Below are positions 1 to 64,000 of a DNA stretch of 64,000 bases, piece after piece (within the stretch, counting starts at the first letter, position 1; every line of letters begins with the position of its first letter). The translations under genes and the position numbers were made by a program. The notes under the pieces are model-generated. The model saw only the letters and a list, made by a program, of their open reading frames with translations. It was not told the DNA's origin and made no database searches. Source of the DNA: Marinoscillum furvescens DSM 4134 (lineage in GTDB: Bacteria > Bacteroidota > Bacteroidia > Cytophagales > Cyclobacteriaceae); assembly GCF_003386095.1 (NCBI RefSeq), contig NZ_QREG01000009.1:62001-126000 (forward strand). Direction: 5' to 3'.

Positions 1-2
1 GA

Positions 3-1685
3 AACATGAAAAAATATGAAGTCAATGGTGGAATAGGCACCATTTTCAGTCGGTTTGCAGTGGAAGGGCCGCTAGCCAAAGACAAGTCCTCTTTCATTCT
101 TGCCGGACGAAGGTCCTATATCGATGTGCTGGCTAAACCATTTCTCAAAAATCAAGACGGCCTGGAAGATATTGGCTTGCGCTTTTATGACCTCACTTTC
201 AAAACCAACTACAACATCAGCGACCGGGACCGGGTCTATCTATCAGGATATTTAGGACGGGATGTGTTTGCGTTTGATGCAAACCAGGGATTTGACTGGG
301 GGAATAAAACAGCCACTCTGCGTTGGAACCACCTTTTCAATGACCGGATCTTTAGCAATACCACACTTTTTGTAAGTGACTATGACTATTCCTTTCAGGT
401 AGGCGAAACCAGGGACGACTTATTCAGCTGGAAATCCAGAATCTTTACCTACAATTTCAAAGAGCAGTTTTCTTACTTTATCAATACCAACAACGAACTC
501 AGCTTTGGTGCAGAAGCCATCCTTTATCGCTTTAAACCCGCCGAAGTGCTCGGCGTAAGTGTAGGAGAAGAAAGTGACATCAGCCTGGCTGAGCGCAAAA
601 GCCTGGAAACCGCCGTATACATTGGCAATGACCAAAAAGTCAACAACAAGCTTTCCCTTCAGTATGGGCTGCGTTTTTCCAGTTTCCAGTACCTGGGTGA
701 TGGCGAAGTATACGAATATGGAGAGCCCGAACAGCCAGGGGAACGCAAGCCCATTGCCAATGTGACCCAGGCAGACAACTGGGAAACCATCCAGCACTAT
801 ACCAATCTGGAACCCCGGTTTTCTTTTCGCTACAGCCTAAACCCAACTACCTCCATCAAGGGTAGCTACAATCGCATGTCGCAGTACATCCACCTGGTGT
901 CCAACACGGCCGCATCGCTACCCACTGATGTATGGACACCCAGTTCCAACAACATCAAACCACAGCTAGCGGATCAGGTGGCGCTAGGAGTATTCAAAAA
1001 CTTCTGGAATAACAAGCTGGAAACTTCCGTAGAGGTCTACTACAAAACCATGCAAAACCAGATCGACTACATAGATGGGGCTGAGATCCTCATCAACCGA
1101 TTTTTGGAAGGGGACCTGCTCGCGGGTGATGGACGTGCGTATGGCGCAGAGTTTTATCTGAAGAAAAACAGTGGTAAAATCAATGGCTGGGTAAGTTACA
1201 CGCTGGCCAAAACCGAGCGACAAGTGGCCGGAATTAATGACGGAGACTGGTACCCCACGCGTTATGACCAGACCCACAACCTGAAAATATCTGGCAACTA
1301 TGACTACAGTGATCGTTGGTCATTTGCTGCAAACTTTACCTACATCACAGGTACGCCTTACACCTTGCCTTCGTATCGCTACGAAGTGCAGGGCTATACG
1401 ATTCCTGGCGTAGAAGGACGTAACAATGGGCGCATACCAGACTATCACCGACTTGACCTGGCTGCCACCTGGCAAATGCGCAAATTTAAAAACGATGGGT
1501 CACCGAAAAAGCTTCAGGACTACTGGGTCTTTACTATCTACAACGTCTACCAACGCAGAAATCCATTCTCCATCTACTTTGCCCAGAAAGATGGGGCTGC
1601 TGGAGACCAGGCCCTCACAGAAGCTACACAAGTAGCCATTTTGGGTTCATTTGTACCCGCTGTTTCTTACAACTTTAAATTTTAA
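3..1685 (+). CDS. TonB-dependent receptor, C-terminal part (cut by window edge)
   Basis: This is the outer-membrane beta-barrel part of a TonB-dependent receptor, which imports a ligand using energy from the inner membrane. The frame is open to the left edge, so the ATG at 6 is probably internal. The visible protein starts just after the expected plug domain, with a GGIGTIFSRFAVEGPL-like stretch typical of receptors of the carboxypeptidase-regulatory-domain type. It then alternates aromatic amphipathic strands and ends in the terminal Phe (SYNFKF) used for barrel insertion. The N-terminal signal peptide, regulatory domain and plug lie outside the window. A DUF4249 lipoprotein follows six bases later, the usual partner of this receptor class. 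The ligand cannot be told from sequence. Confidence 0.9.
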   Translation, partial: NMKKYEVNGGIGTIFSRFAVEGPLAKDKSSFILAGRRSYIDVLAKPFLKNQDGLEDIGLRFYDLTFKTNYNISDRDRVYLSGYLGRDVFAFDANQGFDWGNKTATLRWNHLFNDRIFSNTTLFVSDYDYSFQVGETRDDLFSWKSRIFTYNFKEQFSYFINTNNELSFGAEAILYRFKPAEVLGVSVGEESDISLAERKSLETAVYIGNDQKVNNKLSLQYGLRFSSFQYLGDGEVYEYGEPEQPGERKPIANVTQADNWETIQHYTNLEPRFSFRYSLNPTTSIKGSYNRMSQYIHLVSNTAASLPTDVWTPSSNNIKPQLADQVALGVFKNFWNNKLETSVEVYYKTMQNQIDYIDGAEILINRFLEGDLLAGDGRAYGAEFYLKKNSGKINGWVSYTLAKTERQVAGINDGDWYPTRYDQTHNLKISGNYDYSDRWSFAANFTYITGTPYTLPSYRYEVQGYTIPGVEGRNNGRIPDYHRLDLAATWQMRKFKNDGSPKKLQDYWVFTIYNVYQRRNPFSIYFAQKDGAAGDQALTEATQVAILGSFVPAVSYNFKF

Positions 1686-1691
1686 TCCGCC

Positions 1692-2618
1692 GTGAAAAAA
1701 GTACTATACATCATCCTGATAGCAGCTGTCACTTACGCTTGTGAAGACACCGTAGAGATCGATCTTGAGGAGCAAGAGCCTTTTATGAATGTAGATGCGT
1801 GGCTCACACATACCAACGACACTCAGCAGATTCGTCTGACATACACCAGGCCCTATTTTGACAATGGCAAGCCTCAGCCTGCCCTCAATGCCACAGTCTC
1901 CGTAGTAGAAATCGAAACACAGACACTCTACAGCTTTACAGATGCAGATAGTGACGGTTTTTATACCTGGATACCTGCCGAAACGGACACTTTTGGTACC
2001 ATAGGTAGCAGCTATGCGCTCGTGATCGAGCATCAGGGAGTTACTTACGAGAGTTTCTCTACGATGAATCCTGTTCCGCCTATCGACAGCATCACTTTTG
2101 AGTACAATAAGAAGGATGCCTTTTTTGAAGACGACTGGTACTATGCAGACTTTTGGGCTCGCGATATCGAAGGGCCCGGCAATACTTACTGGATCAAAGC
2201 TTTTAAAAATGGTGTTTATTTAAACAAGCCAGAGGAAATCAACGTGGCTTACGATGCCAGTTTTTCCCCAGGAGGTGAAGTAGATGGTCTGGTATTCATT
2301 CAGCCAATTCGTACGGCTATCAATAGGTTTGAAGATGACGATACTCCGGCACCCTCACCTTATCAGCAAGGAGACACGCTAAAAGTAGAGCTCCACAGCA
2401 TTACAGAAGAGGCATGGTTTTTCCTATCGCGCGTAAGGGATGAGACGGTCAGAAACCCTGGCTTTGCACAGCTGTTTGCCAACCCGCTGGCCAACTCTCC
2501 TACCAACTTAGTAGCCTCAGGTGATAACCGGGTGACTGGTTTCTTTAGTGTGGCTGCGGTAAGTGCATTAGAAGTAGAAATGAACGATGACAATATCGTA
2601 GATCGGATTCCAGAATAA
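1692..2618 (+). CDS. DUF4249 family lipoprotein, partner of TonB receptor
   Basis: A 308-residue predicted outer-membrane lipoprotein. The start is GTG, six bases after the receptor stop, so the two genes are cotranscribed. A short hydrophobic leader ends in a lipobox with Cys17 (TYACED). After it comes an N-terminal beta-rich domain (about 25-130, with the QIRLTYTRPYFDN pattern) and a C-terminal half rich in aromatic and acidic residues, as in DUF4249 proteins. Members of this family are routinely encoded beside TonB receptors in Bacteroidota and are thought to sit on the extracellular face of the barrel, but the precise role is unknown. Family assignment is from overall pattern and context. 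Confidence 0.85.
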   Translation: MKKVLYIILIAAVTYACEDTVEIDLEEQEPFMNVDAWLTHTNDTQQIRLTYTRPYFDNGKPQPALNATVSVVEIETQTLYSFTDADSDGFYTWIPAETDTFGTIGSSYALVIEHQGVTYESFSTMNPVPPIDSITFEYNKKDAFFEDDWYYADFWARDIEGPGNTYWIKAFKNGVYLNKPEEINVAYDASFSPGGEVDGLVFIQPIRTAINRFEDDDTPAPSPYQQGDTLKVELHSITEEAWFFLSRVRDETVRNPGFAQLFANPLANSPTNLVASGDNRVTGFFSVAAVSALEVEMNDDNIVDRIPE

Positions 2619-2628
2619 AAATGACTCT

Positions 2629-2661
2629 AACTTTCGTCAAGCAACTCACTTGGCGAAAGTT
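2629..2661 (+). terminator. Hairpin after the DUF4249 gene
   Basis: Two 13-base arms (AACTTTCGTCAAG and CTTGGCGAAAGTT) pair with a single G-T wobble around a 7-base loop, starting 10 bases after the stop. The 3' side is only modestly T-rich (gttcttc), so it may act as a terminator or as an mRNA-end stabiliser. It closes the receptor/lipoprotein operon before the Uma2 gene. Confidence 0.6.
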
Positions 2662-2727
2662 GTTCTTCAGGTCCGACGATAAACTGAACTAAGTCGAATT
2701 CGTTATCTTTAGGTAAAGGTTATAAAA

Positions 2728-3264
2728 ATGGGAAAAGTATACACACATATACCAAAAACCATCATGGAAGTCTATCAGGGCCTGCCTGAAGGCACGCTTG
2801 CTGAGCTCATTGATAACCAAATATATATGTCACCGTCACCAGTCTTCAAACATCAAAAAACTGTCCAGTTACTAAACCAACAACTACTCAGTCATTTCTC
2901 CACCCGGGCGAACGGAGAAGTTATTATCGCTCCATTTGATGTCTATTTAGATGAAACCAGCAATGCTGTACAACCTGACATCACCGTGGTATTGGAGGAA
3001 AGTCGTCAGATACTTGATGAAAACGGCCACATCCATGGTGTTCCTGACCTACTGGTAGAAGTGCTCTCACCTGGCAATAGGGATCATGACCTAATCACCA
3101 AAAAAGACCTGTATGAGCAATTTGGGGTGAAGGAATACTGGGCGGTGGATCCAGAGACTAAGCTGGCACTTGGTTTTACACTCAAAGCAGGCAAGTATGA
3201 ACTGTTTTCAGACCAAATCGGGAAAATTGAGTCGGTCTTATTAGGAGCTCCATTTAGTTTTTAA
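2728..3264 (+). CDS. Uma2 family (PD-(D/E)XK-fold) protein
   Basis: A 178-residue protein of the Uma2/DUF820 family, which has a restriction-endonuclease-like fold. Visible family motifs are QPDI (residues 82-85, Asp84), VPDLLVEVLSP (105-115, Glu111) and the following KKDLYEQFGVKEYWAVDP segment (125-142) carrying the lysines and the conserved EYW. The arrangement D...E-x-V-containing strand...K fits an intact nuclease core. Family members are abundant in cyanobacteria and Bacteroidota, and their biological function is mostly unknown. The gene stands alone between a hairpin and a convergent mnmD-like gene. A TATCTTTA sequence at 2704-2711 resembles the Bacteroidota -7 element, with one mismatch. 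Confidence 0.88.
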   Translation: MGKVYTHIPKTIMEVYQGLPEGTLAELIDNQIYMSPSPVFKHQKTVQLLNQQLLSHFSTRANGEVIIAPFDVYLDETSNAVQPDITVVLEESRQILDENGHIHGVPDLLVEVLSPGNRDHDLITKKDLYEQFGVKEYWAVDPETKLALGFTLKAGKYELFSDQIGKIESVLLGAPFSF

Positions 3265-3277
3265 GCGCCAGACCTTT

Positions 3278-3952
3278 TCACAGTTTCAAACCTCGAACCA
3301 TTTCCTTTTTGCCCATAGCTCCTGGCAGTGTCTCCACCTCAAAACCAGCTGCAGCCAGGTTACGCTTAAACTGCCCCTGTGCGCAGTACGTCACCAGCAC
3401 ACCCCCACTTACGAGCATTTCAAAGCATTTTTTCAGATTATCAAGTGCCCACACTTCAGCTTGCTTTGATGGGGCAAATGCATCATAAAACACTACATCT
3501 GCCCGAACCTCACCATCGAATTCTTCCAAGGTGCACTGATATTTCACTAGCTCCAGATAAGCACTTATAGTTACAGGCTCCTCCCAGGCACCCGCATGCA
3601 GGGCCTGTACCAGCGAATTTTCCTCTTCAGACTTACCAAAATTGAATTGCTCGTAGATTTCTTTTGGTACGGGATAGGGCTCCACACTATGGTAGTGCAC
3701 CTGCACCTGATGTTGGGAGGCATATTTGGCAGCCAAAAACGCATTGAGACCAGTGCCAAACCCCACCTCAAATACCGTGATCGATCGTTGATTGGTTTTA
3801 GAAAGCTGCGCGTCCAGCCCTTCCTTAATAAAAACCTGCAATGACTCTCCTTCAGCTCCTCTAAAAGAATGATAAGTTTCATTCAAGTCTTCGCGGTACA
3901 AACTATGCGATCCGTCTTCTGTGGTAATTAGTTTCAAATTTGGTGTCTTCAT
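3278..3952 (-). CDS. mnmD: tRNA mnm5U34 methyltransferase, MnmD-like
   Basis: A 224-residue SAM-dependent methyltransferase matching the MnmD half of MnmC, which methylates 5-aminomethyl-2-thiouridine to mnm5s2U at the wobble position of some tRNAs. The SAM-binding motif I is FEVGFGTGLN (61-70). It is followed by a DAFAPSKQAEVW block (157-168) and the C-terminal GGVLVTY...GAMGKKEM signature (183-218). The FAD-dependent MnmC oxidase half is absent, which is usual for stand-alone MnmD proteins of Bacteroidota. It converges with the Uma2 gene, the stops being 13 bp apart. The symbol is inferred from family membership; the substrate was not tested. Confidence 0.85.
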   Translation of the reverse strand: MKTPNLKLITTEDGSHSLYREDLNETYHSFRGAEGESLQVFIKEGLDAQLSKTNQRSITVFEVGFGTGLNAFLAAKYASQHQVQVHYHSVEPYPVPKEIYEQFNFGKSEEENSLVQALHAGAWEEPVTISAYLELVKYQCTLEEFDGEVRADVVFYDAFAPSKQAEVWALDNLKKCFEMLVSGGVLVTYCAQGQFKRNLAAAGFEVETLPGAMGKKEMVRGLKL

Positions 3953-4211
3953 GCCAATTATTTTTTCAAAAATGGTAAGGGAAACTAAATTTTGTATTGC
4001 TTTCCATCCAGATAGCGGAATTAAAAGAAATCATTTACTACCTTTTACGATTATAACAGTATAGGCTACGCAAATTCGGTTTACCAACCATTGCCTCGCC
4101 TAAGGTGAACAAATTAAATTTAGGGTTTGGAAAGCGCGTGCACCTTCATGGCAAATTTATCACATGGAGCTACAGCCATTCCAATGATTAATGACTCAAA
4201 CACTGTAACAC

Positions 4212-4769
4212 ATGAAAAAATTTTTATTCCTCAGTGCGCTTGCGCTTCCATTGTTAATGACCTCATGTAAAGAAGACGAAGAGAAAGTAGATCCTTTGGT
4301 AGGACTGTGGGAGCTGGATGATGCTACAGTCGTCTTTTCAGGCTTTTCTTATTACGGTTTCGAAAATGAAAACGATTTGTATGGCGAATCTTCATACACC
4401 ATAGAGTTCAATGCAGATTTTACCTACGAACGTGAAATCGATGACATCCCTCAGCTCGGAGACATCAATGACGAAGGAGAATGGGAAAGTGACGGAGAAG
4501 AAATCGATCTTGACTCTGACGATGACGAGATCGGAGGTATCGCCTACAGCTTCGATATTGTGGAAATCACAGAAACCAAGCTGGTCGTAGAATACACAGG
4601 CGATCCTGTAAACCTTTTCCCTGATGCCAAAATCGATGAGTGGTTTGATGATGGCACTATCAACTCCAGTGGTCAATTTACAGTTACCGATGAGGAATTT
4701 GACTCACTTTACAACAATTTCACGGTCCAGGCACAAGGTGAATACACCCTGGAGTTCGACAAGGAATAA
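4212..4769 (+). CDS. Acidic lipocalin-like lipoprotein
   Basis: A 185-residue lipoprotein with a clear leader (MKKFLFLSALALPLLMTSC, Cys19) and a strongly acidic mature part (runs such as DSDDDE). The start of the mature region, PLVGLWELDDATV, and the alternating strands resemble the lipocalin-like domains common in Bacteroidota lipoproteins (GxW motif at the first strand). It lies only 19 bp before the SusC gene and is probably the first gene of that operon. It may therefore be a surface-exposed accessory of the uptake system. I cannot name its ligand. Alternative: an unrelated stress or envelope lipoprotein that merely precedes the operon. Confidence 0.7.
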   Translation: MKKFLFLSALALPLLMTSCKEDEEKVDPLVGLWELDDATVVFSGFSYYGFENENDLYGESSYTIEFNADFTYEREIDDIPQLGDINDEGEWESDGEEIDLDSDDDEIGGIAYSFDIVEITETKLVVEYTGDPVNLFPDAKIDEWFDDGTINSSGQFTVTDEEFDSLYNNFTVQAQGEYTLEFDKE

Positions 4770-4788
4770 CCTGTAAACTAATTTTCGT

Positions 4789-7700
4789 GTGACCTACATC
4801 AAAAGCACACTCCTTTGGATCGGAGTATTTTGGATACATTGGGCTATAGCCCAAAACACCATTTCGGGTACCATTACCGATCAAAACAACGAACCACTCA
4901 TAGGAGCTACCGTACAGATCAAAGGCGAAGCTACGGGCACCGTCACTGATCTGGACGGTAACTTTCGTCTTGCAGTGGCAGATGGGCAAACCATTGTGAT
5001 CAGTATGATTGGGATGGAGTCACGCGAGGTAAAGGTAAAAGGCTCCCAGCCCATCAACATATCTCTGAAAGAAGCCACTTCTGTACTGGGTGAAGTAGTG
5101 GTGACGGGCTTTCAGGAAGTAAATCGAAAGCTCTTTACCGGTGCTTCTGAGCGTCTGTCTATGGAAGACATAGAACTGGCGGGTTCTCCAGACGTAAGCC
5201 GAGCACTCGAAGGGCAAGTGGCCGGTGTGAGTGTAGACAATGTATCAGGCACCTTTGGGACCACCCCAAAAATCCGGATCCGTGGAAATGCCTCCATCAA
5301 CGGCAACAATCAACCACTCTTTGTAGTAGATGGTGTGATCCTGGAAGACCTGGCTGAGGTAAACACGGATGACTTCATCTCTGGAGACGCCAGCACGCTT
5401 ATCTCCTCCTCCATCGCCAATCTGAACCCAGATGATATTGCCACCTTTCAAATCCTGAAAGATGCCTCGGCCACAGCTATCTATGGGGCCAGGGCGGCAA
5501 ACGGCGTAATTGTCATTACCACCAAAAAAGGAAAAAGTGGAAAACTCAGAGTCAGCTACTCCGGTAACTACTCCTTCAAACTCCGACCTACCTACAACCA
5601 GTTTAGCCTCATGAACTCTGCCGAAGAAATGGAGGTCTACAGAGAAATGCATGACAAAGGGTTGATCAACATCAGCACTTCAGTACGTGGACAAAACTAC
5701 GGCGCCATGGGCAAGATGTTTACACTCATTGCTAACCATGACCTGGAGTGGGGACCAGGTGGTGGACTCAATGAAAAATTTTTAAATAAGTACGAAAACG
5801 CTAATACTGACTGGTTTGACCTGCTTTTCAACGATGCTGCTCTGCAGCAGCAACACTCCCTAAGCTTCACGGCTGGTAGCGAAAACTCCAACAGCTACTA
5901 TTCGATCAGTTTCCTCAATGACGAAGGGCAGACGATAGCTGACAATGTACAACGAGTAACAGGCTCCGCCCGAAACACTTACTTCCTTTCCGATAAGTTT
6001 ACATTCGGCCTAAAACTCACAGCCAGCTACCGGGATCAGCGCGTACCCGGCACCCGAAACCGGGAGTTTGATCCCATTACTGGTCGCTTTAGCCGTGATT
6101 TTGACATCAACCCATTTAGCTATGCCCTCAATACCGCCCGATCCATTCGCCCCTATGACGATGAAGGCAAGCTGGAATACTTCCGAAGAAACTACGCGCC
6201 TTTTAACATCCTGGAGGAGCTGTCCCTCAACTACATCGACATACAGGTATCTGACTTTTCGGCACAAACCAACTTTGATATAGACCCTACCGATGCCCTG
6301 AGTATTAAGGGTGTGATCAATGCGCGCTATGCCAACACCGTACGTGACCACACCGTACACGAAAACTCCAATCAGGCTGAAGCCTACCGTGCCAACGGCA
6401 CACAGTTTATCCAGGATGCCAACAACCTGCTCTTTAGGGATCCTAACAATCCTGGCCTCAATCCTACAGTAGTGCTACCTCAGGGTGGTTTTAACTACCT
6501 CGACCAAAGCGAGCTGATCAGTTTTTACAGCCGCATCAGTGCGGACTGGAACAAAAGCATCGGAGACATCCACGAAATCAACGTGCTGGCGGGCCAGGAA
6601 ATTCGATTTGCCAACCGCACCGAGTCCAACACCACCGGTATGGGCGTGATTTACGAAAGTGGAGGTATTGTGGTCACCGACCCCAATATCATTGAGTTTT
6701 TCAACCAGCAAAACATCGACTACTACAAGCTGGACGAAACCAATGATCGATTTATCGGCTTGTTTCTCAACGGTGGCTATGCATACAAAGGCCGCTATGT
6801 CGGCAATTTTACCGTACGCTACGATGGGTCGAATCAGCTGGGCAAAAGCCGAGAAGCTCGCTACCTGCCCACCTGGAATGTAAGCGGCGCGTGGAATGTG
6901 ACCAACGAACCTTTCTTCAAAGTAAGCTTCATCGATAATCTCAAAATTCGAGGTACTTACGGCATTTCTGGAAACCTCCCTCCCAATGCCAGTGCGCTGC
7001 TCAACCTGCAGGCTGATGTGACGGTACGCCCTACAGACGTGGAACCATACCTCTACATTGCTGATCTCACCAACACCGAGCTTACCTGGGAAAAACTAAA
7101 AGAACTCAACGTGGGCGCCGATATCTCTCTGTTTGACAACCGCCTCGATGCGTCTTTCAATTATTTTCAACGAAGTGGGTTTGACCTGATAGGCACCGTA
7201 CAAACCAGTGGAGTAGGCGGGCAAGGTCTCAAAGTGGGCAACTTCGCCGACATGTCGGCAGATGGCTTTGAAGTATCTATAGCCACTACCAACATCAAAA
7301 GAAATGAGTTTACCTGGAGATCCAGCTTCAATATAGGCTACACGTATGATCAAATTACTCGTCTGGATTTTGGCCCCCGACTTACAGATGCCATCGGCCA
7401 AAATGGTGCCGCCGTATTGGGTGGTCCACGTCGCGGCCTGTTTTCCGCCCGGTTTGCAGGACTCAATTCGGTGGGCATACCTACCTTTTACAACAACGAT
7501 GACGAAGTGGTTTTCGAAATAGACCTGCAAGAACGTGATGACCTCACCTCCACACTAAAATACGAAGGCCCTGTAGAGCCCCGAGGTGGAGGAGGCTTTA
7601 CCAACAATTTTAAGTACAAAGGCTTTAGTCTGATGGTCCTCTTGTCTTATAAGTTTGACTACAAAATTCGCCTCAACGACGGATTCTTTGCTCAATACAC

Positions 7701-8094
7701 AGACTTTGACGCACTGCCTGCCGAGCTGGTAAACCGCTGGGCAGTACCTGGAGATGAAGACCTCACCAACATCCCCACCATTCTGGATCGTGGCGTAGCG
7801 CAAACCCGCGGAGACATCAGTCTGGCGTATCAGCTGTATAACAAGAGCACCGAGCGTGTAGCTGATGGCACCTATGTGCGCCTGCGCACCGTCCGTCTCA
7901 GCTACCAGCTGCCTCAGCAATGGATCAGCAAAATCGGCATCAATACGGCCAACGTAAGCGTGGAAGGACAAAACCTGGCCCTGCTCTATGCCGATGATGC
8001 TCTCAATGGTCAGGATCCCGAATTTTTTAGCAGTGGTGGAGTAGCACTGCCACAGCCAAAAATGGTTACATTCTCACTAGGAATTGGGTTTTAA
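4789..8094 (+). CDS. SusC/RagA-type TonB-linked outer membrane protein
   Basis: A 1101-residue outer-membrane importer. It starts at GTG 4789. A signal peptide (about 1-22, ending AIAQ) precedes a carboxypeptidase-regulatory-like domain (NTISGTITDQNNEPLIGATV, about 23-100). The TonB box region (GEVVVTGFQEV), the plug (about 115-250, with PLFVVDGVILED and DASATAIYGARAANGVIVITTKKGK) and the long barrel follow, ending in Phe. All these are hallmarks of SusC. It overlaps the SusD gene by one base (TAATG). With SusD it should form a lidded transporter that brings oligosaccharides, peptides or other large solutes across the outer membrane. No glycoside hydrolase is nearby, so the substrate is open. 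Confidence 0.96.
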   Translation: MTYIKSTLLWIGVFWIHWAIAQNTISGTITDQNNEPLIGATVQIKGEATGTVTDLDGNFRLAVADGQTIVISMIGMESREVKVKGSQPINISLKEATSVLGEVVVTGFQEVNRKLFTGASERLSMEDIELAGSPDVSRALEGQVAGVSVDNVSGTFGTTPKIRIRGNASINGNNQPLFVVDGVILEDLAEVNTDDFISGDASTLISSSIANLNPDDIATFQILKDASATAIYGARAANGVIVITTKKGKSGKLRVSYSGNYSFKLRPTYNQFSLMNSAEEMEVYREMHDKGLINISTSVRGQNYGAMGKMFTLIANHDLEWGPGGGLNEKFLNKYENANTDWFDLLFNDAALQQQHSLSFTAGSENSNSYYSISFLNDEGQTIADNVQRVTGSARNTYFLSDKFTFGLKLTASYRDQRVPGTRNREFDPITGRFSRDFDINPFSYALNTARSIRPYDDEGKLEYFRRNYAPFNILEELSLNYIDIQVSDFSAQTNFDIDPTDALSIKGVINARYANTVRDHTVHENSNQAEAYRANGTQFIQDANNLLFRDPNNPGLNPTVVLPQGGFNYLDQSELISFYSRISADWNKSIGDIHEINVLAGQEIRFANRTESNTTGMGVIYESGGIVVTDPNIIEFFNQQNIDYYKLDETNDRFIGLFLNGGYAYKGRYVGNFTVRYDGSNQLGKSREARYLPTWNVSGAWNVTNEPFFKVSFIDNLKIRGTYGISGNLPPNASALLNLQADVTVRPTDVEPYLYIADLTNTELTWEKLKELNVGADISLFDNRLDASFNYFQRSGFDLIGTVQTSGVGGQGLKVGNFADMSADGFEVSIATTNIKRNEFTWRSSFNIGYTYDQITRLDFGPRLTDAIGQNGAAVLGGPRRGLFSARFAGLNSVGIPTFYNNDDEVVFEIDLQERDDLTSTLKYEGPVEPRGGGGFTNNFKYKGFSLMVLLSYKFDYKIRLNDGFFAQYTDFDALPAELVNRWAVPGDEDLTNIPTILDRGVAQTRGDISLAYQLYNKSTERVADGTYVRLRTVRLSYQLPQQWISKIGINTANVSVEGQNLALLYADDALNGQDPEFFSSGGVALPQPKMVTFSLGIGF

Positions 8095-9581
8095 TGAAAA
8101 GTACAAACTGGACATATCGATCACTGATTTTTGGCACACTCCTGCTCTTTAGTGGCTGTGACGAATACCTGGACGTAAACCCCGACAATCGGGTAAACCT
8201 AACGGACATGGATAAAATGGCCCAGCTGCTCACTAATGCCTATAGCATAGCCAGCCCGGCTTTTACAGAAATCATGACTGACAATGTGGGTTATACCCGT
8301 GGGGTAAACATCAGACAAAGCCACCAGCAAGCTTATGCCTGGGAAGATGTGACTACAGGTCCTACTGAACAAGACACACCCGACTTCTACTGGTTTGAAA
8401 CCTATAACGCCATAGCACATGCCAACGAGGTGCTGGCTGCAATCAACACCATAGAACCTGCCGATGATGAAGAAAAACGACGAAAAGATGCTATCAAGGC
8501 TGAAGCTAAACTGGCACGAGCATACGGTCATTTTATGCTGGTCAATTATTTTGGGCAGCACTATACCATAGATGCCTCTGAAGACGGGGTGCCCTATATC
8601 AAAGATCCCGAAACCACCTTTTTAGCGGAGTATGAGCGAGAGACTGTACGAAAGGTTTACGGGGAAGTAGAAGATGATCTGCTAGACGGGCTCGAGGATA
8701 TATCTGACAACTTTTATAACAACTCCGGAAAATACCACTTTACTCGAGCAGCAGCACTGGCCTTCGCTACCAGGTATTACCTCTTTAAGGGTGAAATGGA
8801 CCAGGTGATACGCTACAGTAGTGAGCTGCTGGGCTCAGAGCCTGCTACCTATGTGCGTGACCTCACATCTACAGAGTTTCAAAATGCCAAGTCTTCCATT
8901 ACAGGATATCCACAGCTTTACAATTCCCCGGACCTACCGGCCAACATCCTCATGATGCGCAAAATCTCCCTCATTCAGCGCACAGACTTTGGTCATGGAC
9001 CCTTAGAAGATTTTTATGGGAGCCTGTACAGCTCGCACCCTTTTCCCGGTGCTACCGACGAGCGCCAAAACCCGGCTTTTATCAAAGGAGATAATGCCCT
9101 GCTGCCTGTACGCTACCAAAGCCTTTTTGAACGCAGCAGCCTCAACAGCAACGTAGGCACGCCTTACCACATTGGCATCATGTTTACAGGAGAAGAAGTC
9201 CTCCTCAACCGCGCAGAAGCTTACATGTACATGAATCAGGTAGACAAAGCATTGGCAGACCTGCAGACGCTCACCGACAGACGGTATAGCGGAGAAGATA
9301 CGGAGCTTACCATGGACCGGCTTAGAAGCTTTTTTGGAGCACAGAACGAGCCGGAATTTACAGATCAGCTTATCCTGCTCAACTACCTGCTGCTGGAGCG
9401 CAGAAAAGAATTTATCATTCAGGGAATGCGTTGGTTTGATATCAAACGCTACGAAATGCCAGTAACACATAACTACCTGGATGGAGGCACCATCAGTCTC
9501 GAAGCTGATGACCCTCGGAAAATTTTACAAATCCCCCAATCCGCACAGGATGTGGGCGGTCTGGAACCTAATGAACGATGA
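8094..9581 (+). CDS. SusD/RagB-type nutrient-binding lipoprotein
   Basis: A 495-residue surface lipoprotein that forms the lid of the SusC channel. The leader ends in FSGCDEYLDVNPDNR (lipid-bearing Cys22 followed by the typical CxxxLDxxP start of SusD proteins). The body carries the TPR-like helical core with EAKLARAYGHFMLVNYFG (about 140-160), and the C-terminal RRKEFIIQGMRWFDIKRYE segment is near-diagnostic of RagB/SusD. Start and stop overlap the flanking genes (SusC by one base, the metallohydrolase by four), so translation is coupled. The protein is a SusD-like type but the ligand is not predictable from the sequence. Confidence 0.95.
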   Translation: MKSTNWTYRSLIFGTLLLFSGCDEYLDVNPDNRVNLTDMDKMAQLLTNAYSIASPAFTEIMTDNVGYTRGVNIRQSHQQAYAWEDVTTGPTEQDTPDFYWFETYNAIAHANEVLAAINTIEPADDEEKRRKDAIKAEAKLARAYGHFMLVNYFGQHYTIDASEDGVPYIKDPETTFLAEYERETVRKVYGEVEDDLLDGLEDISDNFYNNSGKYHFTRAAALAFATRYYLFKGEMDQVIRYSSELLGSEPATYVRDLTSTEFQNAKSSITGYPQLYNSPDLPANILMMRKISLIQRTDFGHGPLEDFYGSLYSSHPFPGATDERQNPAFIKGDNALLPVRYQSLFERSSLNSNVGTPYHIGIMFTGEEVLLNRAEAYMYMNQVDKALADLQTLTDRRYSGEDTELTMDRLRSFFGAQNEPEFTDQLILLNYLLLERRKEFIIQGMRWFDIKRYEMPVTHNYLDGGTISLEADDPRKILQIPQSAQDVGGLEPNER

Positions 9582-10339
9582 AAAAAATAGTTTTTGCCAT
9601 ATCAGGACTAGTCATAGCCCTCCTGACTGTAATGTCTTGCTACCCGGATGAATCTCTGAGTGTAGCACAAAAAGACGATGACGTAGACCTCAATGAACTC
9701 GATCAATACATAGAGGAAAACTTCACCAAAGAGTATGGCATGGCCATCCGCTATCGCTATGTGGACAATTACGTGAGCCCGAATGAGCGAGTAACTCCTC
9801 CCAAACTGGACGTGGTAAAACCCATGCTCGATTTCATATCCAACTACTGGATAGATCCCTACCTGAAAGTCACCGAAGGTGAGGAGTTTTTCAGAGAGCA
9901 CGTCCCTGCCGAAATCATCTTGCTGGGCGGCCTCATCTACAATGAAAACGGCACCGTGACTCTAGGCACGGCAGATGCAGGTGCTCGCATCACATTTACC
10001 AACGTAAATGCCATAGACCCAACAGATACCGCATGGAGAGATTTGCAGCTGCAGACGGTCTATCACGAGTTTGCCCATACGGTGCACCAGCGGTATAAGC
10101 TCCCTGCATCGTTTGAGAGCATCACGCCAAATGGCTTTACCAGTGCGGGTTCGTGGTTTAATTTACCGCCGGAAGAGGCACTTCAGCGTGGGTTCGTATC
10201 GCCATATGCCACCAGCTCACCCAATGAGGACTTTGCAGAAACGGTAGCTTATTACCTTTTTGATCCGGATTTTCAGAAAAAATTTATCGAGCAGGAAAAA
10301 GACTGCTCTACTGCCGCGTGTGAAGCCGCAAGCTCATAG
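9578..10339 (+). CDS. Import-associated zinc metallohydrolase lipoprotein, C-terminus lost by frameshift
   Basis: A lipoprotein (Cys21 after LLTVMS) with a zinc-metallopeptidase motif HEFAH at residues 163-167 and a downstream EDFAETVAYY helix (about 217-226). This matches the putative zinc-binding metallopeptidases encoded with SusC/SusD pairs in Bacteroidota (Peptidase_Mx1 type). The frame stops at 10339, after 253 residues. However, the next 100 bases in another frame encode a helical tail that fits the family C-terminus and end two bases before the next gene. One missing base around 10325-10330 would restore a 284-residue protein. The catalytic motif lies before the break, so partial activity is possible. 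The break may also be a sequencing error. Confidence 0.85.
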   Translation: MKKIVFAISGLVIALLTVMSCYPDESLSVAQKDDDVDLNELDQYIEENFTKEYGMAIRYRYVDNYVSPNERVTPPKLDVVKPMLDFISNYWIDPYLKVTEGEEFFREHVPAEIILLGGLIYNENGTVTLGTADAGARITFTNVNAIDPTDTAWRDLQLQTVYHEFAHTVHQRYKLPASFESITPNGFTSAGSWFNLPPEEALQRGFVSPYATSSPNEDFAETVAYYLFDPDFQKKFIEQEKDCSTAACEAASS

Positions 10340-10431
10340 CTGTGAAAGTGGCGGCAATTGCTGACCATTACGAGAAAGTGACTGGAATAAAACTGGAGCA
10401 ACTCCGCGAAATCATTCAAGAAAAACTCTAA
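10324..10431 (+). pseudogene. Out-of-frame C-terminal tail of the metallohydrolase
   Basis: In the frame one base back from the upstream gene, this stretch reads KLIAVKVAAIADHYEKVTG and then IKLEQLREIIQEKL before TAA at 10429-10431. It is an amphipathic helix pair like the C-terminus of intact family members. The next gene begins at 10433, which is the spacing expected if this were the true gene end. It should be read as part of the preceding gene. Confidence 0.7.
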
Positions 10432-10432
10432 G

Positions 10433-11812
10433 ATGGCTAGAATATACTGGATATCGCTTTTGCTAATGCTGCTCTGGTCCTGTGATGAGGACATGGAAAA
10501 GCTCAAACCTGTAGCCGAGCGAAAAGCAGAAGCAATAGAAGATCTAAAGGATGAACTCACCGACCCTGCCAACGGATGGAAGATCAGCTATCAGCCTGCG
10601 CCTACTGCCGGCACATTTTTCATCCTGATGGACTTTGATGAAGACGGTAATGTAACCCTGCAGTCTGACCTTTCGGCCAATGAGGGAGAGTTTTATGAAC
10701 AAACCATCGGCTACCGAATAGATGCTGATCAGGGCCTCGAGCTGATTTTGGAAAACTACGGTGTGTTTCATTACCTCTTTGAACTCAACTCAGCCTCTTT
10801 TGGTGCGGAGTTTGAATTTCGGTTTATTGAAGAAAACGATGGCGAGCTCATTTTTGCTAGCAAGTCCGACGTGTTTGATGAAACCATCCTCACCTTACAG
10901 CCAGCAACTCCCAACGATGCAGCACTCCTGAGTCAGGAAGAAGTAGAAAATTTTGATCAGTTTGCCGGCATGTCGCCTCGCCTGTTTGGAGTACAGCCAG
11001 TGCAGCAGCTCTATTTCGGGAGCATAGACTACTCGTTGTTTTGGTCGATAGACCTCACCGCCCGCACACTCACCGTAGACTTTGGAGGTACGGGCAGTGA
11101 TGCCGAGTCTGTGTTGGCAAGTAGCGACTATCAGGAAATCAATCAAACCCGGGGATACACATTCTTGAATGGCCAGCTGGTTCTCTCTTCACCAGTAAGT
11201 ATCAAAGGTGGTACGCTCAGCAGTATTGCGCTTAAAGGCTTTGAAGCCGATGGTGGAGAGCTGCTCTGCAGCCTGGCCGAAGATCGTCCGCCAAGGTATC
11301 AGGTAGAAGCCGCCGGGCTCGGTGCGGGGGTACTGGATCTCACACTTTTTAGCAATAGCGGACTCGATTTCACCCCTCAGGCACAAGGCCTTTACAGTGT
11401 GAACATCCCGTTTATTTTCGATAAGGAACTTAACTCTCTGGCAGAGGAAGGAAGCATCAAGGAGCAACTGCCCGAGGCGGTGGCATTCATCATGACCTAT
11501 GGGCTGGAGCATGACAGCATCCCTGCAAATGCCATGGGCTTTTTGGTAGAGGATGAAGAAGAAAACGGCTTTTTCTTCTTGCGTTCGTTTGAAGTGACGA
11601 ATCAGGTAGCCAACAAGCTGGAGTTTAACCTGACTGATGAGTACTACTACGAAACCGACCCCACTCCCGAGCAAGAGCAAGCCATGGAATCCATCACCAA
11701 TGAAATTTTTGAAGGTGGCCAATTGTATGCATTTCTGTTGCCCATCAGAGGACTGACCGCCTTTGACCTGTACAATCCCTGCAACGGCTATGAACTCGTC
11801 GTGGTGAAGTAG
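10433..11812 (+). CDS. DUF4302 family lipoprotein
   Basis: A 459-residue lipoprotein (leader MARIYWISLLLMLLWSC, Cys17). The mature N-terminus (KPVAERKAEAIEDLKDELTDPANGWKISY, about 25-53) is the typical opening of DUF4302 proteins, which are found downstream of SusC/SusD and the Mx1-type metallohydrolase. The rest is beta-rich with no enzyme motif that I recognise. Position and family suggest a surface-exposed accessory of the transporter, perhaps a ligand-binding or lid-associated protein, but no biochemical role is established. It is the last gene of the operon; the next gene is 71 bp away. Confidence 0.85.
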   Translation: MARIYWISLLLMLLWSCDEDMEKLKPVAERKAEAIEDLKDELTDPANGWKISYQPAPTAGTFFILMDFDEDGNVTLQSDLSANEGEFYEQTIGYRIDADQGLELILENYGVFHYLFELNSASFGAEFEFRFIEENDGELIFASKSDVFDETILTLQPATPNDAALLSQEEVENFDQFAGMSPRLFGVQPVQQLYFGSIDYSLFWSIDLTARTLTVDFGGTGSDAESVLASSDYQEINQTRGYTFLNGQLVLSSPVSIKGGTLSSIALKGFEADGGELLCSLAEDRPPRYQVEAAGLGAGVLDLTLFSNSGLDFTPQAQGLYSVNIPFIFDKELNSLAEEGSIKEQLPEAVAFIMTYGLEHDSIPANAMGFLVEDEEENGFFFLRSFEVTNQVANKLEFNLTDEYYYETDPTPEQEQAMESITNEIFEGGQLYAFLLPIRGLTAFDLYNPCNGYELVVVK

Positions 11813-11883
11813 AGGGGGATTATCGGCTAAATATTAGGATCATTGAATACTGTGCCCACTGTTAATGAGTTATTTCCAACAAT

Positions 11884-12309
11884 ATGACCGCCTTAACTTT
11901 CTGGCAATACTTTAAACTGAATAAGCGAACAACACTTTCCTGCTTAAAAATTAGCTCATTGCTGTTCGCTGGAATCGCAACCACAATTTCCCTTGTTGTT
12001 AAACATGTAAATGGCGTGGATGAGGACCCTCTAATGATCTTCATCGCATGTGAACTCTTTGGGTACAGTTTTGCGATGTTCATTTTTGCAGTTGCCATTA
12101 TAGAAGGTTATACAAAAGCACGGGCTGTTCTTGGACAATTCAACAGAATACCAGCACGGGTTAAACAGGACTTTTCGATTGAATTAATTCAACGTCCCCT
12201 AAACCCTAAATATTGGTTTATGCAGTTTCAGATAGTCCAGGAACGAAATGGAGAGTATTTTGAACTTGACGAAAGAACAATGAGAGAAATCATTGATCAC
12301 CTGCAATAA
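11884..12309 (+). CDS. Small membrane protein of unknown function
   Basis: A 141-residue protein with two hydrophobic segments (about 20-40 and 50-72) separated by a short acidic loop (NGVDEDP), followed by a soluble C-terminal half of about 65 residues (RIPARVKQDFSIELIQRPLN... ending ERTMREIIDHLQ). No known motif was recognised. It converges with the decayed toxin gene, the ends being 10 bp apart. Its AT content looks higher than that of the flanking operons, which may hint at separate acquisition. Confidence 0.6.
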   Translation: MTALTFWQYFKLNKRTTLSCLKISSLLFAGIATTISLVVKHVNGVDEDPLMIFIACELFGYSFAMFIFAVAIIEGYTKARAVLGQFNRIPARVKQDFSIELIQRPLNPKYWFMQFQIVQERNGEYFELDERTMREIIDHLQ

Positions 12310-12319
12310 AAAACGCTGG

Positions 12320-12514
12320 TCATGCATTCTGCACTACGCAATGAGCGAAATCCACTTTTTGAAAATAGATCAGGGTTCCTTTTTTATTCAAGTTTATGAT
12401 TGACTCATCTTCATCAATAAAGTTTGAAGCAGAAGTCTCGGACCACTTTTCTAACAAGTACTGGATATTGGATTCAAAGTCTGATTTGGCTTCTTCCGAC
12501 CAAATTATTTCCAT
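12320..12514 (-). pseudogene. Truncated ParE/RelE-like toxin
   Basis: The 64-residue frame begins MEIIWSEEAKSDFESNIQYL, which is the characteristic N-terminus of ParE/RelE-superfamily toxins of Bacteroidota (first strand plus the two helices). It then degrades around residues 42-50 and stops at residue 64 (CVVQNA). Full-length relatives run to about 95-100 residues, the C-terminal strands holding the active or gyrase-contact site, and these are missing here. The start is 3 bp after the antitoxin stop, the usual order antitoxin-toxin. The toxin is therefore probably inactive. Confidence 0.65.
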
Positions 12515-12517
12515 GAC

Positions 12518-12760
12518 TTATTTGAAGAGGTTGGGGAATTTTTTACGAACGCCTTCTTTCACAGATTCATGTGAATGCACACGCCCATTTGCAATAGCAT
12601 CCAACCCCTGCTCTAAAGCTTTTTGCTCTGCATGGCTTATTACCTGATTAGATTTCTCCTCATCGGTTGCACGCAGTGCTTTCAACGGATGAATGGTTTG
12701 TACATCATCAAGCCCAGCAAGCCACTCCATCAAACTCAATTTTTCTGCTTTTAGGTCCAT
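12518..12760 (-). CDS. Antitoxin-like protein of a decayed toxin-antitoxin pair
   Basis: An 80-residue protein (MDLKAEKLSLMEWLAGLDD...) with the C-terminal signature ALEQGLDAIANGR followed by SHESVKEGVRKKFPNLF. This resembles the small addiction-module proteins that precede ParE-like toxins in Bacteroidota. The N-terminal helix is the likely toxin or dimer contact and the C-terminal part is conserved in the family. It is complete although its toxin partner downstream is truncated, which suggests relaxed selection on the toxin while the antitoxin is retained. Confidence 0.65.
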   Translation of the reverse strand: MDLKAEKLSLMEWLAGLDDVQTIHPLKALRATDEEKSNQVISHAEQKALEQGLDAIANGRVHSHESVKEGVRKKFPNLFK

Positions 12761-12814
12761 AACTTAAAGATAAAAACACTGTGAAGTAAGAACAATCTCA
12801 ATCACCTTTACAGT

Positions 12815-13279
12815 TCACCCCTTCCCCTCCAAGTCTCTCAGCATCTTAAGAATGCGCTCTGCTTTGGCTTCTTCGGTTTTGGCGGAGTAGATCTGATCCA
12901 GGTAGGTTTTCTTCATAAACCGATTGAGGTGATGGAAGCGCTCCAGTAGTTCGGGGGGCTCCTGAGCAAAACACTCCAGCAATTCTTGCGTAAGCTCCTC
13001 GGGGTGCTCATCGATGTAGAGTTTTAGCACAACATGATCCCCAACTTCCTTTTTGAGTTTTTTACGATCCGCAGCCTTTACCGCCAGGAAAAGCGTGCCA
13101 TCCCCTTTAGGCATTAGCTTTCGCTTAGTGATAGGTAGTTGATCGATGGTGCCACTTACCGTCACCCAGCCAAAAGCCGCATGTGGATCAGGGGCTATCT
13201 CAGGAATGTGCACATAGGTCCAGCCTCCTTTTCCAGAAAACCGCTCCATCCGTGCCTCTCGGTCTACCTGATAGTTCAC
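12815..13279 (-). CDS. YdeI/OmpD-associated (DUF1905) family protein
   Basis: A 154-residue soluble protein with an N-terminal DUF1905-like barrel (GKGGWTYVHIP at 16-26, then VSGTIDQLPITKRKLMPKGDG) and a C-terminal helical domain of the bacteriocin-protection YdeI/OmpD-associated kind (PELLERFHHLNRFMKKTYLDQI). The start is GTG at 13279, four bases after the ispF stop, so it is the last gene of the M16-ispF operon. The biochemical function of the family is not established. E. coli YdeI has been linked to resistance to polymyxin-like stress, which may not carry over. Confidence 0.8.
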   Translation of the reverse strand: MNYQVDREARMERFSGKGGWTYVHIPEIAPDPHAAFGWVTVSGTIDQLPITKRKLMPKGDGTLFLAVKAADRKKLKKEVGDHVVLKLYIDEHPEELTQELLECFAQEPPELLERFHHLNRFMKKTYLDQIYSAKTEEAKAERILKMLRDLEGKG

Positions 13280-13283
13280 CGCC

Positions 13284-13769
13284 CTATTCTTTGTAGATCA
13301 ACACCACGGCATGTGCCGCCACGCCTTCCTCTTTGCCTACAAAGCCCAACTTCTCGGTGGTAGTTGCTTTTACGGACACGTCTTCCACATCCACGTCCAT
13401 CACCTGAGCAAGGGTCGTTTTCATCTGCTCGATGTGTGGCCCGATTTTAGGCCGCTGCAAGCACACGGTTGCGTCTACATTGCCCACTTTGTAGCCCTTT
13501 TCACCTATGATTTTGATCACATCTTTAAGCAAAATCTTGCTATCGATGCCTTTAAATTTTGGGTCGGTATCCGAAAAGTGATAGCCGATATCGCGCATGT
13601 TGGCGGCCCCTAGAAGGGCATCGCAAATCACATGGATGAGCACATCTGCATCCGAATGGCCATAGGCTCCGTGCGTATGAGGAATCTGAATGCCCCCGAG
13701 CCAAAAATCCACCCCCTCAGCAAGGGCATGCACATCATATCCGTATCCTACTCGTATGTTTGGTTTCAT
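13284..13769 (-). CDS. ispF: 2-C-methyl-D-erythritol 2,4-cyclodiphosphate synthase
   Basis: IspF converts CDP-methylerythritol 2-phosphate to the cyclic diphosphate in the non-mevalonate isoprenoid pathway. I chose the ATG at 13769 (MKPNIRVGYGYD), which gives 161 residues, the family length. An in-frame upstream ATG would add 23 poorly conserved residues. Metal ligands are visible as Asp12, His14 (DVH) and His46 (HSDADVLIH). The TTEKLGFVGKEEGVAAHAVV stretch at the C-terminus forms the CDP pocket. The start overlaps the M16 peptidase stop as ATGA, so translation is coupled. The protein should work as a trimer in the cytoplasm. Confidence 0.96.
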   Translation of the reverse strand: MKPNIRVGYGYDVHALAEGVDFWLGGIQIPHTHGAYGHSDADVLIHVICDALLGAANMRDIGYHFSDTDPKFKGIDSKILLKDVIKIIGEKGYKVGNVDATVCLQRPKIGPHIEQMKTTLAQVMDVDVEDVSVKATTTEKLGFVGKEEGVAAHAVVLIYKE

Positions 13770-15004
13770 TGTTCGTTTTTTTGATAGTATAGCGTGGTGC
13801 AGTTGTCTTCTCTCAGTATGGTTTTCGCTGCAGCGCAAATGTCTTCTGTCTGAATGGACTTAATGAGCTCAAGCTCATCGTTGATCAGGTTGGTGTCGCC
13901 GAGAAATGCCGCATAAGCCAGCCCCATAGCCCTGTTGAGCAGGTCTACCTCCGCAAACACCGTAGTAGCTTCGGCCTGGTTTTTTACTTTTTCCAACGCA
14001 TCTGCATCCACCTGGTCTTTCAGCGGCTCCAGCAGCGCTTGAATCGCCCGGTCGGCCTCCTCTATATCAACACCGGGCAGCAGTTTACCGGAAATCACCA
14101 GCAGTCCCGGATCATAGCTGCCCATCACATAGGCAGATAGGCTCGAAAACATCGGCTTGTTTTTCACCAGCTCCTGAAACAGCACCGAAGACTTGCCCCT
14201 GCCCAGCAAATCACTCAACAGGTCCGCAGCATGATAGGCTTTGCCCATTCGCCCGCCCATGTGATAAGCTTTGTAGAGCGCATCGGCAGGTACATTGGCG
14301 GTCACCTTTAGCTTGCGCGGTGCCAGCTGATCTGGCTCCGCTGCAATCTGACCATTAGGCATTTCTTGTGCAGGTATCTCACCAAACCATTTTTCGGTGA
14401 GCTCCAACGCCCGCTGCTCAGTGATGTCACCGGCCACTACGAGTACGGCATTGCCGGGATGGTAGTGGGTTTTAAAAAAGCTTTTTACATCGTCCATGGT
14501 AGCCTCTTCGATGTGGCTGATCTCCTTGCCAATGGTCGGCCATTGGTACGGATGCTTTTCATAAGCCACGGGACGGAGCTTGAGCCACACATCTCCATAG
14601 GGTTGGTTGAGATAGCGCTGCTTAAACTCTTCGATCACTACCTTGCGCTGCACTTCCAGCACTTCAGGGTCAAAAGACAAGCTCAGCATGCGGTCGGACT
14701 CCAGCCAAAATGCCGTTTCGGCATTTGGGGCCGGCACGGTCACATAGTAGTTGGTAATGTCCGTGTTGGTAAAGGCATTGTTTTCTCCGCCTACCGCCTG
14801 CAGCGGCTCATCAAAGTTTTTGACATGCTTGGATCCACCAAACATCAGGTGCTCAAACAGGTGCGCAAAACCGGTCTTATCCGGTCGCTCGTTTCGGGAG
14901 CCCACCTTGTAGAGGATATTGAGGCATACCAGCGGGGTGTTGTGGTCTTCATGAACGATGAGGTGAAGGCCATTGGGGAGGATGTGTTCTTTGTAGTCTA
15001 CCAT
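13766..15004 (-). CDS. M16 family zinc metallopeptidase
   Basis: A 412-residue pitrilysin-type protease. The inverted zinc motif HLFEH (residues 48-52) and the downstream Glu within VVIEEFKQR (122-130) are intact, so the protein should be catalytically competent. Two M16 domains can be seen: the N-terminal active half (about 1-200) and the C-terminal half (about 205-400) with the AYHMGGRMGKAYHAADLLSDLLGRGKSS-type region. No signal peptide is evident, so it is probably cytoplasmic, although relatives occur in the periplasm. It is the first gene of the M16-ispF-YdeI operon. The substrate is unknown. Confidence 0.92.
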   Translation of the reverse strand: MVDYKEHILPNGLHLIVHEDHNTPLVCLNILYKVGSRNERPDKTGFAHLFEHLMFGGSKHVKNFDEPLQAVGGENNAFTNTDITNYYVTVPAPNAETAFWLESDRMLSLSFDPEVLEVQRKVVIEEFKQRYLNQPYGDVWLKLRPVAYEKHPYQWPTIGKEISHIEEATMDDVKSFFKTHYHPGNAVLVVAGDITEQRALELTEKWFGEIPAQEMPNGQIAAEPDQLAPRKLKVTANVPADALYKAYHMGGRMGKAYHAADLLSDLLGRGKSSVLFQELVKNKPMFSSLSAYVMGSYDPGLLVISGKLLPGVDIEEADRAIQALLEPLKDQVDADALEKVKNQAEATTVFAEVDLLNRAMGLAYAAFLGDTNLINDELELIKSIQTEDICAAAKTILREDNCTTLYYQKNEQ

Positions 15005-15037
15005 GAGCGGCCAAAATTAAATAATATCCCTGTCGAA

Positions 15038-15064
15038 TTGTTGCTGAGAGAACTTTTACCTTTG
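15038..15064 (+). promoter_or_regulatory. Candidate promoter for the E1 dehydrogenase gene
   Basis: TACCTTTG at 15057-15064 fits the Bacteroidota -7 consensus TAnnTTTG. A TTG lies 16 bases upstream (15038-15040), a slightly short spacer. It would place the start of transcription about 85 bases before the E1 gene, in the gap that also separates the divergent M16 operon. Confidence 0.35.
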
Positions 15065-15154
15065 GTCAAATTTTTTCACCCCTTTTGAGCGCAACATCCC
15101 AAAAATCAGGCGGAAAGCGCTGATGCTGTTTCGCTCAAAGAAAAATTTGTCGCT

Positions 15155-17131
15155 ATGAACTTTGATCCAAAAGGAAGGTCAAAAAAAGAACTCCTACACA
15201 TCTACCGTGAGCTGGTAACGCCTCGCCTCATAGAGGAAAAAATGCTCATTCTACTCCGGCAGGGAAAGATCAGTAAGTGGTTTTCGGGCATCGGTCAGGA
15301 AGCCATATCCGTAGGGGCCGCACTGGCTCTGCGCCCTGAAGAGTACATCCTGCCCATGCACCGCAACCTGGGCGTGTTTACCAGCCGTGGTGTAGAGCTT
15401 ACCCAGCTTTTTGAGCAGTTTCAAGGCAAGGCTGGTGGTTTCACCAAAGGGCGAGACCGCTCCTTTCACTTTGGCTCCAAAGCCCACAACATCGTAGGGA
15501 TGATTTCACACCTCGGACCACAGCTAGGCATTGCTGATGGCATTGGATTGGCCAACACGCTACAAAAATCTTCTCAGGCCACGCTGGTTTTTACAGGAGA
15601 CGGAGGTGCCAGTGAGGGGGACTTTCATGAGGCGCTCAATGTCGCTTCGGTGTGGAGTCTGCCCGTAATTTTTGTGATCGAAAACAATGGCTATGGCCTC
15701 TCTACCCCGAGTGCTGAGCAGTTTAACTTTGAGTCTTTTGTAGTAAAAGGCCCCGCCTATGGCATGGAAGCCTACAGTGTGGAGGGCAACAACATCCTGG
15801 AAGTACTCAATGAACTGGAACCTCTGATAGCGAGCATTCGCAAAAACCCAAGACCGATCATTTTCGAGGCAAAAACCTTTCGCATGCGCGGGCACGAGGA
15901 AGCCTCCGGCACCAAATATGTGCCCAAAGAACTGATGGAACACTGGGCTGCCAAAGACCCGATCGAAAACTATGAGCAATACCTGCTAAAAGCTCGAAAA
16001 GCCAAAAAATCCGAGCTGGAAGACATCAAAAAAGGACTCAAGGCAGACATCAACACGGCCGTAAAAGAAGCCTTTGACCAACCAGCCGTGGAAGCCAGCA
16101 TGGAAGAAGAAATCGCCGACCTGTTTGCACCCTATGAGCTACAAGCCCAACCGCCTAAATCTGAAAGGACGCAGGAGCTGCGCTTTGTAGATGCCATCTC
16201 CGAAGGCTTGCGCCAAAGCATGGAAAAATATCCCGAGCTGGTCATCATGGGACAAGATGTAGCCGATTATGGAGGCGTTTTTAAAGTCACCGAAGGATTC
16301 GTGGAGCAGTTTGGCAAAGACCGGGTGCGCAATACGCCCCTGTGTGAGTCCGCCATTGTAGGCACCGCCCTGGGGCTTTCTATCAAAGGGATGAAAAGCG
16401 TCATGGAAATGCAGTTTGCAGACTTTGTGACGTGTGGATTTAACCAGATCGTCAACAACCTGGCCAAAATCCACTATCGCTGGGGCCAACAGGCAGATGT
16501 GGTGGTGCGCATGCCTACCGGTGCTGGTGTAGGTGCAGGACCTTTTCACTCTCAGTCCAATGAAGCCTGGTTTTTTCATACCCCAGGGCTCAAGATCGTT
16601 TATCCATCAAATCCGATAGATGCCAAAGGCCTGCTCAATGCAGCCATAGAGGATCCAAATCCCTACTTATACTTTGAGCATAAATACCTCTACCGATCAC
16701 TGAGTACAGAAGTACCGGCCGATTACTATACCACCGAAGTGGGCAAAGCGGCTTTGGCAGCTGAAGGCGACCAGCTGAGCATCATCACTTATGGAATGGG
16801 CGTACATTGGGCCGTAGAAACTTGTGCGGATATGGGTATTTCGGCGGATATTCTGGACCTGCGCACCCTCCTCCCGTGGGACAAGGATGCGGTACAAGCT
16901 ACCGTAGCGAAAACCAACCGGGTGCTGGTGCTCCACGAAGATACCCTCACGGGAGGCATTGGTGCAGAGATCAGCGCGTGGATCAGTGAGCATTGTTTTG
17001 AGCACCTGGATGCACCTGTGCTACGGGAAGCCAGCCTGGACACACCGGTGCCCTTTGCCAAAGCCCTGGAAGACAATTTCCTACCAAAGCAACGACTAAA
17101 ACACAAAATCGACCAATTGATGCGTTATTGA
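15155..17131 (+). CDS. Fused alpha/beta E1 subunit of a branched-chain-type 2-oxoacid dehydrogenase
   Basis: A 658-residue thiamine-diphosphate enzyme that decarboxylates a 2-oxoacid and passes the acyl group to a lipoyl-bearing E2. The alpha half (about 1-330) has the TPP motif GDGGASEGDFHEALN (148-162) ending at the Asn-rich VIENNGYG, plus KGRDRSFHFGS. The beta half (about 345-658) starts ELRFVDAISEGL and contains EMQFADF and PTGAGVGAGPFHSQS-type signatures of E1-beta. Fusion of the two subunits into one chain is common in Bacteroidota. Branched-chain substrate preference (2-oxoisovalerate) is likely from family pattern, but pyruvate is not excluded. The lipoyl synthase gene lies 2.8 kb downstream. 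Confidence 0.92.
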   Translation: MNFDPKGRSKKELLHIYRELVTPRLIEEKMLILLRQGKISKWFSGIGQEAISVGAALALRPEEYILPMHRNLGVFTSRGVELTQLFEQFQGKAGGFTKGRDRSFHFGSKAHNIVGMISHLGPQLGIADGIGLANTLQKSSQATLVFTGDGGASEGDFHEALNVASVWSLPVIFVIENNGYGLSTPSAEQFNFESFVVKGPAYGMEAYSVEGNNILEVLNELEPLIASIRKNPRPIIFEAKTFRMRGHEEASGTKYVPKELMEHWAAKDPIENYEQYLLKARKAKKSELEDIKKGLKADINTAVKEAFDQPAVEASMEEEIADLFAPYELQAQPPKSERTQELRFVDAISEGLRQSMEKYPELVIMGQDVADYGGVFKVTEGFVEQFGKDRVRNTPLCESAIVGTALGLSIKGMKSVMEMQFADFVTCGFNQIVNNLAKIHYRWGQQADVVVRMPTGAGVGAGPFHSQSNEAWFFHTPGLKIVYPSNPIDAKGLLNAAIEDPNPYLYFEHKYLYRSLSTEVPADYYTTEVGKAALAAEGDQLSIITYGMGVHWAVETCADMGISADILDLRTLLPWDKDAVQATVAKTNRVLVLHEDTLTGGIGAEISAWISEHCFEHLDAPVLREASLDTPVPFAKALEDNFLPKQRLKHKIDQLMRY

Positions 17132-17147
17132 GGGAGGATTCGGCTGC

Positions 17148-17184
17148 TTTTGATTGGGATTGCGGCCGAAAATGTAAATCTTTG
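17148..17184 (+). promoter_or_regulatory. Candidate promoter for the repeat-protein gene
   Basis: TTTTG at 17148-17152 and AATCTTTG at 17177-17184 approximate the -33 and -7 elements of Bacteroidota promoters. The -7 box has one mismatch to TAnnTTTG and the spacer is long (24 bases). Transcription would start about 15 bases before the GTG at 17205. Confidence 0.3.
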
Positions 17185-17204
17185 GTGGTAATCTCTCAAA
17201 ACGG

Positions 17205-18680
17205 GTGTTGAAAAGTCTTCGGGTCATATTCATTTTTTGTTTGCTGCTGGGGAGTGGTGCGTACCTACAAACGTCTGCGCAGCTTATCACCGATTCGGAC
17301 AGCAAACTGAAAACCAGCAAGCAAAAAGACCAGAAAGGTGGCTTTTTCTTCAACCTTTTTAAAGGTAAAAACCGCTCTGCAAGTGGTCGGCAGCCACAGT
17401 ATCAGGCTTCATCTCCACGCTCCGCATCAGGATCACCGTTTGCTTCTTTCAACAAACGCAAAAGCGTACAGCCCCGTACTAGCAACCGACAAAACCTCTT
17501 TAAAGACTACCGATCACGTGGAGCCATGAGCAGCAGTGGCAGCATAGCGGCGCTATTCAAAGATCGCAGGTCCGTTGCTCCGCGGTATTCGTCTGGTTCG
17601 CCCTTCACCAAAAAAGACAAGTTTGTTTCTCCGCGCTACTCGGCAGGAGACCCCTTTCGCCAGTCTTTTCTTGCGCGACTATTTGGTACTGGCCAGCCAG
17701 CACCTCGATTTTCTCCAGGATCACCTTTCTCTAGCAAGGACATGCGTGTGGCTCCACGCCTGAGTGGTGGCAAGCCTTTCACCAAAAAAGATAAAATGGT
17801 GTCTCCTCGGCTTTCGGCGGGATCACCATTCCAGCCTACTTTTTGGGACAAGCTGTTTGACCGTGGCCCAAGTCCTCGCTATTCGGCAGGGATGCCATTC
17901 GGCAAAAAAGACAAAATGGTAAGCCCAAGGCTTTCGGCGGGCTCCCCATTTACCAACAAAGACATTAAAGTCACACCAAGGCTTTCGTCGGGAAGTCCTT
18001 TTACCAAGAAAGACAAGACAGTGAGTCCAAGGCTCTCAGCAGGAAGCCCGTTTACCAAAAAGGATAAAACAGTAAGCCCCAGATTGTCGGCCGGAAGTCC
18101 TTTTACGAAGAAAGACAAAAATGTAGCGCCCCGCTACTCTGCGGGCATGCCGTTCTCCAAAAAAGACAAGCGAGTGGCTCCACGCCTCTCTCCAAGCTCG
18201 CCATACGCAGACCAAAACTGGAGCTGGATAAAACCTCGCTACTCTACGAACGAAAATCGTTTTGAGGTAAACGAGCGGTTAAAGAAGCAAACCCGCACGT
18301 ATAATTTCTTTGTCTCCAAGTACAAAGGGGAAACCAAAACCTACCGAGAGTGGTATAAAGAGGCATTTAACCTGGCCATGACCCGCGGACAAGGAAACTT
18401 TCAGGCTACCAAACTGCCACGCTACGACCCGCTGCCCAACCTGGACCGAATGGATTATAGAGGTGACTTTAAGCAGAAGTGGATACGCAAAAACGCTATG
18501 CATCCAAGCGTAGCTCACAAAAAAGCCAAGCAAGACAGTGAACTCATGCGGGACGGCCTGCGCAAATGGAACATCTTCTGGACGCGCCTCAACAGGAACA
18601 AAGAACAACCCGACGCTGTTACAGATAAAATTTCGAAACCAAAGTTTGATAAAAAAGAAGCAGACATCTGGAATGAGTAA
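17205..18680 (+). CDS. Secreted basic protein built of 17-residue PR-S-G-PF-KKDK repeats
   Basis: A 491-residue protein not assigned to any family I know. A signal peptide (about 1-25, LLLGSGAYLQTSAQ) leads into a Lys/Arg-rich region. Residues 123-340 are about twelve copies of a unit close to VSPRLSAGSPFTKKDKT. Two copies carry inserts with hydrophobic segments (RQSFLARLFGTGQ and QPTFWDKLFDRG). Degenerate units precede the array (SPRSASGSPFASFNKRKS). The last 140 residues are non-repetitive and basic, with TYREWYKEAFNLAM and many Trp and Tyr. The start is GTG 17205 (or TTG 17208). The frame overlaps ytxJ by 8 bases. It is presumably exported past the inner membrane and could bind a polyanion or cell-wall component, but this is inference. 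Confidence 0.8.
   Translation: MLKSLRVIFIFCLLLGSGAYLQTSAQLITDSDSKLKTSKQKDQKGGFFFNLFKGKNRSASGRQPQYQASSPRSASGSPFASFNKRKSVQPRTSNRQNLFKDYRSRGAMSSSGSIAALFKDRRSVAPRYSSGSPFTKKDKFVSPRYSAGDPFRQSFLARLFGTGQPAPRFSPGSPFSSKDMRVAPRLSGGKPFTKKDKMVSPRLSAGSPFQPTFWDKLFDRGPSPRYSAGMPFGKKDKMVSPRLSAGSPFTNKDIKVTPRLSSGSPFTKKDKTVSPRLSAGSPFTKKDKTVSPRLSAGSPFTKKDKNVAPRYSAGMPFSKKDKRVAPRLSPSSPYADQNWSWIKPRYSTNENRFEVNERLKKQTRTYNFFVSKYKGETKTYREWYKEAFNLAMTRGQGNFQATKLPRYDPLPNLDRMDYRGDFKQKWIRKNAMHPSVAHKKAKQDSELMRDGLRKWNIFWTRLNRNKEQPDAVTDKISKPKFDKKEADIWNE
17571..18224 (+). repeat. Tandem 51-bp coding repeats
   Basis: Approximately twelve copies of a 51-bp unit encode the 17-residue repeat of the surrounding gene. The copies near 17930-18120 are closest to each other; the outer ones are diverged or interrupted. 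Conserved residues are Pro-Arg-(Leu/Tyr)-Ser-x-Gly-x-Pro-Phe followed by Lys-Lys-Asp-Lys. Codon differences among copies with the same amino acids indicate selection on the protein rather than very recent duplication. Confidence 0.9.
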
Positions 18681-19032
18681 TCTTAAGTGGAATAACCTGG
18701 ATCGCATTGAGCAGTTGGAAGAGATCGATGCCTCCTCTGAGACACAACCCGTAGTGATTTTTAAGCATAGCACCCGCTGCTCTATTAGTGGAGCCGCGCT
18801 CAACAGGCTGGAGCGAAAATGGGACGAAGCAGAGACCCATGGTACCAAAACGTACCTGCTGGATTTGATAGCTCACCGTGACGTGTCCAATGAGATTGCC
18901 TCTCGCTATGGAGTGGACCACCAGTCACCGCAGGTGCTGGTGATTCAAAACGGCTCCTGTATCTATGACAACTCTCACTTTGGGATATCGTATGACGAAC
19001 TGCTAGCGAAGATTAAGCCCGTTTCGGCGTAG
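18673..19032 (+). CDS. ytxJ: Bacillithiol system redox protein YtxJ
   Basis: A 119-residue thioredoxin-fold protein of the YtxJ (DUF2847) family, a monothiol bacilliredoxin-like protein that is thought to remove bacillithiol from protein thiols. The start MSNLKWNNL at 18673 was chosen because it matches the family N-terminus; the longer in-frame extension lies inside the upstream gene. The active-site region is FKHSTRCSISGAAL with a single Cys, followed by a DLIAHRDVSNEIASRYGV helix and QSPQVLVIQNG, the cis-Pro strand. It overlaps the repeat-protein gene by 8 bases. Its presence implies bacillithiol as the low-molecular-weight thiol. Confidence 0.9.
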   Translation: MSNLKWNNLDRIEQLEEIDASSETQPVVIFKHSTRCSISGAALNRLERKWDEAETHGTKTYLLDLIAHRDVSNEIASRYGVDHQSPQVLVIQNGSCIYDNSHFGISYDELLAKIKPVSA

Positions 19033-19129
19033 AACCCACAGCAGTTCACACTTGTTGATTATCTTAGAGTAGCTAAGTAGGGAAGCAGCCACTCAGTTCC
19101 TCCGTTTTAACAAAACACAAACAGTTTAC

Positions 19130-19828
19130 ATGAAAAAAGTCATCTTCATTGGTTTGATCTTTAGCAGCCTGCTAGCCATAGGGCAAACGGAGGAGGATGA
19201 CTATGATACAGAGATCACCTGGGGGGTCAATAAAAACACCAATAGTGGATTGGTGGGTGGAGTAATATTTAAGTTGGCTCGGCGCAAAAAGGAAAACACC
19301 TTTGTGACCTATGGAGTGGAGCTAATGAATGTGAAACACCCCAAAGAATGGCATTATCCATCAGCCACTACAGGCACTCGCTTTGTCTGGGGAAAGGCAA
19401 ACTATCTGTATGCCATCCGTGGACAATATGGACGTGAGCGGGTTTTGTTTAAAAAAGCTCCTCAGCAAGGTGTTCAAATAAGTGCTGTAGCAGCAGCAGG
19501 GCCTACCATAGGTGTAGTAGCGCCATACTACATCCTTTACAATGGCAATTACGTTCAGTTTGACCCAGAGCGTCACCAGAGTTTCAATTCCATTCAAGGG
19601 TCTGGCAAGCTTTTTCAGGGACTGGGAGAAAGCAGTATCGTGCCGGGAGCCAATGCCAAAGCCGGACTTGCCTTCGAATTCGGTGCTTTTAAAAATAACG
19701 TGGCAGGTGTAGAAGTCGGCGCTTCGCTGGAAGCCTACCCCAAAAAAATCATCATCGTACCTACTCAGGAAAACAGAGCTGTATTTACTGCTCTCTATTT
19801 CAGCATCTACTGGGGAACAAGGAGATAG
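19130..19828 (+). CDS. Predicted outer-membrane beta-barrel protein of unknown function
   Basis: A 232-residue protein with a signal peptide (MKKVIFIGLIFSSLLAIGQ) and a mature chain of alternating amphipathic strands ending in ALYFSIYWGTRR, consistent with a small outer-membrane barrel. Charged N-terminus of the mature part: TEEDDYDTEITWGVN. No catalytic motif was recognised. It stands 58 bp before lipA, which has its own candidate promoter. A PorV- or OmpA-like role cannot be inferred. Confidence 0.65.
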   Translation: MKKVIFIGLIFSSLLAIGQTEEDDYDTEITWGVNKNTNSGLVGGVIFKLARRKKENTFVTYGVELMNVKHPKEWHYPSATTGTRFVWGKANYLYAIRGQYGRERVLFKKAPQQGVQISAVAAAGPTIGVVAPYYILYNGNYVQFDPERHQSFNSIQGSGKLFQGLGESSIVPGANAKAGLAFEFGAFKNNVAGVEVGASLEAYPKKIIIVPTQENRAVFTALYFSIYWGTRR

Positions 19829-19837
19829 AAAGCCTTG

Positions 19838-19869
19838 TTTGGAACTTTGACATAGCAAAGGTTACTTTG
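19838..19869 (+). promoter_or_regulatory. Candidate lipA promoter
   Basis: TTTG at 19838-19841 and TTACTTTG at 19862-19869 are separated by 20 bases. The second box has one mismatch to the Bacteroidota -7 consensus TAnnTTTG. Transcription would start about 10 bases before the lipA ATG at 19887. Confidence 0.35.
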
Positions 19870-19886
19870 CGTTACATTATAATAAC

Positions 19887-20774
19887 ATGATAGAACTACC
19901 CACTATTTCTCAGGATAAAGCCAAAAAAGTAAAAAAACCGGATTGGCTACGTGTGAAACTCCCCGTAGGGAAGGAATATGCGCAGGTGCGCAAAATCGTG
20001 GACGAAAATAAGCTCCACACGATCTGTGAAAGTGGCAACTGCCCCAATATGGGTGAGTGCTGGGGAGCTGGTACGGCCACTTTTATGATCCTGGGCAATG
20101 TGTGTACACGAAGCTGCACCTTCTGCGCAGTGGCTACTGGTCGTCCGCCAGAATACGATGAAGCAGAGCCCCAGCGAGTGGCCGAAGCAATCGCTACCAT
20201 GGGAGTAAAACACGCTGTAATTACCTCAGTAAACCGGGACGAACTGAAAGACCGTGGTGCTGAAGTATGGTACCAAACCGTGAAAAAAGTAAAAGAACTG
20301 AGCCCTGAGACGACCATAGAAACGCTCATACCTGACGTAAAAGGCAACTGGGACGCACTCTACCGAATGATAGAGCCGGGTCAAGAGGTAGTCTCGCACA
20401 ATATAGAAACCGTAGAGCGTCTCTACAGACGCGTGCGCCCTCAGGCCAAATACCCGCGCAGCCTGGAGCAAATCAAGCTGACCAAAGAAGCTGGCAAACG
20501 CACCAAGTCTGGAATCATGCTCGGCCTGGGCGAAACTCCTGATGAAGTACACAAAGCCATGGATGATGCCGTAGCGCATGGGCTAGACATCCTTACACTA
20601 GGACAATACTTGCAGCCTACCAAAATGCACATCGAAGTGGCCGAGTTTATCCATCCGGACCAGTTTGATGCATACCGAGAAGAGGGCCTCAAGCGTGGAC
20701 TAAAATACGTGGAATCTGGTCCGTTAGTACGCTCATCTTACCATGCAGAGCGCCACGTTAACGTGCCAATTTAA
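19887..20774 (+). CDS. lipA: Lipoyl synthase
   Basis: LipA inserts two sulfur atoms into protein-bound octanoyl groups, making the lipoyl cofactor of 2-oxoacid dehydrogenases. The 295-residue sequence has both cluster motifs: the auxiliary 4Fe-4S cluster cysteines Cys47, Cys52 and Cys58 ([12 protein letters not shown]) and the radical-SAM cysteines Cys73, Cys77 and Cys80 (CTRSCTFC). The C-terminal RSSY motif, whose Ser ligates the auxiliary cluster, is present (LVRSSYHAE). It is close to the E1 dehydrogenase gene, whose E2 partner needs lipoate, but is a separate transcription unit ended by a strong terminator. Confidence 0.97.
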
Positions 20775-20800
20775 AAGCACTACTATTAATGAAATTTGAA

Positions 20801-20837
20801 AAAGGTGACTGAACAGCGAGTTCAGTCACCTTTTTTT
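20801..20837 (+). terminator. Rho-independent terminator of lipA
   Basis: A perfect 14-bp stem (AAAGGTGACTGAAC / GTTCAGTCACCTTT) with a 5-base loop (agcga) is followed by a run of T, 27 bases after the lipA stop. It is the clearest intrinsic terminator in the window. Confidence 0.93.
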
Positions 20838-20864
20838 GTTTCTGCGCTTCTTGAGTGGCAGGAT

Positions 20865-20897
20865 AAACCCTGGAGGTTTTGGAAACCTCCTGGGTTT
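20865..20897. repeat. Palindromic intergenic repeat (GGAGGTTT type)
   Basis: Two 15-base arms, AAACCCTGGAGGTTT and AAACCTCCTGGGTTT, pair with one mismatch around a 3-base loop (tgg). Repeats of this kind, a palindrome of CCTnGGAGGTTT, are scattered through many Cytophagales genomes. There is no T-run, so it is not obviously a second terminator. Confidence 0.75.
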
Positions 20898-20955
20898 CTG
20901 GCTGATGCTATGTGACGTTAAAACACGGCAATGTTTGATGTCCCTTCAATCACGC

Positions 20956-21035
20956 AGGTTTTGTCAGTTCGAGCCCGCCTTCGGCGAAGCAGACTTGGCG
21001 GGCGGCTAGCCTCGAAAACTAAGACAAAACTTGAA
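20956..21035. repeat. Nested inverted repeat (REP/MITE-like)
   Basis: Outer arms GTTTTGTCAGTTCGAG and CTCGAAAACTAAGACAAAAC pair imperfectly; inside them GCCCGCC pairs with GGCGGGC, and CTTCGGCGAAG can form a further small hairpin. The three levels of symmetry could fold into a long cruciform or RNA hairpin. It contains no gene and resembles non-autonomous palindromic elements of Bacteroidota. Confidence 0.6.
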
Positions 21036-21055
21036 ACAGTGAGCCGGGGGACCTA

Positions 21056-21080
21056 TCCTTCGACAAGCTCAGGATGACCC
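21056..21080. repeat. CTTCGACAAGCTCAGGATGAC-type interspersed element
   Basis: The word CCTTCGACAAGCTCAGGATG is a very common intergenic sequence in Bacteroidota, often part of a larger palindromic unit. A related partial copy (ctactcaggatgacccg) follows at 21121. It is a passive repeat as far as known. Confidence 0.6.
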
Positions 21081-21158
21081 CCAGCTCCATGCCGACGGCA
21101 GGTAAACAGGGTGACCCGACCTACTCAGGATGACCCGAACCTCGGGCAGTATGATTTG

Positions 21159-21315
21159 TCCTGCGTGAACTTTATTGTTCCTGCGCCACTTTCAGGCTTT
21201 CCTGCGAGATCTTGGTCCCTTCCTGCGAAATAATCTTCTGCCCTGCGAGGATTTATAATTCTCCTGCGGAATTTTATGCTGTCCTGCGCTACATTACTGT
21301 TCCCTGCGGCGCAGG
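21159..21315. repeat. Array of eight CCTGCG hexamers at 20-21 bp spacing
   Basis: The heptamer (T/C)CCTGCG occurs at 21159, 21179, 21200, 21221, 21241, 21262, 21282 and 21302, that is with intervals of 20, 21, 21, 20, 21, 20 and 20 bases. The 13-14 bases between copies are unrelated to each other and AT-rich. The last copy is joined to its inverted form, making the palindrome CCTGCGGCGCAGG (21303-21315). The spacing is close to two turns of B-DNA, so all copies face the same side of the helix. The alternating 20/21 spacing rules out a fixed codon phase. Possible roles: a multi-site binding array, or a structured RNA. I know of no described element with this layout. Confidence 0.85.
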
Positions 21316-21458
21316 AAGGAATAAAACGCTAGTCCAACAGCCTCATTAGGACTTCTCGGAAGGACAAGTATTGTTTTGTAAAAGGTCTCCCGGGTTGGAA
21401 TACTTTTTCCGGACAGCCAGCGATTATTAGAACTTACCAAGTCCGCAAACGCTGCAAC

Positions 21459-22865
21459 TTAAATGATTTCCTTATCAAGTTTATCAAGTGCATTCTTGCT
21501 GACCACATATGCATAAATACTGTTTGGAACGATCAACAAATCATCATAATCCTCGAATTTTGTTTTGCTTGTGATCACACCTTTCGGCAGGTTGTTTTTC
21601 AACATAAACTTTTTCAGCTTTCCTGCTTTTGGATTATCTGACCACTTCACTTCTACTGCCCAGCGAACCTCCTGAAAATTATTGCTGACCTGAATTAAAT
21701 CTACTTCACCCTCATCTTTTCCAACCTTCCAATTGGCATACCTCAAGAATTCGTGTTCTCTATGAAGGTATTGCGCATATACCGCAGTTTCAACTAAATG
21801 AGGAAACCTTTCATCCGAATCAGCAACCCTCCCAAAAAGTCCCGTGAATAGACTGGGATTGGTAAGGTAAACCTTGAATTGGGTTATGTTCTTAAATCGT
21901 TTCGCTGACAAATCGACTCTATGCAATACCTTGACCAGAAAAGCTGCCTCTAAGTACTTGATGTACTTTTTGATGGTTTTATTGTCCGTTTTGGTCTCTT
22001 GAGATACCTTTTTATAATCTAGTATTTCTCCCGTTCGGTAAGACAAGACATTGAAAAACTGCTGAAGCTCCAGTGTGTTTTCAATGCCAAAAAGTCCCGG
22101 TAGGTCCTTCATGATTACCTTATCAGTGATATCCTTTTGTATGACCCGCTCCGGGTTCTTTACCTTATCAGAATTAAGAGCTATTTCCGGAAAACCGCCA
22201 AAATTTATGTAATCAACAAAGTGGTTATTGAACACTTCGATATTTGAACACTGAAAGAATCGTCTCGGTCCTGCAAAATCAACCTCCGTCTCCGTGAGCA
22301 AGTTGTCGTATCCGTTTAAATCGACGTATTCGGCAAATGTTAGCGGCGGTAAAAAGTAATCGGTAAACCTGCCTGCGCCGCTCTCAATACTTTTCATCCG
22401 AAGTGCCGCCGCTGCACTTCCACTTGCGATAAACTTCGTTTTTCGGTTCCTATCGACTAAAGACTTCAAATGAATTTCCCAATCCTTCAGGTACTGGATT
22501 TCATCAAAAAAAATATAGGCTCCTTCTAAAGAAACCTCATTAATTGATCTTCCATCATTGACCAGATCTTCCAGGGCGAGGTTTGTGTAGATAGGTGTAT
22601 CTAAACTGAAATAAAATATCCGTTTGGGGTCAACACCCGAATCAATTAAATCCTGGATGGCCTGATACATGATGACGGTCTTGCCAATCCTCCTCGGCCC
22701 CATAAGCACAACCGCCCGGTGGGGGAACTTCTGAGACACAAGCTCATAGAACCCGTCATAATACCTTCGCTTGCTGAACTCATCGTAAAAAGGAATCTTA
22801 CGATCCTGCCACCAGGTATTGTCATCTACTATCCGACCTAGCAGTATATTTTTATCAAAAACCAT
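21459..22865 (-). CDS. AAA ATPase with DUF4143 C-terminal domain
   Basis: A protein of 468 residues if started at the ATG 22865 (MVFDKNILLGRIVDD); an upstream ATG at 22919 would read through the operator repeats. The N-terminal AAA_14-type ATPase has Walker A GPRRIGKT and Walker B AYIFFDEIQYL, followed by an ASGSAAAA sensor region. The C-terminal DUF4143 part ends with a GEVDLIQ ... WAVEVKWSD pattern that resembles a PD-(D/E)XK nuclease core. Such ATPases are widespread and often strain-variable; their function is not established. The gene is monocistronic. Two copies of a dyad-symmetric repeat lie directly upstream and probably control it. Confidence 0.85.
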   Translation of the reverse strand: MVFDKNILLGRIVDDNTWWQDRKIPFYDEFSKRRYYDGFYELVSQKFPHRAVVLMGPRRIGKTVIMYQAIQDLIDSGVDPKRIFYFSLDTPIYTNLALEDLVNDGRSINEVSLEGAYIFFDEIQYLKDWEIHLKSLVDRNRKTKFIASGSAAAALRMKSIESGAGRFTDYFLPPLTFAEYVDLNGYDNLLTETEVDFAGPRRFFQCSNIEVFNNHFVDYINFGGFPEIALNSDKVKNPERVIQKDITDKVIMKDLPGLFGIENTLELQQFFNVLSYRTGEILDYKKVSQETKTDNKTIKKYIKYLEAAFLVKVLHRVDLSAKRFKNITQFKVYLTNPSLFTGLFGRVADSDERFPHLVETAVYAQYLHREHEFLRYANWKVGKDEGEVDLIQVSNNFQEVRWAVEVKWSDNPKAGKLKKFMLKNNLPKGVITSKTKFEDYDDLLIVPNSIYAYVVSKNALDKLDKEII

Positions 22866-22869
22866 ATTC

Positions 22870-22932
22870 AATTTAAGGACGATTATCCCAAAATTAACAA
22901 TTACTGAATTTAAGGACAACCATCCCAGAATT
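22870..22932 (-). promoter_or_regulatory. Doubled dyad operator upstream of the ATPase gene
   Basis: Two 26-bp sequences at 22870-22895 and 22907-22932 share 22 of 26 bases and repeat with a period of 37 bp. Each has internal dyad symmetry of the form AATT(T)nnGGA-n6-TCCnn(A)AATT. The nearer copy begins 5 bp from the ATG. This is the layout of a two-site repressor operator and suggests autoregulation or control by a dimeric DNA-binding protein. No dedicated regulator gene is adjacent. Confidence 0.6.
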
Positions 22933-22956
22933 TATATTGCAGCATGAACAGTCAAT

Positions 22957-22992
22957 CCTTCGAGATCTCACTGTCCACCTTCGGACATTTTA
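22957..22992 (+). promoter_or_regulatory. Possible LytTR-type direct repeat before the permease gene
   Basis: CCTTCGAGATCTC at 22957 and CCTTCGGACATTT at 22978 share the CCTTCG core with a 21-bp period, the same spacing and core found before the giant T9SS gene. Beyond the core the two copies differ, so this is a weak candidate for binding by the regulator encoded at 28151. Confidence 0.35.
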
Positions 22993-23113
22993 TTGTACAG
23001 TTTCATTCACTCAGAAACGGATAAACCGCATCCATACGGGAAATTGACAGCTTTTATCTTCTGGCATGTAATTCGCACCATGTGGGTATTTTTGGACCTG
23101 AAGTAAACAACAC

Positions 23114-25543
23114 ATGCTTAAAAACTACCTCATCACCGCGCTGCGCAACCTGAAGCGCAACAAGGTGTACACCCTGCTCAATGTTTTCGGGCTTGCCCTG
23201 GGAATTGGTTGTGCCTTGGTCATCTTCAAGGTGATCACCTTTGAGCGTAGTTTTGACACCCACCAGACACATTACGACCACATCTATCGGATCGTCACCA
23301 AAAACATCCACGCAGACCGAGTAGACAAAGGCATGGGCGTGCCTCACCCGCTAGGCCCGGCACTGCAAGAGGATTTTCCAGATTTGAAGCAGGTGACCCG
23401 CACCGTCTACTTTGGAGATGGTCAGCTCAACACTTATGGTCCTAATGGCGAGCTGCACAAGTTTATGATCGATGAAGGCATCAGTTTTGCGGATGCTAAC
23501 TTCTTTGATGTTTTTACGGTAGAATGGATCGCTGGGGATCCCGCCACGGCACTGGCAGCGCCTAAAAGTGTGGTCATCGCCCAGCGCGAAGCGCAGAAAC
23601 TTTTCGGTATTCCAGAGGGACACGAATATTCCGTACTGGGCAAGCTGATCAATTTCAATAACGTAAGGGACTTTAAGGTGACGGGAGTGATCAAAAATCC
23701 TCCACAAAACACCTCGCTTCCATTTACTTATATATTTGACTATGCAGGCCAGGAGGGTGAAGTAAACCCCTACTACCGAGGTGGCACCAGCTGGAACATG
23801 ACCAGCTCCAGTACCAATGCCTGGGTGCTGGTGCATGATGGGTTTGATCCGGCGGCTTTCAATGAAAAACTTCTGCCCTTTGTGGACAAATACCACGAAG
23901 AAGGTCGCTCAAAAGAAAGAAACTACCTGGCCCAGCCACTCAGCGAAGTACATTTCGACAAGGAATATGGGGCTTACAAAAAAGCCATCTCTCCTGAGTT
24001 TTTATATGCCCTTGCGGTAATTGGCCTTTTCCTGATCATCACCGCCTGCATCAATTTCATCAACCTGGCTACCGCACAGGCAGCCAACCGAGCCAAGGAA
24101 ATCGGTATTCGAAAGGCTATTGGTGGCATGAGTCACCAGCTGGTCGTGCAGTTTCTATCGGAGATAGCACTTATTACTTTTTGCTCCCTGCTCTTAGCGC
24201 TGGCCATTAGCGAGCTACTTTTCAAATCCCTTCAGCAGATCATTGGTCACGAGCTATCGCTCAATTTGCTACAATCACCAGAAACGATACTATTCCTGGG
24301 CCTGTTGTTTTTGGTGGTCAGCCTGTTTTCTGGCTTTTATCCTTCGGTGCTTCTGGCTCGGATGAATGCCGTGGCTGCACTCAAAAAGAAAATAACAGGC
24401 TACACCCACTCTGGAGGCTTACCACTCCGCAAAGCGCTGGTCATCGCGCAGTTTGTGATTTCACAGTTCCTGATCATCGGAACGCTGGTGGTCTCTTCCC
24501 AAACGGACTATTTCATGTCCAAAGATTTGGGCTTTGAGACGGACGCCATACTGACGAGCTACCTGCCAGACCGTGACGAAAATAAAATGGAGCGTTTCCG
24601 CAGAGCGCTGCTACAATCTCCAGCAATCAGTAAGGCTGCCTTTGGCCTCAGCCAACCTACGGGTGTTTCAGACTCCCACAGCAATTTCAACTACGACCCT
24701 CTGGAGATCGAGCAGGACTATAACGGTAATTTCAAAGCTGTGGACGAACACTACCTGGACCTTTTTGATATTGAAGTAATAGCCGGACGTGGGGTGCAAA
24801 AAGGAGATAGCAACCATGTGGTGATCAATAAAAAAGTGGCCGATCTCATGGGTTTTAAGGATCGATATGCGGAAGCCATCGGTGAGACACTGAGCACTGG
24901 CTGGGGTGGAGATAAAAAAGTAGTAGGCGTGATGGAAAACTTCCATACCTACTCCCTGGAGCGCGACATGGATTATGTGATCATGCTTCATATTCCACGG
25001 ATTTTTTACAACGTATCCTTTCAGGCCGCATCCCTGGCCAAAGTGCAAGAGGCACGAGACCATTTCGAGCAAACCTGGAATGCCGTATATCCAGAGTATG
25101 TATTGGACTATGACTTTTACAACCAAACCTTGGCTGAAAACTATGAAGAGGTACAAAACATCACCCAACTGCTGAAGTTTTTTGCGCTCATCTCCATACT
25201 CATCGGGTGCCTGGGCTTGTACGGGCTGGTAGCCTTTATGGCCATGAACAAAACCAAAGAAATCGGTGTAAGAAAAGCCCTCGGCGCTTCGATTTTACAC
25301 ATCCTCTTGATGTTTTCACGCGAAGTGTTGGTACTCATGAGTATCGCATTCATCATCACCGCTCCCATTTCGTTTTTCACCCTCAATGAATGGCTGGACA
25401 ATTTCACCTTCCGGATTGCGGTAGGCCCCTGGTTTTTTGTGTGGGCATTTCTAATTACCCTGCTGATAGCTTTGGTGACCATCAGTCATAAAACTATCAG
25501 CTCGGCGCTCATCAATCCGGCACATACCCTGAAAGACGACTGA
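23114..25543 (+). CDS. FtsX/MacB-type ABC transporter permease
   Basis: An 809-residue inner-membrane permease. It opens MLKNYLITALRNLKRNKVYTLLNVFGLALG, the standard start of Bacteroidota FtsX-domain proteins, giving a first membrane helix at about 19-40. A large periplasmic MacB-type domain (about 45-285) precedes the first FtsX core (about 290-410, with INLATAQAANRAKEIGIRKAIGG), a second periplasmic domain, and the second FtsX core (about 685-800, with MNKTKEIGVRKALGAS). No ATPase gene is beside it, so the ATP-binding partner is encoded elsewhere. Such mechanotransducing permeases often respond to antimicrobial stress. The next downstream genes are a sensor kinase and its regulator. Confidence 0.93.
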   Translation: MLKNYLITALRNLKRNKVYTLLNVFGLALGIGCALVIFKVITFERSFDTHQTHYDHIYRIVTKNIHADRVDKGMGVPHPLGPALQEDFPDLKQVTRTVYFGDGQLNTYGPNGELHKFMIDEGISFADANFFDVFTVEWIAGDPATALAAPKSVVIAQREAQKLFGIPEGHEYSVLGKLINFNNVRDFKVTGVIKNPPQNTSLPFTYIFDYAGQEGEVNPYYRGGTSWNMTSSSTNAWVLVHDGFDPAAFNEKLLPFVDKYHEEGRSKERNYLAQPLSEVHFDKEYGAYKKAISPEFLYALAVIGLFLIITACINFINLATAQAANRAKEIGIRKAIGGMSHQLVVQFLSEIALITFCSLLLALAISELLFKSLQQIIGHELSLNLLQSPETILFLGLLFLVVSLFSGFYPSVLLARMNAVAALKKKITGYTHSGGLPLRKALVIAQFVISQFLIIGTLVVSSQTDYFMSKDLGFETDAILTSYLPDRDENKMERFRRALLQSPAISKAAFGLSQPTGVSDSHSNFNYDPLEIEQDYNGNFKAVDEHYLDLFDIEVIAGRGVQKGDSNHVVINKKVADLMGFKDRYAEAIGETLSTGWGGDKKVVGVMENFHTYSLERDMDYVIMLHIPRIFYNVSFQAASLAKVQEARDHFEQTWNAVYPEYVLDYDFYNQTLAENYEEVQNITQLLKFFALISILIGCLGLYGLVAFMAMNKTKEIGVRKALGASILHILLMFSREVLVLMSIAFIITAPISFFTLNEWLDNFTFRIAVGPWFFVWAFLITLLIALVTISHKTISSALINPAHTLKDD

Positions 25544-25932
25544 AATTCTAAATAAGCATCCCGGAAAAACTCCCGTTGGTTTAACTTTATTATTTGGAAA
25601 GTAGGTAGCGCATTTCGAAAAGCCATAGCTACTCCCCGGAAGCTCACCGCCAAATAATATGAAAAACCTGACTAATGTTGATTTCAATTAGCCTATGAAA
25701 TCAATAATCGACCGACTCCTGTAAGTAATTATAAGGTGGCAGGGACCCTTATGCAGTGCCCAGGATCTACAAACCCATGGTATTGAAATTTCCGAACCTT
25801 AGCACCACCGATAAAAAGACTTTTTCTCATTCAAAGAATTAAAATGTTTATTTTCATCCACGTGATATCAAAATCGCCAACCAAGTAGTCAACTGCTGCT
25901 TTTCCATTAATCAAAGTCAACTTCTACGTACC
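25544..25932. other. Intergenic region before the sensor kinase, with a perfect 9-bp inverted repeat
   Basis: This 389-bp gap has no open frame of note. It holds a perfect inverted repeat TTGATTTCA-9-TGAAATCAA at 25678-25704, which could be an operator, and a single GAAATTTCCGAA (25785-25796), the reverse of the TTCGGAAATTTC-like half-site seen before the giant gene. No consensus promoter was found. Confidence 0.4.
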
Positions 25933-27987
25933 ATGAACCGCCTTCTGCCCTTTCTTTTACTCGTCATTTGCATGCAGGTCTCCTTTGGTCAGCAAAAGAG
26001 CCAAATAGATAGCCTGAACTTGATACTAAATGACAGTGCCTGCACCAATGAATTGTACTCCAGAGAAGTGTTCCGAACTATTCTGGACAAACTGAGCGAT
26101 ACCAGCTACACTGAAGGTCATGTGAGTGCATTGAAAAATTACGGCACCATGTTGTATTGTCTGGGCAAATCGGATAGCGCTATCTTGTTTTATCGCAGCG
26201 GGGCTGAAACTGCACTGACGAATACGAACCTGCTAAGCCTGGCCGGCAAATTGTATAACAACGTCGGCTACCTCTATCAAATGAATGGCGAATATGACTC
26301 GAGTATTACAAACTTCAATAAAGCGCTCAACATCGCCATATCAATTGATGATGTATTAATACAGGGCGCTGTGTATACCGGAATAGGAATTGTCCAGCAG
26401 CAGACAGGTCAGCTGGATTCCGCCCTGGCCACTTACCTCAAAGCCTACAAGCTGGCCGAAACGAACGACCTCCCTCAACTCAAGGTATTGGCCATGGTAA
26501 ACATTGCTACCATCCATTACGACCATTTTCCAGAGCGAGTAGATGTCAACGCCTTGCACGAAAACCTCAAGTTTGCCACGGAAATTGGAGATTTAAGACA
26601 TCAAATATCTTTTTTGGAGTTTCTTGGATACATCGCCTCGGATAGTTCGGATCATAAACAGGCCATTGACTACTTTAATCAAGCGATATTGGTCAACAAG
26701 GAACTCAAAGATCAAAATGCACAAGTTCTGATTTTGCAGGGACTGGGCTATGCACATACCAACCAGGGTAATTACGAGGAATCCGCGAAATTTCTGGAAG
26801 AGGCGATTCAGATCGCTTCGCAAGGGTCTGGAGCTAATCTTCCCAGACTCTATCTCGACAATACCATCAACTACCTGCGCATGGAGGCATATGATTTAGC
26901 GGAAAAAAGTGCTCGTAGAAGTATTGAAGAGGCCGAAAGAATGAAAAATAGTGAGTATTTGGCCCAAGCCTACAAACGGCTGGCCGAGGCGCTAAACGGA
27001 AAAGGGGAATTTGCTCAGGCTTATCTTGCCCAATTAGAGCATTCTGAACGCAGCAAAGAAATTTTAGATGCGACCAAATCCAAACAGCTCACGGAAATGG
27101 AAACCAAATACGAAACGGAGAAAAAAGAAGCTGCCATAGCTTCCTTATCCAAAGAAGCCCAAATCCAAAACCTGAAACTAGAAAAACAACGCTACGGACT
27201 GGTTTCGCTGGCAGTCTTGATAGCAATCATCATCGGAGGAAGTGTACTCGGGTATCGCCAATACCAACTCAAACAGGAACGCAACCTGAAGGACCTGGAG
27301 CTATCAGAAACCAAAAAACGACTGGAGATCGAGCAGCAATACCGAAAATCTGAACTCAAAGCACTTCGATCCCAAATGAACCCACATTTTGTGTTCAATG
27401 CGCTGAATTCCATTCAGGAGTACATCATGCTCAATGAGAAAAAGCTGGCAGGTAAATACCTGGGCAAGTTTGCAGACCTGATGCGTACATACCTCAACCA
27501 CAGCCAACAAAAATCGGTGACCGTGCAGGAAGAGGTGGACGCACTGAAACTGTATTTGGAGTTGGAAAAATTGCGGTTTGAAGACGAGCTCATCGCTGAA
27601 GTGAATGTGAGCCCGACGCTGGACCCTCATCTTACAGAACTCCCCGCACTGCTCGTGCAGCCTTTCGTAGAAAATGCCCTCAAACACGGACTGCTACATA
27701 AAAAAGGGCTTCGCAGACTTGAGCTTACGTTTGAAGGAGATCAGGAAAACCTTCGTGTATTGGTGCGTGATAATGGGATAGGCAGAGAAGCTTCCCAAAA
27801 AATCAATAGTCGGAAACCAGGCAACCATAAGTCTTATGCTACCGGGGCGATTCAGGAGCGCATCGATCTGATCAATTTTGGTTTGAAAAACCCCCTGGCC
27901 GTAGACATCCAGGACTTGAAAACCTCAGATGGCCTGGCCGATGGCACGCTGGTTACTATTACGGTCCCATTAGACGCTTTTGGATAA
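25933..27987 (+). CDS. TPR-containing LytS-type sensor histidine kinase
   Basis: A 684-residue membrane sensor. A signal peptide (1-19) precedes a periplasmic array of tetratricopeptide repeats (about 45-380, for example LYNNVGYLYQMNGEYDSSITNFNKAL), a coiled coil (about 385-415), one membrane helix (about 420-440) and a cytoplasmic linker. The kinase domain follows: LRSQMNPHFVFNALNSIQE with phospho-acceptor His485, then the ATPase with PFVENALKHG (N box) and VRDNGIGR (G box). This is the HisKA-less LytS/YehU class. It should phosphorylate the LytTR regulator encoded 163 bp downstream. Confidence 0.94.
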   Translation: MNRLLPFLLLVICMQVSFGQQKSQIDSLNLILNDSACTNELYSREVFRTILDKLSDTSYTEGHVSALKNYGTMLYCLGKSDSAILFYRSGAETALTNTNLLSLAGKLYNNVGYLYQMNGEYDSSITNFNKALNIAISIDDVLIQGAVYTGIGIVQQQTGQLDSALATYLKAYKLAETNDLPQLKVLAMVNIATIHYDHFPERVDVNALHENLKFATEIGDLRHQISFLEFLGYIASDSSDHKQAIDYFNQAILVNKELKDQNAQVLILQGLGYAHTNQGNYEESAKFLEEAIQIASQGSGANLPRLYLDNTINYLRMEAYDLAEKSARRSIEEAERMKNSEYLAQAYKRLAEALNGKGEFAQAYLAQLEHSERSKEILDATKSKQLTEMETKYETEKKEAAIASLSKEAQIQNLKLEKQRYGLVSLAVLIAIIIGGSVLGYRQYQLKQERNLKDLELSETKKRLEIEQQYRKSELKALRSQMNPHFVFNALNSIQEYIMLNEKKLAGKYLGKFADLMRTYLNHSQQKSVTVQEEVDALKLYLELEKLRFEDELIAEVNVSPTLDPHLTELPALLVQPFVENALKHGLLHKKGLRRLELTFEGDQENLRVLVRDNGIGREASQKINSRKPGNHKSYATGAIQERIDLINFGLKNPLAVDIQDLKTSDGLADGTLVTITVPLDAFG

Positions 27988-28150
27988 GGTAGAGCAACCC
28001 GTTTGGAAATCGAAAGCGTGATTTGGGAAAATGACCCGATAGTTCCTCCTAAATGTAACCTAACCTTGAGTGGCGAATATCAGCTGCGCTATTCAGCTTG
28101 AATCATTAAATTTATCATTCGCCGATCTCTTACGCTAAAAGCAAGGCCTT

Positions 28151-28897
28151 ATGAAAGTAGTCATAATAGATGATGAGCTCAAAGCGCGCAATCTGCTGCG
28201 TGTCCTACTTGAGGAAAATTGCCCTCAAATCACCGAAATTCATGAGGCCTGCGACTTGCCATCGGGTGTGGCCAAAATCAATAAAGAAAGTCCTGACATT
28301 GTGTTTTTGGATATTGAAATGCCGGGCTATTCCGGCATTCAAATTCTGGACTTTTTCACCCCGGATCAGATCACCTTTCAGATTATTTTCACTACGGCCT
28401 ATTCCGAATATGCCATCAAGGCCTTTGAGCTAAACGCCATAGACTACCTCCTCAAACCACTCCGCGATGAGCAGCTGGAAGTTGCCGTGAATAAGGCCAT
28501 CACCCAAATAGATAAGTCCAGAGTAAGTGAGCGATTGGAGGAACTCAAAAACACTTTGCATGTCAATAATATTCGAAAAATAGGGTTGCCGGTATCCAAT
28601 GGAGTGCTATTTGTCGCTTTGGAAGAGATCATCATGATGGAAGCCGACAGGATGTATACCCGAGTTTTTACCCGATCATCCGGTGAGCTTTTGGTGAGCA
28701 AGCCACTCAAGTTTTTTGTGCAGCACCTGGAGCAAATGGTCGAGTTTTACAAACCACACCGCTCCTATCTCATCAACCTGAAACACATCAAGCAATATGT
28801 CAATCAGGACGGTGGTTACATCATCATGGACAATGAAAAGTCTGTGAATATCTCCAAAGACAAAAAAGATGAGTTCTTTGAAGTGATGAATCACTAA
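28151..28897 (+). CDS. LytTR family response regulator
   Basis: A 248-residue regulator: receiver domain (1-120) with acidic pocket IDDE (6-9), phospho-acceptor Asp54 in FLDIEMPG, and Thr/Lys switch residues (FTTAYSEYAIKAFELNAIDYLLKPL). A LytTR DNA-binding domain (about 145-245) with GLPVSNGVLFVALEEIIMMEAD and the HRSYLINLKHIKQY segment follows. LytTR domains bind direct repeats spaced about two helical turns apart. Such a repeat lies 34 bases after this gene, before the giant T9SS gene. It is paired with the TPR kinase upstream. Confidence 0.95.
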   Translation: MKVVIIDDELKARNLLRVLLEENCPQITEIHEACDLPSGVAKINKESPDIVFLDIEMPGYSGIQILDFFTPDQITFQIIFTTAYSEYAIKAFELNAIDYLLKPLRDEQLEVAVNKAITQIDKSRVSERLEELKNTLHVNNIRKIGLPVSNGVLFVALEEIIMMEADRMYTRVFTRSSGELLVSKPLKFFVQHLEQMVEFYKPHRSYLINLKHIKQYVNQDGGYIIMDNEKSVNISKDKKDEFFEVMNH

Positions 28898-28930
28898 AAA
28901 ACCAGCAGAACAGCCAGAGCAGGCGGGCCT

Positions 28931-28963
28931 TTCGGAAACTGAAAACCCACCTTCGGAAATTGA
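28931..28963 (+). promoter_or_regulatory. Direct repeat TTCGGAAAYTGA, probable LytTR operator
   Basis: TTCGGAAACTGA (28931-28942) and TTCGGAAATTGA (28952-28963) match at 11 of 12 bases with a 21-bp period. Two direct repeats at about two helical turns are the standard LytTR binding layout. They lie 72 bp before the ATG of the giant secreted protein and just after the LytTR regulator gene, so local control of the giant gene is likely. The base sequence itself is not a published LytTR consensus. Confidence 0.55.
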
Positions 28964-29034
28964 CATAAATTTCTGCTAATAGTACAAAGCATTTTTGATG
29001 TACCGCAATAAAGCGCCTACATAATAAAAATGCT

Positions 29035-32000
29035 ATGAAACGAATTTACCTGACTTTGCTAGTCCTTTCGCTTTTTTACCTGGAAGGATACAGTCAATGC
29101 ACCACTCCCCTCCAAAATCTGGTAGAAGACTTTAACAACCCACCAGATCCTAATGACCGCACCATCCTTCCAGATTGCTGGACCACCCACTTCACAGCAC
29201 CCTACAATGGCCGTGAAAGAGGCAGTATTCAAGCCTACCAAAGTAAGTTGCTCATCAACTCCACCTACGGAGGCATTGCCATTACTCCTATCGTAGAAAA
29301 TATGGACGGCACCCTTTCTTTCAAAGCCAGAAAGGAATACTCCGGAAACGTATCGTTGGAAATGGGCTTTTTCAGTGGCAATACCTTCACCAGGGTAGAG
29401 CTATACACCTTGTCTGGCACAGAGCAGACATACTCCTATGACTTTGCCAATTTCACAGGCTCCAAATCAAACCGCATAGCCTTTAGGCACCTATCCAGCA
29501 ATGGATCGGCGGTAAACCTCACCATCGATGATGTGGAGTACAAAAGCTTTTGTGCACCTCAAGCGGCACCCACACTAATCGCTAAGGATATCACCACCTA
29601 TTTGGATGCGAGCGGGAACAGCATCGTCAATCCCGCTTCCCTGGATGATGGATCGACGGACGATTGTGGAGAGCCCATTGTCAACTTTAGCCTGGACAAA
29701 TCGCTTTTTACCTGTGATGATCTGGGTGCAAACAGTGTAACGCTTACGGCCACTGATAGTGAGGGCAACACATCTACTGCCACCGCCACCATCACCGTCT
29801 TACCTACCATCGAGCCCGGCTTTAGTACCTACCTGAGCTTAGATGCCAATGGCGAATACAGCATTCCGGAGACCTCACTACTGAGTTCGTCCACCACGCA
29901 ATGCGACGCTGTGACGTATGCAGTTTCAAAAACCTCGTTCGATTGTACTGATCTAGGTAGCGTAGAGATCGCTATCACCGCTTCATTCAATGGCGAAACA
30001 CATACCGTGACCAAAACGCACTACATCATCGATGAGCTGGCACCAACGCTCGTCACCAGACTTGCAAATGTACCCGTAGACCCAAGTACCGGGTTTGCGA
30101 CAGTGACTCCAGATATGATCGATGATGGATCATATGACAACTGCGGGATCACATCTCGCGAAGTGCAGCCTTCACGCTTTATGTGTGGTGAGCTAGGGCC
30201 CCAACAAGTCCGCTATATCCTCAGAGATAGCTCCAACAACACTACTTTCGAAAATGTCACGGTAAACATTACGTCATTCATTCATGATTTAGCCATCAGC
30301 TCTGATGCCACACCAGTCTGCTTCGATGGAACTTCCACGGCAGAGGTGACCATCACCACCGATACCTCCGAAACGGGAGTCAACTACTACTTAAGAAAAA
30401 GTGCTGATAGCAGCGTAGTAGATGGCCCTATAGCCGGAACAGGAAGTGCCTTAAGCTTTTCAACGGGCAGCGTGTCAGAACAGACCTCTTTTGACATCTA
30501 CGCCGAAGTTCCATTTGATGGAAACGCACTGTCGCTTCCTTCTGGAAGTGAGTATTTGGCAGTAGCTACGCCCAATGATTTTGATTACTCAGAAGGCTAT
30601 ACCTTCTCCGCATGGGTCAAAGAAACGATTGGTGGACATTCGTCTCACTACAATACGCTCTTTTACGCTGGAGGTACCACCGGCAGTGACATAGAAATCT
30701 ACCAAAATGCTTCTACAGGTGCAATCACCGTACTTCACAACCGTGGAAATGGTGCTACTACCTCAACAGTTTCTTTTCCAAAAGAGGCACTGCCAAGTGA
30801 TGAATGGACACACCTGGCCATCACCTTCGACGGTACCTATGCTACCATCTACTCAGGAGGCACCTATTTTGGGACTGCTACTATTGACCCACCAGTAAAA
30901 AGTGCCGGTAGTGAGCTTACTTTCGGTTTTCTCAACAATAGCTCCTTCCCGGGAAGTCAAACATTTAATGGGAAACTTGACGACATCAGAATCTATAAAG
31001 CTACACGGATGGCAGATCAACTCGAAAATGATCTGTTGACCTGTGGTACCCCTGATGACACGACCCTGGTATTGCACTACGATATGGAAAATCTGAACGG
31101 CACGGTGATGACCGACCAGGTAAATGCTACGCCGGCTCAGATCATAAACAAAAGTGCCAACGGAGGATTGGTGAGTGATGCCGCACTTTCCTGTACCTAC
31201 ACATGCAACAGAGTCATGCAGACCCGAGTGTTGGTAGGAGATACGGAGGCGCCTACAATAGCGGCAAAAGACACTACGGTAGCCTTCGATGAATATGGCA
31301 ACGTAGCGATCACTCGAGAAATGGTCATCGCCAGCATCAGTGACAACTGTACGGACTCTACCAGCCTGGATGTGAGTTTCGCTCCAAGATTTTTGAGTTG
31401 TGACAATATTGGAGACAATCTGATAGCTATCAACGTTACAGACAGTGCAGGCAACAGCACGAGTGCAACCGCCACTGTGACGGTAACCTCCGATGTATAT
31501 GACATTACGCTCACGGCTTCTGCTACCAACATTTGCGCAGTAGGAGATAGCGTCACCATCATTACCAGCGGAAGTTCCCAGGGGCTACAGTACTCCCTAA
31601 GAAATCACCAGGACTCATCTGTAGTTGCCGGACCTGTAACAGGAAGTGGACAATCGATCAACTTTTCTACTGGTGCCATCTCGGAAACCTCCACCTATCA
31701 CCTGGTCGGAGAAACATCAGCTGCTGAAGGCCGAGGGTTAGCTTTCGCCAAAGGAGAAGAATACTTCCTTTCGCAAAACGACGTGACCTTTGACTACAGT
31801 AAATCTTATACCGTAGAAATGTGGGTCAATGCTCCCTTTAGCAGCTCAACGACCAATTCACTTCTGGGCATAGCCAATAGCTCGACGAGCGATCTTGAGA
31901 TTTACGTACAAAAAAGCTCTCGCAAACTGACTATTTCACATGGTAGGATAAACGGATCCACAGTCACCTACTACCAGTATCCTACACCGCCTGTCAACCA

Positions 32001-34656
32001 ATGGACGCACATCGCTGTGAGCTATGATGGCAACTCCAACAGCTTGAAGGTTTACTATGATGGCGTAGAGCAAACTCAAACACTTGCCTATCGACCCAAT
32101 GCTATGGTCAACCGTGGACCATTCCCAATTGCTGTAGGAAGAATCACCACGTTTAATGGTACCAACGTGAATTTCAGTGGATCTATGGATGAAGTACGGC
32201 TATGGTCTACAAGTAGAACACAAGCTGAGATAGTAGCCAATAAGGACATCTGCCTGAGTGGTCTGGAAGAGGGGCTGGAAGCCTACTATCCGCTGAATGA
32301 AACCAGTGGCATGGACGTCACCGATAAAGCAGGCAACCTACATGCCGAACTCCAAAATATGGATCCTGAGACAGTATGGGGTGCAGAATCCACAATTACC
32401 TGTCAGGGATGTACCTATCAGATGCCTGAGACCATTACTATCACCGTGGGTGATACAGAAGCGCCTACAGTAGTCACCAAAGACATCACGGTAGTACTTG
32501 GAGAAAGTGGTACAGCCACTATTACCCCTGATGAGGTAGACAATGGCTCCGAAGATAATTGCACAGCTACAGCATCTTTGACTTTCACTTTGGATAAAGC
32601 CTCTTTTGACATCAATGATCTCGGCGCCAACACGGTGACACTCACAGTAGCGGACGAAAGTGGAAACTCTGCATCGGCCACCGCAGAAGTCACGGTATCA
32701 GACAAGGAGTTACAATCAGCATCTTTCAGTGAAATCCCTACCCTCACCTATGGTGATGTTAATTTTGATGTATCGGCGCAAACCAACAGTGGACTTGCCG
32801 CAACCATATCCATTGTACGTGGAGGTTTGGAGGTAGCATCTAGCACCTCAGAAGCTACCACACTGAGCATAATCGGGGCTGGTGAAGCCACCATTCGTGC
32901 GAGCAATGCTGGCAATGACCAGTACGCTCCTTTGCAGTATGACACCACTGTGACCATACTCAAAGCAGATCAGGTACTCACTGTAGAACCAATTGCGGAT
33001 CAGTCTACACTGTCAGATAGCCTGGTTATTGAAGCTGAAGTGAGCTCAGGGTTACCGCTGACGTACGGCATCTCTGGTCCGGCTACCATTAAAGACTCCA
33101 TCATCATTCTGGATGGCACCGTGGGTCTGGTAGAGGTTACCATCAGCCAGGCTGGAAATGACAACTACAACTCCGTGAGTCAATCGCTTAGCTTTAATGT
33201 GGTTGAAAAAGACGTGCAGACGTTCACATTTACGGGTATTCAAGATCGCACATTTGGAGACGCAGATTTTAACATCACCGGTACTTCCGATCAGGGACTC
33301 GATCTGGAGTATAGTGTGCAAGAAGGACAAGTAACCATCGTTTCCACCGCGAGTCGAAATGGATCGCAAGCGTTGATTCGCATAGATGGAGCCGGACCAG
33401 CGACCATCCTGGCCTCCAACCAGGGTGATGATACTTATGCGCCTTTTGCGCAATCCCTCTCATTCAATGTGAACAAAGCTGATCAGGTCTTGACAATTGA
33501 TCCAATACCTAATCATTCGCAAGAGAGTGGAGCTATAACTGTGGTAGCTTCTGTAGATACCGAACTACCACTCAGCTACAGCGTATCAGGTCCGGCAAGC
33601 ATCAGCGATAATGTCATTACATTGGATGGGAGCCTCGGCACGGTGACGGTGACGGTCACTCAGGTGGGTAACGACAACTACAATGAAGTAAGCGGAACGG
33701 TTTCATTTGAAGTAATCGAAAAACTCGCTCAAACCATAAGTTTTGCAGCGCTAGACCCCATTACTTACGGGGACGGAGGTGTCACGCTTTCAGCCACGGC
33801 AAGCTCATCGCTACCGGTCAGCTTTAGCATCATCAGCGGCCCAGGCACAATTACCGCTGGTAAAGCGACTACTTTGGTGCATTCGGCAGCAGGCACCATA
33901 CGAATTGCTGCGATCCAAAAAGGAGACAACTCCTACCTGGCTGCAGATACGGTGTTTCAAGATCTAGTGGTCAATCGTGCAATACTTACAGCTACTGCAA
34001 ATGATGTCACCTACACCTACGGAAGCAAACCACCACCATTCCAGATCTCCTATTCAGGGTTTGTAAATGGTGAAAACAAAGATGTCTTACGAGCAGAGCC
34101 TACACTCACTGCACCAGCAAGTCCTGATGCAGGCACTTACACGATCACACTTGCTGGCGGTGAGGCTGACAACTACAGCTTGCAATTACAAAGCGGCACA
34201 CTCATCGTGGAGCAAGCAGAGGCTCAAATCACCATTACTGACTTGGAGTTTACGCACGATGGTACGGCTAAGTCTCCTACTGTGACTACCAATCCGGAAG
34301 GGCTTAACTATACAGTGACGTATAATGATGAGGCCGAAGCCCCAGACGCGGTAGGTACCTATGCAGTAGCAGTGACGATCGACGAGGTAAACTATTTCGG
34401 TAGTCAAACCGCGACCCTCACAATCGCGACCCTACTTGGGGTGGATCATGATATCTTTCAAATCTATCCAAACCCATCATCAGGTAGCTTTCAGGTGACA
34501 AGCAGTAGTCAGGAAACTGTGCAGGTTTACGACCTCACAGGTCAGCTGCTGCGGGTTGCTAAGACCAACGAACGTATCGATATAACTGATCTACCGGCTG
34601 GTGCCTATCTGATACGAGTAGGTAAAAAGGAAATGCAAAAGTTGATTAAGAAATAG
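29035..34656 (+). CDS. Giant T9SS-secreted protein with LamG and MBG-type repeats
   Basis: A 1873-residue extracellular protein. Signal peptide 1-20 (ending EGYSQ); N-terminal beta-sandwich (about 22-178); several HYR-like cysteine-containing modules (for example DNCTDSTSLDVSF) in the first 1200 residues. Two LamG-like sandwiches lie at about 495-670 (YTFSAWVKE ... WTHLAITFDG) and about 897-1075 (YTVEMWVN ... WTHIAVSYDG). From about 1225 to 1800 come repeated Ig-like MBG-type modules (LTATANDVTYTYGSKPP, FTHDGTAKSPTV). The C-terminal type A sorting domain (about 1805-1873, FQIYPNPSSGSFQV ... LPAGAYLIRVG) sends it through T9SS. It is likely an adhesin or matrix protein; the ligand is unknown. 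Confidence 0.93.
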   Translation: MKRIYLTLLVLSLFYLEGYSQCTTPLQNLVEDFNNPPDPNDRTILPDCWTTHFTAPYNGRERGSIQAYQSKLLINSTYGGIAITPIVENMDGTLSFKARKEYSGNVSLEMGFFSGNTFTRVELYTLSGTEQTYSYDFANFTGSKSNRIAFRHLSSNGSAVNLTIDDVEYKSFCAPQAAPTLIAKDITTYLDASGNSIVNPASLDDGSTDDCGEPIVNFSLDKSLFTCDDLGANSVTLTATDSEGNTSTATATITVLPTIEPGFSTYLSLDANGEYSIPETSLLSSSTTQCDAVTYAVSKTSFDCTDLGSVEIAITASFNGETHTVTKTHYIIDELAPTLVTRLANVPVDPSTGFATVTPDMIDDGSYDNCGITSREVQPSRFMCGELGPQQVRYILRDSSNNTTFENVTVNITSFIHDLAISSDATPVCFDGTSTAEVTITTDTSETGVNYYLRKSADSSVVDGPIAGTGSALSFSTGSVSEQTSFDIYAEVPFDGNALSLPSGSEYLAVATPNDFDYSEGYTFSAWVKETIGGHSSHYNTLFYAGGTTGSDIEIYQNASTGAITVLHNRGNGATTSTVSFPKEALPSDEWTHLAITFDGTYATIYSGGTYFGTATIDPPVKSAGSELTFGFLNNSSFPGSQTFNGKLDDIRIYKATRMADQLENDLLTCGTPDDTTLVLHYDMENLNGTVMTDQVNATPAQIINKSANGGLVSDAALSCTYTCNRVMQTRVLVGDTEAPTIAAKDTTVAFDEYGNVAITREMVIASISDNCTDSTSLDVSFAPRFLSCDNIGDNLIAINVTDSAGNSTSATATVTVTSDVYDITLTASATNICAVGDSVTIITSGSSQGLQYSLRNHQDSSVVAGPVTGSGQSINFSTGAISETSTYHLVGETSAAEGRGLAFAKGEEYFLSQNDVTFDYSKSYTVEMWVNAPFSSSTTNSLLGIANSSTSDLEIYVQKSSRKLTISHGRINGSTVTYYQYPTPPVNQWTHIAVSYDGNSNSLKVYYDGVEQTQTLAYRPNAMVNRGPFPIAVGRITTFNGTNVNFSGSMDEVRLWSTSRTQAEIVANKDICLSGLEEGLEAYYPLNETSGMDVTDKAGNLHAELQNMDPETVWGAESTITCQGCTYQMPETITITVGDTEAPTVVTKDITVVLGESGTATITPDEVDNGSEDNCTATASLTFTLDKASFDINDLGANTVTLTVADESGNSASATAEVTVSDKELQSASFSEIPTLTYGDVNFDVSAQTNSGLAATISIVRGGLEVASSTSEATTLSIIGAGEATIRASNAGNDQYAPLQYDTTVTILKADQVLTVEPIADQSTLSDSLVIEAEVSSGLPLTYGISGPATIKDSIIILDGTVGLVEVTISQAGNDNYNSVSQSLSFNVVEKDVQTFTFTGIQDRTFGDADFNITGTSDQGLDLEYSVQEGQVTIVSTASRNGSQALIRIDGAGPATILASNQGDDTYAPFAQSLSFNVNKADQVLTIDPIPNHSQESGAITVVASVDTELPLSYSVSGPASISDNVITLDGSLGTVTVTVTQVGNDNYNEVSGTVSFEVIEKLAQTISFAALDPITYGDGGVTLSATASSSLPVSFSIISGPGTITAGKATTLVHSAAGTIRIAAIQKGDNSYLAADTVFQDLVVNRAILTATANDVTYTYGSKPPPFQISYSGFVNGENKDVLRAEPTLTAPASPDAGTYTITLAGGEADNYSLQLQSGTLIVEQAEAQITITDLEFTHDGTAKSPTVTTNPEGLNYTVTYNDEAEAPDAVGTYAVAVTIDEVNYFGSQTATLTIATLLGVDHDIFQIYPNPSSGSFQVTSSSQETVQVYDLTGQLLRVAKTNERIDITDLPAGAYLIRVGKKEMQKLIKK

Positions 34657-34703
34657 CACTAAGGCGGCTAATTCTGGAGAAAAAGTTTCTCCAACCATTA
34701 GCA

Positions 34704-34733
34704 AAAACCGGCCTCCATTGGAAGGCCGGTTTT
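34704..34733. terminator. Bidirectional terminator between the giant gene and bestrophin
   Basis: A perfect 11-bp stem AAAACCGGCCT / AGGCCGGTTTT encloses an 8-base loop and is flanked by A and T runs on both sides. It lies between two converging genes (stops at 34656 and 34783), so it can end transcription from either side. Confidence 0.9.
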
Positions 34734-34782
34734 ACTATTTTATGTCTGGTACAGAAAGGTTTAGATAGAAAAAGCTGATCGC

Positions 34783-35655
34783 CTAATCCTGCAATATCTC
34801 CCGGATATTCTTTTTGATCTTGAGGGCCAGATCGTTGAGCGGCAGGTCATTGATATCGGTACCAAATGGGTCTTCGATTTCCTCTGAAATCAGCTCGATA
34901 CTTACCAAAAAATAAAACGCCAGCATCACCAAAGGCACCGTCCAGTAGTGCAGCTGCCACATAAAACTGATGGGCAAGGTGATGGCGTAGATAAACAGAA
35001 ATTTTTTGATAAACATACTGTAGGAATACGGAATAGGCGTGCTCTTGATCCGCTCGCAGGCTCCTATAATGTCTGTAAACCCTTTGATCTCCTTATCCAA
35101 AATAAACAGTTGCTCTGCGGTAAGTTTGCCTTCATTTCGGCATTTCATCACCCGCTCGTAGAGTAGCTTATTGATCATGTTTGGCCGGTGCTTGCTGGCA
35201 ATGATCCGCTGTTTGTTTTCCTCAGTGATGGGGTCCATCTCCCCTACCAGTATACTGTCTCTCAGGTGCTCTTTCATAGCAAAAGCTACATTGGGAACCA
35301 TGCGGCGAAAAAACTCCCGATCCTCTTTAGCATCCTCTGGTAAAAAAACGGAAAATTTGATCGCCAGCTGGCGGGTATCATTTACCAGTCGCCCCCAAAG
35401 TTTACGGCCTTCCCACCAGCGATCATACGCCGTGTTGGTTCTGAGTACCAAAAACAACCCTAAAATCACCCCAAGAATAGAGTGAAAAGCAATCGTACCT
35501 TCATAATGAAAATCGAACACGTCGATCACTAGAAAACACAACAGCGTGGTAAACAAGCCTACAAAGAGCAGCAGCGGAAAAAGTAGCTTGATCACATAGC
35601 GGCTGTAGACATCAAAGATTAACGAAAACCAGGATTTAGGATTGTATTGGATCAT
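34783..35655 (-). CDS. Bestrophin family anion channel-like protein
   Basis: A 290-residue membrane protein of the bestrophin (UPF0187) family; bacterial members form pentameric ion channels. Features: hydrophobic helices at about 22-45 and 55-72, the VLRTNTAYDRWWEGRKLWGRLVNDTRQLA block (family signature, about 70-98), a long helical middle section, another membrane pair at about 205-245 and the C-terminal ELISEEIEDPFGTDINDLPL segment. It is the last gene of the ceramidase-D-TA-GH3-bestrophin operon (30 bp after the GH3 stop). The ion transported is not known from sequence. Confidence 0.9.
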   Translation of the reverse strand: MIQYNPKSWFSLIFDVYSRYVIKLLFPLLLFVGLFTTLLCFLVIDVFDFHYEGTIAFHSILGVILGLFLVLRTNTAYDRWWEGRKLWGRLVNDTRQLAIKFSVFLPEDAKEDREFFRRMVPNVAFAMKEHLRDSILVGEMDPITEENKQRIIASKHRPNMINKLLYERVMKCRNEGKLTAEQLFILDKEIKGFTDIIGACERIKSTPIPYSYSMFIKKFLFIYAITLPISFMWQLHYWTVPLVMLAFYFLVSIELISEEIEDPFGTDINDLPLNDLALKIKKNIREILQD

Positions 35656-35685
35656 TTATAGGCTAGGTAAGTTGAAGGCTTTAGG

Positions 35686-36792
35686 CTAATCGGTCAGTTT
35701 CAGGTCCGCTTTCAATTTCATGATTCGGTCGTATGACTTGGCAATCCGATCAGCACTAATATCTCCATTTTTAATGAAATTCTTTATAATGTTATGAATT
35801 TGATCGGCTGTAACCAAATCATAATCAGGCACATTGTTGGCAAAAAGTAGGATATCTACTCCAGCGTTTACTGCTTTTTTGATGGCATCTTCCAGCCCAT
35901 ACTCCTTACTGATGGCTTTCATCTGCATATCGTCAGACACTACCACGCCATCATAGCCCATAAAACCACGGAGCACTCCTCCTATGATTCGGTCTGAGAG
36001 CGTTCCTGGCAACTTACGCTCATCCATCACTTCATTTACAATGTGGGCAGTCATCACTGCGCGTACTTTGCCCGAGTCCATCAGCATCTTATAGGGCAGC
36101 AGCTCCCGAAACCTCCAGGTACTCGAAACGTCGGTGAGACCCAGGTGAGAATCATTACGTGAGCTCCCATGCCCTGGAAAGTGCTTTACTACAGTAGCCA
36201 CACCAAACAAATCATGGGCCTCTACCACCTTGGCTGCATGCGTAGCTACCACCGCAGGATCCGGTGAGTAAGACCTCCCAATCTTTCCAATCACCGGATT
36301 CTCGGGGTAGACGTTCACATCTACCGAAGGGGCAAAGTTCATGTTGATGCCCAACCCATACAATGCTCCAGCCGTCTGCTCAGCATAAAATTCAGTGCTG
36401 TCGGTGTTGTTGAGCTCACCCAGGTATTGCGCCGTTACCGTTTTCGGAAAACCATACTTAGGCTTGAGCCGATTGACACGGCCTCCTTCTTCATCGATAC
36501 CTACAAACAAAGGTATGTTTGAAAGTGACTGAGCATAACTGAGCATATCACGGAGATTCTTCTCCGTATTTTTACTGGCCAGGTTTTTCTCAAACAAAAT
36601 CACACCTCCTACTTTTCCTGATTGGATGTCTTTAAAAACCGGGGCTTTCTTATCCAGTTTATTGAAATCTCCCATGCCTATCAGAATCATTTGCCCAATC
36701 ATGTGATCAAGGGAATCCAGCTCTTTGGCCTGCTGAGCCATGCTGCTTGCCGTTAGCGCAAGCGCAAAAAATAAAGTTATTGTTCTTCTCAT
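35686..36792 (-). CDS. GH3 family beta-N-acetylhexosaminidase (NagZ-like), secreted
   Basis: A 368-residue glycoside hydrolase with a signal peptide (MRRTITLFFALALTASSMAQ). The GH3 barrel shows GIDEEGGRVNRL (98-109, substrate-binding Asp100), the NagZ-type KHFPGHGSSRNDSH loop (203-216, with the catalytic Asp-His dyad at Asp214/His216) and VVVSDDMQM with nucleophile Asp287. The dyad loop marks it as a hexosaminidase rather than a glucosidase. Export suggests it acts in the periplasm on cell-wall muropeptides or on chitin-like sugars. It is followed by bestrophin and preceded (22 bp) by the D-TA-like enzyme gene. Confidence 0.92.
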   Translation of the reverse strand: MRRTITLFFALALTASSMAQQAKELDSLDHMIGQMILIGMGDFNKLDKKAPVFKDIQSGKVGGVILFEKNLASKNTEKNLRDMLSYAQSLSNIPLFVGIDEEGGRVNRLKPKYGFPKTVTAQYLGELNNTDSTEFYAEQTAGALYGLGINMNFAPSVDVNVYPENPVIGKIGRSYSPDPAVVATHAAKVVEAHDLFGVATVVKHFPGHGSSRNDSHLGLTDVSSTWRFRELLPYKMLMDSGKVRAVMTAHIVNEVMDERKLPGTLSDRIIGGVLRGFMGYDGVVVSDDMQMKAISKEYGLEDAIKKAVNAGVDILLFANNVPDYDLVTADQIHNIIKNFIKNGDISADRIAKSYDRIMKLKADLKLTD

Positions 36793-36814
36793 AGTAGTCG
36801 TATTCTATTCCTTT

Positions 36815-37909
36815 TCAGGATTTATTCCATTTTTCTATAATCGTGCCATCCAGCGCCTGATAGTGCGGCTGTATATCTGCAGTGAGGCAACTATGCACAG
36901 GTAAAATTCCTACCAGATCGCCTATTTTTAAAGCCTGCACAAACTCCTCGCTGGCCTTAATGATACCATGCTCCTGAGACAATCGGTCTACGCGTGCAAG
37001 CGGAAAAGAGTCCCACGACCGTCCACTTAGCGCAACTACTTTGCCAAACACATTTTCTCCTAACTCGCTAATGGATTCTTTTGCGAAATGCACACCGCCA
37101 CCATACACGACCACTTCACATCGTTCTGGATGTATGGCCACTACGGGGCAAACCATGCAAACGGCAATCTCTGCCAGAGTACATGATCCAAAATAATGCT
37201 GCATGACATCATAAAACACAAAGTTGCCCGGGCGCAGCTCATCTATTCCCGGAAACTCATCCAGCAACGAACACGAAGGAGTGTCTCCATAAGAGATAAT
37301 TAGCTCTTCCTGCCCTATTGCCTGCTTTACTTCCATGAGTTGTTCGATCGCATGATCAAACATCACCCGGGCAGCGTGAGCATCCAGTGGTTTATAGGTA
37401 TGTCCGGCATGGGCCAAAATTCCTTTTAACCGATGTTTGGGATTGGCAGAGGTTGCGAGGTGGTTGATCAGCTCCACATCGGTCGACGAGATGCCCGTGC
37501 GGTGAGTGCCTACATCTACTTTGATGTAGTAGTCCAGCTCAGCATCTACATGTGCGTTGAGATGATCCAGAGCCTCTTTTGATACGATGGTTACGCTGAG
37601 CTTGCATTTGTTTGCCAGCTCAGTCATTTCCTCATATTCGAGAGGGTTGTAGGGAAAAGCAATCAGGAGATCTTCCCAGCCTGCATCGGCAAAATACTTC
37701 GCCATGCCCACAGAAGATACCGTAGCCTTATCAATACCTTCATCACGGATCCATTGCGCTACAGTAGCCGACTGGTGCGTTTTGAAGTGCGGCCGCAGCG
37801 AGGATCCATTATGCCGTGCTTTGGCCAGCATAGTGCGCAGGTTGTGGCGGACTTTGCGTTCGTCTACCAGCAGCGTGGGTGTCTTAATGTCCACTTTTTG
37901 TTCGTTCAT
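36815..37909 (-). CDS. D-threonine aldolase / D-serine dehydratase-like PLP enzyme
   Basis: A 364-residue fold-type III PLP enzyme. The start MNEQKVDIKTPTLL at 37909 was chosen because upstream residues read through the ceramidase gene. The PLP lysine is Lys43 in LRPHFKTHQS. The metal site of the family near the C-terminus reads VHSC (His339, Cys341), the His-x-Cys arrangement of zinc D-serine dehydratases, rather than His-x-Asp as in manganese D-threonine aldolases. A D-serine or related D-3-hydroxyamino acid lyase activity is therefore likely. It overlaps the ceramidase-like gene by 26 bp, so the two are translationally coupled. Confidence 0.88.
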   Translation of the reverse strand: MNEQKVDIKTPTLLVDERKVRHNLRTMLAKARHNGSSLRPHFKTHQSATVAQWIRDEGIDKATVSSVGMAKYFADAGWEDLLIAFPYNPLEYEEMTELANKCKLSVTIVSKEALDHLNAHVDAELDYYIKVDVGTHRTGISSTDVELINHLATSANPKHRLKGILAHAGHTYKPLDAHAARVMFDHAIEQLMEVKQAIGQEELIISYGDTPSCSLLDEFPGIDELRPGNFVFYDVMQHYFGSCTLAEIAVCMVCPVVAIHPERCEVVVYGGGVHFAKESISELGENVFGKVVALSGRSWDSFPLARVDRLSQEHGIIKASEEFVQALKIGDLVGILPVHSCLTADIQPHYQALDGTIIEKWNKS

Positions 37910-39275
37910 TCCTATATCCGGTCTGTGCCAGAGCATTGAGCACTCTAGCGATAGTTTCTGAAAGGTAAGTACCAAAATCAGGGCCATACCAGCTCATCGT
38001 GCGAGCTTCGTATTTGGAGAGGTCATACCATTTTTCATGGATGGCATAGCCTGCATAGCCCCCGTTGAATGAGGTGATCACCAGCTGATAGCCCAGAGCT
38101 CTTGCCTGCTCGTACAGCGGCACCGCCAGCTCACCAGAAAAATCACAGGGGAGCCCGATAAAAATTGTTTCACCCAGTAAAAGTACGGAAATATCATGGC
38201 TATAGCTGCCAAAAACACTTTCGAACACCCAGGGTCGCAACGCCAGGTTTTTAGAAAGCTTGAATGCAGGCCGGCGCAGAGGAAGCTGCAAACGAAAAGC
38301 ATTTAGCACCAGGGAGTCCTTGGGTGCTGACATGAGCATGCTTCCCAGCTCAATTTGATTAGAAAGCGTTTCCGCCATGACGTCTACATTAGCCTGTGGA
38401 TCTGGCAAACCGGTGTTGAGCCCCATGCTAGCCATAGCTCCGGCCCCAAAGGCTGCAAAGCTTGTCAGACTATCTGCCAAAAGTTCATCGACTAGTGCTG
38501 AGGGGTAATCCCCGCTGAGCTGCCGGTTATCCGGACCATAGCAAGTGGCATGCGCCGAATAAAAGGCAAGCAATCCTTTCTCCTGCCCGCTGGCTAGTGC
38601 GATGACTTTGAGCCAGGGGTCTTTGATACCTTTTTCTTTTACCAATCGATTTTTTACGAGCTCCTCTACTCGTAGCTCCACAGCACCGAAGTGCCCGGGC
38701 GCCAGGTCTTTTTCGGCAGCTGCCAAAACCTCTACGAAACGCTCTGCCAAAAAGTCTACCAGGTCTGCATCATAAGCCCCGGCAAATAATTTGCCCACAA
38801 GGCCAGGCGCCCAACCTCCGGGTCCGCTATGGGTATGGGTGGCAGTAAAGTATAGGTCCTCAGGCTGCCATGGGGCTGGTAGTCGCTCATAGATTGCCTG
38901 GGCCAATTCTGGGTGGACGATCAGCAAGTCTGCAAAAAACAGAGCAACGCGGCGATGACCGTCCGATAAAACCACTGCTTTTGCAAAGGTAGAATCCATC
39001 ACATCAGTCATGAGCTTTGGGCTCCGTGCTCCGAATCCCGCCAAAGGCACCTGACGACTGGGCGTAATGCTCACCGAGGCCCATCCAACCTTTAATTGAC
39101 CTCCTACAGTTGGGGGACTGTATGCTGCTGCCAGTGAGTCAAGGCGTTGGTTCATTTCGGTATAGAAAGGAAGCTCCTCGTATGGCCTTCGGTCTACCGG
39201 GGTTACCGTAAGTGTGAGCAGCACGGTAAGCAAGATTATAAAAACGGCTAAAATCTTTAGAAGAGATCGCAGCAT
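37884..39275 (-). CDS. Neutral/alkaline ceramidase-like hydrolase
   Basis: A 463-residue protein (start MLRSLLKILAVFII at 39275; an alternative ATG at 39305 adds ten residues) with an N-terminal membrane anchor or uncleaved signal (about 1-27). The catalytic core of the neutral ceramidase family is visible: VGWASVSITPSRQVPLAGFG, FTATHTHSGPGG (zinc ligands His) and FYSAHATCYG with NRQLSGDYP. Family members cleave ceramide to sphingoid base and fatty acid or act on related amides. The C-terminal Ig-like domain of the Pseudomonas enzyme seems missing. It is first in an operon with a D-TA-like enzyme, GH3 hexosaminidase and bestrophin. Confidence 0.87.
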   Translation of the reverse strand: MLRSLLKILAVFIILLTVLLTLTVTPVDRRPYEELPFYTEMNQRLDSLAAAYSPPTVGGQLKVGWASVSITPSRQVPLAGFGARSPKLMTDVMDSTFAKAVVLSDGHRRVALFFADLLIVHPELAQAIYERLPAPWQPEDLYFTATHTHSGPGGWAPGLVGKLFAGAYDADLVDFLAERFVEVLAAAEKDLAPGHFGAVELRVEELVKNRLVKEKGIKDPWLKVIALASGQEKGLLAFYSAHATCYGPDNRQLSGDYPSALVDELLADSLTSFAAFGAGAMASMGLNTGLPDPQANVDVMAETLSNQIELGSMLMSAPKDSLVLNAFRLQLPLRRPAFKLSKNLALRPWVFESVFGSYSHDISVLLLGETIFIGLPCDFSGELAVPLYEQARALGYQLVITSFNGGYAGYAIHEKWYDLSKYEARTMSWYGPDFGTYLSETIARVLNALAQTGYRNERTKSGH

Positions 39276-39366
39276 TTGTTGGGCATAATTGGGATGTGGT
39301 GGCAAGATAAAGAATAATGTTTTGACGAAGTTTTATAGTTTCGCCCCCAGATCATCTCACAATAAA

Positions 39367-40032
39367 TTGGAAAAAGTAGCTTTTGAATTTTTGGGCCTGT
39401 CCCTCCTCGAACCCCTCAGTACCCTGATGAACTGGGTACTCGCCACCCAATGTTTTATCTTTTTCCTACGGCTAAGAGGCACAGAAAACAAGTTCCAAAA
39501 ATACTGGTCCTGGTTTTTTCTGGCTTACACCATTTCGCTGATTTTTGGAGGGTTTTCACATTTATTGTACAACTATACCGGTATGCTGGGAAAAATCCCC
39601 GGCTGGTCTGTAGCGGCAATAGGTATAGTAGCAGCAGAATCAGCCATGTTGCTGGATGTTCAGGACCCCAAGAAGCGACAGATGCTGCTCACGGTAGTGC
39701 GCAGTAAGCTCTTTGCCACTTTTATGCTCCTGATCATTGATCTTTCCTTTAAATGGGTGATGGTGCATACAGCCGGTTTTTTTCTGCTGGCAGGCTTGCT
39801 GTCATGGAGTAGGTTTAAAGAAGGTCAGACGAACTATAAATACTTCCTGTACGGCATGGCGGGGCTCTTTGTAATGGCTGGAGTGAAAGTAGGGCAGGTA
39901 GACATCCACCCGGCGTGGTTTAACCGTGACGATATCGCCCATGTGATCATGCTGGGCATGTATTACTTGTTTTTCCTGGGAGTGAAGGGTTATGGCACGA
40001 GCCCTAAGAGCGCCCAGGCGACAATTGAGTAA
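39367..40032 (+). CDS. Polytopic membrane protein, DUF6962-like
   Basis: A 222-residue membrane protein with about six or seven hydrophobic helices. The likely start is TTG at 39367 (LEKVAFEFLGLSLLEPLSTL), because the frame upstream overlaps the divergent ceramidase start region and shows no conserved pattern; ATG 39427 is an alternative. The N-terminal LGLSLLEPLSTLMNWVLA is like that of the DUF6962 family as I remember it. No function is known. A TAGTTTCG sequence just upstream resembles a -7 element. Confidence 0.65.
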   Translation: MEKVAFEFLGLSLLEPLSTLMNWVLATQCFIFFLRLRGTENKFQKYWSWFFLAYTISLIFGGFSHLLYNYTGMLGKIPGWSVAAIGIVAAESAMLLDVQDPKKRQMLLTVVRSKLFATFMLLIIDLSFKWVMVHTAGFFLLAGLLSWSRFKEGQTNYKYFLYGMAGLFVMAGVKVGQVDIHPAWFNRDDIAHVIMLGMYYLFFLGVKGYGTSPKSAQATIE

Positions 40033-40105
40033 CGTCTCGCCCGTATTGGCAACCAAAAACTGCAGGTTCCGATTTACTTCGTAGACTTTTTACGAAATAG
40101 AAGCA

Positions 40106-40717
40106 ATGGAACTTAAAAATATCATCAATGCCGCACTCAATCAGTCCATGTCTTATGCCGAATACATGGAGCTGATGGAATCTCTGACCCTTACGGGGAA
40201 AGCCTCTGGCCCGAAGCAAACGGAAGCGCTGGTGAACTACACCAAGCTCAACAAACAGCGCATGACCAGGCTAGTCAAAACCATCTCCCTGGATGATGCC
40301 GCACGTAAAAAGGTAGCGAAGGTAAATGCTCCACAAACGTGGCTGATAATTACCGAGAGCTGGTGCGGAGATGCTGCCCAGAGCCTGCCGCTGATCGAAA
40401 AGCTGGCTGCTGCCAATGAGCTGATCAATACACGCTATGTACTGAGAGATGAAAACCTGGAGCTCATGGATCAGTTTCTGTTCCGTGGAGGGCGCTCCAT
40501 CCCCAAGCTGATCATGCTCGATGATTCCTTTGAAGTGATCGACACGTGGGGCCCACGACCACAAGCCGCACAGATGCTGTTTGACAACTGGAAAAAGGAA
40601 GAAACGCCCAGGCCCTACAGCGAGTTTTCTGTAGAGCTACAAAAGTGGTACCTCCAAGACAAAGGGCAGTCCACCTTTGAGGAGATCAGTGAGAAGTTGG
40701 TGGATTGTTGTGTGTAG
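40106..40717 (+). CDS. Thioredoxin-fold protein with a single active-site cysteine
   Basis: A 203-residue cytoplasmic protein. Residues 90-165 have a thioredoxin fold: TWLIITESWCGDAAQSLP (strand, then the WCGDA position equivalent to the WCxxC motif but with Ala instead of the second Cys), followed by RYVLRDENLELMDQFLFRGGRSIPKLIMLD with the cis-Pro. This matches the thioredoxin_9-type proteins common in Bacteroidota. A helical N-terminal region (about 1-80) and a C-terminal tail ending VDCCV flank it. The role is not established. Confidence 0.8.
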   Translation: MELKNIINAALNQSMSYAEYMELMESLTLTGKASGPKQTEALVNYTKLNKQRMTRLVKTISLDDAARKKVAKVNAPQTWLIITESWCGDAAQSLPLIEKLAAANELINTRYVLRDENLELMDQFLFRGGRSIPKLIMLDDSFEVIDTWGPRPQAAQMLFDNWKKEETPRPYSEFSVELQKWYLQDKGQSTFEEISEKLVDCCV

Positions 40718-40794
40718 GAAATGCAAAAGTCTTTGCTTTTTTGAAATTTCTTGAATCAGATTTCAGTTATATTTAAGTATATAATATTCATATT

Positions 40795-40992
40795 ATGGAG
40801 GGAATAAACTTTCTGACCAACGAAAATAACGAACGAGTCGCCGTTCAAATTAATCTAGATACACACGGAAAACTGTGGGAAGACTTTTACGATTGCCTGA
40901 TCGCCGAAAACAGAAAAAATGACGATAGACTACCATTCGACGAAGTAGTTAGTGACTTGAAGAAAAGTGGTAAATTGGATGAATCTCTATAA
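40795..40992 (+). CDS. Antitoxin of a RelE-type toxin-antitoxin pair
   Basis: A 65-residue acidic protein (NLDTHGKLWEDFYDCLIAENRKNDDRL...) with a C-terminal toxin-wrapping helix region ending DLKKSGKLDESL. Its end overlaps the toxin start by 14 bases, the normal layout of type II antitoxin genes. The N-terminus is too short to hold a full DNA-binding domain such as ribbon-helix-helix, so operon autoregulation is uncertain. The upstream region is AT-rich (ttaagtatataatattcat). Confidence 0.75.
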   Translation: MEGINFLTNENNERVAVQINLDTHGKLWEDFYDCLIAENRKNDDRLPFDEVVSDLKKSGKLDESL

Positions 40993-41242
40993 GATTACTA
41001 TTACCAGGTCGGCAAGCAAGGAATTAAAAAAACTGCCCAGAAAAGTAAACAACCAATTAATCCCCTTAATAAAAGGTTTAGCTATTGATCCTAGACCTGC
41101 AAGTTCGAGTAAGCTAAGAGGAAACAATCAATATTGGCGAATCAGGTCTGGGAATTACAGAATCATTTATTCCATTGATGATCATGTTCAGATTATTGAT
41201 ATCATCAAAATCGGTCATCGAAAAGACGTCTATCGCGATTAG
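40979..41242 (+). CDS. RelE/ParE superfamily toxin
   Basis: An 87-residue toxin starting at ATG 40979 (MNLYKITITRSASKELKKLP; an earlier in-frame start would add four residues). It has the complete RelE fold: N-terminal strand, helices with RSASKELKKLPRKVNNQLI, the SSKLRGNNQYWRIRSGNYRIIYSID core with the basic residues used for mRNA contact, and the C-terminal IIDIIKIGHRKDVYRD strand. Full length is typical of RelE mRNA interferases (80-95 residues). It is paired with the overlapping antitoxin and appears functional. Confidence 0.88.
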   Translation: MNLYKITITRSASKELKKLPRKVNNQLIPLIKGLAIDPRPASSSKLRGNNQYWRIRSGNYRIIYSIDDHVQIIDIIKIGHRKDVYRD

Positions 41243-41295
41243 GTGCTTAACCTGAAATTAATGGGAAGTCATTTATACTATCCCCCACGACACCA

Positions 41296-42834
41296 TCACC
41301 CGGCCCAGCCTTCTCGATCCAGGCTTCGGTACTGAATTGCTTCTGCCAAATGTTCAATCTGAATATTTTCGCTGCCCGCCAGATCGGCAATCGTACGCGA
41401 CACTTTCAATATCCGGTCGTAAGCGCGTGCCGAGAGTCCCAGCTTTTCCATAGCCGTTTTCAGTAGCGCCTTACCTGCAGCATTGATTTTGCAGGTTTCT
41501 TTGGTGATGGTGGAGCCCATCATCGCATTGTTAAAGATTTCCGGAGTTTCTTTAAAGCGTTCCTTTTGGATCTCGCGGGCATTTACCACGCGTTGGCGGA
41601 TGTCCAGGCTAGATTCTGCCTTGCGATCGGCGGTCATCTGATCGAAAGAAACAGGCGTGACTTCCACATGCAGATCGATCCGATCCAGCAGCGGGCCGCT
41701 GACTTTGTTGAGGTAGCGCTGCACCACGCCCGGTCCGCATACACATTCTTTTTCGGGGTGGTTGTAGTAGCCACAGGGACATGGGTTCATGCTGGCCACC
41801 AGCATGAAATTGGCGGGATAGTCGATGCTTACCTTAGCACGAGAAATGGTAACCCGTCGTTCTTCCAGCGGCTGGCGCATCACTTCCAGTACTGTGCGCT
41901 TAAACTCCGGAAGTTCATCAAGAAACAGCACGCCATTATTAGCCAAAGAAATCTCTCCCGGCTGAGGGATACCTCCTCCACCTACGAGTGCTACATCTGA
42001 AATGGTATGGTGTGGCGATCGAAAAGGTCGGTGAGCGATCAGTTTTCCATTTTCGCCCAGCTTACCCGCTACCGAATGAATCTTGGTCGTTTCCAGTGCT
42101 TCGTGAAGAGACAGTGGGGGTAGGATGGATGAAAGCCTCTTTGCGAGCATGGTTTTCCCAGCACCCGGTGGGCCGATCATGATGACATTGTGGCCTCCTG
42201 CCGCAGCGATCTCCATCGCGCGTTTGATGTTTTCCTGCCCCTGCACGTCAGCAAAATCGGACTCTATATGGTCCAGGTCATCAAAAAACACGTCACGCGT
42301 ATCATAAAGCAGTGGTTTGATGGGCGCAGTACCGTCCAGATGCTCTATGGCTTCTTTGATCGTTTCTACGCCAATGATCTCCAGGTCATCTACTATGGCC
42401 GCCTCCGATGCATTTTCCTTGGGCAGGATAAATCCCTTAAAACCCTGCTTGCGCGCCTCGATGGAAATGGGCAAGGCGCCTTTGATAGGCCGCAGGATGC
42501 CATCCAGAGACAGCTCCCCCATGATTATATAGTTTTCCAGGTCAGGAAAGCTGGCTTGCTCTGATGCATGCAAGATCCCCAGTGCTATGGGCAGGTCATA
42601 AGACGAACCTTCTTTTTTGATATCAGCGGGAGCAAGGTTGACCACCACCTTTTGCCGGGGCATTCGATAGTCGTGGTATTTGAGCGCAGACTCCACGCGC
42701 TGTTCACTTTCCTTCACGGCAGAGTCTGGCAGTCCCACCATGTAAAAGCGGGTACCTTGCCCCACATTTACTTCGATGGTGATTTTGTAAGCATTTACGC
42801 CATATACGGCGCTTCCATAGGTCTTAGCGAGCAT
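41296..42834 (-). CDS. YifB/ComM-like magnesium-chelatase-type AAA ATPase
   Basis: A 512-residue protein. The N-terminal S5-D2/Lon-like domain (about 20-165) is followed by the Mg-chelatase AAA module with Walker A GPPGAGKT (about residues 218-225), HSVAGKL, FRSPHHTISDVALVGGG, Walker B GVLFLDELPEF and the sensor SMNPCPCGYY. A C-terminal Mg_chelatase_C domain (LDRIDLHVEVTPV, SARAYDRILKVSRTIADL) completes it. ComM, the characterised relative, is a helicase that drives branch migration of invading DNA in natural transformation. Function here is inferred from the family. It is a single gene in minus orientation. Confidence 0.94.
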   Translation of the reverse strand: MLAKTYGSAVYGVNAYKITIEVNVGQGTRFYMVGLPDSAVKESEQRVESALKYHDYRMPRQKVVVNLAPADIKKEGSSYDLPIALGILHASEQASFPDLENYIIMGELSLDGILRPIKGALPISIEARKQGFKGFILPKENASEAAIVDDLEIIGVETIKEAIEHLDGTAPIKPLLYDTRDVFFDDLDHIESDFADVQGQENIKRAMEIAAAGGHNVIMIGPPGAGKTMLAKRLSSILPPLSLHEALETTKIHSVAGKLGENGKLIAHRPFRSPHHTISDVALVGGGGIPQPGEISLANNGVLFLDELPEFKRTVLEVMRQPLEERRVTISRAKVSIDYPANFMLVASMNPCPCGYYNHPEKECVCGPGVVQRYLNKVSGPLLDRIDLHVEVTPVSFDQMTADRKAESSLDIRQRVVNAREIQKERFKETPEIFNNAMMGSTITKETCKINAAGKALLKTAMEKLGLSARAYDRILKVSRTIADLAGSENIQIEHLAEAIQYRSLDREGWAG

Positions 42835-42907
42835 GGTTTCTAAATTACCATATTCTCAAACAACTGTGAAAATAAAATTTAGCTTTGGCTCTGCTGGGAT
42901 GTCTCTT

Positions 42908-43783
42908 TTAGGCGTTTCCGCCTATCACAAATGACCTCATGGCCATAGAACCCATCTCTATGGTTTCGTTGAAAAAGCTTACTGGCTCATCCTTTTGCTG
43001 CAAAGCCAGGGCATATAACAATGGCAAATAATGCTCGGGTGTAGGAATGGCCAGGCGAGCTTCCGGGCTGAGCTGCTCAGAGCGCTGTAGCAAATCATGG
43101 GTGCCTTGTTGAATGTAGCTTTTGACTTGCTCATCAAAATCTAGCGCCCAGTCATAAGGTTCATTGGAGTCCCATTTTGCTGCGCGTAGATTATGTACAA
43201 TGTTGCCACTCCCTACGATCAACACACCCTTTCTTCGCAAACCTTGAAGCTCCTGAGCTAATTGGTAGTGCTCCTTTGGCGAAAGCTGTGTATCCAGACT
43301 CAATTGAAAAACCGGGACGTTGGCCTCTGGAAACATTTTGATCAAAACCGACCAGGTGCCATGGTCCAGTCCCCAGTCATGGTCCTCCTGGACGGAACGA
43401 TTTTTTACTGATGATATCACCTCACGAGCTAATTCCGGAGCTCCAGGGGCGGGATATTGCACCTCAAATAGCTCTTTGGGAAAACCTCCAAAATCATGGA
43501 TGGTACGTGGAGCGGATGACATAGTAACATACGATCCTTTGGTCTCCCAATGAGCCGACACACAAAGTACGGCCGTGGGCTCTAGTCCTTTGGCCATTTG
43601 GCGCCAACCACGGGTGATCTCATTTTCTGTGATCGCGTTCATGGGGTTTCCGTGGCCTACAAATAGTACAGGCATTAGTGGTGATTCGGGGAAATGACGC
43701 GCTATCCCGGAGAGTGCTTTGAGGCTAGTGCCCATTGCCGGCACCACTGCCAGGCTTTTAATAAAATCTTTTCGTTTCATCAT
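42908..43783 (-). CDS. DODA-type extradiol dioxygenase, YgiD-like
   Basis: A 291-residue member of the class III extradiol dioxygenase LigB/DODA group. Metal and active-site motifs: FVGHGNPMNAI (about 41-51), VSAHWET (about 78-84), TIHDFGGFP (about 97-105) and GSGNIVHNL (about 196-204); LDHGTWSVL is also present. E. coli YgiD opens the ring of L-DOPA. The N-terminus (about 1-35, MKRKDFIKSLAVVPAMGTSLKALS) looks like a Tat-type leader with a degenerate motif, so it may be exported. It follows an HbpS-like gene by 9 bp, which suggests a small operon with it. Confidence 0.9.
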   Translation of the reverse strand: MMKRKDFIKSLAVVPAMGTSLKALSGIARHFPESPLMPVLFVGHGNPMNAITENEITRGWRQMAKGLEPTAVLCVSAHWETKGSYVTMSSAPRTIHDFGGFPKELFEVQYPAPGAPELAREVISSVKNRSVQEDHDWGLDHGTWSVLIKMFPEANVPVFQLSLDTQLSPKEHYQLAQELQGLRRKGVLIVGSGNIVHNLRAAKWDSNEPYDWALDFDEQVKSYIQQGTHDLLQRSEQLSPEARLAIPTPEHYLPLLYALALQQKDEPVSFFNETIEMGSMAMRSFVIGGNA

Positions 43784-43792
43784 GGTTCCGGT

Positions 43793-44236
43793 TTAAGGTT
43801 GAGCTATAAAATTGAAGTGATTCAATGCATAAAGTGCTGCGGACTCGTCATTTTGTGGCGTGTCTCCACTCACACCAATAGCACCCAGCAGGTCTCCACT
43901 AACATTGCGAATGAGAACGCCTCCTCTAGTAGGCACTACCCTACCGGCAGAAGCATTCATCAATGCATGCACAAAAGACTGAGAAGTGCCTTCTGCGGCT
44001 GTGAGCTCACTATATACACGAGTACCCATTCCCAGCCCCAATGCTCCCCAGGCTTTTCCAAATGCAATTTCATACCGTAAAATACCCGAACGCTCATGTC
44101 GCAAAATGCAGAGTGGATGCCCTCCAGTATCTAAAACGGATACAGTTAGCGGGTGGAGCTGACGATCCTGCCCATACTGCAGCACTGCCTCGCAGAGCTG
44201 CTGAGCTTCTTTTAGTTTTAGCATATCCTGATTCAT
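43793..44236 (-). CDS. GlcG/HbpS family haem-binding-like protein
   Basis: A 147-residue protein of the GlcG/HbpS (DUF336) family, which in Streptomyces includes a haem-sensing protein. It carries LKLKEAQQLCEAVL at the N-terminus, VSVLDTGGHPLCILR, AFGKAWGALGLG and the C-terminal GGVLIRNVSGDLLGAIGVSGDT, all family features. It lies nine bases before the DODA dioxygenase gene, so the two are probably cotranscribed and could act on the same substrate. Regulation by the Crp-like gene 71 bp upstream is possible. Confidence 0.87.
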   Translation of the reverse strand: MNQDMLKLKEAQQLCEAVLQYGQDRQLHPLTVSVLDTGGHPLCILRHERSGILRYEIAFGKAWGALGLGMGTRVYSELTAAEGTSQSFVHALMNASAGRVVPTRGGVLIRNVSGDLLGAIGVSGDTPQNDESAALYALNHFNFIAQP

Positions 44237-44307
44237 TTGATTGACTCAAAATTCGCCAGGCACATTGCCAAAAACATTCACCTATGTTAAGTAATCTATT
44301 CGGACTT

Positions 44308-44892
44308 TCAAGAACTGGACTGTGCCATTTGCTTGCGGATACGACTCAAGGACTGTGGCTTGATGCCCAGGTATGAAGCGATGACATGCTGTGGAATTCG
44401 GTGAATGATTTCCTGATTGGCTTTGAGCAATTGAAGGTAGCGCTCCTCTGCACTGCTGCTGTAAATGCCTGCTATGCGTCGCTGCGACTGTACATAGCCA
44501 TTTTGTATCAGTATCCTAAAAAAACGTTCCAATACAGGAAGCTGGAGACAAGCCTCCTCAAATGCTATTTTACTGAGTAAAAAGCCACTGGTGGGTTCTA
44601 AAGCTACAATGTCGTAAGAAGAAGGAGCTCCTGAAAACAAACTAAAGAGATCTGTGGTCCAATAATCCGACAAAGCAATTTGGATGACATGTTTCTCACC
44701 CTTCTCGTCTACACTATACGTGTAAAGAACCCCTTCTGTAATGAATGCCATGTGACGAGCTACTTCGCCTCTTCTGAGCAGGTAATTGTTTTTTGACAAC
44801 TCAAAAGGGGTCATAAAACCCATAAACACTTTAAAATCGTCCTCTGACAGGTTTGTTTTGGACTTTATGTTTTCAAAAAGCAACTGAGACAT
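44308..44892 (-). CDS. Crp/Fnr family transcription regulator
   Basis: A 194-residue regulator: cyclic-nucleotide-binding-like domain (about 10-125; YLLRRGEVARHMAFITEGVLYTY) followed by a C-terminal helix-turn-helix (about 165-190; HVIASYLGIKPQSLSRIRKQ). It lacks the Fnr cysteine cluster, and the cNMP-binding residues do not appear conserved, as is typical of the short Bacteroidota members. It is in the same orientation as the HbpS-DODA pair and may regulate it. Confidence 0.92.
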   Translation of the reverse strand: MSQLLFENIKSKTNLSEDDFKVFMGFMTPFELSKNNYLLRRGEVARHMAFITEGVLYTYSVDEKGEKHVIQIALSDYWTTDLFSLFSGAPSSYDIVALEPTSGFLLSKIAFEEACLQLPVLERFFRILIQNGYVQSQRRIAGIYSSSAEERYLQLLKANQEIIHRIPQHVIASYLGIKPQSLSRIRKQMAQSSS

Positions 44893-45108
44893 GGTCTTGA
44901 GATCTGAAGCTCAAACATATAAAAAGAACACCGGTGGCAACCCCTTTTGTCTCAGATTGATGAGTGTTTTGGCTATTTGGCTGCCAGTAGTTCTAATTCT
45001 TTTGACCGAAAATCCAGTACTGTACCCACACCATTCGTAACTGCCGATCCATTCACATAGGTTAAGAAGGATTTTTACACGTGAAAATATGGTGGCAATC
45101 GATCAGCG

Positions 45109-45483
45109 TTATTTATCGTCATCATCATCATCCGCTTCATCCTCTTCGTCTTCTTCATCTTCTTCATCGTCCTCATCACTAGCACCTGCCTCTGCCTGAT
45201 CATACAGTTTGGCTTTGTAGTGCAGCACTTCCTCCTGGGCTTTTTTAACTTTTCGCTTGAGTGAAATGATCTGAAAGTTTTCGGCCACCAACTCCACAAG
45301 CATCAGCACAGCTAAAAAAATAAAGGTCCCCATCAAGTACAAAGGCAACTGACGTAGCGCAAAAGTCATGTCTAGTTTGGCCTTGTAAGCCTCCATATTG
45401 TTGAGTATATCAATGCTGAAGTAGAGGATCAAAAATGCCGCTATCAGGTAAATGGGGTAGAAAAAAAGTTTGAATTTTCTCAT
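45109..45483 (-). CDS. Small two-helix membrane protein with an acidic tail
   Basis: A 124-residue protein with two membrane helices (about 8-28 and 45-65), a coiled coil (about 65-93, ISLKRKVKKAQEEVLHYKAKLY) and a tail of about 25 Asp/Glu residues at 101-123. The layout resembles membrane-anchored coiled-coil proteins such as LapA-like proteins, but I cannot place it in a family. It follows the ABC exporter gene after 67 bp and may be in the same operon. The acidic tail makes antisense reading frames appear by chance. Confidence 0.65.
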   Translation of the reverse strand: MRKFKLFFYPIYLIAAFLILYFSIDILNNMEAYKAKLDMTFALRQLPLYLMGTFIFLAVLMLVELVAENFQIISLKRKVKKAQEEVLHYKAKLYDQAEAGASDEDDEEDEEDEEDEADDDDDDK

Positions 45484-45550
45484 TACTAGTTGAATCTGCG
45501 TGAAAGTTAGCCAAAATCCCTAATCAACGTACGTCCCTTCATTGATGAAC

Positions 45551-47362
45551 TTACGAAAAAGCCTGAAGTCGGGCAAGCTTATGGTACAAGCCTTTTTGCT
45601 CTAAGAGCTCTTCATGATTGCCTTGTTCTACGATTCGGCCCTTGTCCATCACCAGGATTCGATCTGCATGCTGTATGGTACTTAGCCTATGTGCGATCAC
45701 CAGCGAGGTTCGGTTTTTCATCAAGTTAGAAACTGCCTCCTGCACCAATTGTTCCGACTGGGCATCGAGTGCAGAAGTAGCTTCGTCCAAAACCAAAACT
45801 TTCGGGTTTTTGAGTATTGCACGCGCTATAGTGAGGCGCTGGCGCTCACCACCGGATAGCCGCGTACCCCTGTCTCCCACAGTAGTTTGATAGCAGTTTG
45901 GCAAACTCATGATAAACTCGTGCAGATAAGCGCCGCGAGCAGCATGCTCAAGTTCTTCATCTGTGGCCGATGGGTTGGCAAACAAAATATTGGCAGCGAT
46001 GGTATCATGAAATACCACAGGTTCCTGGCCTACATAAGCTATTTGCTCCAGCCACTGGTGGTTGTACAAATTCAAGGGTTCACCATCGATAAGCACCTGT
46101 CCCATTTTAGGTTGATAAAATCCACAGAGAAGATCAGCCACGGTAGATTTACCTGCACCAGACGGACCCACCAGCGCTATGGTTTCTCCTTTCTTTATAC
46201 CAAAGGAAACCTCCGAAAGGACTGCTTCGCCATCAAAATCGAATGAAACCTGATCAAAAATCAGCTCATTTTCTAAGTGCAATTCTTTCTTTTCCGAACG
46301 GAACAGGATCGACCTGTGGTCCATCAATTCGAATACTCGATCCGCAGCGCTCAGTCCACGGCTAATTTGGCTCACGGCTACAGAAATAGCCTTTGCAGGA
46401 TTGAGGAGTTGGCTAAAAATGATCAAAAACCCAATAAACTCCGCGGGGGCAAGTTGCCCTACCACCAGCACTTCCCTACCACCGATTACCAGCACCAGTA
46501 CCAATACACTTACACCTATAACTTCAGACAATGGAGCCGCCAGATTGGACCGGGCAGCTATTTGAAAAGCCTGATCACTGTAGGCTTTCACCTGCTGCTC
46601 AAACCTCGCCTGCTGAAACGTCTCTGCCATAAAGGCTTTGATCGTGCGAATACCCATTATGGTCTCATCCAGCAGATGGCCGATCTGTCCCATAGACTCT
46701 TGCGATCTTCGAGCCCACTTCCGAATCCTCCGGGCAACGAGCGAGACGCCCACTCCTGCTACTGGAAGCAGAAGGAGGGTATACAAAGTAAGTTTTGGTG
46801 AGATGGCAATAAGCACTATCAGGTAGCCAATGATCAAAAACGGCTCCTTGATAACAGCTTTGAGGGTGCTTACCGCAGACTGCTCTATTTCCTGAATATC
46901 TGTAGTCACTCTGGCTACAAGGTCTCCTTTTCTTCTATGGGTAAAAAAACCGAGCTCCTGATACAGGATATGGCTATACGCCTCATTCCGCAAATTTTTC
47001 ATTACACGAACCCTAACGCTGGCCAACACAAGCTGAGAGAAGTATCGAAAGCAATTGGCCAGAAGTACCGAAACCACGGCTATCGTACAGATCAGGTACA
47101 AGGCTGAAAGCTTTCCTCGTGCCTGAATAACCTCATGCAGATATCCGTAAAATGAGCTTTTTAAGTTTTGGATGGACCACCCCGAGGTGGATACACCCAC
47201 TTCCACTTCCTGTGCCTGATCAAAAAGCACCTGAAGGAGTGGAATGAGCACAGATAAATTGACCACACTAAAGATCGTAGCTGGAATGATCAACCCCAAA
47301 TACAGAGGAATGGTCCCTCCCAGAGGCCTGGCAAATGACAGTATGCGAAGGAATACACGCAT
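45551..47362 (-). CDS. MsbA-like ABC exporter (permease-ATPase fusion)
   Basis: A 603-residue half-transporter with six transmembrane helices (about 15-330) and a C-terminal ATPase: Walker A GPSGAGKST, Q loop, signature LSGGERQR and Walker B VLVLDEATSALD with the H loop (LVIAHRLSTIQHADRI). It should work as a homodimer exporting a lipid, lipopolysaccharide precursor or drug. The ATG follows the stop of the RemB/Wzi-like gene without any gap, so the two are cotranscribed. This hints at a role in envelope assembly or capsule/lipid export. Confidence 0.94.
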   Translation of the reverse strand: MRVFLRILSFARPLGGTIPLYLGLIIPATIFSVVNLSVLIPLLQVLFDQAQEVEVGVSTSGWSIQNLKSSFYGYLHEVIQARGKLSALYLICTIAVVSVLLANCFRYFSQLVLASVRVRVMKNLRNEAYSHILYQELGFFTHRRKGDLVARVTTDIQEIEQSAVSTLKAVIKEPFLIIGYLIVLIAISPKLTLYTLLLLPVAGVGVSLVARRIRKWARRSQESMGQIGHLLDETIMGIRTIKAFMAETFQQARFEQQVKAYSDQAFQIAARSNLAAPLSEVIGVSVLVLVLVIGGREVLVVGQLAPAEFIGFLIIFSQLLNPAKAISVAVSQISRGLSAADRVFELMDHRSILFRSEKKELHLENELIFDQVSFDFDGEAVLSEVSFGIKKGETIALVGPSGAGKSTVADLLCGFYQPKMGQVLIDGEPLNLYNHQWLEQIAYVGQEPVVFHDTIAANILFANPSATDEELEHAARGAYLHEFIMSLPNCYQTTVGDRGTRLSGGERQRLTIARAILKNPKVLVLDEATSALDAQSEQLVQEAVSNLMKNRTSLVIAHRLSTIQHADRILVMDKGRIVEQGNHEELLEQKGLYHKLARLQAFS

Positions 47363-49009
47363 CTAAAAAAGGTATGATCTTGCTGGGAAATTCCAGCGTA
47401 GGCCTAATGTCCCTATTTTGGTTATTTCCGGATCTGCTCCTTCTGCATGTTCCTTACGATAGGTAAATCCAGCCTCCACTGCGAGGTTGTGATAGATCAT
47501 ATAAGTGGCATTCGCACGAAACAGGTGGAGATTGGTAAGCACACCCTGACCAATGTTTACACCATAGTCTTCCAAACGCGCATTGTAGCTTTTAAGTGGG
47601 TCACGTCCAAAGCTTGCCGTACCTATATCATCTCCATAACGAGCCATGAGCAATGTCCCTGAAATTTTCAATCGATCTAGTGGTCGGTAACTCCCGCTAA
47701 GCAGCATCTCTTCGAAATTGGCTCCAAGAGGGTGGGCTAGTGCCATGTTGTAGTGGGTATACGAACCGTAGTTGTCCTCATGACTATAAGTGTAGGGCCT
47801 CACTCTATTGAACTCCACCTGCATGTCCAAATTGTCTATGCCAAATGCATCAAAATATTGGATTCCGGCTTGCAGGCCTACTTTATTGCCCCACCAGCCA
47901 CTATCGCTAAACGCTTCTCCCACTATCAGCTCATCAATGAGCAGCTGCCCATAAAGGGAAATACGTTTGAACAGGTTCCACTTAAAATCCAATCCGATCA
48001 GTACATTGTCTGCACTACCATCTTGTTGTTCCAGTGCCAGATAAAAAATCAAAGGGTTCATATACTCCACTTTGAAGCTGTTGGTAGAATCACCGTAAAT
48101 CACGGACTCAAACAAACTCAGCGTAAGGTTTGGAGTAGGCTTGATACTCAGTCTATGGGTGGCCAGGTATTTTTTAGGAAATGAGCCCACACCCAAGAGT
48201 CCAAAATCGCCACCATAAGTTTCTCCTACTAGCTGAGCAAAAATATTGGTGTATTGAATTTTCCAAACACGTGTATTCAGTCGTAAGTAGGGATAGTTAT
48301 TCCCGACATCTGAGAGCACGAGTGAGCGTATGCCATTGCCTATGAAGTGCTTGCCATACCCAAACTGAGCACTGATGTGTTTGGTAGCATTAAAGTCAAT
48401 GTAGGCTTGTGCTCGTAGAAAATCCACGCCTGTCTCCTGATACTGTTTCCAAAACCCTTCGAAGGGAATGGCAATGGTGGAGTCAGTCATGTTTCTAACG
48501 TATGTCGGATAGCGCGCCTGATTTTCATTAAGTAAGGCATAGAAGCTCACCTTATCATCAATGGTACCCCACAGTTGAAGGCCACGGTAGTTTTGGTAGA
48601 TGAGCTCATCCGAGGCAGACTCCCGCCCCCCTCCAAATACCCAAATGGGATCAACATGGAGTTGGAAGTCCTCGGTATGAACAGCTAAAAAATCTGTAGG
48701 AAGCTTAAAAAAGCGATTGAACAAACCGCTATTTTTCTGAAGTGAATCCTCGAGATAATGACGGGTTTGCAAATAAATAGCCGATTTGTCAAAGGCATCA
48801 GCATTGCTAAGACTCTTCGGTGCATGCGCATAAAAATCTGCTATGTACCGTCTGGATATAGGTTTTACACCTGTAAAAAAACCCATTTCAGATTTTGCGT
48901 CCCACTCATCGAGGGTAGGATAGGCCGCAGAACCCAGCGGTATATCTGTAGACTGTGCCGCTAAGTAACTGGCCGTCAGGAAGAGGAGTAAATATTGTAT
49001 CGTTCGCAC
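47363..49009 (-). CDS. RemB/Wzi-like outer-membrane beta-barrel protein
   Basis: A 548-residue protein with a signal peptide ([19 protein letters not shown]). The mature chain is predicted to be a barrel of many amphipathic strands and ends in Phe. Its features, including [11 protein letters not shown], the region [24 protein letters not shown] and the LYGQLLIDE motif, resemble the Wzi capsule-assembly family and the gliding protein RemB of Flavobacterium. Either role could apply: surface polysaccharide attachment or gliding motility. The following ABC exporter gene is directly adjacent. Confidence 0.8.
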
Positions 49010-49035
49010 AGTGTAAAAATATTAAAAAAGGGGGT

Positions 49036-49066
49036 TTTGATTATCGTGCAAAATGCCCTATCTTTG
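49036..49066 (+). promoter_or_regulatory. rpmE promoter, Bacteroidota consensus
   Basis: TTTG (49036-49039), 19 bases, then TATCTTTG (49059-49066), a perfect match to TAnnTTTG. The -7 box is 30 bp before the ATG, which gives a leader of about 25 nucleotides. It is the best promoter in the window. Confidence 0.75.
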
Positions 49067-49095
49067 CAATCCTTTTTAAGAAAAGCGAAGAAATT

Positions 49096-49344
49096 ATGCA
49101 AAAGGACATTCATCCAGAATACAAAGAAGTAGTCTTTTTAGATACAACAAGTGACTTCAAATTCATGACTAAGTCTACAATGACTAGTGATGAGACTATC
49201 AAATGGGAAGACGGTAACGAATACCCATTGATCAAAATAGAAGTTAGCTCGGCTTCTCATCCGTTCTATACTGGCAAGAAAATCTTCTTGGATACTGCTG
49301 GTCGAGTGGAGAAATTCAACAAGAAGTACAAAAAGAACAAGTAA
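49096..49344 (+). CDS. rpmE2: 50S ribosomal protein L31 type B
   Basis: An 82-residue ribosomal protein starting [19 protein letters not shown]. The zinc-binding cysteines of type A L31 are absent, so it is the zinc-free type B paralogue. The [13 protein letters not shown] and [11 protein letters not shown] segments are family hallmarks. The start at 49096 is chosen because it fits the family N-terminus, although the frame is open further upstream. It has its own consensus promoter and terminator. Confidence 0.95.
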
Positions 49345-49370
49345 TTATAGATTTGTTTTTACAACAAGTG

Positions 49371-49402
49371 AGTCTCTGGCTACCAAGCCAGAGACTTTTT
49401 TT
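49371..49402 (+). terminator. Rho-independent terminator of rpmE
   Basis: A perfect 11-bp stem AGTCTCTGGCT / AGCCAGAGACT with a 4-base loop (acca) followed by at least seven T, 26 bases after the stop codon. Confidence 0.93.
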
Positions 49403-49487
49403 GTTTGTGCCCAATCAATAAGCCCACCTCGTTTCATTTTTTTACCACAGGTTCCTCCACTCTGTTCTGAGTCATTATTTTTGCCGC

Positions 49488-50678
49488 ATGAACATTCTAT
49501 TTGTGGAGCAAGCAAAGGCGCATCAGCAGCTTTTGCCGCTTACCTATACCCGTCCTGTTGCCGACTTGCGTGTAGGAATCCTTACAATAGCTGAGAAATG
49601 GAGCAAAGCGCTGGATCTTTCCACCTACGGATTTTTAACCCAGCCCTATCTACAGCCCGCTTTTCCTGCAGTGGAAGCAACCAATGCCACTATCTGGATA
49701 GCAGATGGTGTCCTTCCAGACACTGAGCTCACTCAGGCTATCAAAAACTTACAAGAAAACGAAACGCTTTACCTCGACGATCAGCTTCTTGCTGCTCGAG
49801 GGGCAGACAATCCTTTTGAAAGCGATAGTTACCACAAACTGACCTTCGATGGAGCGCCCCATCAGATTCAGCATACGTGGGACATCTTTCGCCTTAATGG
49901 CGCAGAAATCCGCAAAGATTATGACATGATCACTGCTGGCAGGGAAAGCCAGCCAATCACTGATCCCCATACCATCACTTATGGCAAAGACATTTTTCTG
50001 GAAGAAGGAGCCAAAGTAAGAGCAGCGGTTCTAAACGCTGAAAACGGCCCCATCTATCTCGGGAAAAACTCGGAAGTAAGTGAGGGAGCGACCATTCGCG
50101 GTGCATTTGCTTTAGGTGAAAACAGTGCAGTGGCTATGCGAGGCATCGTGCGTGGTGACACTACTTTGGGTCCCTATTGCAAAATAGGTGGCGAGGTATC
50201 CAACAGTGTACTCTGGGGATATAGCAACAAGGCTCACGACGGATTTTTAGGAAATTCTGTGATTGGCCAGTGGTGCAACCTGGGTGCTGCCACCAACAAC
50301 TCCAACCTGAAAAACAACTACGATCCCGTGCGTATGTGGGACTTTGGCAGTGGCAGGTTTGCTCACACAGGTCTTCAGTTTTGTGGGCTGATCATGGGTG
50401 ACCACAGCAAAACAGCTATAGGAACCCTTTTCAATACAGGTACTACAGTTGGAGTGGCTGCCAATATCTTCGGCGAAGGTTTTCCACGCACTATCATTCC
50501 GTCATTTTCCTGGGGTGGAGCATCCGGTTTTGTGACCCACCAGCCCCGCAAGGCATTCATTACTGCAGACATAGTAATGAAGCGAAGAAAAATGGAACTC
50601 ACAGACACGGATAAAGCCATCCTAAACCATATCTTTGAGGCGTCTGCCCAATATCGGGTATGGGAAAAAAACACATGA
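49488..50678 (+). CDS. GlmU-like sugar-phosphate nucleotidyltransferase family protein
   Basis: A 396-residue protein of the alternative bacterial GlmU group of Bacteroidota. The N-terminus (MNILFVEQAKAHQQLLPLTYTRPVADLRVGI) fits the nucleotidyltransferase-related start. The C-terminal half is a left-handed beta-helix of hexapeptide repeats (about 180-330, IYLGKNSEVSEGATIRGAFALGENSAV), with GQWCNLGAATNNSNLKNNY. Thus the protein would supply UDP-GlcNAc or a related nucleotide sugar. A TATTTTTG box lies very close (four bases before the ATG). It starts a seven-gene operon running to 55909. Confidence 0.85.
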   Translation: MNILFVEQAKAHQQLLPLTYTRPVADLRVGILTIAEKWSKALDLSTYGFLTQPYLQPAFPAVEATNATIWIADGVLPDTELTQAIKNLQENETLYLDDQLLAARGADNPFESDSYHKLTFDGAPHQIQHTWDIFRLNGAEIRKDYDMITAGRESQPITDPHTITYGKDIFLEEGAKVRAAVLNAENGPIYLGKNSEVSEGATIRGAFALGENSAVAMRGIVRGDTTLGPYCKIGGEVSNSVLWGYSNKAHDGFLGNSVIGQWCNLGAATNNSNLKNNYDPVRMWDFGSGRFAHTGLQFCGLIMGDHSKTAIGTLFNTGTTVGVAANIFGEGFPRTIIPSFSWGGASGFVTHQPRKAFITADIVMKRRKMELTDTDKAILNHIFEASAQYRVWEKNT

Positions 50679-50687
50679 GGATAAAGA

Positions 50688-51812
50688 ATGCAGTTTGCCA
50701 ACGTCCCTGGTCTTGAGTCATTAAAAAAATCGCTGGTAGCGTCGTACAAAAACAACCACATCGCTCATGCGCAGTTGTTTAACAGTGCACCTGGTGGTGG
50801 AGGCCTGCCTTTAGCGATTGCTTTTGCTACCTTTTTGCTTTGTGAAAACAAACAGGAAGAAGACTCCTGCGGACAGTGCGCAAACTGCCAAAAGCTGGAG
50901 CGTCTCGTGCATCCGGACGTACATTTTATCTATCCCAAGCCATCTGCTAGCAAGTCATCGGACTATGAAAAGCTACAAAACGAGACACTCAAAAAATGGC
51001 GGACTTTTGCAGCCGAAAAGCCCTACGCCAACCTGGATGACTGGGTGAGCTACAATGGGTATGAAAACAAAAACCTTTTTATCTCCAAAGAAGACAGCCG
51101 CAACATCATCAAGACGGTGAGCATGAAGTCTTTTGAAGGGGATTTTAAAATACTGATTATCTGGTACCCTGAGACCATGCACCCTGCAGCAGCCAATGGC
51201 ATACTCAAAGTACTGGAAGAGCCCCCTACGCAGACCATCTACCTGCTGGTAAGCTATGCGTATGACAACCTGCTGGCCACCATCAAGTCACGAACACAGA
51301 TTTTTAATGTGCCTCCATTTCAGGACGATACCATCAAAAGCTATCTCCTGGGCCAGGGCGCCAATGACGAGCTAGCGGATAAAGTCAGTCGAATGGCTGG
51401 TGGAAGTATGGGCCGTGCGATCTATGAAATGGATCATGCCGGCTCCATGGCATATGAGTCGTTTAGAAACTGGATGCAGGTATGCCTAAAAGGTGACTAT
51501 ACGGAGATGGTGAAGCAGACGGAAGCTTTTGCAAGCAGTCCCAAGCCTGCACAACGCAACCACCTTGAGTTTTCCATAGCGCTGATCCGAGATGCCATAC
51601 TTTCCAAAGCCTCCGACGATGCACTCATGCGACGAGATGGTGCTGAAGGTGAATTCATTAAGAAATTTGGCGGGTTCGCCACCTTGGAAGTCTTGGAAGG
51701 GATTTACAAAAACATCAGTACCAGTTTGAACCATCTGCATCGCAATGCAAGCCCAAAAATTACCTACCTGAATCTTTCGTTGCAGTGCAGCAAACTCCTG
51801 CGCTCGTCATGA
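50688..51812 (+). CDS. holB: DNA polymerase III subunit delta prime
   Basis: A 374-residue clamp-loader subunit. The AAA core has the zinc-binding CGQCANCQKLERLVHPDVHFIYP region (about 62-85). Its P-loop (SAPGGGGLPLA) does not match a strict GxxxxGK[ST] motif. Delta-prime itself does not hydrolyse ATP, so this is normal. HPAAANGILKVLEEPP is the usual HxxAxNALLKxLEEPP signature. It starts nine bases after the GlmU-like gene and overlaps the RimB-like gene by ATGA. Confidence 0.9.
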   Translation: MQFANVPGLESLKKSLVASYKNNHIAHAQLFNSAPGGGGLPLAIAFATFLLCENKQEEDSCGQCANCQKLERLVHPDVHFIYPKPSASKSSDYEKLQNETLKKWRTFAAEKPYANLDDWVSYNGYENKNLFISKEDSRNIIKTVSMKSFEGDFKILIIWYPETMHPAAANGILKVLEEPPTQTIYLLVSYAYDNLLATIKSRTQIFNVPPFQDDTIKSYLLGQGANDELADKVSRMAGGSMGRAIYEMDHAGSMAYESFRNWMQVCLKGDYTEMVKQTEAFASSPKPAQRNHLEFSIALIRDAILSKASDDALMRRDGAEGEFIKKFGGFATLEVLEGIYKNISTSLNHLHRNASPKITYLNLSLQCSKLLRSS

Positions 51813-52240
51813 AAGTAAAAAAAACCATCGGCAGAGTAGATAAAGTGGACCTCCCCACGTTGGGAATAGAAAATGCCAATGCCAAAATAGATACAGGGGC
51901 GTATACTTCGTCTATCCACTGCAAAAAGATACAGGTGATCGAAAATGAACTTTGCTTTCAGCTCCCCGTAGATGTAGCTGGCAAAACCATTTTAAAGAAA
52001 TTTTACACCAAAGAGTTTTTTAAGAAAGGAATACGAAGCTCCAATGGAGTCTTGCAAGACCGGTACATCATCAAAACGAAAATCGTCTTGTTTGGCAAAA
52101 GCTATCTGACTGAGTTTTCGCTCACGGACAGGAGCCAAATGAAAAACCCGATTCTTTTGGGCCGAAAACTGCTCAAAGACCGCTTTCTGGTAGACGTCTC
52201 TCAGAAAAACCTTTCCTATGAGCAGAAGCAGCTCTCTTGA
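51809..52240 (+). CDS. RimB-type retropepsin-like protease (ATP-dependent zinc protease family)
   Basis: A 143-residue protein, start ATG 51809 overlapping holB by four bases (ATGA). It has the pepsin-like motif AKIDTGAYTSSIHC (25-38, Asp28-Thr-Gly) and the second lobe NPILLGRKLLKDRFLVDVS. Members of this family (Zn_protease/RimB) are encoded beside rimK in many bacteria and are thought to remove the glutamates that RimK adds to ribosomal protein S6. The next gene is a RimK-like ligase, supporting this assignment. Confidence 0.85.
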   Translation: MKVKKTIGRVDKVDLPTLGIENANAKIDTGAYTSSIHCKKIQVIENELCFQLPVDVAGKTILKKFYTKEFFKKGIRSSNGVLQDRYIIKTKIVLFGKSYLTEFSLTDRSQMKNPILLGRKLLKDRFLVDVSQKNLSYEQKQLS

Positions 52241-52296
52241 TATATTGACAAAGAAACTGCAAGAAAAACACACCTGACACCCAAAATCACAAGCAC

Positions 52297-53199
52297 ATGA
52301 AACTTGCCATCCTTTCTCGCAAAGAAACCCTCTACTCCACGCGTCGGCTCAAAGAAGCTGCCGAGGCCCGTGGACATGAAGCTGTGGTAATCGATCACCT
52401 GAAGTGTGACATCATGATCGAGCAAAATGCCCTGGCCATGTATCATATGGGAGAAAAACTGGAAGGGTTTGATGCTGTGGTACCCCGTATCGGTGCGTCG
52501 GTGACCTTTTACGGCACTGCCGTATTGCGTCAGTTTGAGATGATGGATGTATTCAGTGCTAATAGCTCCATAGCTATCACCCGGTCGCGTGACAAGCTGC
52601 GCAGCCTGCAGATGTTGGCTGCTTCGGGTCTGGGCATGCCCAAAACCGCTTTTACTAACTACTCTAAAGAGGAAAAGCAGATCATCCAAAACATGGGCGG
52701 TGCTCCGCTAATCATCAAGCTACTGGAAGGCACTCAAGGCCTGGGGGTAGTCCTGGCGGAAACGATAAAAGCTGCCAAATCGGTGATTGAGGCATTTCAT
52801 GGGCTTAAGGCCCGGATCATTGTGCAGGAGTTTATCAAAGAAGCTAAAGCATCTGATATCCGAGCCTTTGTAGTAAATGGTGAAGTAGTGGGCGCTATGA
52901 AGCGTACTGGCAAAGAGGGTGAGTTTCGATCCAACCTCCACCGGGGTGGCACTGCAGAGCTCATCAAACTAAAACGCTCAGAAAAAGCGGCAGCAGTGAA
53001 AGCTGCAGACGCCATGGGTCTAAAAATCGCAGGTGTGGACATGCTGCAGTCAGATCGTGGGCCACTAATACTGGAGGTAAACAGCTCTCCGGGGCTGGAA
53101 GGAATAGAACAAGCTACGGGCAATGACATAGCCGGAAAGATCATAGAGTACGTGGAGCAGAACTATCTAAATAAACGAGGAAGAAAGAAAAACGCATAA
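52297..53199 (+). CDS. rimK: RimK family alpha-L-glutamate ligase
   Basis: A 300-residue ATP-grasp enzyme. Features: pre-ATP-grasp region with [17 protein letters not shown] (18-34), PKTAFTNYS, the glycine-rich loop [14 protein letters not shown] (about 146-159), and metal-binding [17 protein letters not shown]. coli RimK adds glutamates to the C-terminus of ribosomal protein S6. RimK-like enzymes can also act in other ligations, but pairing with the RimB protease supports the S6-type role. The gene ends in TAATG, overlapping the hemC start by one base. Confidence 0.92.
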
Positions 53200-54113
53200 T
53201 GGAAGCCATCAAAATAGGTACAAGAAAAAGTAAGCTCGCCCTGTGGCAGGCAGAGCATGTTGCCACACAGCTCAACAACGCCGGACTCAATACGGAGCTA
53301 GTTCTCCAGGAAACCAAAGGCGACAAGGTGCTTGACGTGTCCATTGCCAAAATTGGTAGCAAAGGGGTCTTCACCGAGGAGCTGGAAGAGCAGCTGGCCA
53401 CTGGAGTGGTGGATATAGCAGTGCATAGCGCCAAAGACATGCAATCCCGACTGCCAGAGGGCTTTGAAATCATTGCTTTCTCGGAGCGCGAAAAAATCAA
53501 TGATGTCATCGTCGGCGACCAAGAAATAGATCTGCAAAACCCGAATCTAGTTTTAGGTACTTCATCTACGCGCCGCGTAGCACTTTTCAGGCATTTTTAT
53601 CCCCACATCAAAACCGTGGACGTGCGAGGTAATCTACAAACCCGTATTCAAAAAATGCGCGACGGACTCTGTGATGGTCTGGTACTGGCATATGCAGGTG
53701 TACACCGCATGGGCTACGACGATATGATTGGTCATACACTCAGTGATGAAGAATTTATCCCGGCCGTCGGCCAGGGTAGTGTAGCCATAGAAGCACATAG
53801 TAATCTGGACGCAGAGAAACGAGCTGCCATTCGTCAGGCGCTCAATGATCCAAATACCGAAAAAAGGCTCCTAGCGGAGCGCGCTTACTTAGCAAAACTA
53901 GAAGGTGGATGTAGCATTCCTGTCTTTGCCCTGGCCCAGCTGCAAGGAAACGACATTCGGCTACAAGGCGGTATCGTGAGCCTGGACGGTGGCCAGCGCC
54001 TGGTAAAAACCATCACTACACCCAACCCGGCAGCTGCAGGCGAGCAACTTGCCGATGAGATTTTAGCTGCAGGAGGGGATAAAATATTAGCTGAGATTCG
54101 AAAACAACTCTGA
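53199..54113 (+). CDS. hemC: Hydroxymethylbilane synthase
   Basis: HemC joins four porphobilinogens into hydroxymethylbilane, a step of haem synthesis. The 304-residue sequence has catalytic Asp80 (VHSAKD), the substrate-binding arginines in TSSTRRVALFRHFYP (121-135) and Cys238 in EGGCSIP, which holds the dipyrromethane cofactor. GQGSVAIEA closes the active site. It overlaps rimK by one base and is followed by a cyclophilin gene after 36 bp. The rest of the haem pathway is not in this window. Confidence 0.97.
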   Translation: MEAIKIGTRKSKLALWQAEHVATQLNNAGLNTELVLQETKGDKVLDVSIAKIGSKGVFTEELEEQLATGVVDIAVHSAKDMQSRLPEGFEIIAFSEREKINDVIVGDQEIDLQNPNLVLGTSSTRRVALFRHFYPHIKTVDVRGNLQTRIQKMRDGLCDGLVLAYAGVHRMGYDDMIGHTLSDEEFIPAVGQGSVAIEAHSNLDAEKRAAIRQALNDPNTEKRLLAERAYLAKLEGGCSIPVFALAQLQGNDIRLQGGIVSLDGGQRLVKTITTPNPAAAGEQLADEILAAGGDKILAEIRKQL

Positions 54114-54149
54114 CACTCTATATTTGAAAACCGAACTAACACATTCATT

Positions 54150-55001
54150 ATGAACAAAACACTCATTATTGGTGCGCTGATATGCCTTTTTGCGCTAAGC
54201 GCCTGTGATAAAAACAAAGACTACCTAATCACCATCCATACAGAATATGGAGACATGAAGGCCATACTGTATGATGAAACGCCTCTTCACAAGAAAAACT
54301 TCATCGAGCTGGCAAAATCCGGCCGGTATGACAGCACTACCTGGCACCGTGTGATCGAAGGGTTTATGATCCAGGGCGGAGATGTATACGCAAAAGAAGG
54401 TGGTCAGGAACCCGAGGGCAGTCGCATCCCTGCAGAAATCGTAGATGGCTTTTACCATGTGAAAGGTGCGTTGGCTGCAGCCCGGCAGGGAGATCAGGTA
54501 AACCCTAAAAAGCTGTCTTCGAGCTGTCAGTTTTACATCGTGGATGGGAAAGCATTTAGCAAAGCTGAAATGACCACTGACCAAATGAAACTCAACCAAT
54601 CGATCAGCCAAATGCTGCAAAAAGAGGAATATGACAGCCTTCGTCAGCTTTTTGTGGAGCTGCAGCAAAAGCGTGATTTTGAAGGCATGAACCAGCTGGC
54701 TCTGGAAAGCAAGGAATACGTGGAACAAGAACTAGGCATTAGCCTGGACCGCACAGATGTAGATCAGGAAAAATTAGACGTCTATGCAGACAAAGAAGGA
54801 GCTCCACACCTGGATGGCGAGTACACTGTATTTGGCCGGGTGGTAGAAGGTCTGGATGTGATCGACAAAATAGCTGCAGTAGAAAAAGGACGTGCAGATA
54901 AGCCTGTGACGCCTACTTACCTCACTATGGAGGTGGAAATGGTCCCCAAAAAAGAAATCACAAAAAAATACGGATACGAGTACCCAAAAGCTGAGAAATA
55001 A
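54150..55001 (+). CDS. Cyclophilin-type peptidyl-prolyl isomerase lipoprotein
   Basis: A 283-residue periplasmic lipoprotein (Cys19, LFALSACDK). The cyclophilin core (about 28-135) contains ILYDETPLHKKNFIELAK, YDSTTWHRVIEGFMIQGGD and SSSCQFYIVDG. It is then interrupted by an approximately 70-residue helical insertion (about 130-205) before HLDGEYTVFGRVVEGLDVIDKI. The insertion is found in Bacteroidota PPIases and probably binds partner proteins. It folds outer-membrane or secreted proteins in the periplasm. The start overlaps nothing; the stop overlaps the next gene by one base. Confidence 0.92.
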   Translation: MNKTLIIGALICLFALSACDKNKDYLITIHTEYGDMKAILYDETPLHKKNFIELAKSGRYDSTTWHRVIEGFMIQGGDVYAKEGGQEPEGSRIPAEIVDGFYHVKGALAAARQGDQVNPKKLSSSCQFYIVDGKAFSKAEMTTDQMKLNQSISQMLQKEEYDSLRQLFVELQQKRDFEGMNQLALESKEYVEQELGISLDRTDVDQEKLDVYADKEGAPHLDGEYTVFGRVVEGLDVIDKIAAVEKGRADKPVTPTYLTMEVEMVPKKEITKKYGYEYPKAEK

Positions 55002-55909
55002 TGAGAGTGCTCATCACCGGAGCCAATGGTCTGCTGGGTCAAAAATTGATCCACCTACTCAGTGATGATCCTGACATAAAAGTAATAGCCACTGGCAGAG
55101 GTCCTCAGCGGATCCCTGCCAGTGGCTTTTTTTATGTTTCTGCAGACCTTACAGACCCTGAGTCTGTGCAAAGCCTCCTCCGAGAAACAAAGCCAGACCG
55201 CATCATTCACTGTGCGGCCATGACTCAGGTGGACGACTGTGAGCAAAGCCCAGAAGCTTGCGAAAGCGCCAATGTGACTGCCACAGAGCACCTTCTAAAA
55301 GCTACCGAAGCCTTTAGTAGTCACTTCACGTTCGTATCCACTGATTTTGTTTTTGATGGTGAAAATGGACCCTATAAAGAATCTGACCAGCCAAACCCTG
55401 TTAGTGTCTATGGAGCTAGTAAGCTGAAGGCTGAGCAGCTCGTGCAAGCCTCTTCTTTGAAAACAGCCATTGTGCGCACAGTTCTGGTTTATGGCCTGGC
55501 TCATGACCTCAGCAGATCCAATCTGGTGCTGTGGGTCAAAAACAGTCTGGAAGCCGGTAAAGCCATCCGTGTGGTAAACGATCAGTGGCGCACCCCCACT
55601 CTTGCCGAAGACCTGGCTTTAGGTTGTTGGCTGGTAGCTGAAAAAAAGGCAGAAGGTCTTTTTCATATCTCTGGAGAAGGTCTCCAAACCCCTTATGAAA
55701 TGGCACTCAAAGTTGCCGATGCGTTTGATTTGGATGCTTCATTGATTTCGGCAGTGGATGCCAGTACTTTCACTCAGCCCGGAAAGCGCCCACCCAAGAC
55801 CGGCTTTCTTATCGATAAAGCAAAGCAGCAATTGGGGTTTCAGCCGACTCCTTTTGAAGAAGGATTACAGATCGTTTCACTTCAGCTAGCACAAAATCAA
55901 CGAAAATAA
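55001..55909 (+). CDS. RmlD/dTDP-4-dehydrorhamnose reductase-like SDR
   Basis: A 302-residue extended short-chain dehydrogenase/reductase. The NAD(P)-binding motif is GANGLLG (7-13); the catalytic pair is Tyr137/Lys141 (YGASK); TDFVFDGENGPYKESDQPNPV precedes it. Best family fit is RmlD-type (dTDP-4-dehydrorhamnose reductase), but other sugar-nucleotide epimerase/reductases are possible. It is the last gene of the operon. Its stop codon lies inside the first copy of a 20-bp direct repeat that bounds a 480-bp non-coding block. Confidence 0.85.
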   Translation: MRVLITGANGLLGQKLIHLLSDDPDIKVIATGRGPQRIPASGFFYVSADLTDPESVQSLLRETKPDRIIHCAAMTQVDDCEQSPEACESANVTATEHLLKATEAFSSHFTFVSTDFVFDGENGPYKESDQPNPVSVYGASKLKAEQLVQASSLKTAIVRTVLVYGLAHDLSRSNLVLWVKNSLEAGKAIRVVNDQWRTPTLAEDLALGCWLVAEKKAEGLFHISGEGLQTPYEMALKVADAFDLDASLISAVDASTFTQPGKRPPKTGFLIDKAKQQLGFQPTPFEEGLQIVSLQLAQNQRK

Positions 55910-56404
55910 CCTATCTTCTTTGTCTGATATACTAAACTAAGGTCATCCAAATTAAAGAGAATTGAGAGTTTGGACGGGCATTATTCATTTTAGGGATTAT
56001 GTGGTTCATGGCGGATAAGAAATAAAAACTGCCTGCCTGGCCGGCATAGGCAGGTTTGAGTCGATGAAGCATCCGCTCACAATTCTTTATCAGAGAGGAA
56101 TACGATTAGTGTCGAATGCAACTTAAGTTTCATTCCGCTTGCTTCATTGAAGAGTTTTTTTATTTCCCGCCCTGAGACACATAATCACGTTATGAAATGA
56201 ATACGGTCCCGGGGCGCGTAGCCTAGATTTTTGTCCACCGTGGACTCGGCTACTTTTCATCAATGGAAAAGTAGGATAGTTAATCAGCTTGTAGATATCA
56301 AATTAACTGGAAAAAGTTGTGTATCGGAGAGCGACTCAAAACCCTTGAACTAATACAGGAACGAAGGTTTAAATAGTAAGACTGAATAACCTATCTTCTT
56401 TGTC
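55905..56404. repeat. 480-bp non-coding block bounded by 20-bp direct repeats
   Basis: The 20 bases aataacctatcttctttgtc occur exactly at 55905-55924 and 56385-56404, so the second copy lies 480 bases after the first. Between them there is no open frame. The block includes the palindromic CCTGCC-GGCAGG element at 56032-56054, GTCCACcGTGGAC (56233-56245) and the hairpin CTACTTTTC/GAAAAGTAG (56250-56274). The first copy contains the stop codon of the reductase gene. This looks like an inserted or duplicated segment. Confidence 0.75.
56250..56274. repeat. Hairpin CTACTTTTC-7-GAAAAGTAG
   Basis: Two perfect 9-base arms with a 7-base loop (atcaatg), 4 bases after a GTCCACcGTGGAC palindrome. Such hairpins are common intergenic elements in Cytophagales. 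No T-run follows, so it is not a typical terminator. Confidence 0.6.
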
Positions 56405-56447
56405 CAGTTTATGGCTGTGCGATCGTCTTTAATTAAACTTTCTGGAC

Positions 56448-56882
56448 ATGAAAAAATTAATGATAGCTGGATTGCTGTTGATAAGTATCTCGTCAATGGC
56501 GCAGGATTTTTCCTGGCTTACGGGCAGGTGGGTTGGTCCTGGTTTTGGAGGTGTTTTCGAGGAAGTATGGTCAGAGCCTGATGTCAATGGCCACCTGATG
56601 GGCATGTTTCGCTATGCAGACTCGGCAGGTGCGGTACAGTTTTATGAGTTTTGGGTACTAGACGAAACGGGGCTGAAACTAAGACACTTCAATCCGGATT
56701 TTACCGCATGGGAAACCAAAGATGAGTTTATCGACTTTAGCATGATAAAATCTACGCAAGGACTCCTCGAGCTGAAAGGCCTGATCTATGAATTGATCGG
56801 AGAAGACCAACTCAAAATAAGTCTGGACCTAAAACACGGTGACACAGTGCGCACAGAGGTTTTTATTTTGAAAAGGCAATAA
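56448..56882 (+). CDS. DUF6265 family protein, exported
   Basis: A 144-residue protein with a signal peptide (MKKLMIAGLLLISISSMAQ). The mature part (FSWLTGRWVGPGFGGVFEEVWSEPD) matches the lipocalin-like DUF6265 family, with the conserved WLxGxW start and KLRHFNPDFTAWE. Its function is unknown. The gene is separated from the upstream operon by the repeat-bounded block, and 72 bp from the aldo/keto reductase downstream. Confidence 0.8.
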   Translation: MKKLMIAGLLLISISSMAQDFSWLTGRWVGPGFGGVFEEVWSEPDVNGHLMGMFRYADSAGAVQFYEFWVLDETGLKLRHFNPDFTAWETKDEFIDFSMIKSTQGLLELKGLIYELIGEDQLKISLDLKHGDTVRTEVFILKRQ

Positions 56883-56955
56883 GCATCGTACATTTTGACG
56901 GTATCGCTACCTTAGCCAGCGTGATTTTTCTAATTTTATCACAAAAGCCATAGAT

Positions 56956-57906
56956 GTGAAGCAGCTCAAGTTTAGCAATGGAGATCAAATGCCCATGATA
57001 GGGCTAGGCACGGCCGGAATTTCGGCAGAAGAAAGCTATGATGCGGTACGTCATGCCATCAAGGCCGGCTATCGCCACATTGACTGTGCGCCCATCTACA
57101 AAAACGAAGCAGAGGTAGGCCAGGCAATTAATGATGCTATAGCTGACGGTGAAGTAACCCGTGAAGAACTGTGGATTACCTCCAAGCTATGGAACTCGTG
57201 CCATAGATACAATGACGTGGAGCCTGCATGTGAAGCCAGCCTGGAGGCCATGGACCTTGATTACTTTGACTTGTACCTGATCCACTGGCCAATAGCTACA
57301 GAGAGAGGAGTGGACTGGCCAGAAAAAGAAGAAGATTACCTTTCGCCCTTTGAGGCACCTATCGAAGATACATGGACTGGCATGGAAGACTGCCTGGATG
57401 CAGGCTTGACTAAGCACATCGGGGTGAGCAATTTCAATATAGAAATGCTCAAAATCATCCTGGAAGATGGTATGGAACCACCGGAAATGAATCAGTGTGA
57501 ACTTCATCCCTACCTACCGCAGCAAACGCTTTATGACTTTTGCCGATCCAATAAAATACACATGACCGCCTATGCCCCGCTGGGATCTCCTGGTCGTGCT
57601 CCAGAACACCGAACTCCTAATGAGCCGGACTTACTAGCAGAACCAGCCATAGACGAGATCGCGAAGAAACACGGATGTACGCCGGCTCAGGCACTCATCG
57701 CTTACTCACTTACCCGAAAAAATGCTGTGATTCCTCGCTCTGCAAATCCAGAAAGGCAAAAAGAGAACCTGGCTGCAGCAGATTTTAAACTAGACCGGGA
57801 GGACCTCCGCAGCCTTATTATTTTATCCAAACATCGCTATTTTAAAGGTGAAGAATATACGGTGCACGGGTCACCGTATAAACTCACAGATATTTGGGAA
57901 TACTGA
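56956..57906 (+). CDS. Aldo/keto reductase
   Basis: A 316-residue NADPH-dependent oxidoreductase with the full catalytic tetrad: Asp43, Tyr48, Lys77 and His110 (HIDCAPIYKN, SKLWN, LIHWP). The start is GTG at 56956. The C-terminal NADP-binding segment (AVIPRSANPERQKENL) is intact. The substrate is probably an aldose, aldehyde or ketone; the family is broad. The stop lies inside a hairpin that also contains the stop of the converging AsmA-like gene. Confidence 0.93.
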   Translation: MKQLKFSNGDQMPMIGLGTAGISAEESYDAVRHAIKAGYRHIDCAPIYKNEAEVGQAINDAIADGEVTREELWITSKLWNSCHRYNDVEPACEASLEAMDLDYFDLYLIHWPIATERGVDWPEKEEDYLSPFEAPIEDTWTGMEDCLDAGLTKHIGVSNFNIEMLKIILEDGMEPPEMNQCELHPYLPQQTLYDFCRSNKIHMTAYAPLGSPGRAPEHRTPNEPDLLAEPAIDEIAKKHGCTPAQALIAYSLTRKNAVIPRSANPERQKENLAAADFKLDREDLRSLIILSKHRYFKGEEYTVHGSPYKLTDIWEY

Positions 57907-57922
57907 CGGCCATCAGCCGTCA
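57904..57922. terminator. Short hairpin over two converging stop codons
   Basis: TGACGGC / GCCGTCA pair perfectly around catca. The left arm contains the stop codon of the aldo/keto reductase gene (57904-57906) and the loop/right arm contains the stop of the AsmA-like gene (57913-57915, minus strand). A T-rich run follows on the plus strand. Confidence 0.5.
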
Positions 57923-60567
57923 TCCTTTTTCTTTCGGTTGAAGAGGTCTTTTACGGCATCTTTGGCCTTGTCTTTCACTTCCTCTTTCTTTTCTTCCAAC
58001 TCTTGCTTGGCCTCTTCTTTCTTTTCATCTACTTTTTGTTGCACCTCTTCTTTCACTTCTTCTTTTTTAGCATCCAGCTCCTCTTTCAGTTCTTCTTTCT
58101 TTTGATCTACCTGCTGCTTCACCTCTTCCTTCACCGCTGCTTTTACGGTAGTTTGTCCACCATCAGCTCCGGGTTTTGCACTCAGCAGTTTCACCGAAGG
58201 ATCATCGTAGGTACCTCCTATGCCGAGGTTTAGCGTGATGTCTTTGCCAATCGCATTATCTATGCCCGCAAATGACGATATCGCACTATTTAGTGCTTGC
58301 CCTACATCTCCAGAAGGTACATCCATACTCATGGCATAGTCCAGGCTGCCGTCTACTCCACTGCTACCGCTCACCGTGGCTGTACGTCCACCGATAGTAA
58401 AATCAAATGGTGCTACATGAATGCGACCATCTTTGACCTCAATGCTCATCAGCACATCGCGCAGTGAAACCTCCCCGTCACTTTGGTTGAGCTTACTCAC
58501 ATTAGAAATGGCAGAGAGCAATTTCACATTTTCCAGCGATGCATTGGCTATCTCCAGCAATCCTGCACCCTGCATGTCTTCATATACTGGCATCATATCT
58601 GCTCCAAGTGAGCCGCCTATCTGCAAGTCTGTCGAAAACTTACCATTCATTTTTTTAGCAACGGGCACCAGTTTTTGCACCGATACAAACGACTGAAATG
58701 CCGAAGGAATGGATAGCTCTTTGATTTCAAAATCAAAATTATAGAGTGGCTTGGCCAAAGTAGGCGCAGACTCATAGGCGCCGTTCATCACGAAGGCTCC
58801 ATCGAGTAGGTTGAAGCCCACCTCATTGAGCTTCAAAGCCCCATCACGGATCACCACTTCCCCATCGAAGTTTTTGAGGTCGAGGTTGTCATATTTGATG
58901 ACAGCTATATTGGAAGTAAGCACAAAGTCCACATCCGTAGGGATGCGCACCACTTCCAGTCCAGAAGTATCCACTTCTTCTTCCACTGGCTCTTCGGTAT
59001 CGGTCATCCACTCGTTGAGGTCTACCAGGTCAGAGCTAAAATTGAGTCTTCCGTAGAGCGTGGTGCTATCTCCCAGCGCATATTGCAGGTAATTGGTGAT
59101 TTGGCCATCCATCTGTAGGTCAGTCTTACCAGCATTGCCTTTAAACTTGTCGAGCGTAATGGCTTCTGGATCGAAAGAGAGCCTGGTATCGGCTATGCCA
59201 AATCCCTGAGGCAGGTCAGGGCTTTGGTAGTAAAAATCTGATATGGATACGCTACCCTCTGTAGGCAGCTTTTCATATTGCTCCGCTTCCAGATCAGACA
59301 TGCGTCCTTTGGTCGTCAAAGACCCATTGACCAGGCCCCTGAGTTCGGTATCTTCCAGTTTTACCACTTTGGTCAGCTTTTCCAGGTCCAGGTTTCCATT
59401 CAGACGAAAATCCCAATAGTAATCTTCCAGGTTTTCGAAATAAAGGTAAGATGTCACCTCTTCGCCATCCAGTGTCAAGTGAAACTTATCCATCTCCAGA
59501 GATGTCTCAGCCAGATCTGCCGACGGGTAATCTAATTTTGCATGAATCTGAATATCTTCCATAGGGATCGGGTACTCTGCATAATTCACTTTTCCATCTG
59601 CTATCCCAAACTCGGCAAAGATTTGAGGCATGGACTCCTCGTTGTAAGTCCCCGATACTGATCCGGCAAACGACACGGCACCAGCCGCAGTAACACCATC
59701 CATGTATTCCTGATATACGCCGGGCACCAGAGACAGCACACTCTTCAGGTTGATATCCTCTCCTTTAAACTGGATATCCATATTGATATCCTCAGAAGGC
59801 ATACTTAGAAAGCCTTCAAACAAAAAGCCAAAGTCATTTAAAGCCAGATGGTTTTCTTTGAAGGTGAATTTCATGTTGGCAAAATCCATCGCCATGATGA
59901 GATCAGCCGAAAGCCTTTTGTTGGTAATGTACTCTATGCCATCATAGCCGATGGTTAGCTGATCTACGGTGGTATTTGTAGACATATCAAACACATCCTG
60001 AGCAAAATCTCCTGATCCGGAATGTGTCAGGCCATCTATAGTAGCCAACATGGGCAGTGATCGATCGTCGTATACCACCCGGCCATTGTTGATCTCCCAG
60101 CCTTGAATCTGTATGTTTACGGCAGAGCCTCCTGATTCTTCAGCTTGATCTTCTGCTTCGCCGGTGGATTTGGCTATGTCATAGTTGGCAGTGCCATCGG
60201 CTAGCACAATGACATGAATCCTGGGCTCTTCCAGGCCTACATTTACGATCTTGATCTGATCGCCTCGTATCACAGACATGATGTCCAGCGTAAGACCAAA
60301 CTCACCGATAGAAGCCAGCGTGTCTTGCTCAAAAGGGGCATTGCCCACCACACCGAAATTGCTGACATTGACCGACAGGTTCGGAAAACTTCTGAATAGC
60401 GACAAGCTAAAATCATCAGGGCTGTAGTAAACCTGAGCATTTAGATTTTTGTCCAGCTCTTTGTCTATGGCTGCACGGATGTCGTCTTTGAAAATGATTG
60501 GCAGCACAGCTGCGGCTACTATGAGAATAGCAAAAAATCCAAGGATGATTAAAAGTACCTTTTTCAT
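57913..60567 (-). CDS. AsmA family protein
   Basis: An 884-residue inner-membrane-anchored protein. A single N-terminal helix (about 5-25) is followed by an AsmA-like region (DDIRAAIDKELDKNLNAQVYYSPDDFSLSLFRSFPNLSVNV, about 26-70) and a long beta-rich periplasmic stretch of the type that builds hydrophobic-groove bridges for lipid transport to the outer membrane. The C-terminus (about 815-884) is a run of KEE/KKEE-rich charged residues, probably a long helix or coiled coil. The gene is alone between the aldo/keto reductase and the photolyase genes. Confidence 0.9.
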   Translation of the reverse strand: MKKVLLIILGFFAILIVAAAVLPIIFKDDIRAAIDKELDKNLNAQVYYSPDDFSLSLFRSFPNLSVNVSNFGVVGNAPFEQDTLASIGEFGLTLDIMSVIRGDQIKIVNVGLEEPRIHVIVLADGTANYDIAKSTGEAEDQAEESGGSAVNIQIQGWEINNGRVVYDDRSLPMLATIDGLTHSGSGDFAQDVFDMSTNTTVDQLTIGYDGIEYITNKRLSADLIMAMDFANMKFTFKENHLALNDFGFLFEGFLSMPSEDINMDIQFKGEDINLKSVLSLVPGVYQEYMDGVTAAGAVSFAGSVSGTYNEESMPQIFAEFGIADGKVNYAEYPIPMEDIQIHAKLDYPSADLAETSLEMDKFHLTLDGEEVTSYLYFENLEDYYWDFRLNGNLDLEKLTKVVKLEDTELRGLVNGSLTTKGRMSDLEAEQYEKLPTEGSVSISDFYYQSPDLPQGFGIADTRLSFDPEAITLDKFKGNAGKTDLQMDGQITNYLQYALGDSTTLYGRLNFSSDLVDLNEWMTDTEEPVEEEVDTSGLEVVRIPTDVDFVLTSNIAVIKYDNLDLKNFDGEVVIRDGALKLNEVGFNLLDGAFVMNGAYESAPTLAKPLYNFDFEIKELSIPSAFQSFVSVQKLVPVAKKMNGKFSTDLQIGGSLGADMMPVYEDMQGAGLLEIANASLENVKLLSAISNVSKLNQSDGEVSLRDVLMSIEVKDGRIHVAPFDFTIGGRTATVSGSSGVDGSLDYAMSMDVPSGDVGQALNSAISSFAGIDNAIGKDITLNLGIGGTYDDPSVKLLSAKPGADGGQTTVKAAVKEEVKQQVDQKKEELKEELDAKKEEVKEEVQQKVDEKKEEAKQELEEKKEEVKDKAKDAVKDLFNRKKKDDG

Positions 60568-60719
60568 ACCAGTTTGTAGTTTTTAAGCGGATAGTGTGTA
60601 TCAGCCCAGCCTGATGCCTTTTATACTGATACCCTCCCGATTCGGGGTTTTAGTTACCAAATTACCAATTAAACCAATAGCTGCGACATCTGTTATGATA
60701 TTTAACTCAAGCTTCATTT

Positions 60720-62252
60720 ATGCACACACTCCGCCTCCTCCTCGGTGACCAGCTCAATGCGCAACATTCCTGGTTTGATCAGACAAACGACGACACATAC
60801 TACGTCATGATGGAAATGCGTCAAGAGACGGATTATGTAAGGCATCATGTACAAAAAGTGGTTGGCTTTTTCGCGGCTATGCGAGCATTTGCCAAAGAAC
60901 TCGAAAAGCAGGGCCACCGGGTGATCTACTTGAAGCTGAATGCTAAAAACAACCTGCAGGACCTTACCAAAAATCTTTCTCAGCTTATAAAAGAACATAA
61001 CATCGAAAGATTCGAATACCTCCTACCGGACGAGTACCGTCTGGATGAGCAGTTGAATGAGTACTGTCAAACACTGGACATCCCATGGAAAGCTTATGAC
61101 ACGGAGCATTTTTATACCACCAGAGACGAACTTACCGATTTTTTTAAAGGGAAGAAGACCTATTTGATGGAGTCGTTTTACCGGCACATGCGTAAAAAGC
61201 ATGACGTGCTGATGGATGGAAAGGAGCCGGTGACTGGTCAGTGGAACTATGATAAGGAAAACAGAAAAACATTTCCGAAGCAGTTTAAGCTACCAGACCG
61301 AAGTAGTCGAACGCATGATTTGAGCAGCCTGGTGCAAATGCTGGAAGCTGAAGGTGTAGAAACAATGGGGAAAATCGATGCGGAAAATTACCGCTGGCCC
61401 ATCACCCGGCGTGAGGCACTTGCAGATCTTCAAATCTTTTGTGAGCGGTTCCTCACTCAATTTGGAGACTATCAGGATGCTATGCATACAGAAGTAGTCT
61501 TCGGCTATCATTCGCTGATTTCTTTCGCACTCAACATCAAGTTGATCAGTCCAAAAGAAGTGATAGACCGTGTGATCGATACCTGGCAGGAGGGTAAGGA
61601 AGCGGTTCCCTTTGCAGCTGTGGAGGGCTTTGTTCGCCAGATCATCGGCTGGCGCGAGTTTATGCGTGGAATCTATTGGGCCAAAATGCCCGACTATGCC
61701 AAGCTCAATTATTTTGGCCACAGCCGAAAACTACCCCAGTGGTACTGGACAGGGGATACGAAGATGAGCTGCCTGCGGCACGCAATAAAGCAATCACTGG
61801 ACTATGCCTATGCACACCACATCCAGCGATTGATGATCACTGGTAATTTTGCTTTACTCACGCAAGTGGACCCCACAGCGGTAGACGCATGGTATCTGGG
61901 CATCTATATAGACGCTATCGAATGGGTAGAAATCACCAATACCCGAGGCATGAGCCAGTTTGCCGACGGAGGCATCGTCGGTTCCAAGCCTTATGTTTCC
62001 AGCGCCAACTACATTCATAAAATGAGCAACTACTGTAGCAGTTGCCATTACAAAGCCACGCAAAAAACGGGTGATAAGGCCTGCCCTTTCAACAGTCTCT
62101 ACTGGAATTTTTATGATCAGCACCGGAAAAAGCTCGAGAAAAACCCACGCATCGGCATGATGTACCGTACGTGGGATCGAATGGATGCCAAAACTAAAAC
62201 AGCTCTGCTCCAGCAAGCTGACAAATACTTACAGGAAATCGACGAACTGTAA
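60720..62252 (+). CDS. Iron-sulfur bacterial photolyase/cryptochrome (PhrB class)
   Basis: A 510-residue flavoprotein related to prokaryotic (6-4) photolyases, which repair UV (6-4) photoproducts in DNA. The start LRLLLGDQLNAQHSWF fits the class. The four 4Fe-4S ligands are Cys351, Cys439, Cys442 and Cys455, one residue on from those of Agrobacterium PhrB. FAD-binding motifs include GWREFMRGIYW and the TGNFALL segment. DNA repair, rather than sensory function, is the likelier role. It ends at 62252, directly abutting the converging lipoprotein gene stop. Confidence 0.94.
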   Translation: MHTLRLLLGDQLNAQHSWFDQTNDDTYYVMMEMRQETDYVRHHVQKVVGFFAAMRAFAKELEKQGHRVIYLKLNAKNNLQDLTKNLSQLIKEHNIERFEYLLPDEYRLDEQLNEYCQTLDIPWKAYDTEHFYTTRDELTDFFKGKKTYLMESFYRHMRKKHDVLMDGKEPVTGQWNYDKENRKTFPKQFKLPDRSSRTHDLSSLVQMLEAEGVETMGKIDAENYRWPITRREALADLQIFCERFLTQFGDYQDAMHTEVVFGYHSLISFALNIKLISPKEVIDRVIDTWQEGKEAVPFAAVEGFVRQIIGWREFMRGIYWAKMPDYAKLNYFGHSRKLPQWYWTGDTKMSCLRHAIKQSLDYAYAHHIQRLMITGNFALLTQVDPTAVDAWYLGIYIDAIEWVEITNTRGMSQFADGGIVGSKPYVSSANYIHKMSNYCSSCHYKATQKTGDKACPFNSLYWNFYDQHRKKLEKNPRIGMMYRTWDRMDAKTKTALLQQADKYLQEIDEL

Positions 62253-62666
62253 TTAGCTTTTTTTCTCCAGTGTGAGAAAGATGTCCTCCATGAGCTGAAG
62301 GTGGATGCGTTCGTCTGATTGCTCTTTGATTTGGTAAATCATACCTGGTGTGTCCTCGTCGTTGATGAGGATGAGCGAGTCATTGGCTACTTTCCACCGC
62401 AGTGAATGATCCAGCGTGTCTTTTGAAAAAACACAGCCTTCAAAGCCATACGCTTTGATGTTCACTTGCTCAGCATCGAAAGTAACTACGCCAGGCATGG
62501 TGAAATCGGTCAGTCCTTCCACACCTTCGAACGAAGCTGGGTCGGTGGTCCATGTAGCCTGCCACTCGCCTACCCATCCTTCGGGTTGGTCTGCGGCCTT
62601 TTCAGAGCCGCCAGAGCAGGCAGAAAATACAATTGCTAGAATGATGATTAGGTTCTTGGTTTTCAT
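62253..62666 (-). CDS. Lipoprotein of unknown function
   Basis: A 137-residue lipoprotein (leader MKTKNLIIILAIVFSAC, Cys17). The mature domain (GWVGEWQATWTTDPASF ... DEDTPGMIYQIKE) is beta-rich, with the GEW start typical of lipocalin-like lipoproteins. Not assigned to a family. It converges with the photolyase gene without a gap between stops and follows the aldehyde dehydrogenase gene by 17 bp, so it could be cotranscribed with that gene. Confidence 0.65.
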   Translation of the reverse strand: MKTKNLIIILAIVFSACSGGSEKAADQPEGWVGEWQATWTTDPASFEGVEGLTDFTMPGVVTFDAEQVNIKAYGFEGCVFSKDTLDHSLRWKVANDSLILINDEDTPGMIYQIKEQSDERIHLQLMEDIFLTLEKKS

Positions 62667-62683
62667 AATTAGCTAAAATAACG

Positions 62684-64000
62684 CTAAAAATATTTTAAGA
62701 GTATGTCAATCAATTTGATTTTGAAAGAATTGTACGGAGGATACACCAATCGCGCAATGGTATAGCCCCTGCGCTGGCGCAAAACCGACTTTTCGTGGCT
62801 AAATGCCCGAAACCCCGCCTCTCCATGCGCTTTGCCTAAACCACTGTTGTTTACACCACCCACCTGTAGGTGCGGATGCCCAAAGTGCAACACAGCATCA
62901 TTGATCACAGCCGTGCCAGAGCTCGTTTCAGTGAGTACCCGCCTTTGGTTAGCCTTGGAGGTGGTAAATAAATACAGCGCCAGTGGTTTGGGTCGGTGGT
63001 TGAGGTACTGGATGACCTCCTCCAGGTCCTCATAAACCAGGACAGGTAAGATGGGACCAAAAATTTCTTCTTGCATCAATCGCATGTCATCAGTCACCTC
63101 CAGTACTAGCTTCGGACTCATCCTACCAACTAACTCCAGGGGTTCGAAGGTTTTTGCTCCCTTTTGCTCTGCGTCCGATAGCAGATCCTTCAGGCGCTGC
63201 TCATGCTTATCATTAATAATATGCGTGTAGTCACAAACATCATCATAACGATGGATGAGTTCATTTTCAAGGCACTCCAGAAACTGCTCCTTCTTTTTTA
63301 CATGGACAAAAAGATAATCGGGTGCTACACAAGTCTGACCAGCGTTGGTCCATTTAGCCCAGCATACTTTGCGTGCAGCATCGTGCACGTCCGCGGTTTC
63401 GTCTACGATTGTAGGGCTTTTGCCCCCGAGCTCTAGCGTAACCGCCGTAAGGTTTTTGGCGGCAGCAGTCATCACAATCTTGCCTACGGTAGGGCTTCCA
63501 GTAAAAAAGATATGATCAAAGGGCAACTCCAAAAGCTGAGTGGTAGTGGTTACCTCTCCTTCGATGACGCATATTTCGTCAGGATCAAATAACTCTGACA
63601 CCATACGGCTGATGATCGCTGAAGTAGCGGCAGACATTTCTGATGGTTTTACCACCGCCGTATCACCAGCGGCTACCGCAGACACCAATGGGCCCAACGT
63701 AAGCAAGAGTGGGTAGTTCCAGGGCGCGATAATCAGCGTAGATCCCATCGGCTCAGCTTGAACATAGGAGTAGGTACCCAAAAATGTCAAGCCACTTTCT
63801 ACCGGCTTAGGTGCTGCCCATCGCTTCACGCGATGAATTGCATGACGCAACTCGGCGAGCAGAGGATAAATTTCCGTAACATCCAGCTCTGCCGCAGGCT
63901 TATGCAAATCTTCAAAAACAGCCTGATGCAGCAAACTCCGATTCTGATACACCCAGCGGCGCATAGCCTTAAGCTTCTTTTTACGGCCCTCGATTGGTTC
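62684..64000 (-). CDS. Aldehyde dehydrogenase, ALDH3-like (N-terminus beyond window)
   Basis: At least 438 residues of an NAD(P)-dependent aldehyde dehydrogenase. The frame is open to the right edge, with EPIEGRKKKLKA before the first Met, so the start lies outside the window. Catalytic features: FTGSPTVGKIV, LELGGKSP (general base Glu) and NAGQTCVAPDY (nucleophile Cys). The C-terminal GHPHLQVGGVNNSGLGKAHGEAGFRAFSHEKSV matches ALDH3-type enzymes, which oxidise fatty or aromatic aldehydes. The C-terminus, VYPPYNSFKIKLIDILLKYF, has an amphipathic tail like the membrane-associated ALDH3 forms. Confidence 0.93.
   Translation of the reverse strand, partial: EPIEGRKKKLKAMRRWVYQNRSLLHQAVFEDLHKPAAELDVTEIYPLLAELRHAIHRVKRWAAPKPVESGLTFLGTYSYVQAEPMGSTLIIAPWNYPLLLTLGPLVSAVAAGDTAVVKPSEMSAATSAIISRMVSELFDPDEICVIEGEVTTTTQLLELPFDHIFFTGSPTVGKIVMTAAAKNLTAVTLELGGKSPTIVDETADVHDAARKVCWAKWTNAGQTCVAPDYLFVHVKKKEQFLECLENELIHRYDDVCDYTHIINDKHEQRLKDLLSDAEQKGAKTFEPLELVGRMSPKLVLEVTDDMRLMQEEIFGPILPVLVYEDLEEVIQYLNHRPKPLALYLFTTSKANQRRVLTETSSGTAVINDAVLHFGHPHLQVGGVNNSGLGKAHGEAGFRAFSHEKSVLRQRRGYTIARLVYPPYNSFKIKLIDILLKYF

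Follow-up and report, generated by a model that had tools for sequence, protein, structure and literature searches.

What is an array of eight short, identical DNA words, set 20 or 21 bp apart next to a gene to which it has no evident relation, doing in a chromosome? Within the window, i.e. the whole stretch of 64,000 nucleotides that was analysed, an earlier note had described eight plus-strand copies of (T/C)CCTGCG at 21159, 21179, 21200, 21221, 21241, 21262, 21282 and 21302, and we recovered all of them, together with the steps of 20, 21, 21, 20, 21, 20 and 20 bp (mean 20.4 bp) and the palindrome CCTGCGGCGCAGG that terminates the array (Table 1). The canonical orientation of the array is the minus strand, on which the core reads CGCAGG/GCAGGA. 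Its remarkable feature is the spacing and not the heptamer frequency, as the pattern CCTGCG-N13..16-CCTGCG-N13..16-CCTGCG has 6 matches in the window and 0 in 100 dinucleotide shuffles, while the isolated heptamer is not enriched (16 found vs 13.2 expected). Tandem Repeats Finder did not report the array.

As the earlier note had supposed, nothing obvious marks the array as a coding repeat: there is no ORF of at least 60 aa between 20774 and 21459, and of the six frames over the array two are open across it or nearly so, and four have inner stops. The gaps had been called AT-rich and unrelated; the former is correct (67% A+T vs 53% in the window), the latter not wholly so, since a fitted profile shows shared A-rich and purine positions. 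On the minus strand, this profile places a run rich in A some 6-8 bp ahead of the following core in arrays of the window type, and purines directly behind the core. CRISPR arrays consist of direct repeats of roughly 20-50 nt with spacers of similar length, and a conserved core of 5-7 nt with gaps of 13-15 nt does not fulfil this repeat-size criterion; among the neighbours in 95 related loci described below, no gene family occurs in more than 5.

Table 1. Features of the window around the core array
Feature	Position	Strand	Remarks
Core array of eight	21159..21308	-	exact match of all cores; architecture like the array on contig C13 of the same genome
Dyad CCTGCG-G-CGCAGG	21303..21315	.	inverted core abutting the array
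AAA_14/DUF4143 ATPase	21459..22919	-	Pfam PF13173 + PF13635; 3' end faces the dyad
Dispersed repeats	20854-21138		GGAGGTTT/AAACCTCC palindrome and CTTCGACAAGCTCAGGATGACCC-type stretch
51-bp tandem repeat	17903-18120		encodes PRLSAGSPFTKKDK-type repeat protein

The AAA_14/DUF4143 ATPase is a neighbour that has not been shown to be a component of the array, and both sit between lipA and an FtsX-like permease. The dispersed repeats have many copies in the own genome, e.g. on contigs C10, C13, C15, C30, C32 and C45. When the window is compared with five other genomes of its genus, the match ends at lipA, apart from part of the FtsX-like gene that is matched in G003; in G005, lipA and the start of the FtsX-like gene are no more than about 150 bp apart. 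No DUF4143 match and at most two 6-mers at 20/21 bp were found at the lipA loci of these five relatives (2.2-3.7 kb examined). As array and ATPase are missing beside lipA in all five, the segment of repeats, array and ATPase is, judging from these comparisons, lineage-specific, whether it was gained in this lineage or lost in the relatives.

Where, then, does such an array have a recognizable partner? The triple pattern occurs at four sites in the own genome (G000), namely in the window (contig C9) and on C13, C5 and C3. The C13 array begins directly 3' of the stop codon of P0001, a gene of 233 aa, and has eight CGCAGG units and the same 13-bp dyad form as the window. The two arrays are identical in their core and agree in their layout, with one inverted core at the dyad followed by eight cores. 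The 13-bp dyad form (middle base C or G) follows the gene stop at loci L020 and L014/L041, where the dyad is the gene-proximal end of the array. A second P0001 homologue, 80% identical, lies on C22 and is followed by an array with a CCATGG-type core. C13 and C22 are the only contigs of this genome with P0001 homologues, and no such gene was found in the window or elsewhere on C9.

The C5 array is an orphan, the left half of which switches from CCTGCG to CCCGGG cores with the phase kept. Orphan arrays without a partner gene that could be found exist also in G005, which suggests that some arrays are relics. All eight cores of the window array are intact, unlike those of the C5 and G005 orphans, and this argues for a recent origin or for continued use. 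The window array is an orphan with the core of the C13 array, and it therefore most likely either serves the C13 protein in trans, an action that we infer, or is a recent relic of a lost pair. The C3 site is a 21-bp repeat that is open on both strands (L009:2007-2513) and by eye resembles an array on C4 (L168). Both are open on both strands and give heptads such as FRLNAGIHPVNAETSRLN, and as the C4 repeat sits upstream of a gene of the PQLLE type (see below), ORFs with heptads of this kind may simply be arrays misread as coding sequence.

We refer to the P0001 homologues as tailed genes, because the members with 3' arrays end in a short, basic C-terminal tail of the pattern G-Y-x-S-x-Y-x. Of 148 genomes of the family, 10 have a tailed gene, and a named genome collection contributed 75 loci, from Marivirga, Reichenbachiella, Aquimarina, Draconibacterium, Sunxiuqinia, Marinilabilia and others, as well as from metagenome bins named KSB1, Aminicenantes, Neomarinimicrobiota, and Gamma- and Deltaproteobacteria. 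The bin names may be wrong, as a "Rickettsiales" bin contains loci that were placed in the window's own genus. In a sample of 395 genomes of the phylum, only G000 itself has a tailed gene at E <= 1e-10. GCAGGA triples were found in 18 of these genomes and a reversed control pattern in 6; outside G000, most triple matches among those listed look by eye like tandem or coding repeats, and G044 was set aside for its near-identical tandem units.

The arrays at the homologues share step and layout, but the core of 5-7 nt is a different one at each locus. In a strict count, which required at least four exact 6-mers at 20/21 bp, 46 of 84 loci were positive within 600 bp 3' of the tailed gene, compared to 0 of 58 regions 1.2-1.8 kb downstream, 4 of 84 within 600 bp 5' (two of them from Aminicenantes) and 0 of 61 regions at 1.2-1.8 kb upstream. 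This recount had dropped eight duplicate, broken or truncated loci, most of them previously positive, and 84 of the remaining 87 had a full-length region. A first count, with one 6-mer at least four times at 19-22 bp, had given 62/95 downstream, 9/95 upstream, 0/95 inside the gene and 3/95 for the best of ten shuffles; its 95 loci counted one locus twice (L014 = L041) and included some broken genes. The arrays are thus of a widespread short-motif kind that adjoins the genes of one family of helical proteins. The 38 loci that failed the strict test include many from Aquimarina, where GTGCGG-like units downstream can be seen by eye, and also degenerate arrays. Three Aminicenantes loci (L092, L101, L109), all among the nine upstream positives of the first count, have arrays of 6, 6 and 8 copies upstream and none downstream; their cores are of the kind of CTATGGAAA, GGTGGAAA and GGTGGGCA. 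There is no recurrent operon partner, as the largest neighbour family (by eye a tyrosine-recombinase-like gene) occurs in only 5 of 95 loci. With tblastn, P0001 had no match in 72,556 plasmid records, and homologues were found neither in phage records (tblastn) nor in a scan of viral contigs.

The link to a gene family extends beyond the tailed genes. At E <= 0.1, 47 of the 53 proteins in the tailed alignment match the NCBIfam family PQLLE (NF052641), the best of them at 2.1e-7, but P0001 with 30.4 bits and the L041 protein with 17.7 bits, the two that were scored in detail, stay below the cut-off of 80. PQLLE is thus a distant relative, with the tailed proteins so scored lying outside the family as curated. 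A PQLLE profile search gave matches at E <= 1e-5 in 10 of the 395 phylum genomes (6 over the cut-off) and returned 23 loci, 10 of them over the cut-off, which were oriented by the profile match. Here the arrays are on the other side of the gene: 12 of 21 loci have at least four exact 6-mers at 20/21 bp within 700 bp upstream (6/10 over the cut-off, 6/11 below), compared to 2/21 at 700-1400 bp upstream and 0/22 and 0/21 downstream, and 9 of 21 fail this test. Where the profile match is only partial, this upstream stretch may contain the beginning of the gene. In the clearest case (G000:C35), eleven AGCTAC cores with steps of 20 and 21 lie 54-258 bp before the matched start. The own genome has six PQLLE-family or related sites (C35:33060-33692, C32:946-1572, C19, C4, C20 and C1), with 11, 4, 6 and 6 upstream 20/21-bp units at the first four and none at C20 and C1. 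A use of PQLLE loci as an array-free control had to be rejected: on the 3' side alone only 1/23 reached four units, but 16/23 did so when whole loci were regarded. The G-Y-x-S-x-Y tail is missing by eye from those ends of PQLLE-type proteins that were inspected, and a tail code can therefore not rule the whole superfamily.

The spacing is regular. The window array and 59 chains from 47 tailed-gene loci make up a set of 60 chains without overlap, the 385 spacings of which are distributed as 19:2, 20:93, 21:279, 22:9 and 23:2; 372 of them are 20 or 21 bp, and the mean is 20.78 bp, or 10.39 bp per turn if two helical turns are assumed. The chain finder accepted only steps of 18-23 bp, whereas a lag profile of exact 6-mers, which had no such limit, has its maxima at 20/21 (201 and 510) and 41/42 (306 and 390), with 75 at lag 40 and otherwise at most 56 over lags 8-60. 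In the 21 chains with at least two steps of each length, 20 and 21 alternate more often than in shuffled chains (100 vs 73.4 +/- 5.3, p 1e-4), and an expansion of 41-bp double units could be a partial source of this alternation. In several arrays (e.g. L030, L034, L071, L081, L096), the core is inverted around a central palindrome and thus forms two array halves. Spacing, alternation and inverted halves would suit a protein that reads double-stranded DNA from one side. According to the earlier note, a spacing conserved in no relative would have spoken against a functional array, but the 20/21-bp step recurs in dozens of loci; what could not be seen from the window alone is that the hexamer is not the same at all loci and accompanies an adjacent gene, the tail of which changes along with it.

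A core-anchored profile gives A at -8 (65%), A-rich positions -7 and -6, and A/G right after the core, but this profile is partly self-made, because each set was fitted in its offset and its orientation. Some RNA hairpins that could plausibly be drawn by eye within the spacers (e.g. GAACTTTATTGTTC) were rejected, as no covariation beyond column shuffles was detected (712 Watson-Crick pairs vs 703.8 +/- 10.6 shuffled, z 0.77; 1.02 with G-U pairs). By eye, CATGG units give way to CCCAGA units within the L037 array, but we do not claim layered arrays as a general feature, since an automatic search detected a second core, rich in AT, at just one of 47 loci vs 0 of 235 shuffles. The array at L220 (G004:C103) mixes, again by eye, GCAGGA-like and CATGG-like units; its protein is 62% identical to that of L028, with the tails KSRYWASK and KSAHWARK, respectively, and this array is possibly in transition.

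What kind of protein is encoded next to these arrays? For the alignment of 53 tailed members an all-helical structure is modelled with a mean pLDDT of 90.7 and a pTM of 0.67. The charges are split: over 85 proteins, the net charge per 100 residues comes to +12.2 in the last 35 residues and to -5.0 in the remainder, the former being basic in 81/85 and the latter acidic in 81/85. At E <= 0.1, one or another of the 53 members matched a total of 20 Pfam families, with a best E of 0.003, a PDB sequence search gave no match at E <= 1, Foldseek none at E <= 1e-3 in PDB or BFVD, and the PADLOC models of anti-phage defence proteins at E <= 0.01 only a match of 1/53 members to GajB (7.8e-4). The best VIA-align hit, the S23/IVS four-helix bundle (2rld; Z 8.9, rmsd 2.7 over 92 residues), is in a range that is uninformative for helical bundles.

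The tail is the part of the protein that changes with the core, and this is most clean in two near-identical contigs of one bin (G003) that part at the tail. The proteins of L041 and L042 are identical at 227 of 229 aligned residues before the tails diverge; L041 ends with KSAYFRNR and has the core GCAGGA, L042 ends with KSMYHSK and has the core CCGGGA. Until the tail codons are reached, the contigs agree at 99.88% over 24,826 bp, and there is no match beyond. They could represent two strains' versions of a single locus or else a long duplication; contamination of the bin is estimated at 5%. Within another genome (G002), L026 and L033 share 218 of 230 residues, and the tail GYGSSYFRH goes with CCCAGA in the former, GYYSAYNRR with CCGGGA in the latter. 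On its own contig C13, the same genome contains a 241-bp copy that comprises the L033 tail and array at 90.9% identity and lacks the gene body, and on its C15 (L037) a tail-only piece with CATGG and CCCAGA units. Both G002 sites stand as tail-only copies, whereas two further candidates for silent tail-only cassettes (G558:C7, G559:C1) were rejected, as they are broken genes with the body alongside.

Among 19 non-overlapping closest pairs, the 4 with the same core all have the same residue after S-x-Y (4/4), whereas 14 of the 15 with different cores differ in this residue (p 0.0013); in the subset with a body identity of at least 0.70 (12 pairs, counted by hand), the numbers are 4/4 and 7/8. 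In addition, A directly precedes GG in 12 of 15 readable loci with F/Y/W/L after S-x-Y and in 0 of 11 others (p 5e-5), but this rule was found post hoc on 26 of 39 rows without correction for kinship, and by eye L021, L060, L077/L098 and L096, which the register filter dropped, look like counterexamples. L014, L070 and L072 had been removed beforehand as a duplicate or because a simple repeat had been taken for the core, and six further loci were left out as they have no readable tail under the pattern of the script. Over all pairs the tail-core correlation is modest (partial r 0.159, p 0.013; residue only, p 0.03), and it is not significant among distant pairs alone (p 0.15). As far as aligned genes and arrays can demonstrate it, tail and core covary in the 3' subfamily.

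We regard it as probable that the array is the DNA address of a chromosomal protein of a superfamily that includes PQLLE, with the proteins assembling on one face of the DNA and, in the 3' subfamily, the tail reading the core; that the protein binds, does so cooperatively, and can act in trans is inferred. Copies of the protein would dock on each core, and their helical bodies would touch the neighbouring copies, which would be aligned on one face of the DNA as the cores recur every two helical turns. The assembly would grow outward from the central dyad where there is one. In the subfamily with 3' arrays, the basic C-terminal tail would recognize the core, and through a joint change of tail and core every pair would have a specificity of its own. 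The window array would then be a second site at which the C13 protein acts in trans, or what has recently remained of a lost pair.

What alternatives exist? The earlier note had left the choice between a cooperative protein-binding array and a repeat RNA, and we favour the former because of the spacing, the dyads, the arrays on either side of genes, and the lack of hairpin covariation, although there are no binding data. If the array were in an untranslated part of a transcript, the protein could bind its own message at the repeated cores, in single-stranded form, for autoregulation or in an RNP, and the usual position of the tailed-subfamily arrays just past the stop codon would agree with this, as would the terminator-like hairpin that is seen by eye after the array in L014/L041. 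It is nevertheless unlikely, as both core orientations occur within one array around a dyad, the spacers do not covary, and the mean step of 20.78 bp comes with 20/21 alternation. The PQLLE-type arrays make it slightly less likely still, because they lie 5' of their genes, in several cases at a distance of 200-560 bp from the matched start. Nothing in Rfam reached the gathering score over positions 20700-21500 of the window.

The arrays might also be by-products of mobile DNA, either decayed tandem repeats or REP-type elements that are moved by RAYT proteins or insertion sequences. A RAYT-like gene lies 3' of the arrays in L020 and L042, REP-like repeats and sequence resembling insertion sequence ends flank several arrays by eye, and the segment in the window is missing beside lipA in the five relatives. 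We doubt this explanation strongly, since the one RAYT-like family that comes within 400 bp of gene or array does so in only 4 of 95 loci and no other neighbour is more frequent than stated above, and since a passive repeat predicts neither cores that remain exact while the spacers diverge nor cores that change jointly with the tail of the adjacent protein. A neutral minisatellite, in which slippage would have multiplied units of 20/21 bp and the hexamer would be the remnant of a common ancestral unit, is very improbable: some arrays (L027, L066, L078, L167) indeed consist of near-identical units, but many share only the core and faint flanking positions, and the two-turn spacing, the dyad architecture and the linkage to one protein superfamily would not be explained.

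An address that is read by a protein is reminiscent of several known systems. The iterons of plasmid replication initiators are direct repeats about two helical turns apart, next to the gene whose product binds them; in par centromeres (e.g. parC of R1), two sets of repeats surround a centre, again beside the gene of the binding protein. The two-turn phasing of the present arrays is iteron-like, but unlike in iterons or parC only the core of 5-7 nt is kept, this core varies with the locus and is tied to a C-terminal tail, no neighbour family accompanies the genes in more than the 5 of 95 loci, and P0001 has no match in the plasmid records; a replication initiator family is not among the 20 Pfam families. 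RAYT/REP pairs combine a protein with small palindromic or repeated elements of matching specificity near its gene. The tailed protein P0001 differs from these by having no RAYT match; the RAYT-like gene beside the C13 gene is a separate one (P0002), with 52.4 bits for NF047646 and thus below the 80-bit cut-off. RAYT-like genes are located directly behind the arrays at G000:C13 (L011:2306-2956) and G003:C93 (downstream of L042). With TIGR-Tas (PMC12045711), as far as the accessible part of that source describes it, the arrays share that a short interspaced array is next to a single protein gene. In contrast to TIGR-Tas, there is no Nop domain among the 20 Pfam families, and the locus-specific information resides in the short core, with no guide-RNA structure found in the spacers, a difference that is again limited to what this part of the source contains. 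A description of this array type was not found in the literature, in a search without most subscription papers and bioRxiv preprints. As core and spacers both vary between loci, repeat finders and family databases miss the pattern.

The joint change of tail and core in one branch of the superfamily suggests a new type of DNA address that can be switched. A more far-reaching and only tentative possibility is a self-contained system that switches specificity, in which tail and array are swapped as a cassette, the pairs form private nucleoprotein filaments without cross-talk, orphans are used in trans, and PQLLE works from the other side of the gene. That the L041 and L042 contigs part at the tail, and that a tail-array copy without body exists in G002, are the reasons to consider such a cassette exchange. 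The output of the system is unknown, and a nucleoprotein scaffold, e.g. a centromere- or condensation-like one, or a selfish gene-array pair can only be guessed. If the proposed reading is right, a few C-terminal residues specify a short DNA word, and the swap has been run several times in nature, which would amount to a compact, readable protein-DNA code for which near-isogenic natural pairs exist. PQLLE, a family for which no function is given, would gain a DNA partner, and the arrays would be a new class of chromosomal nucleoprotein array that may serve chromosome organisation, selfish maintenance or regulation.
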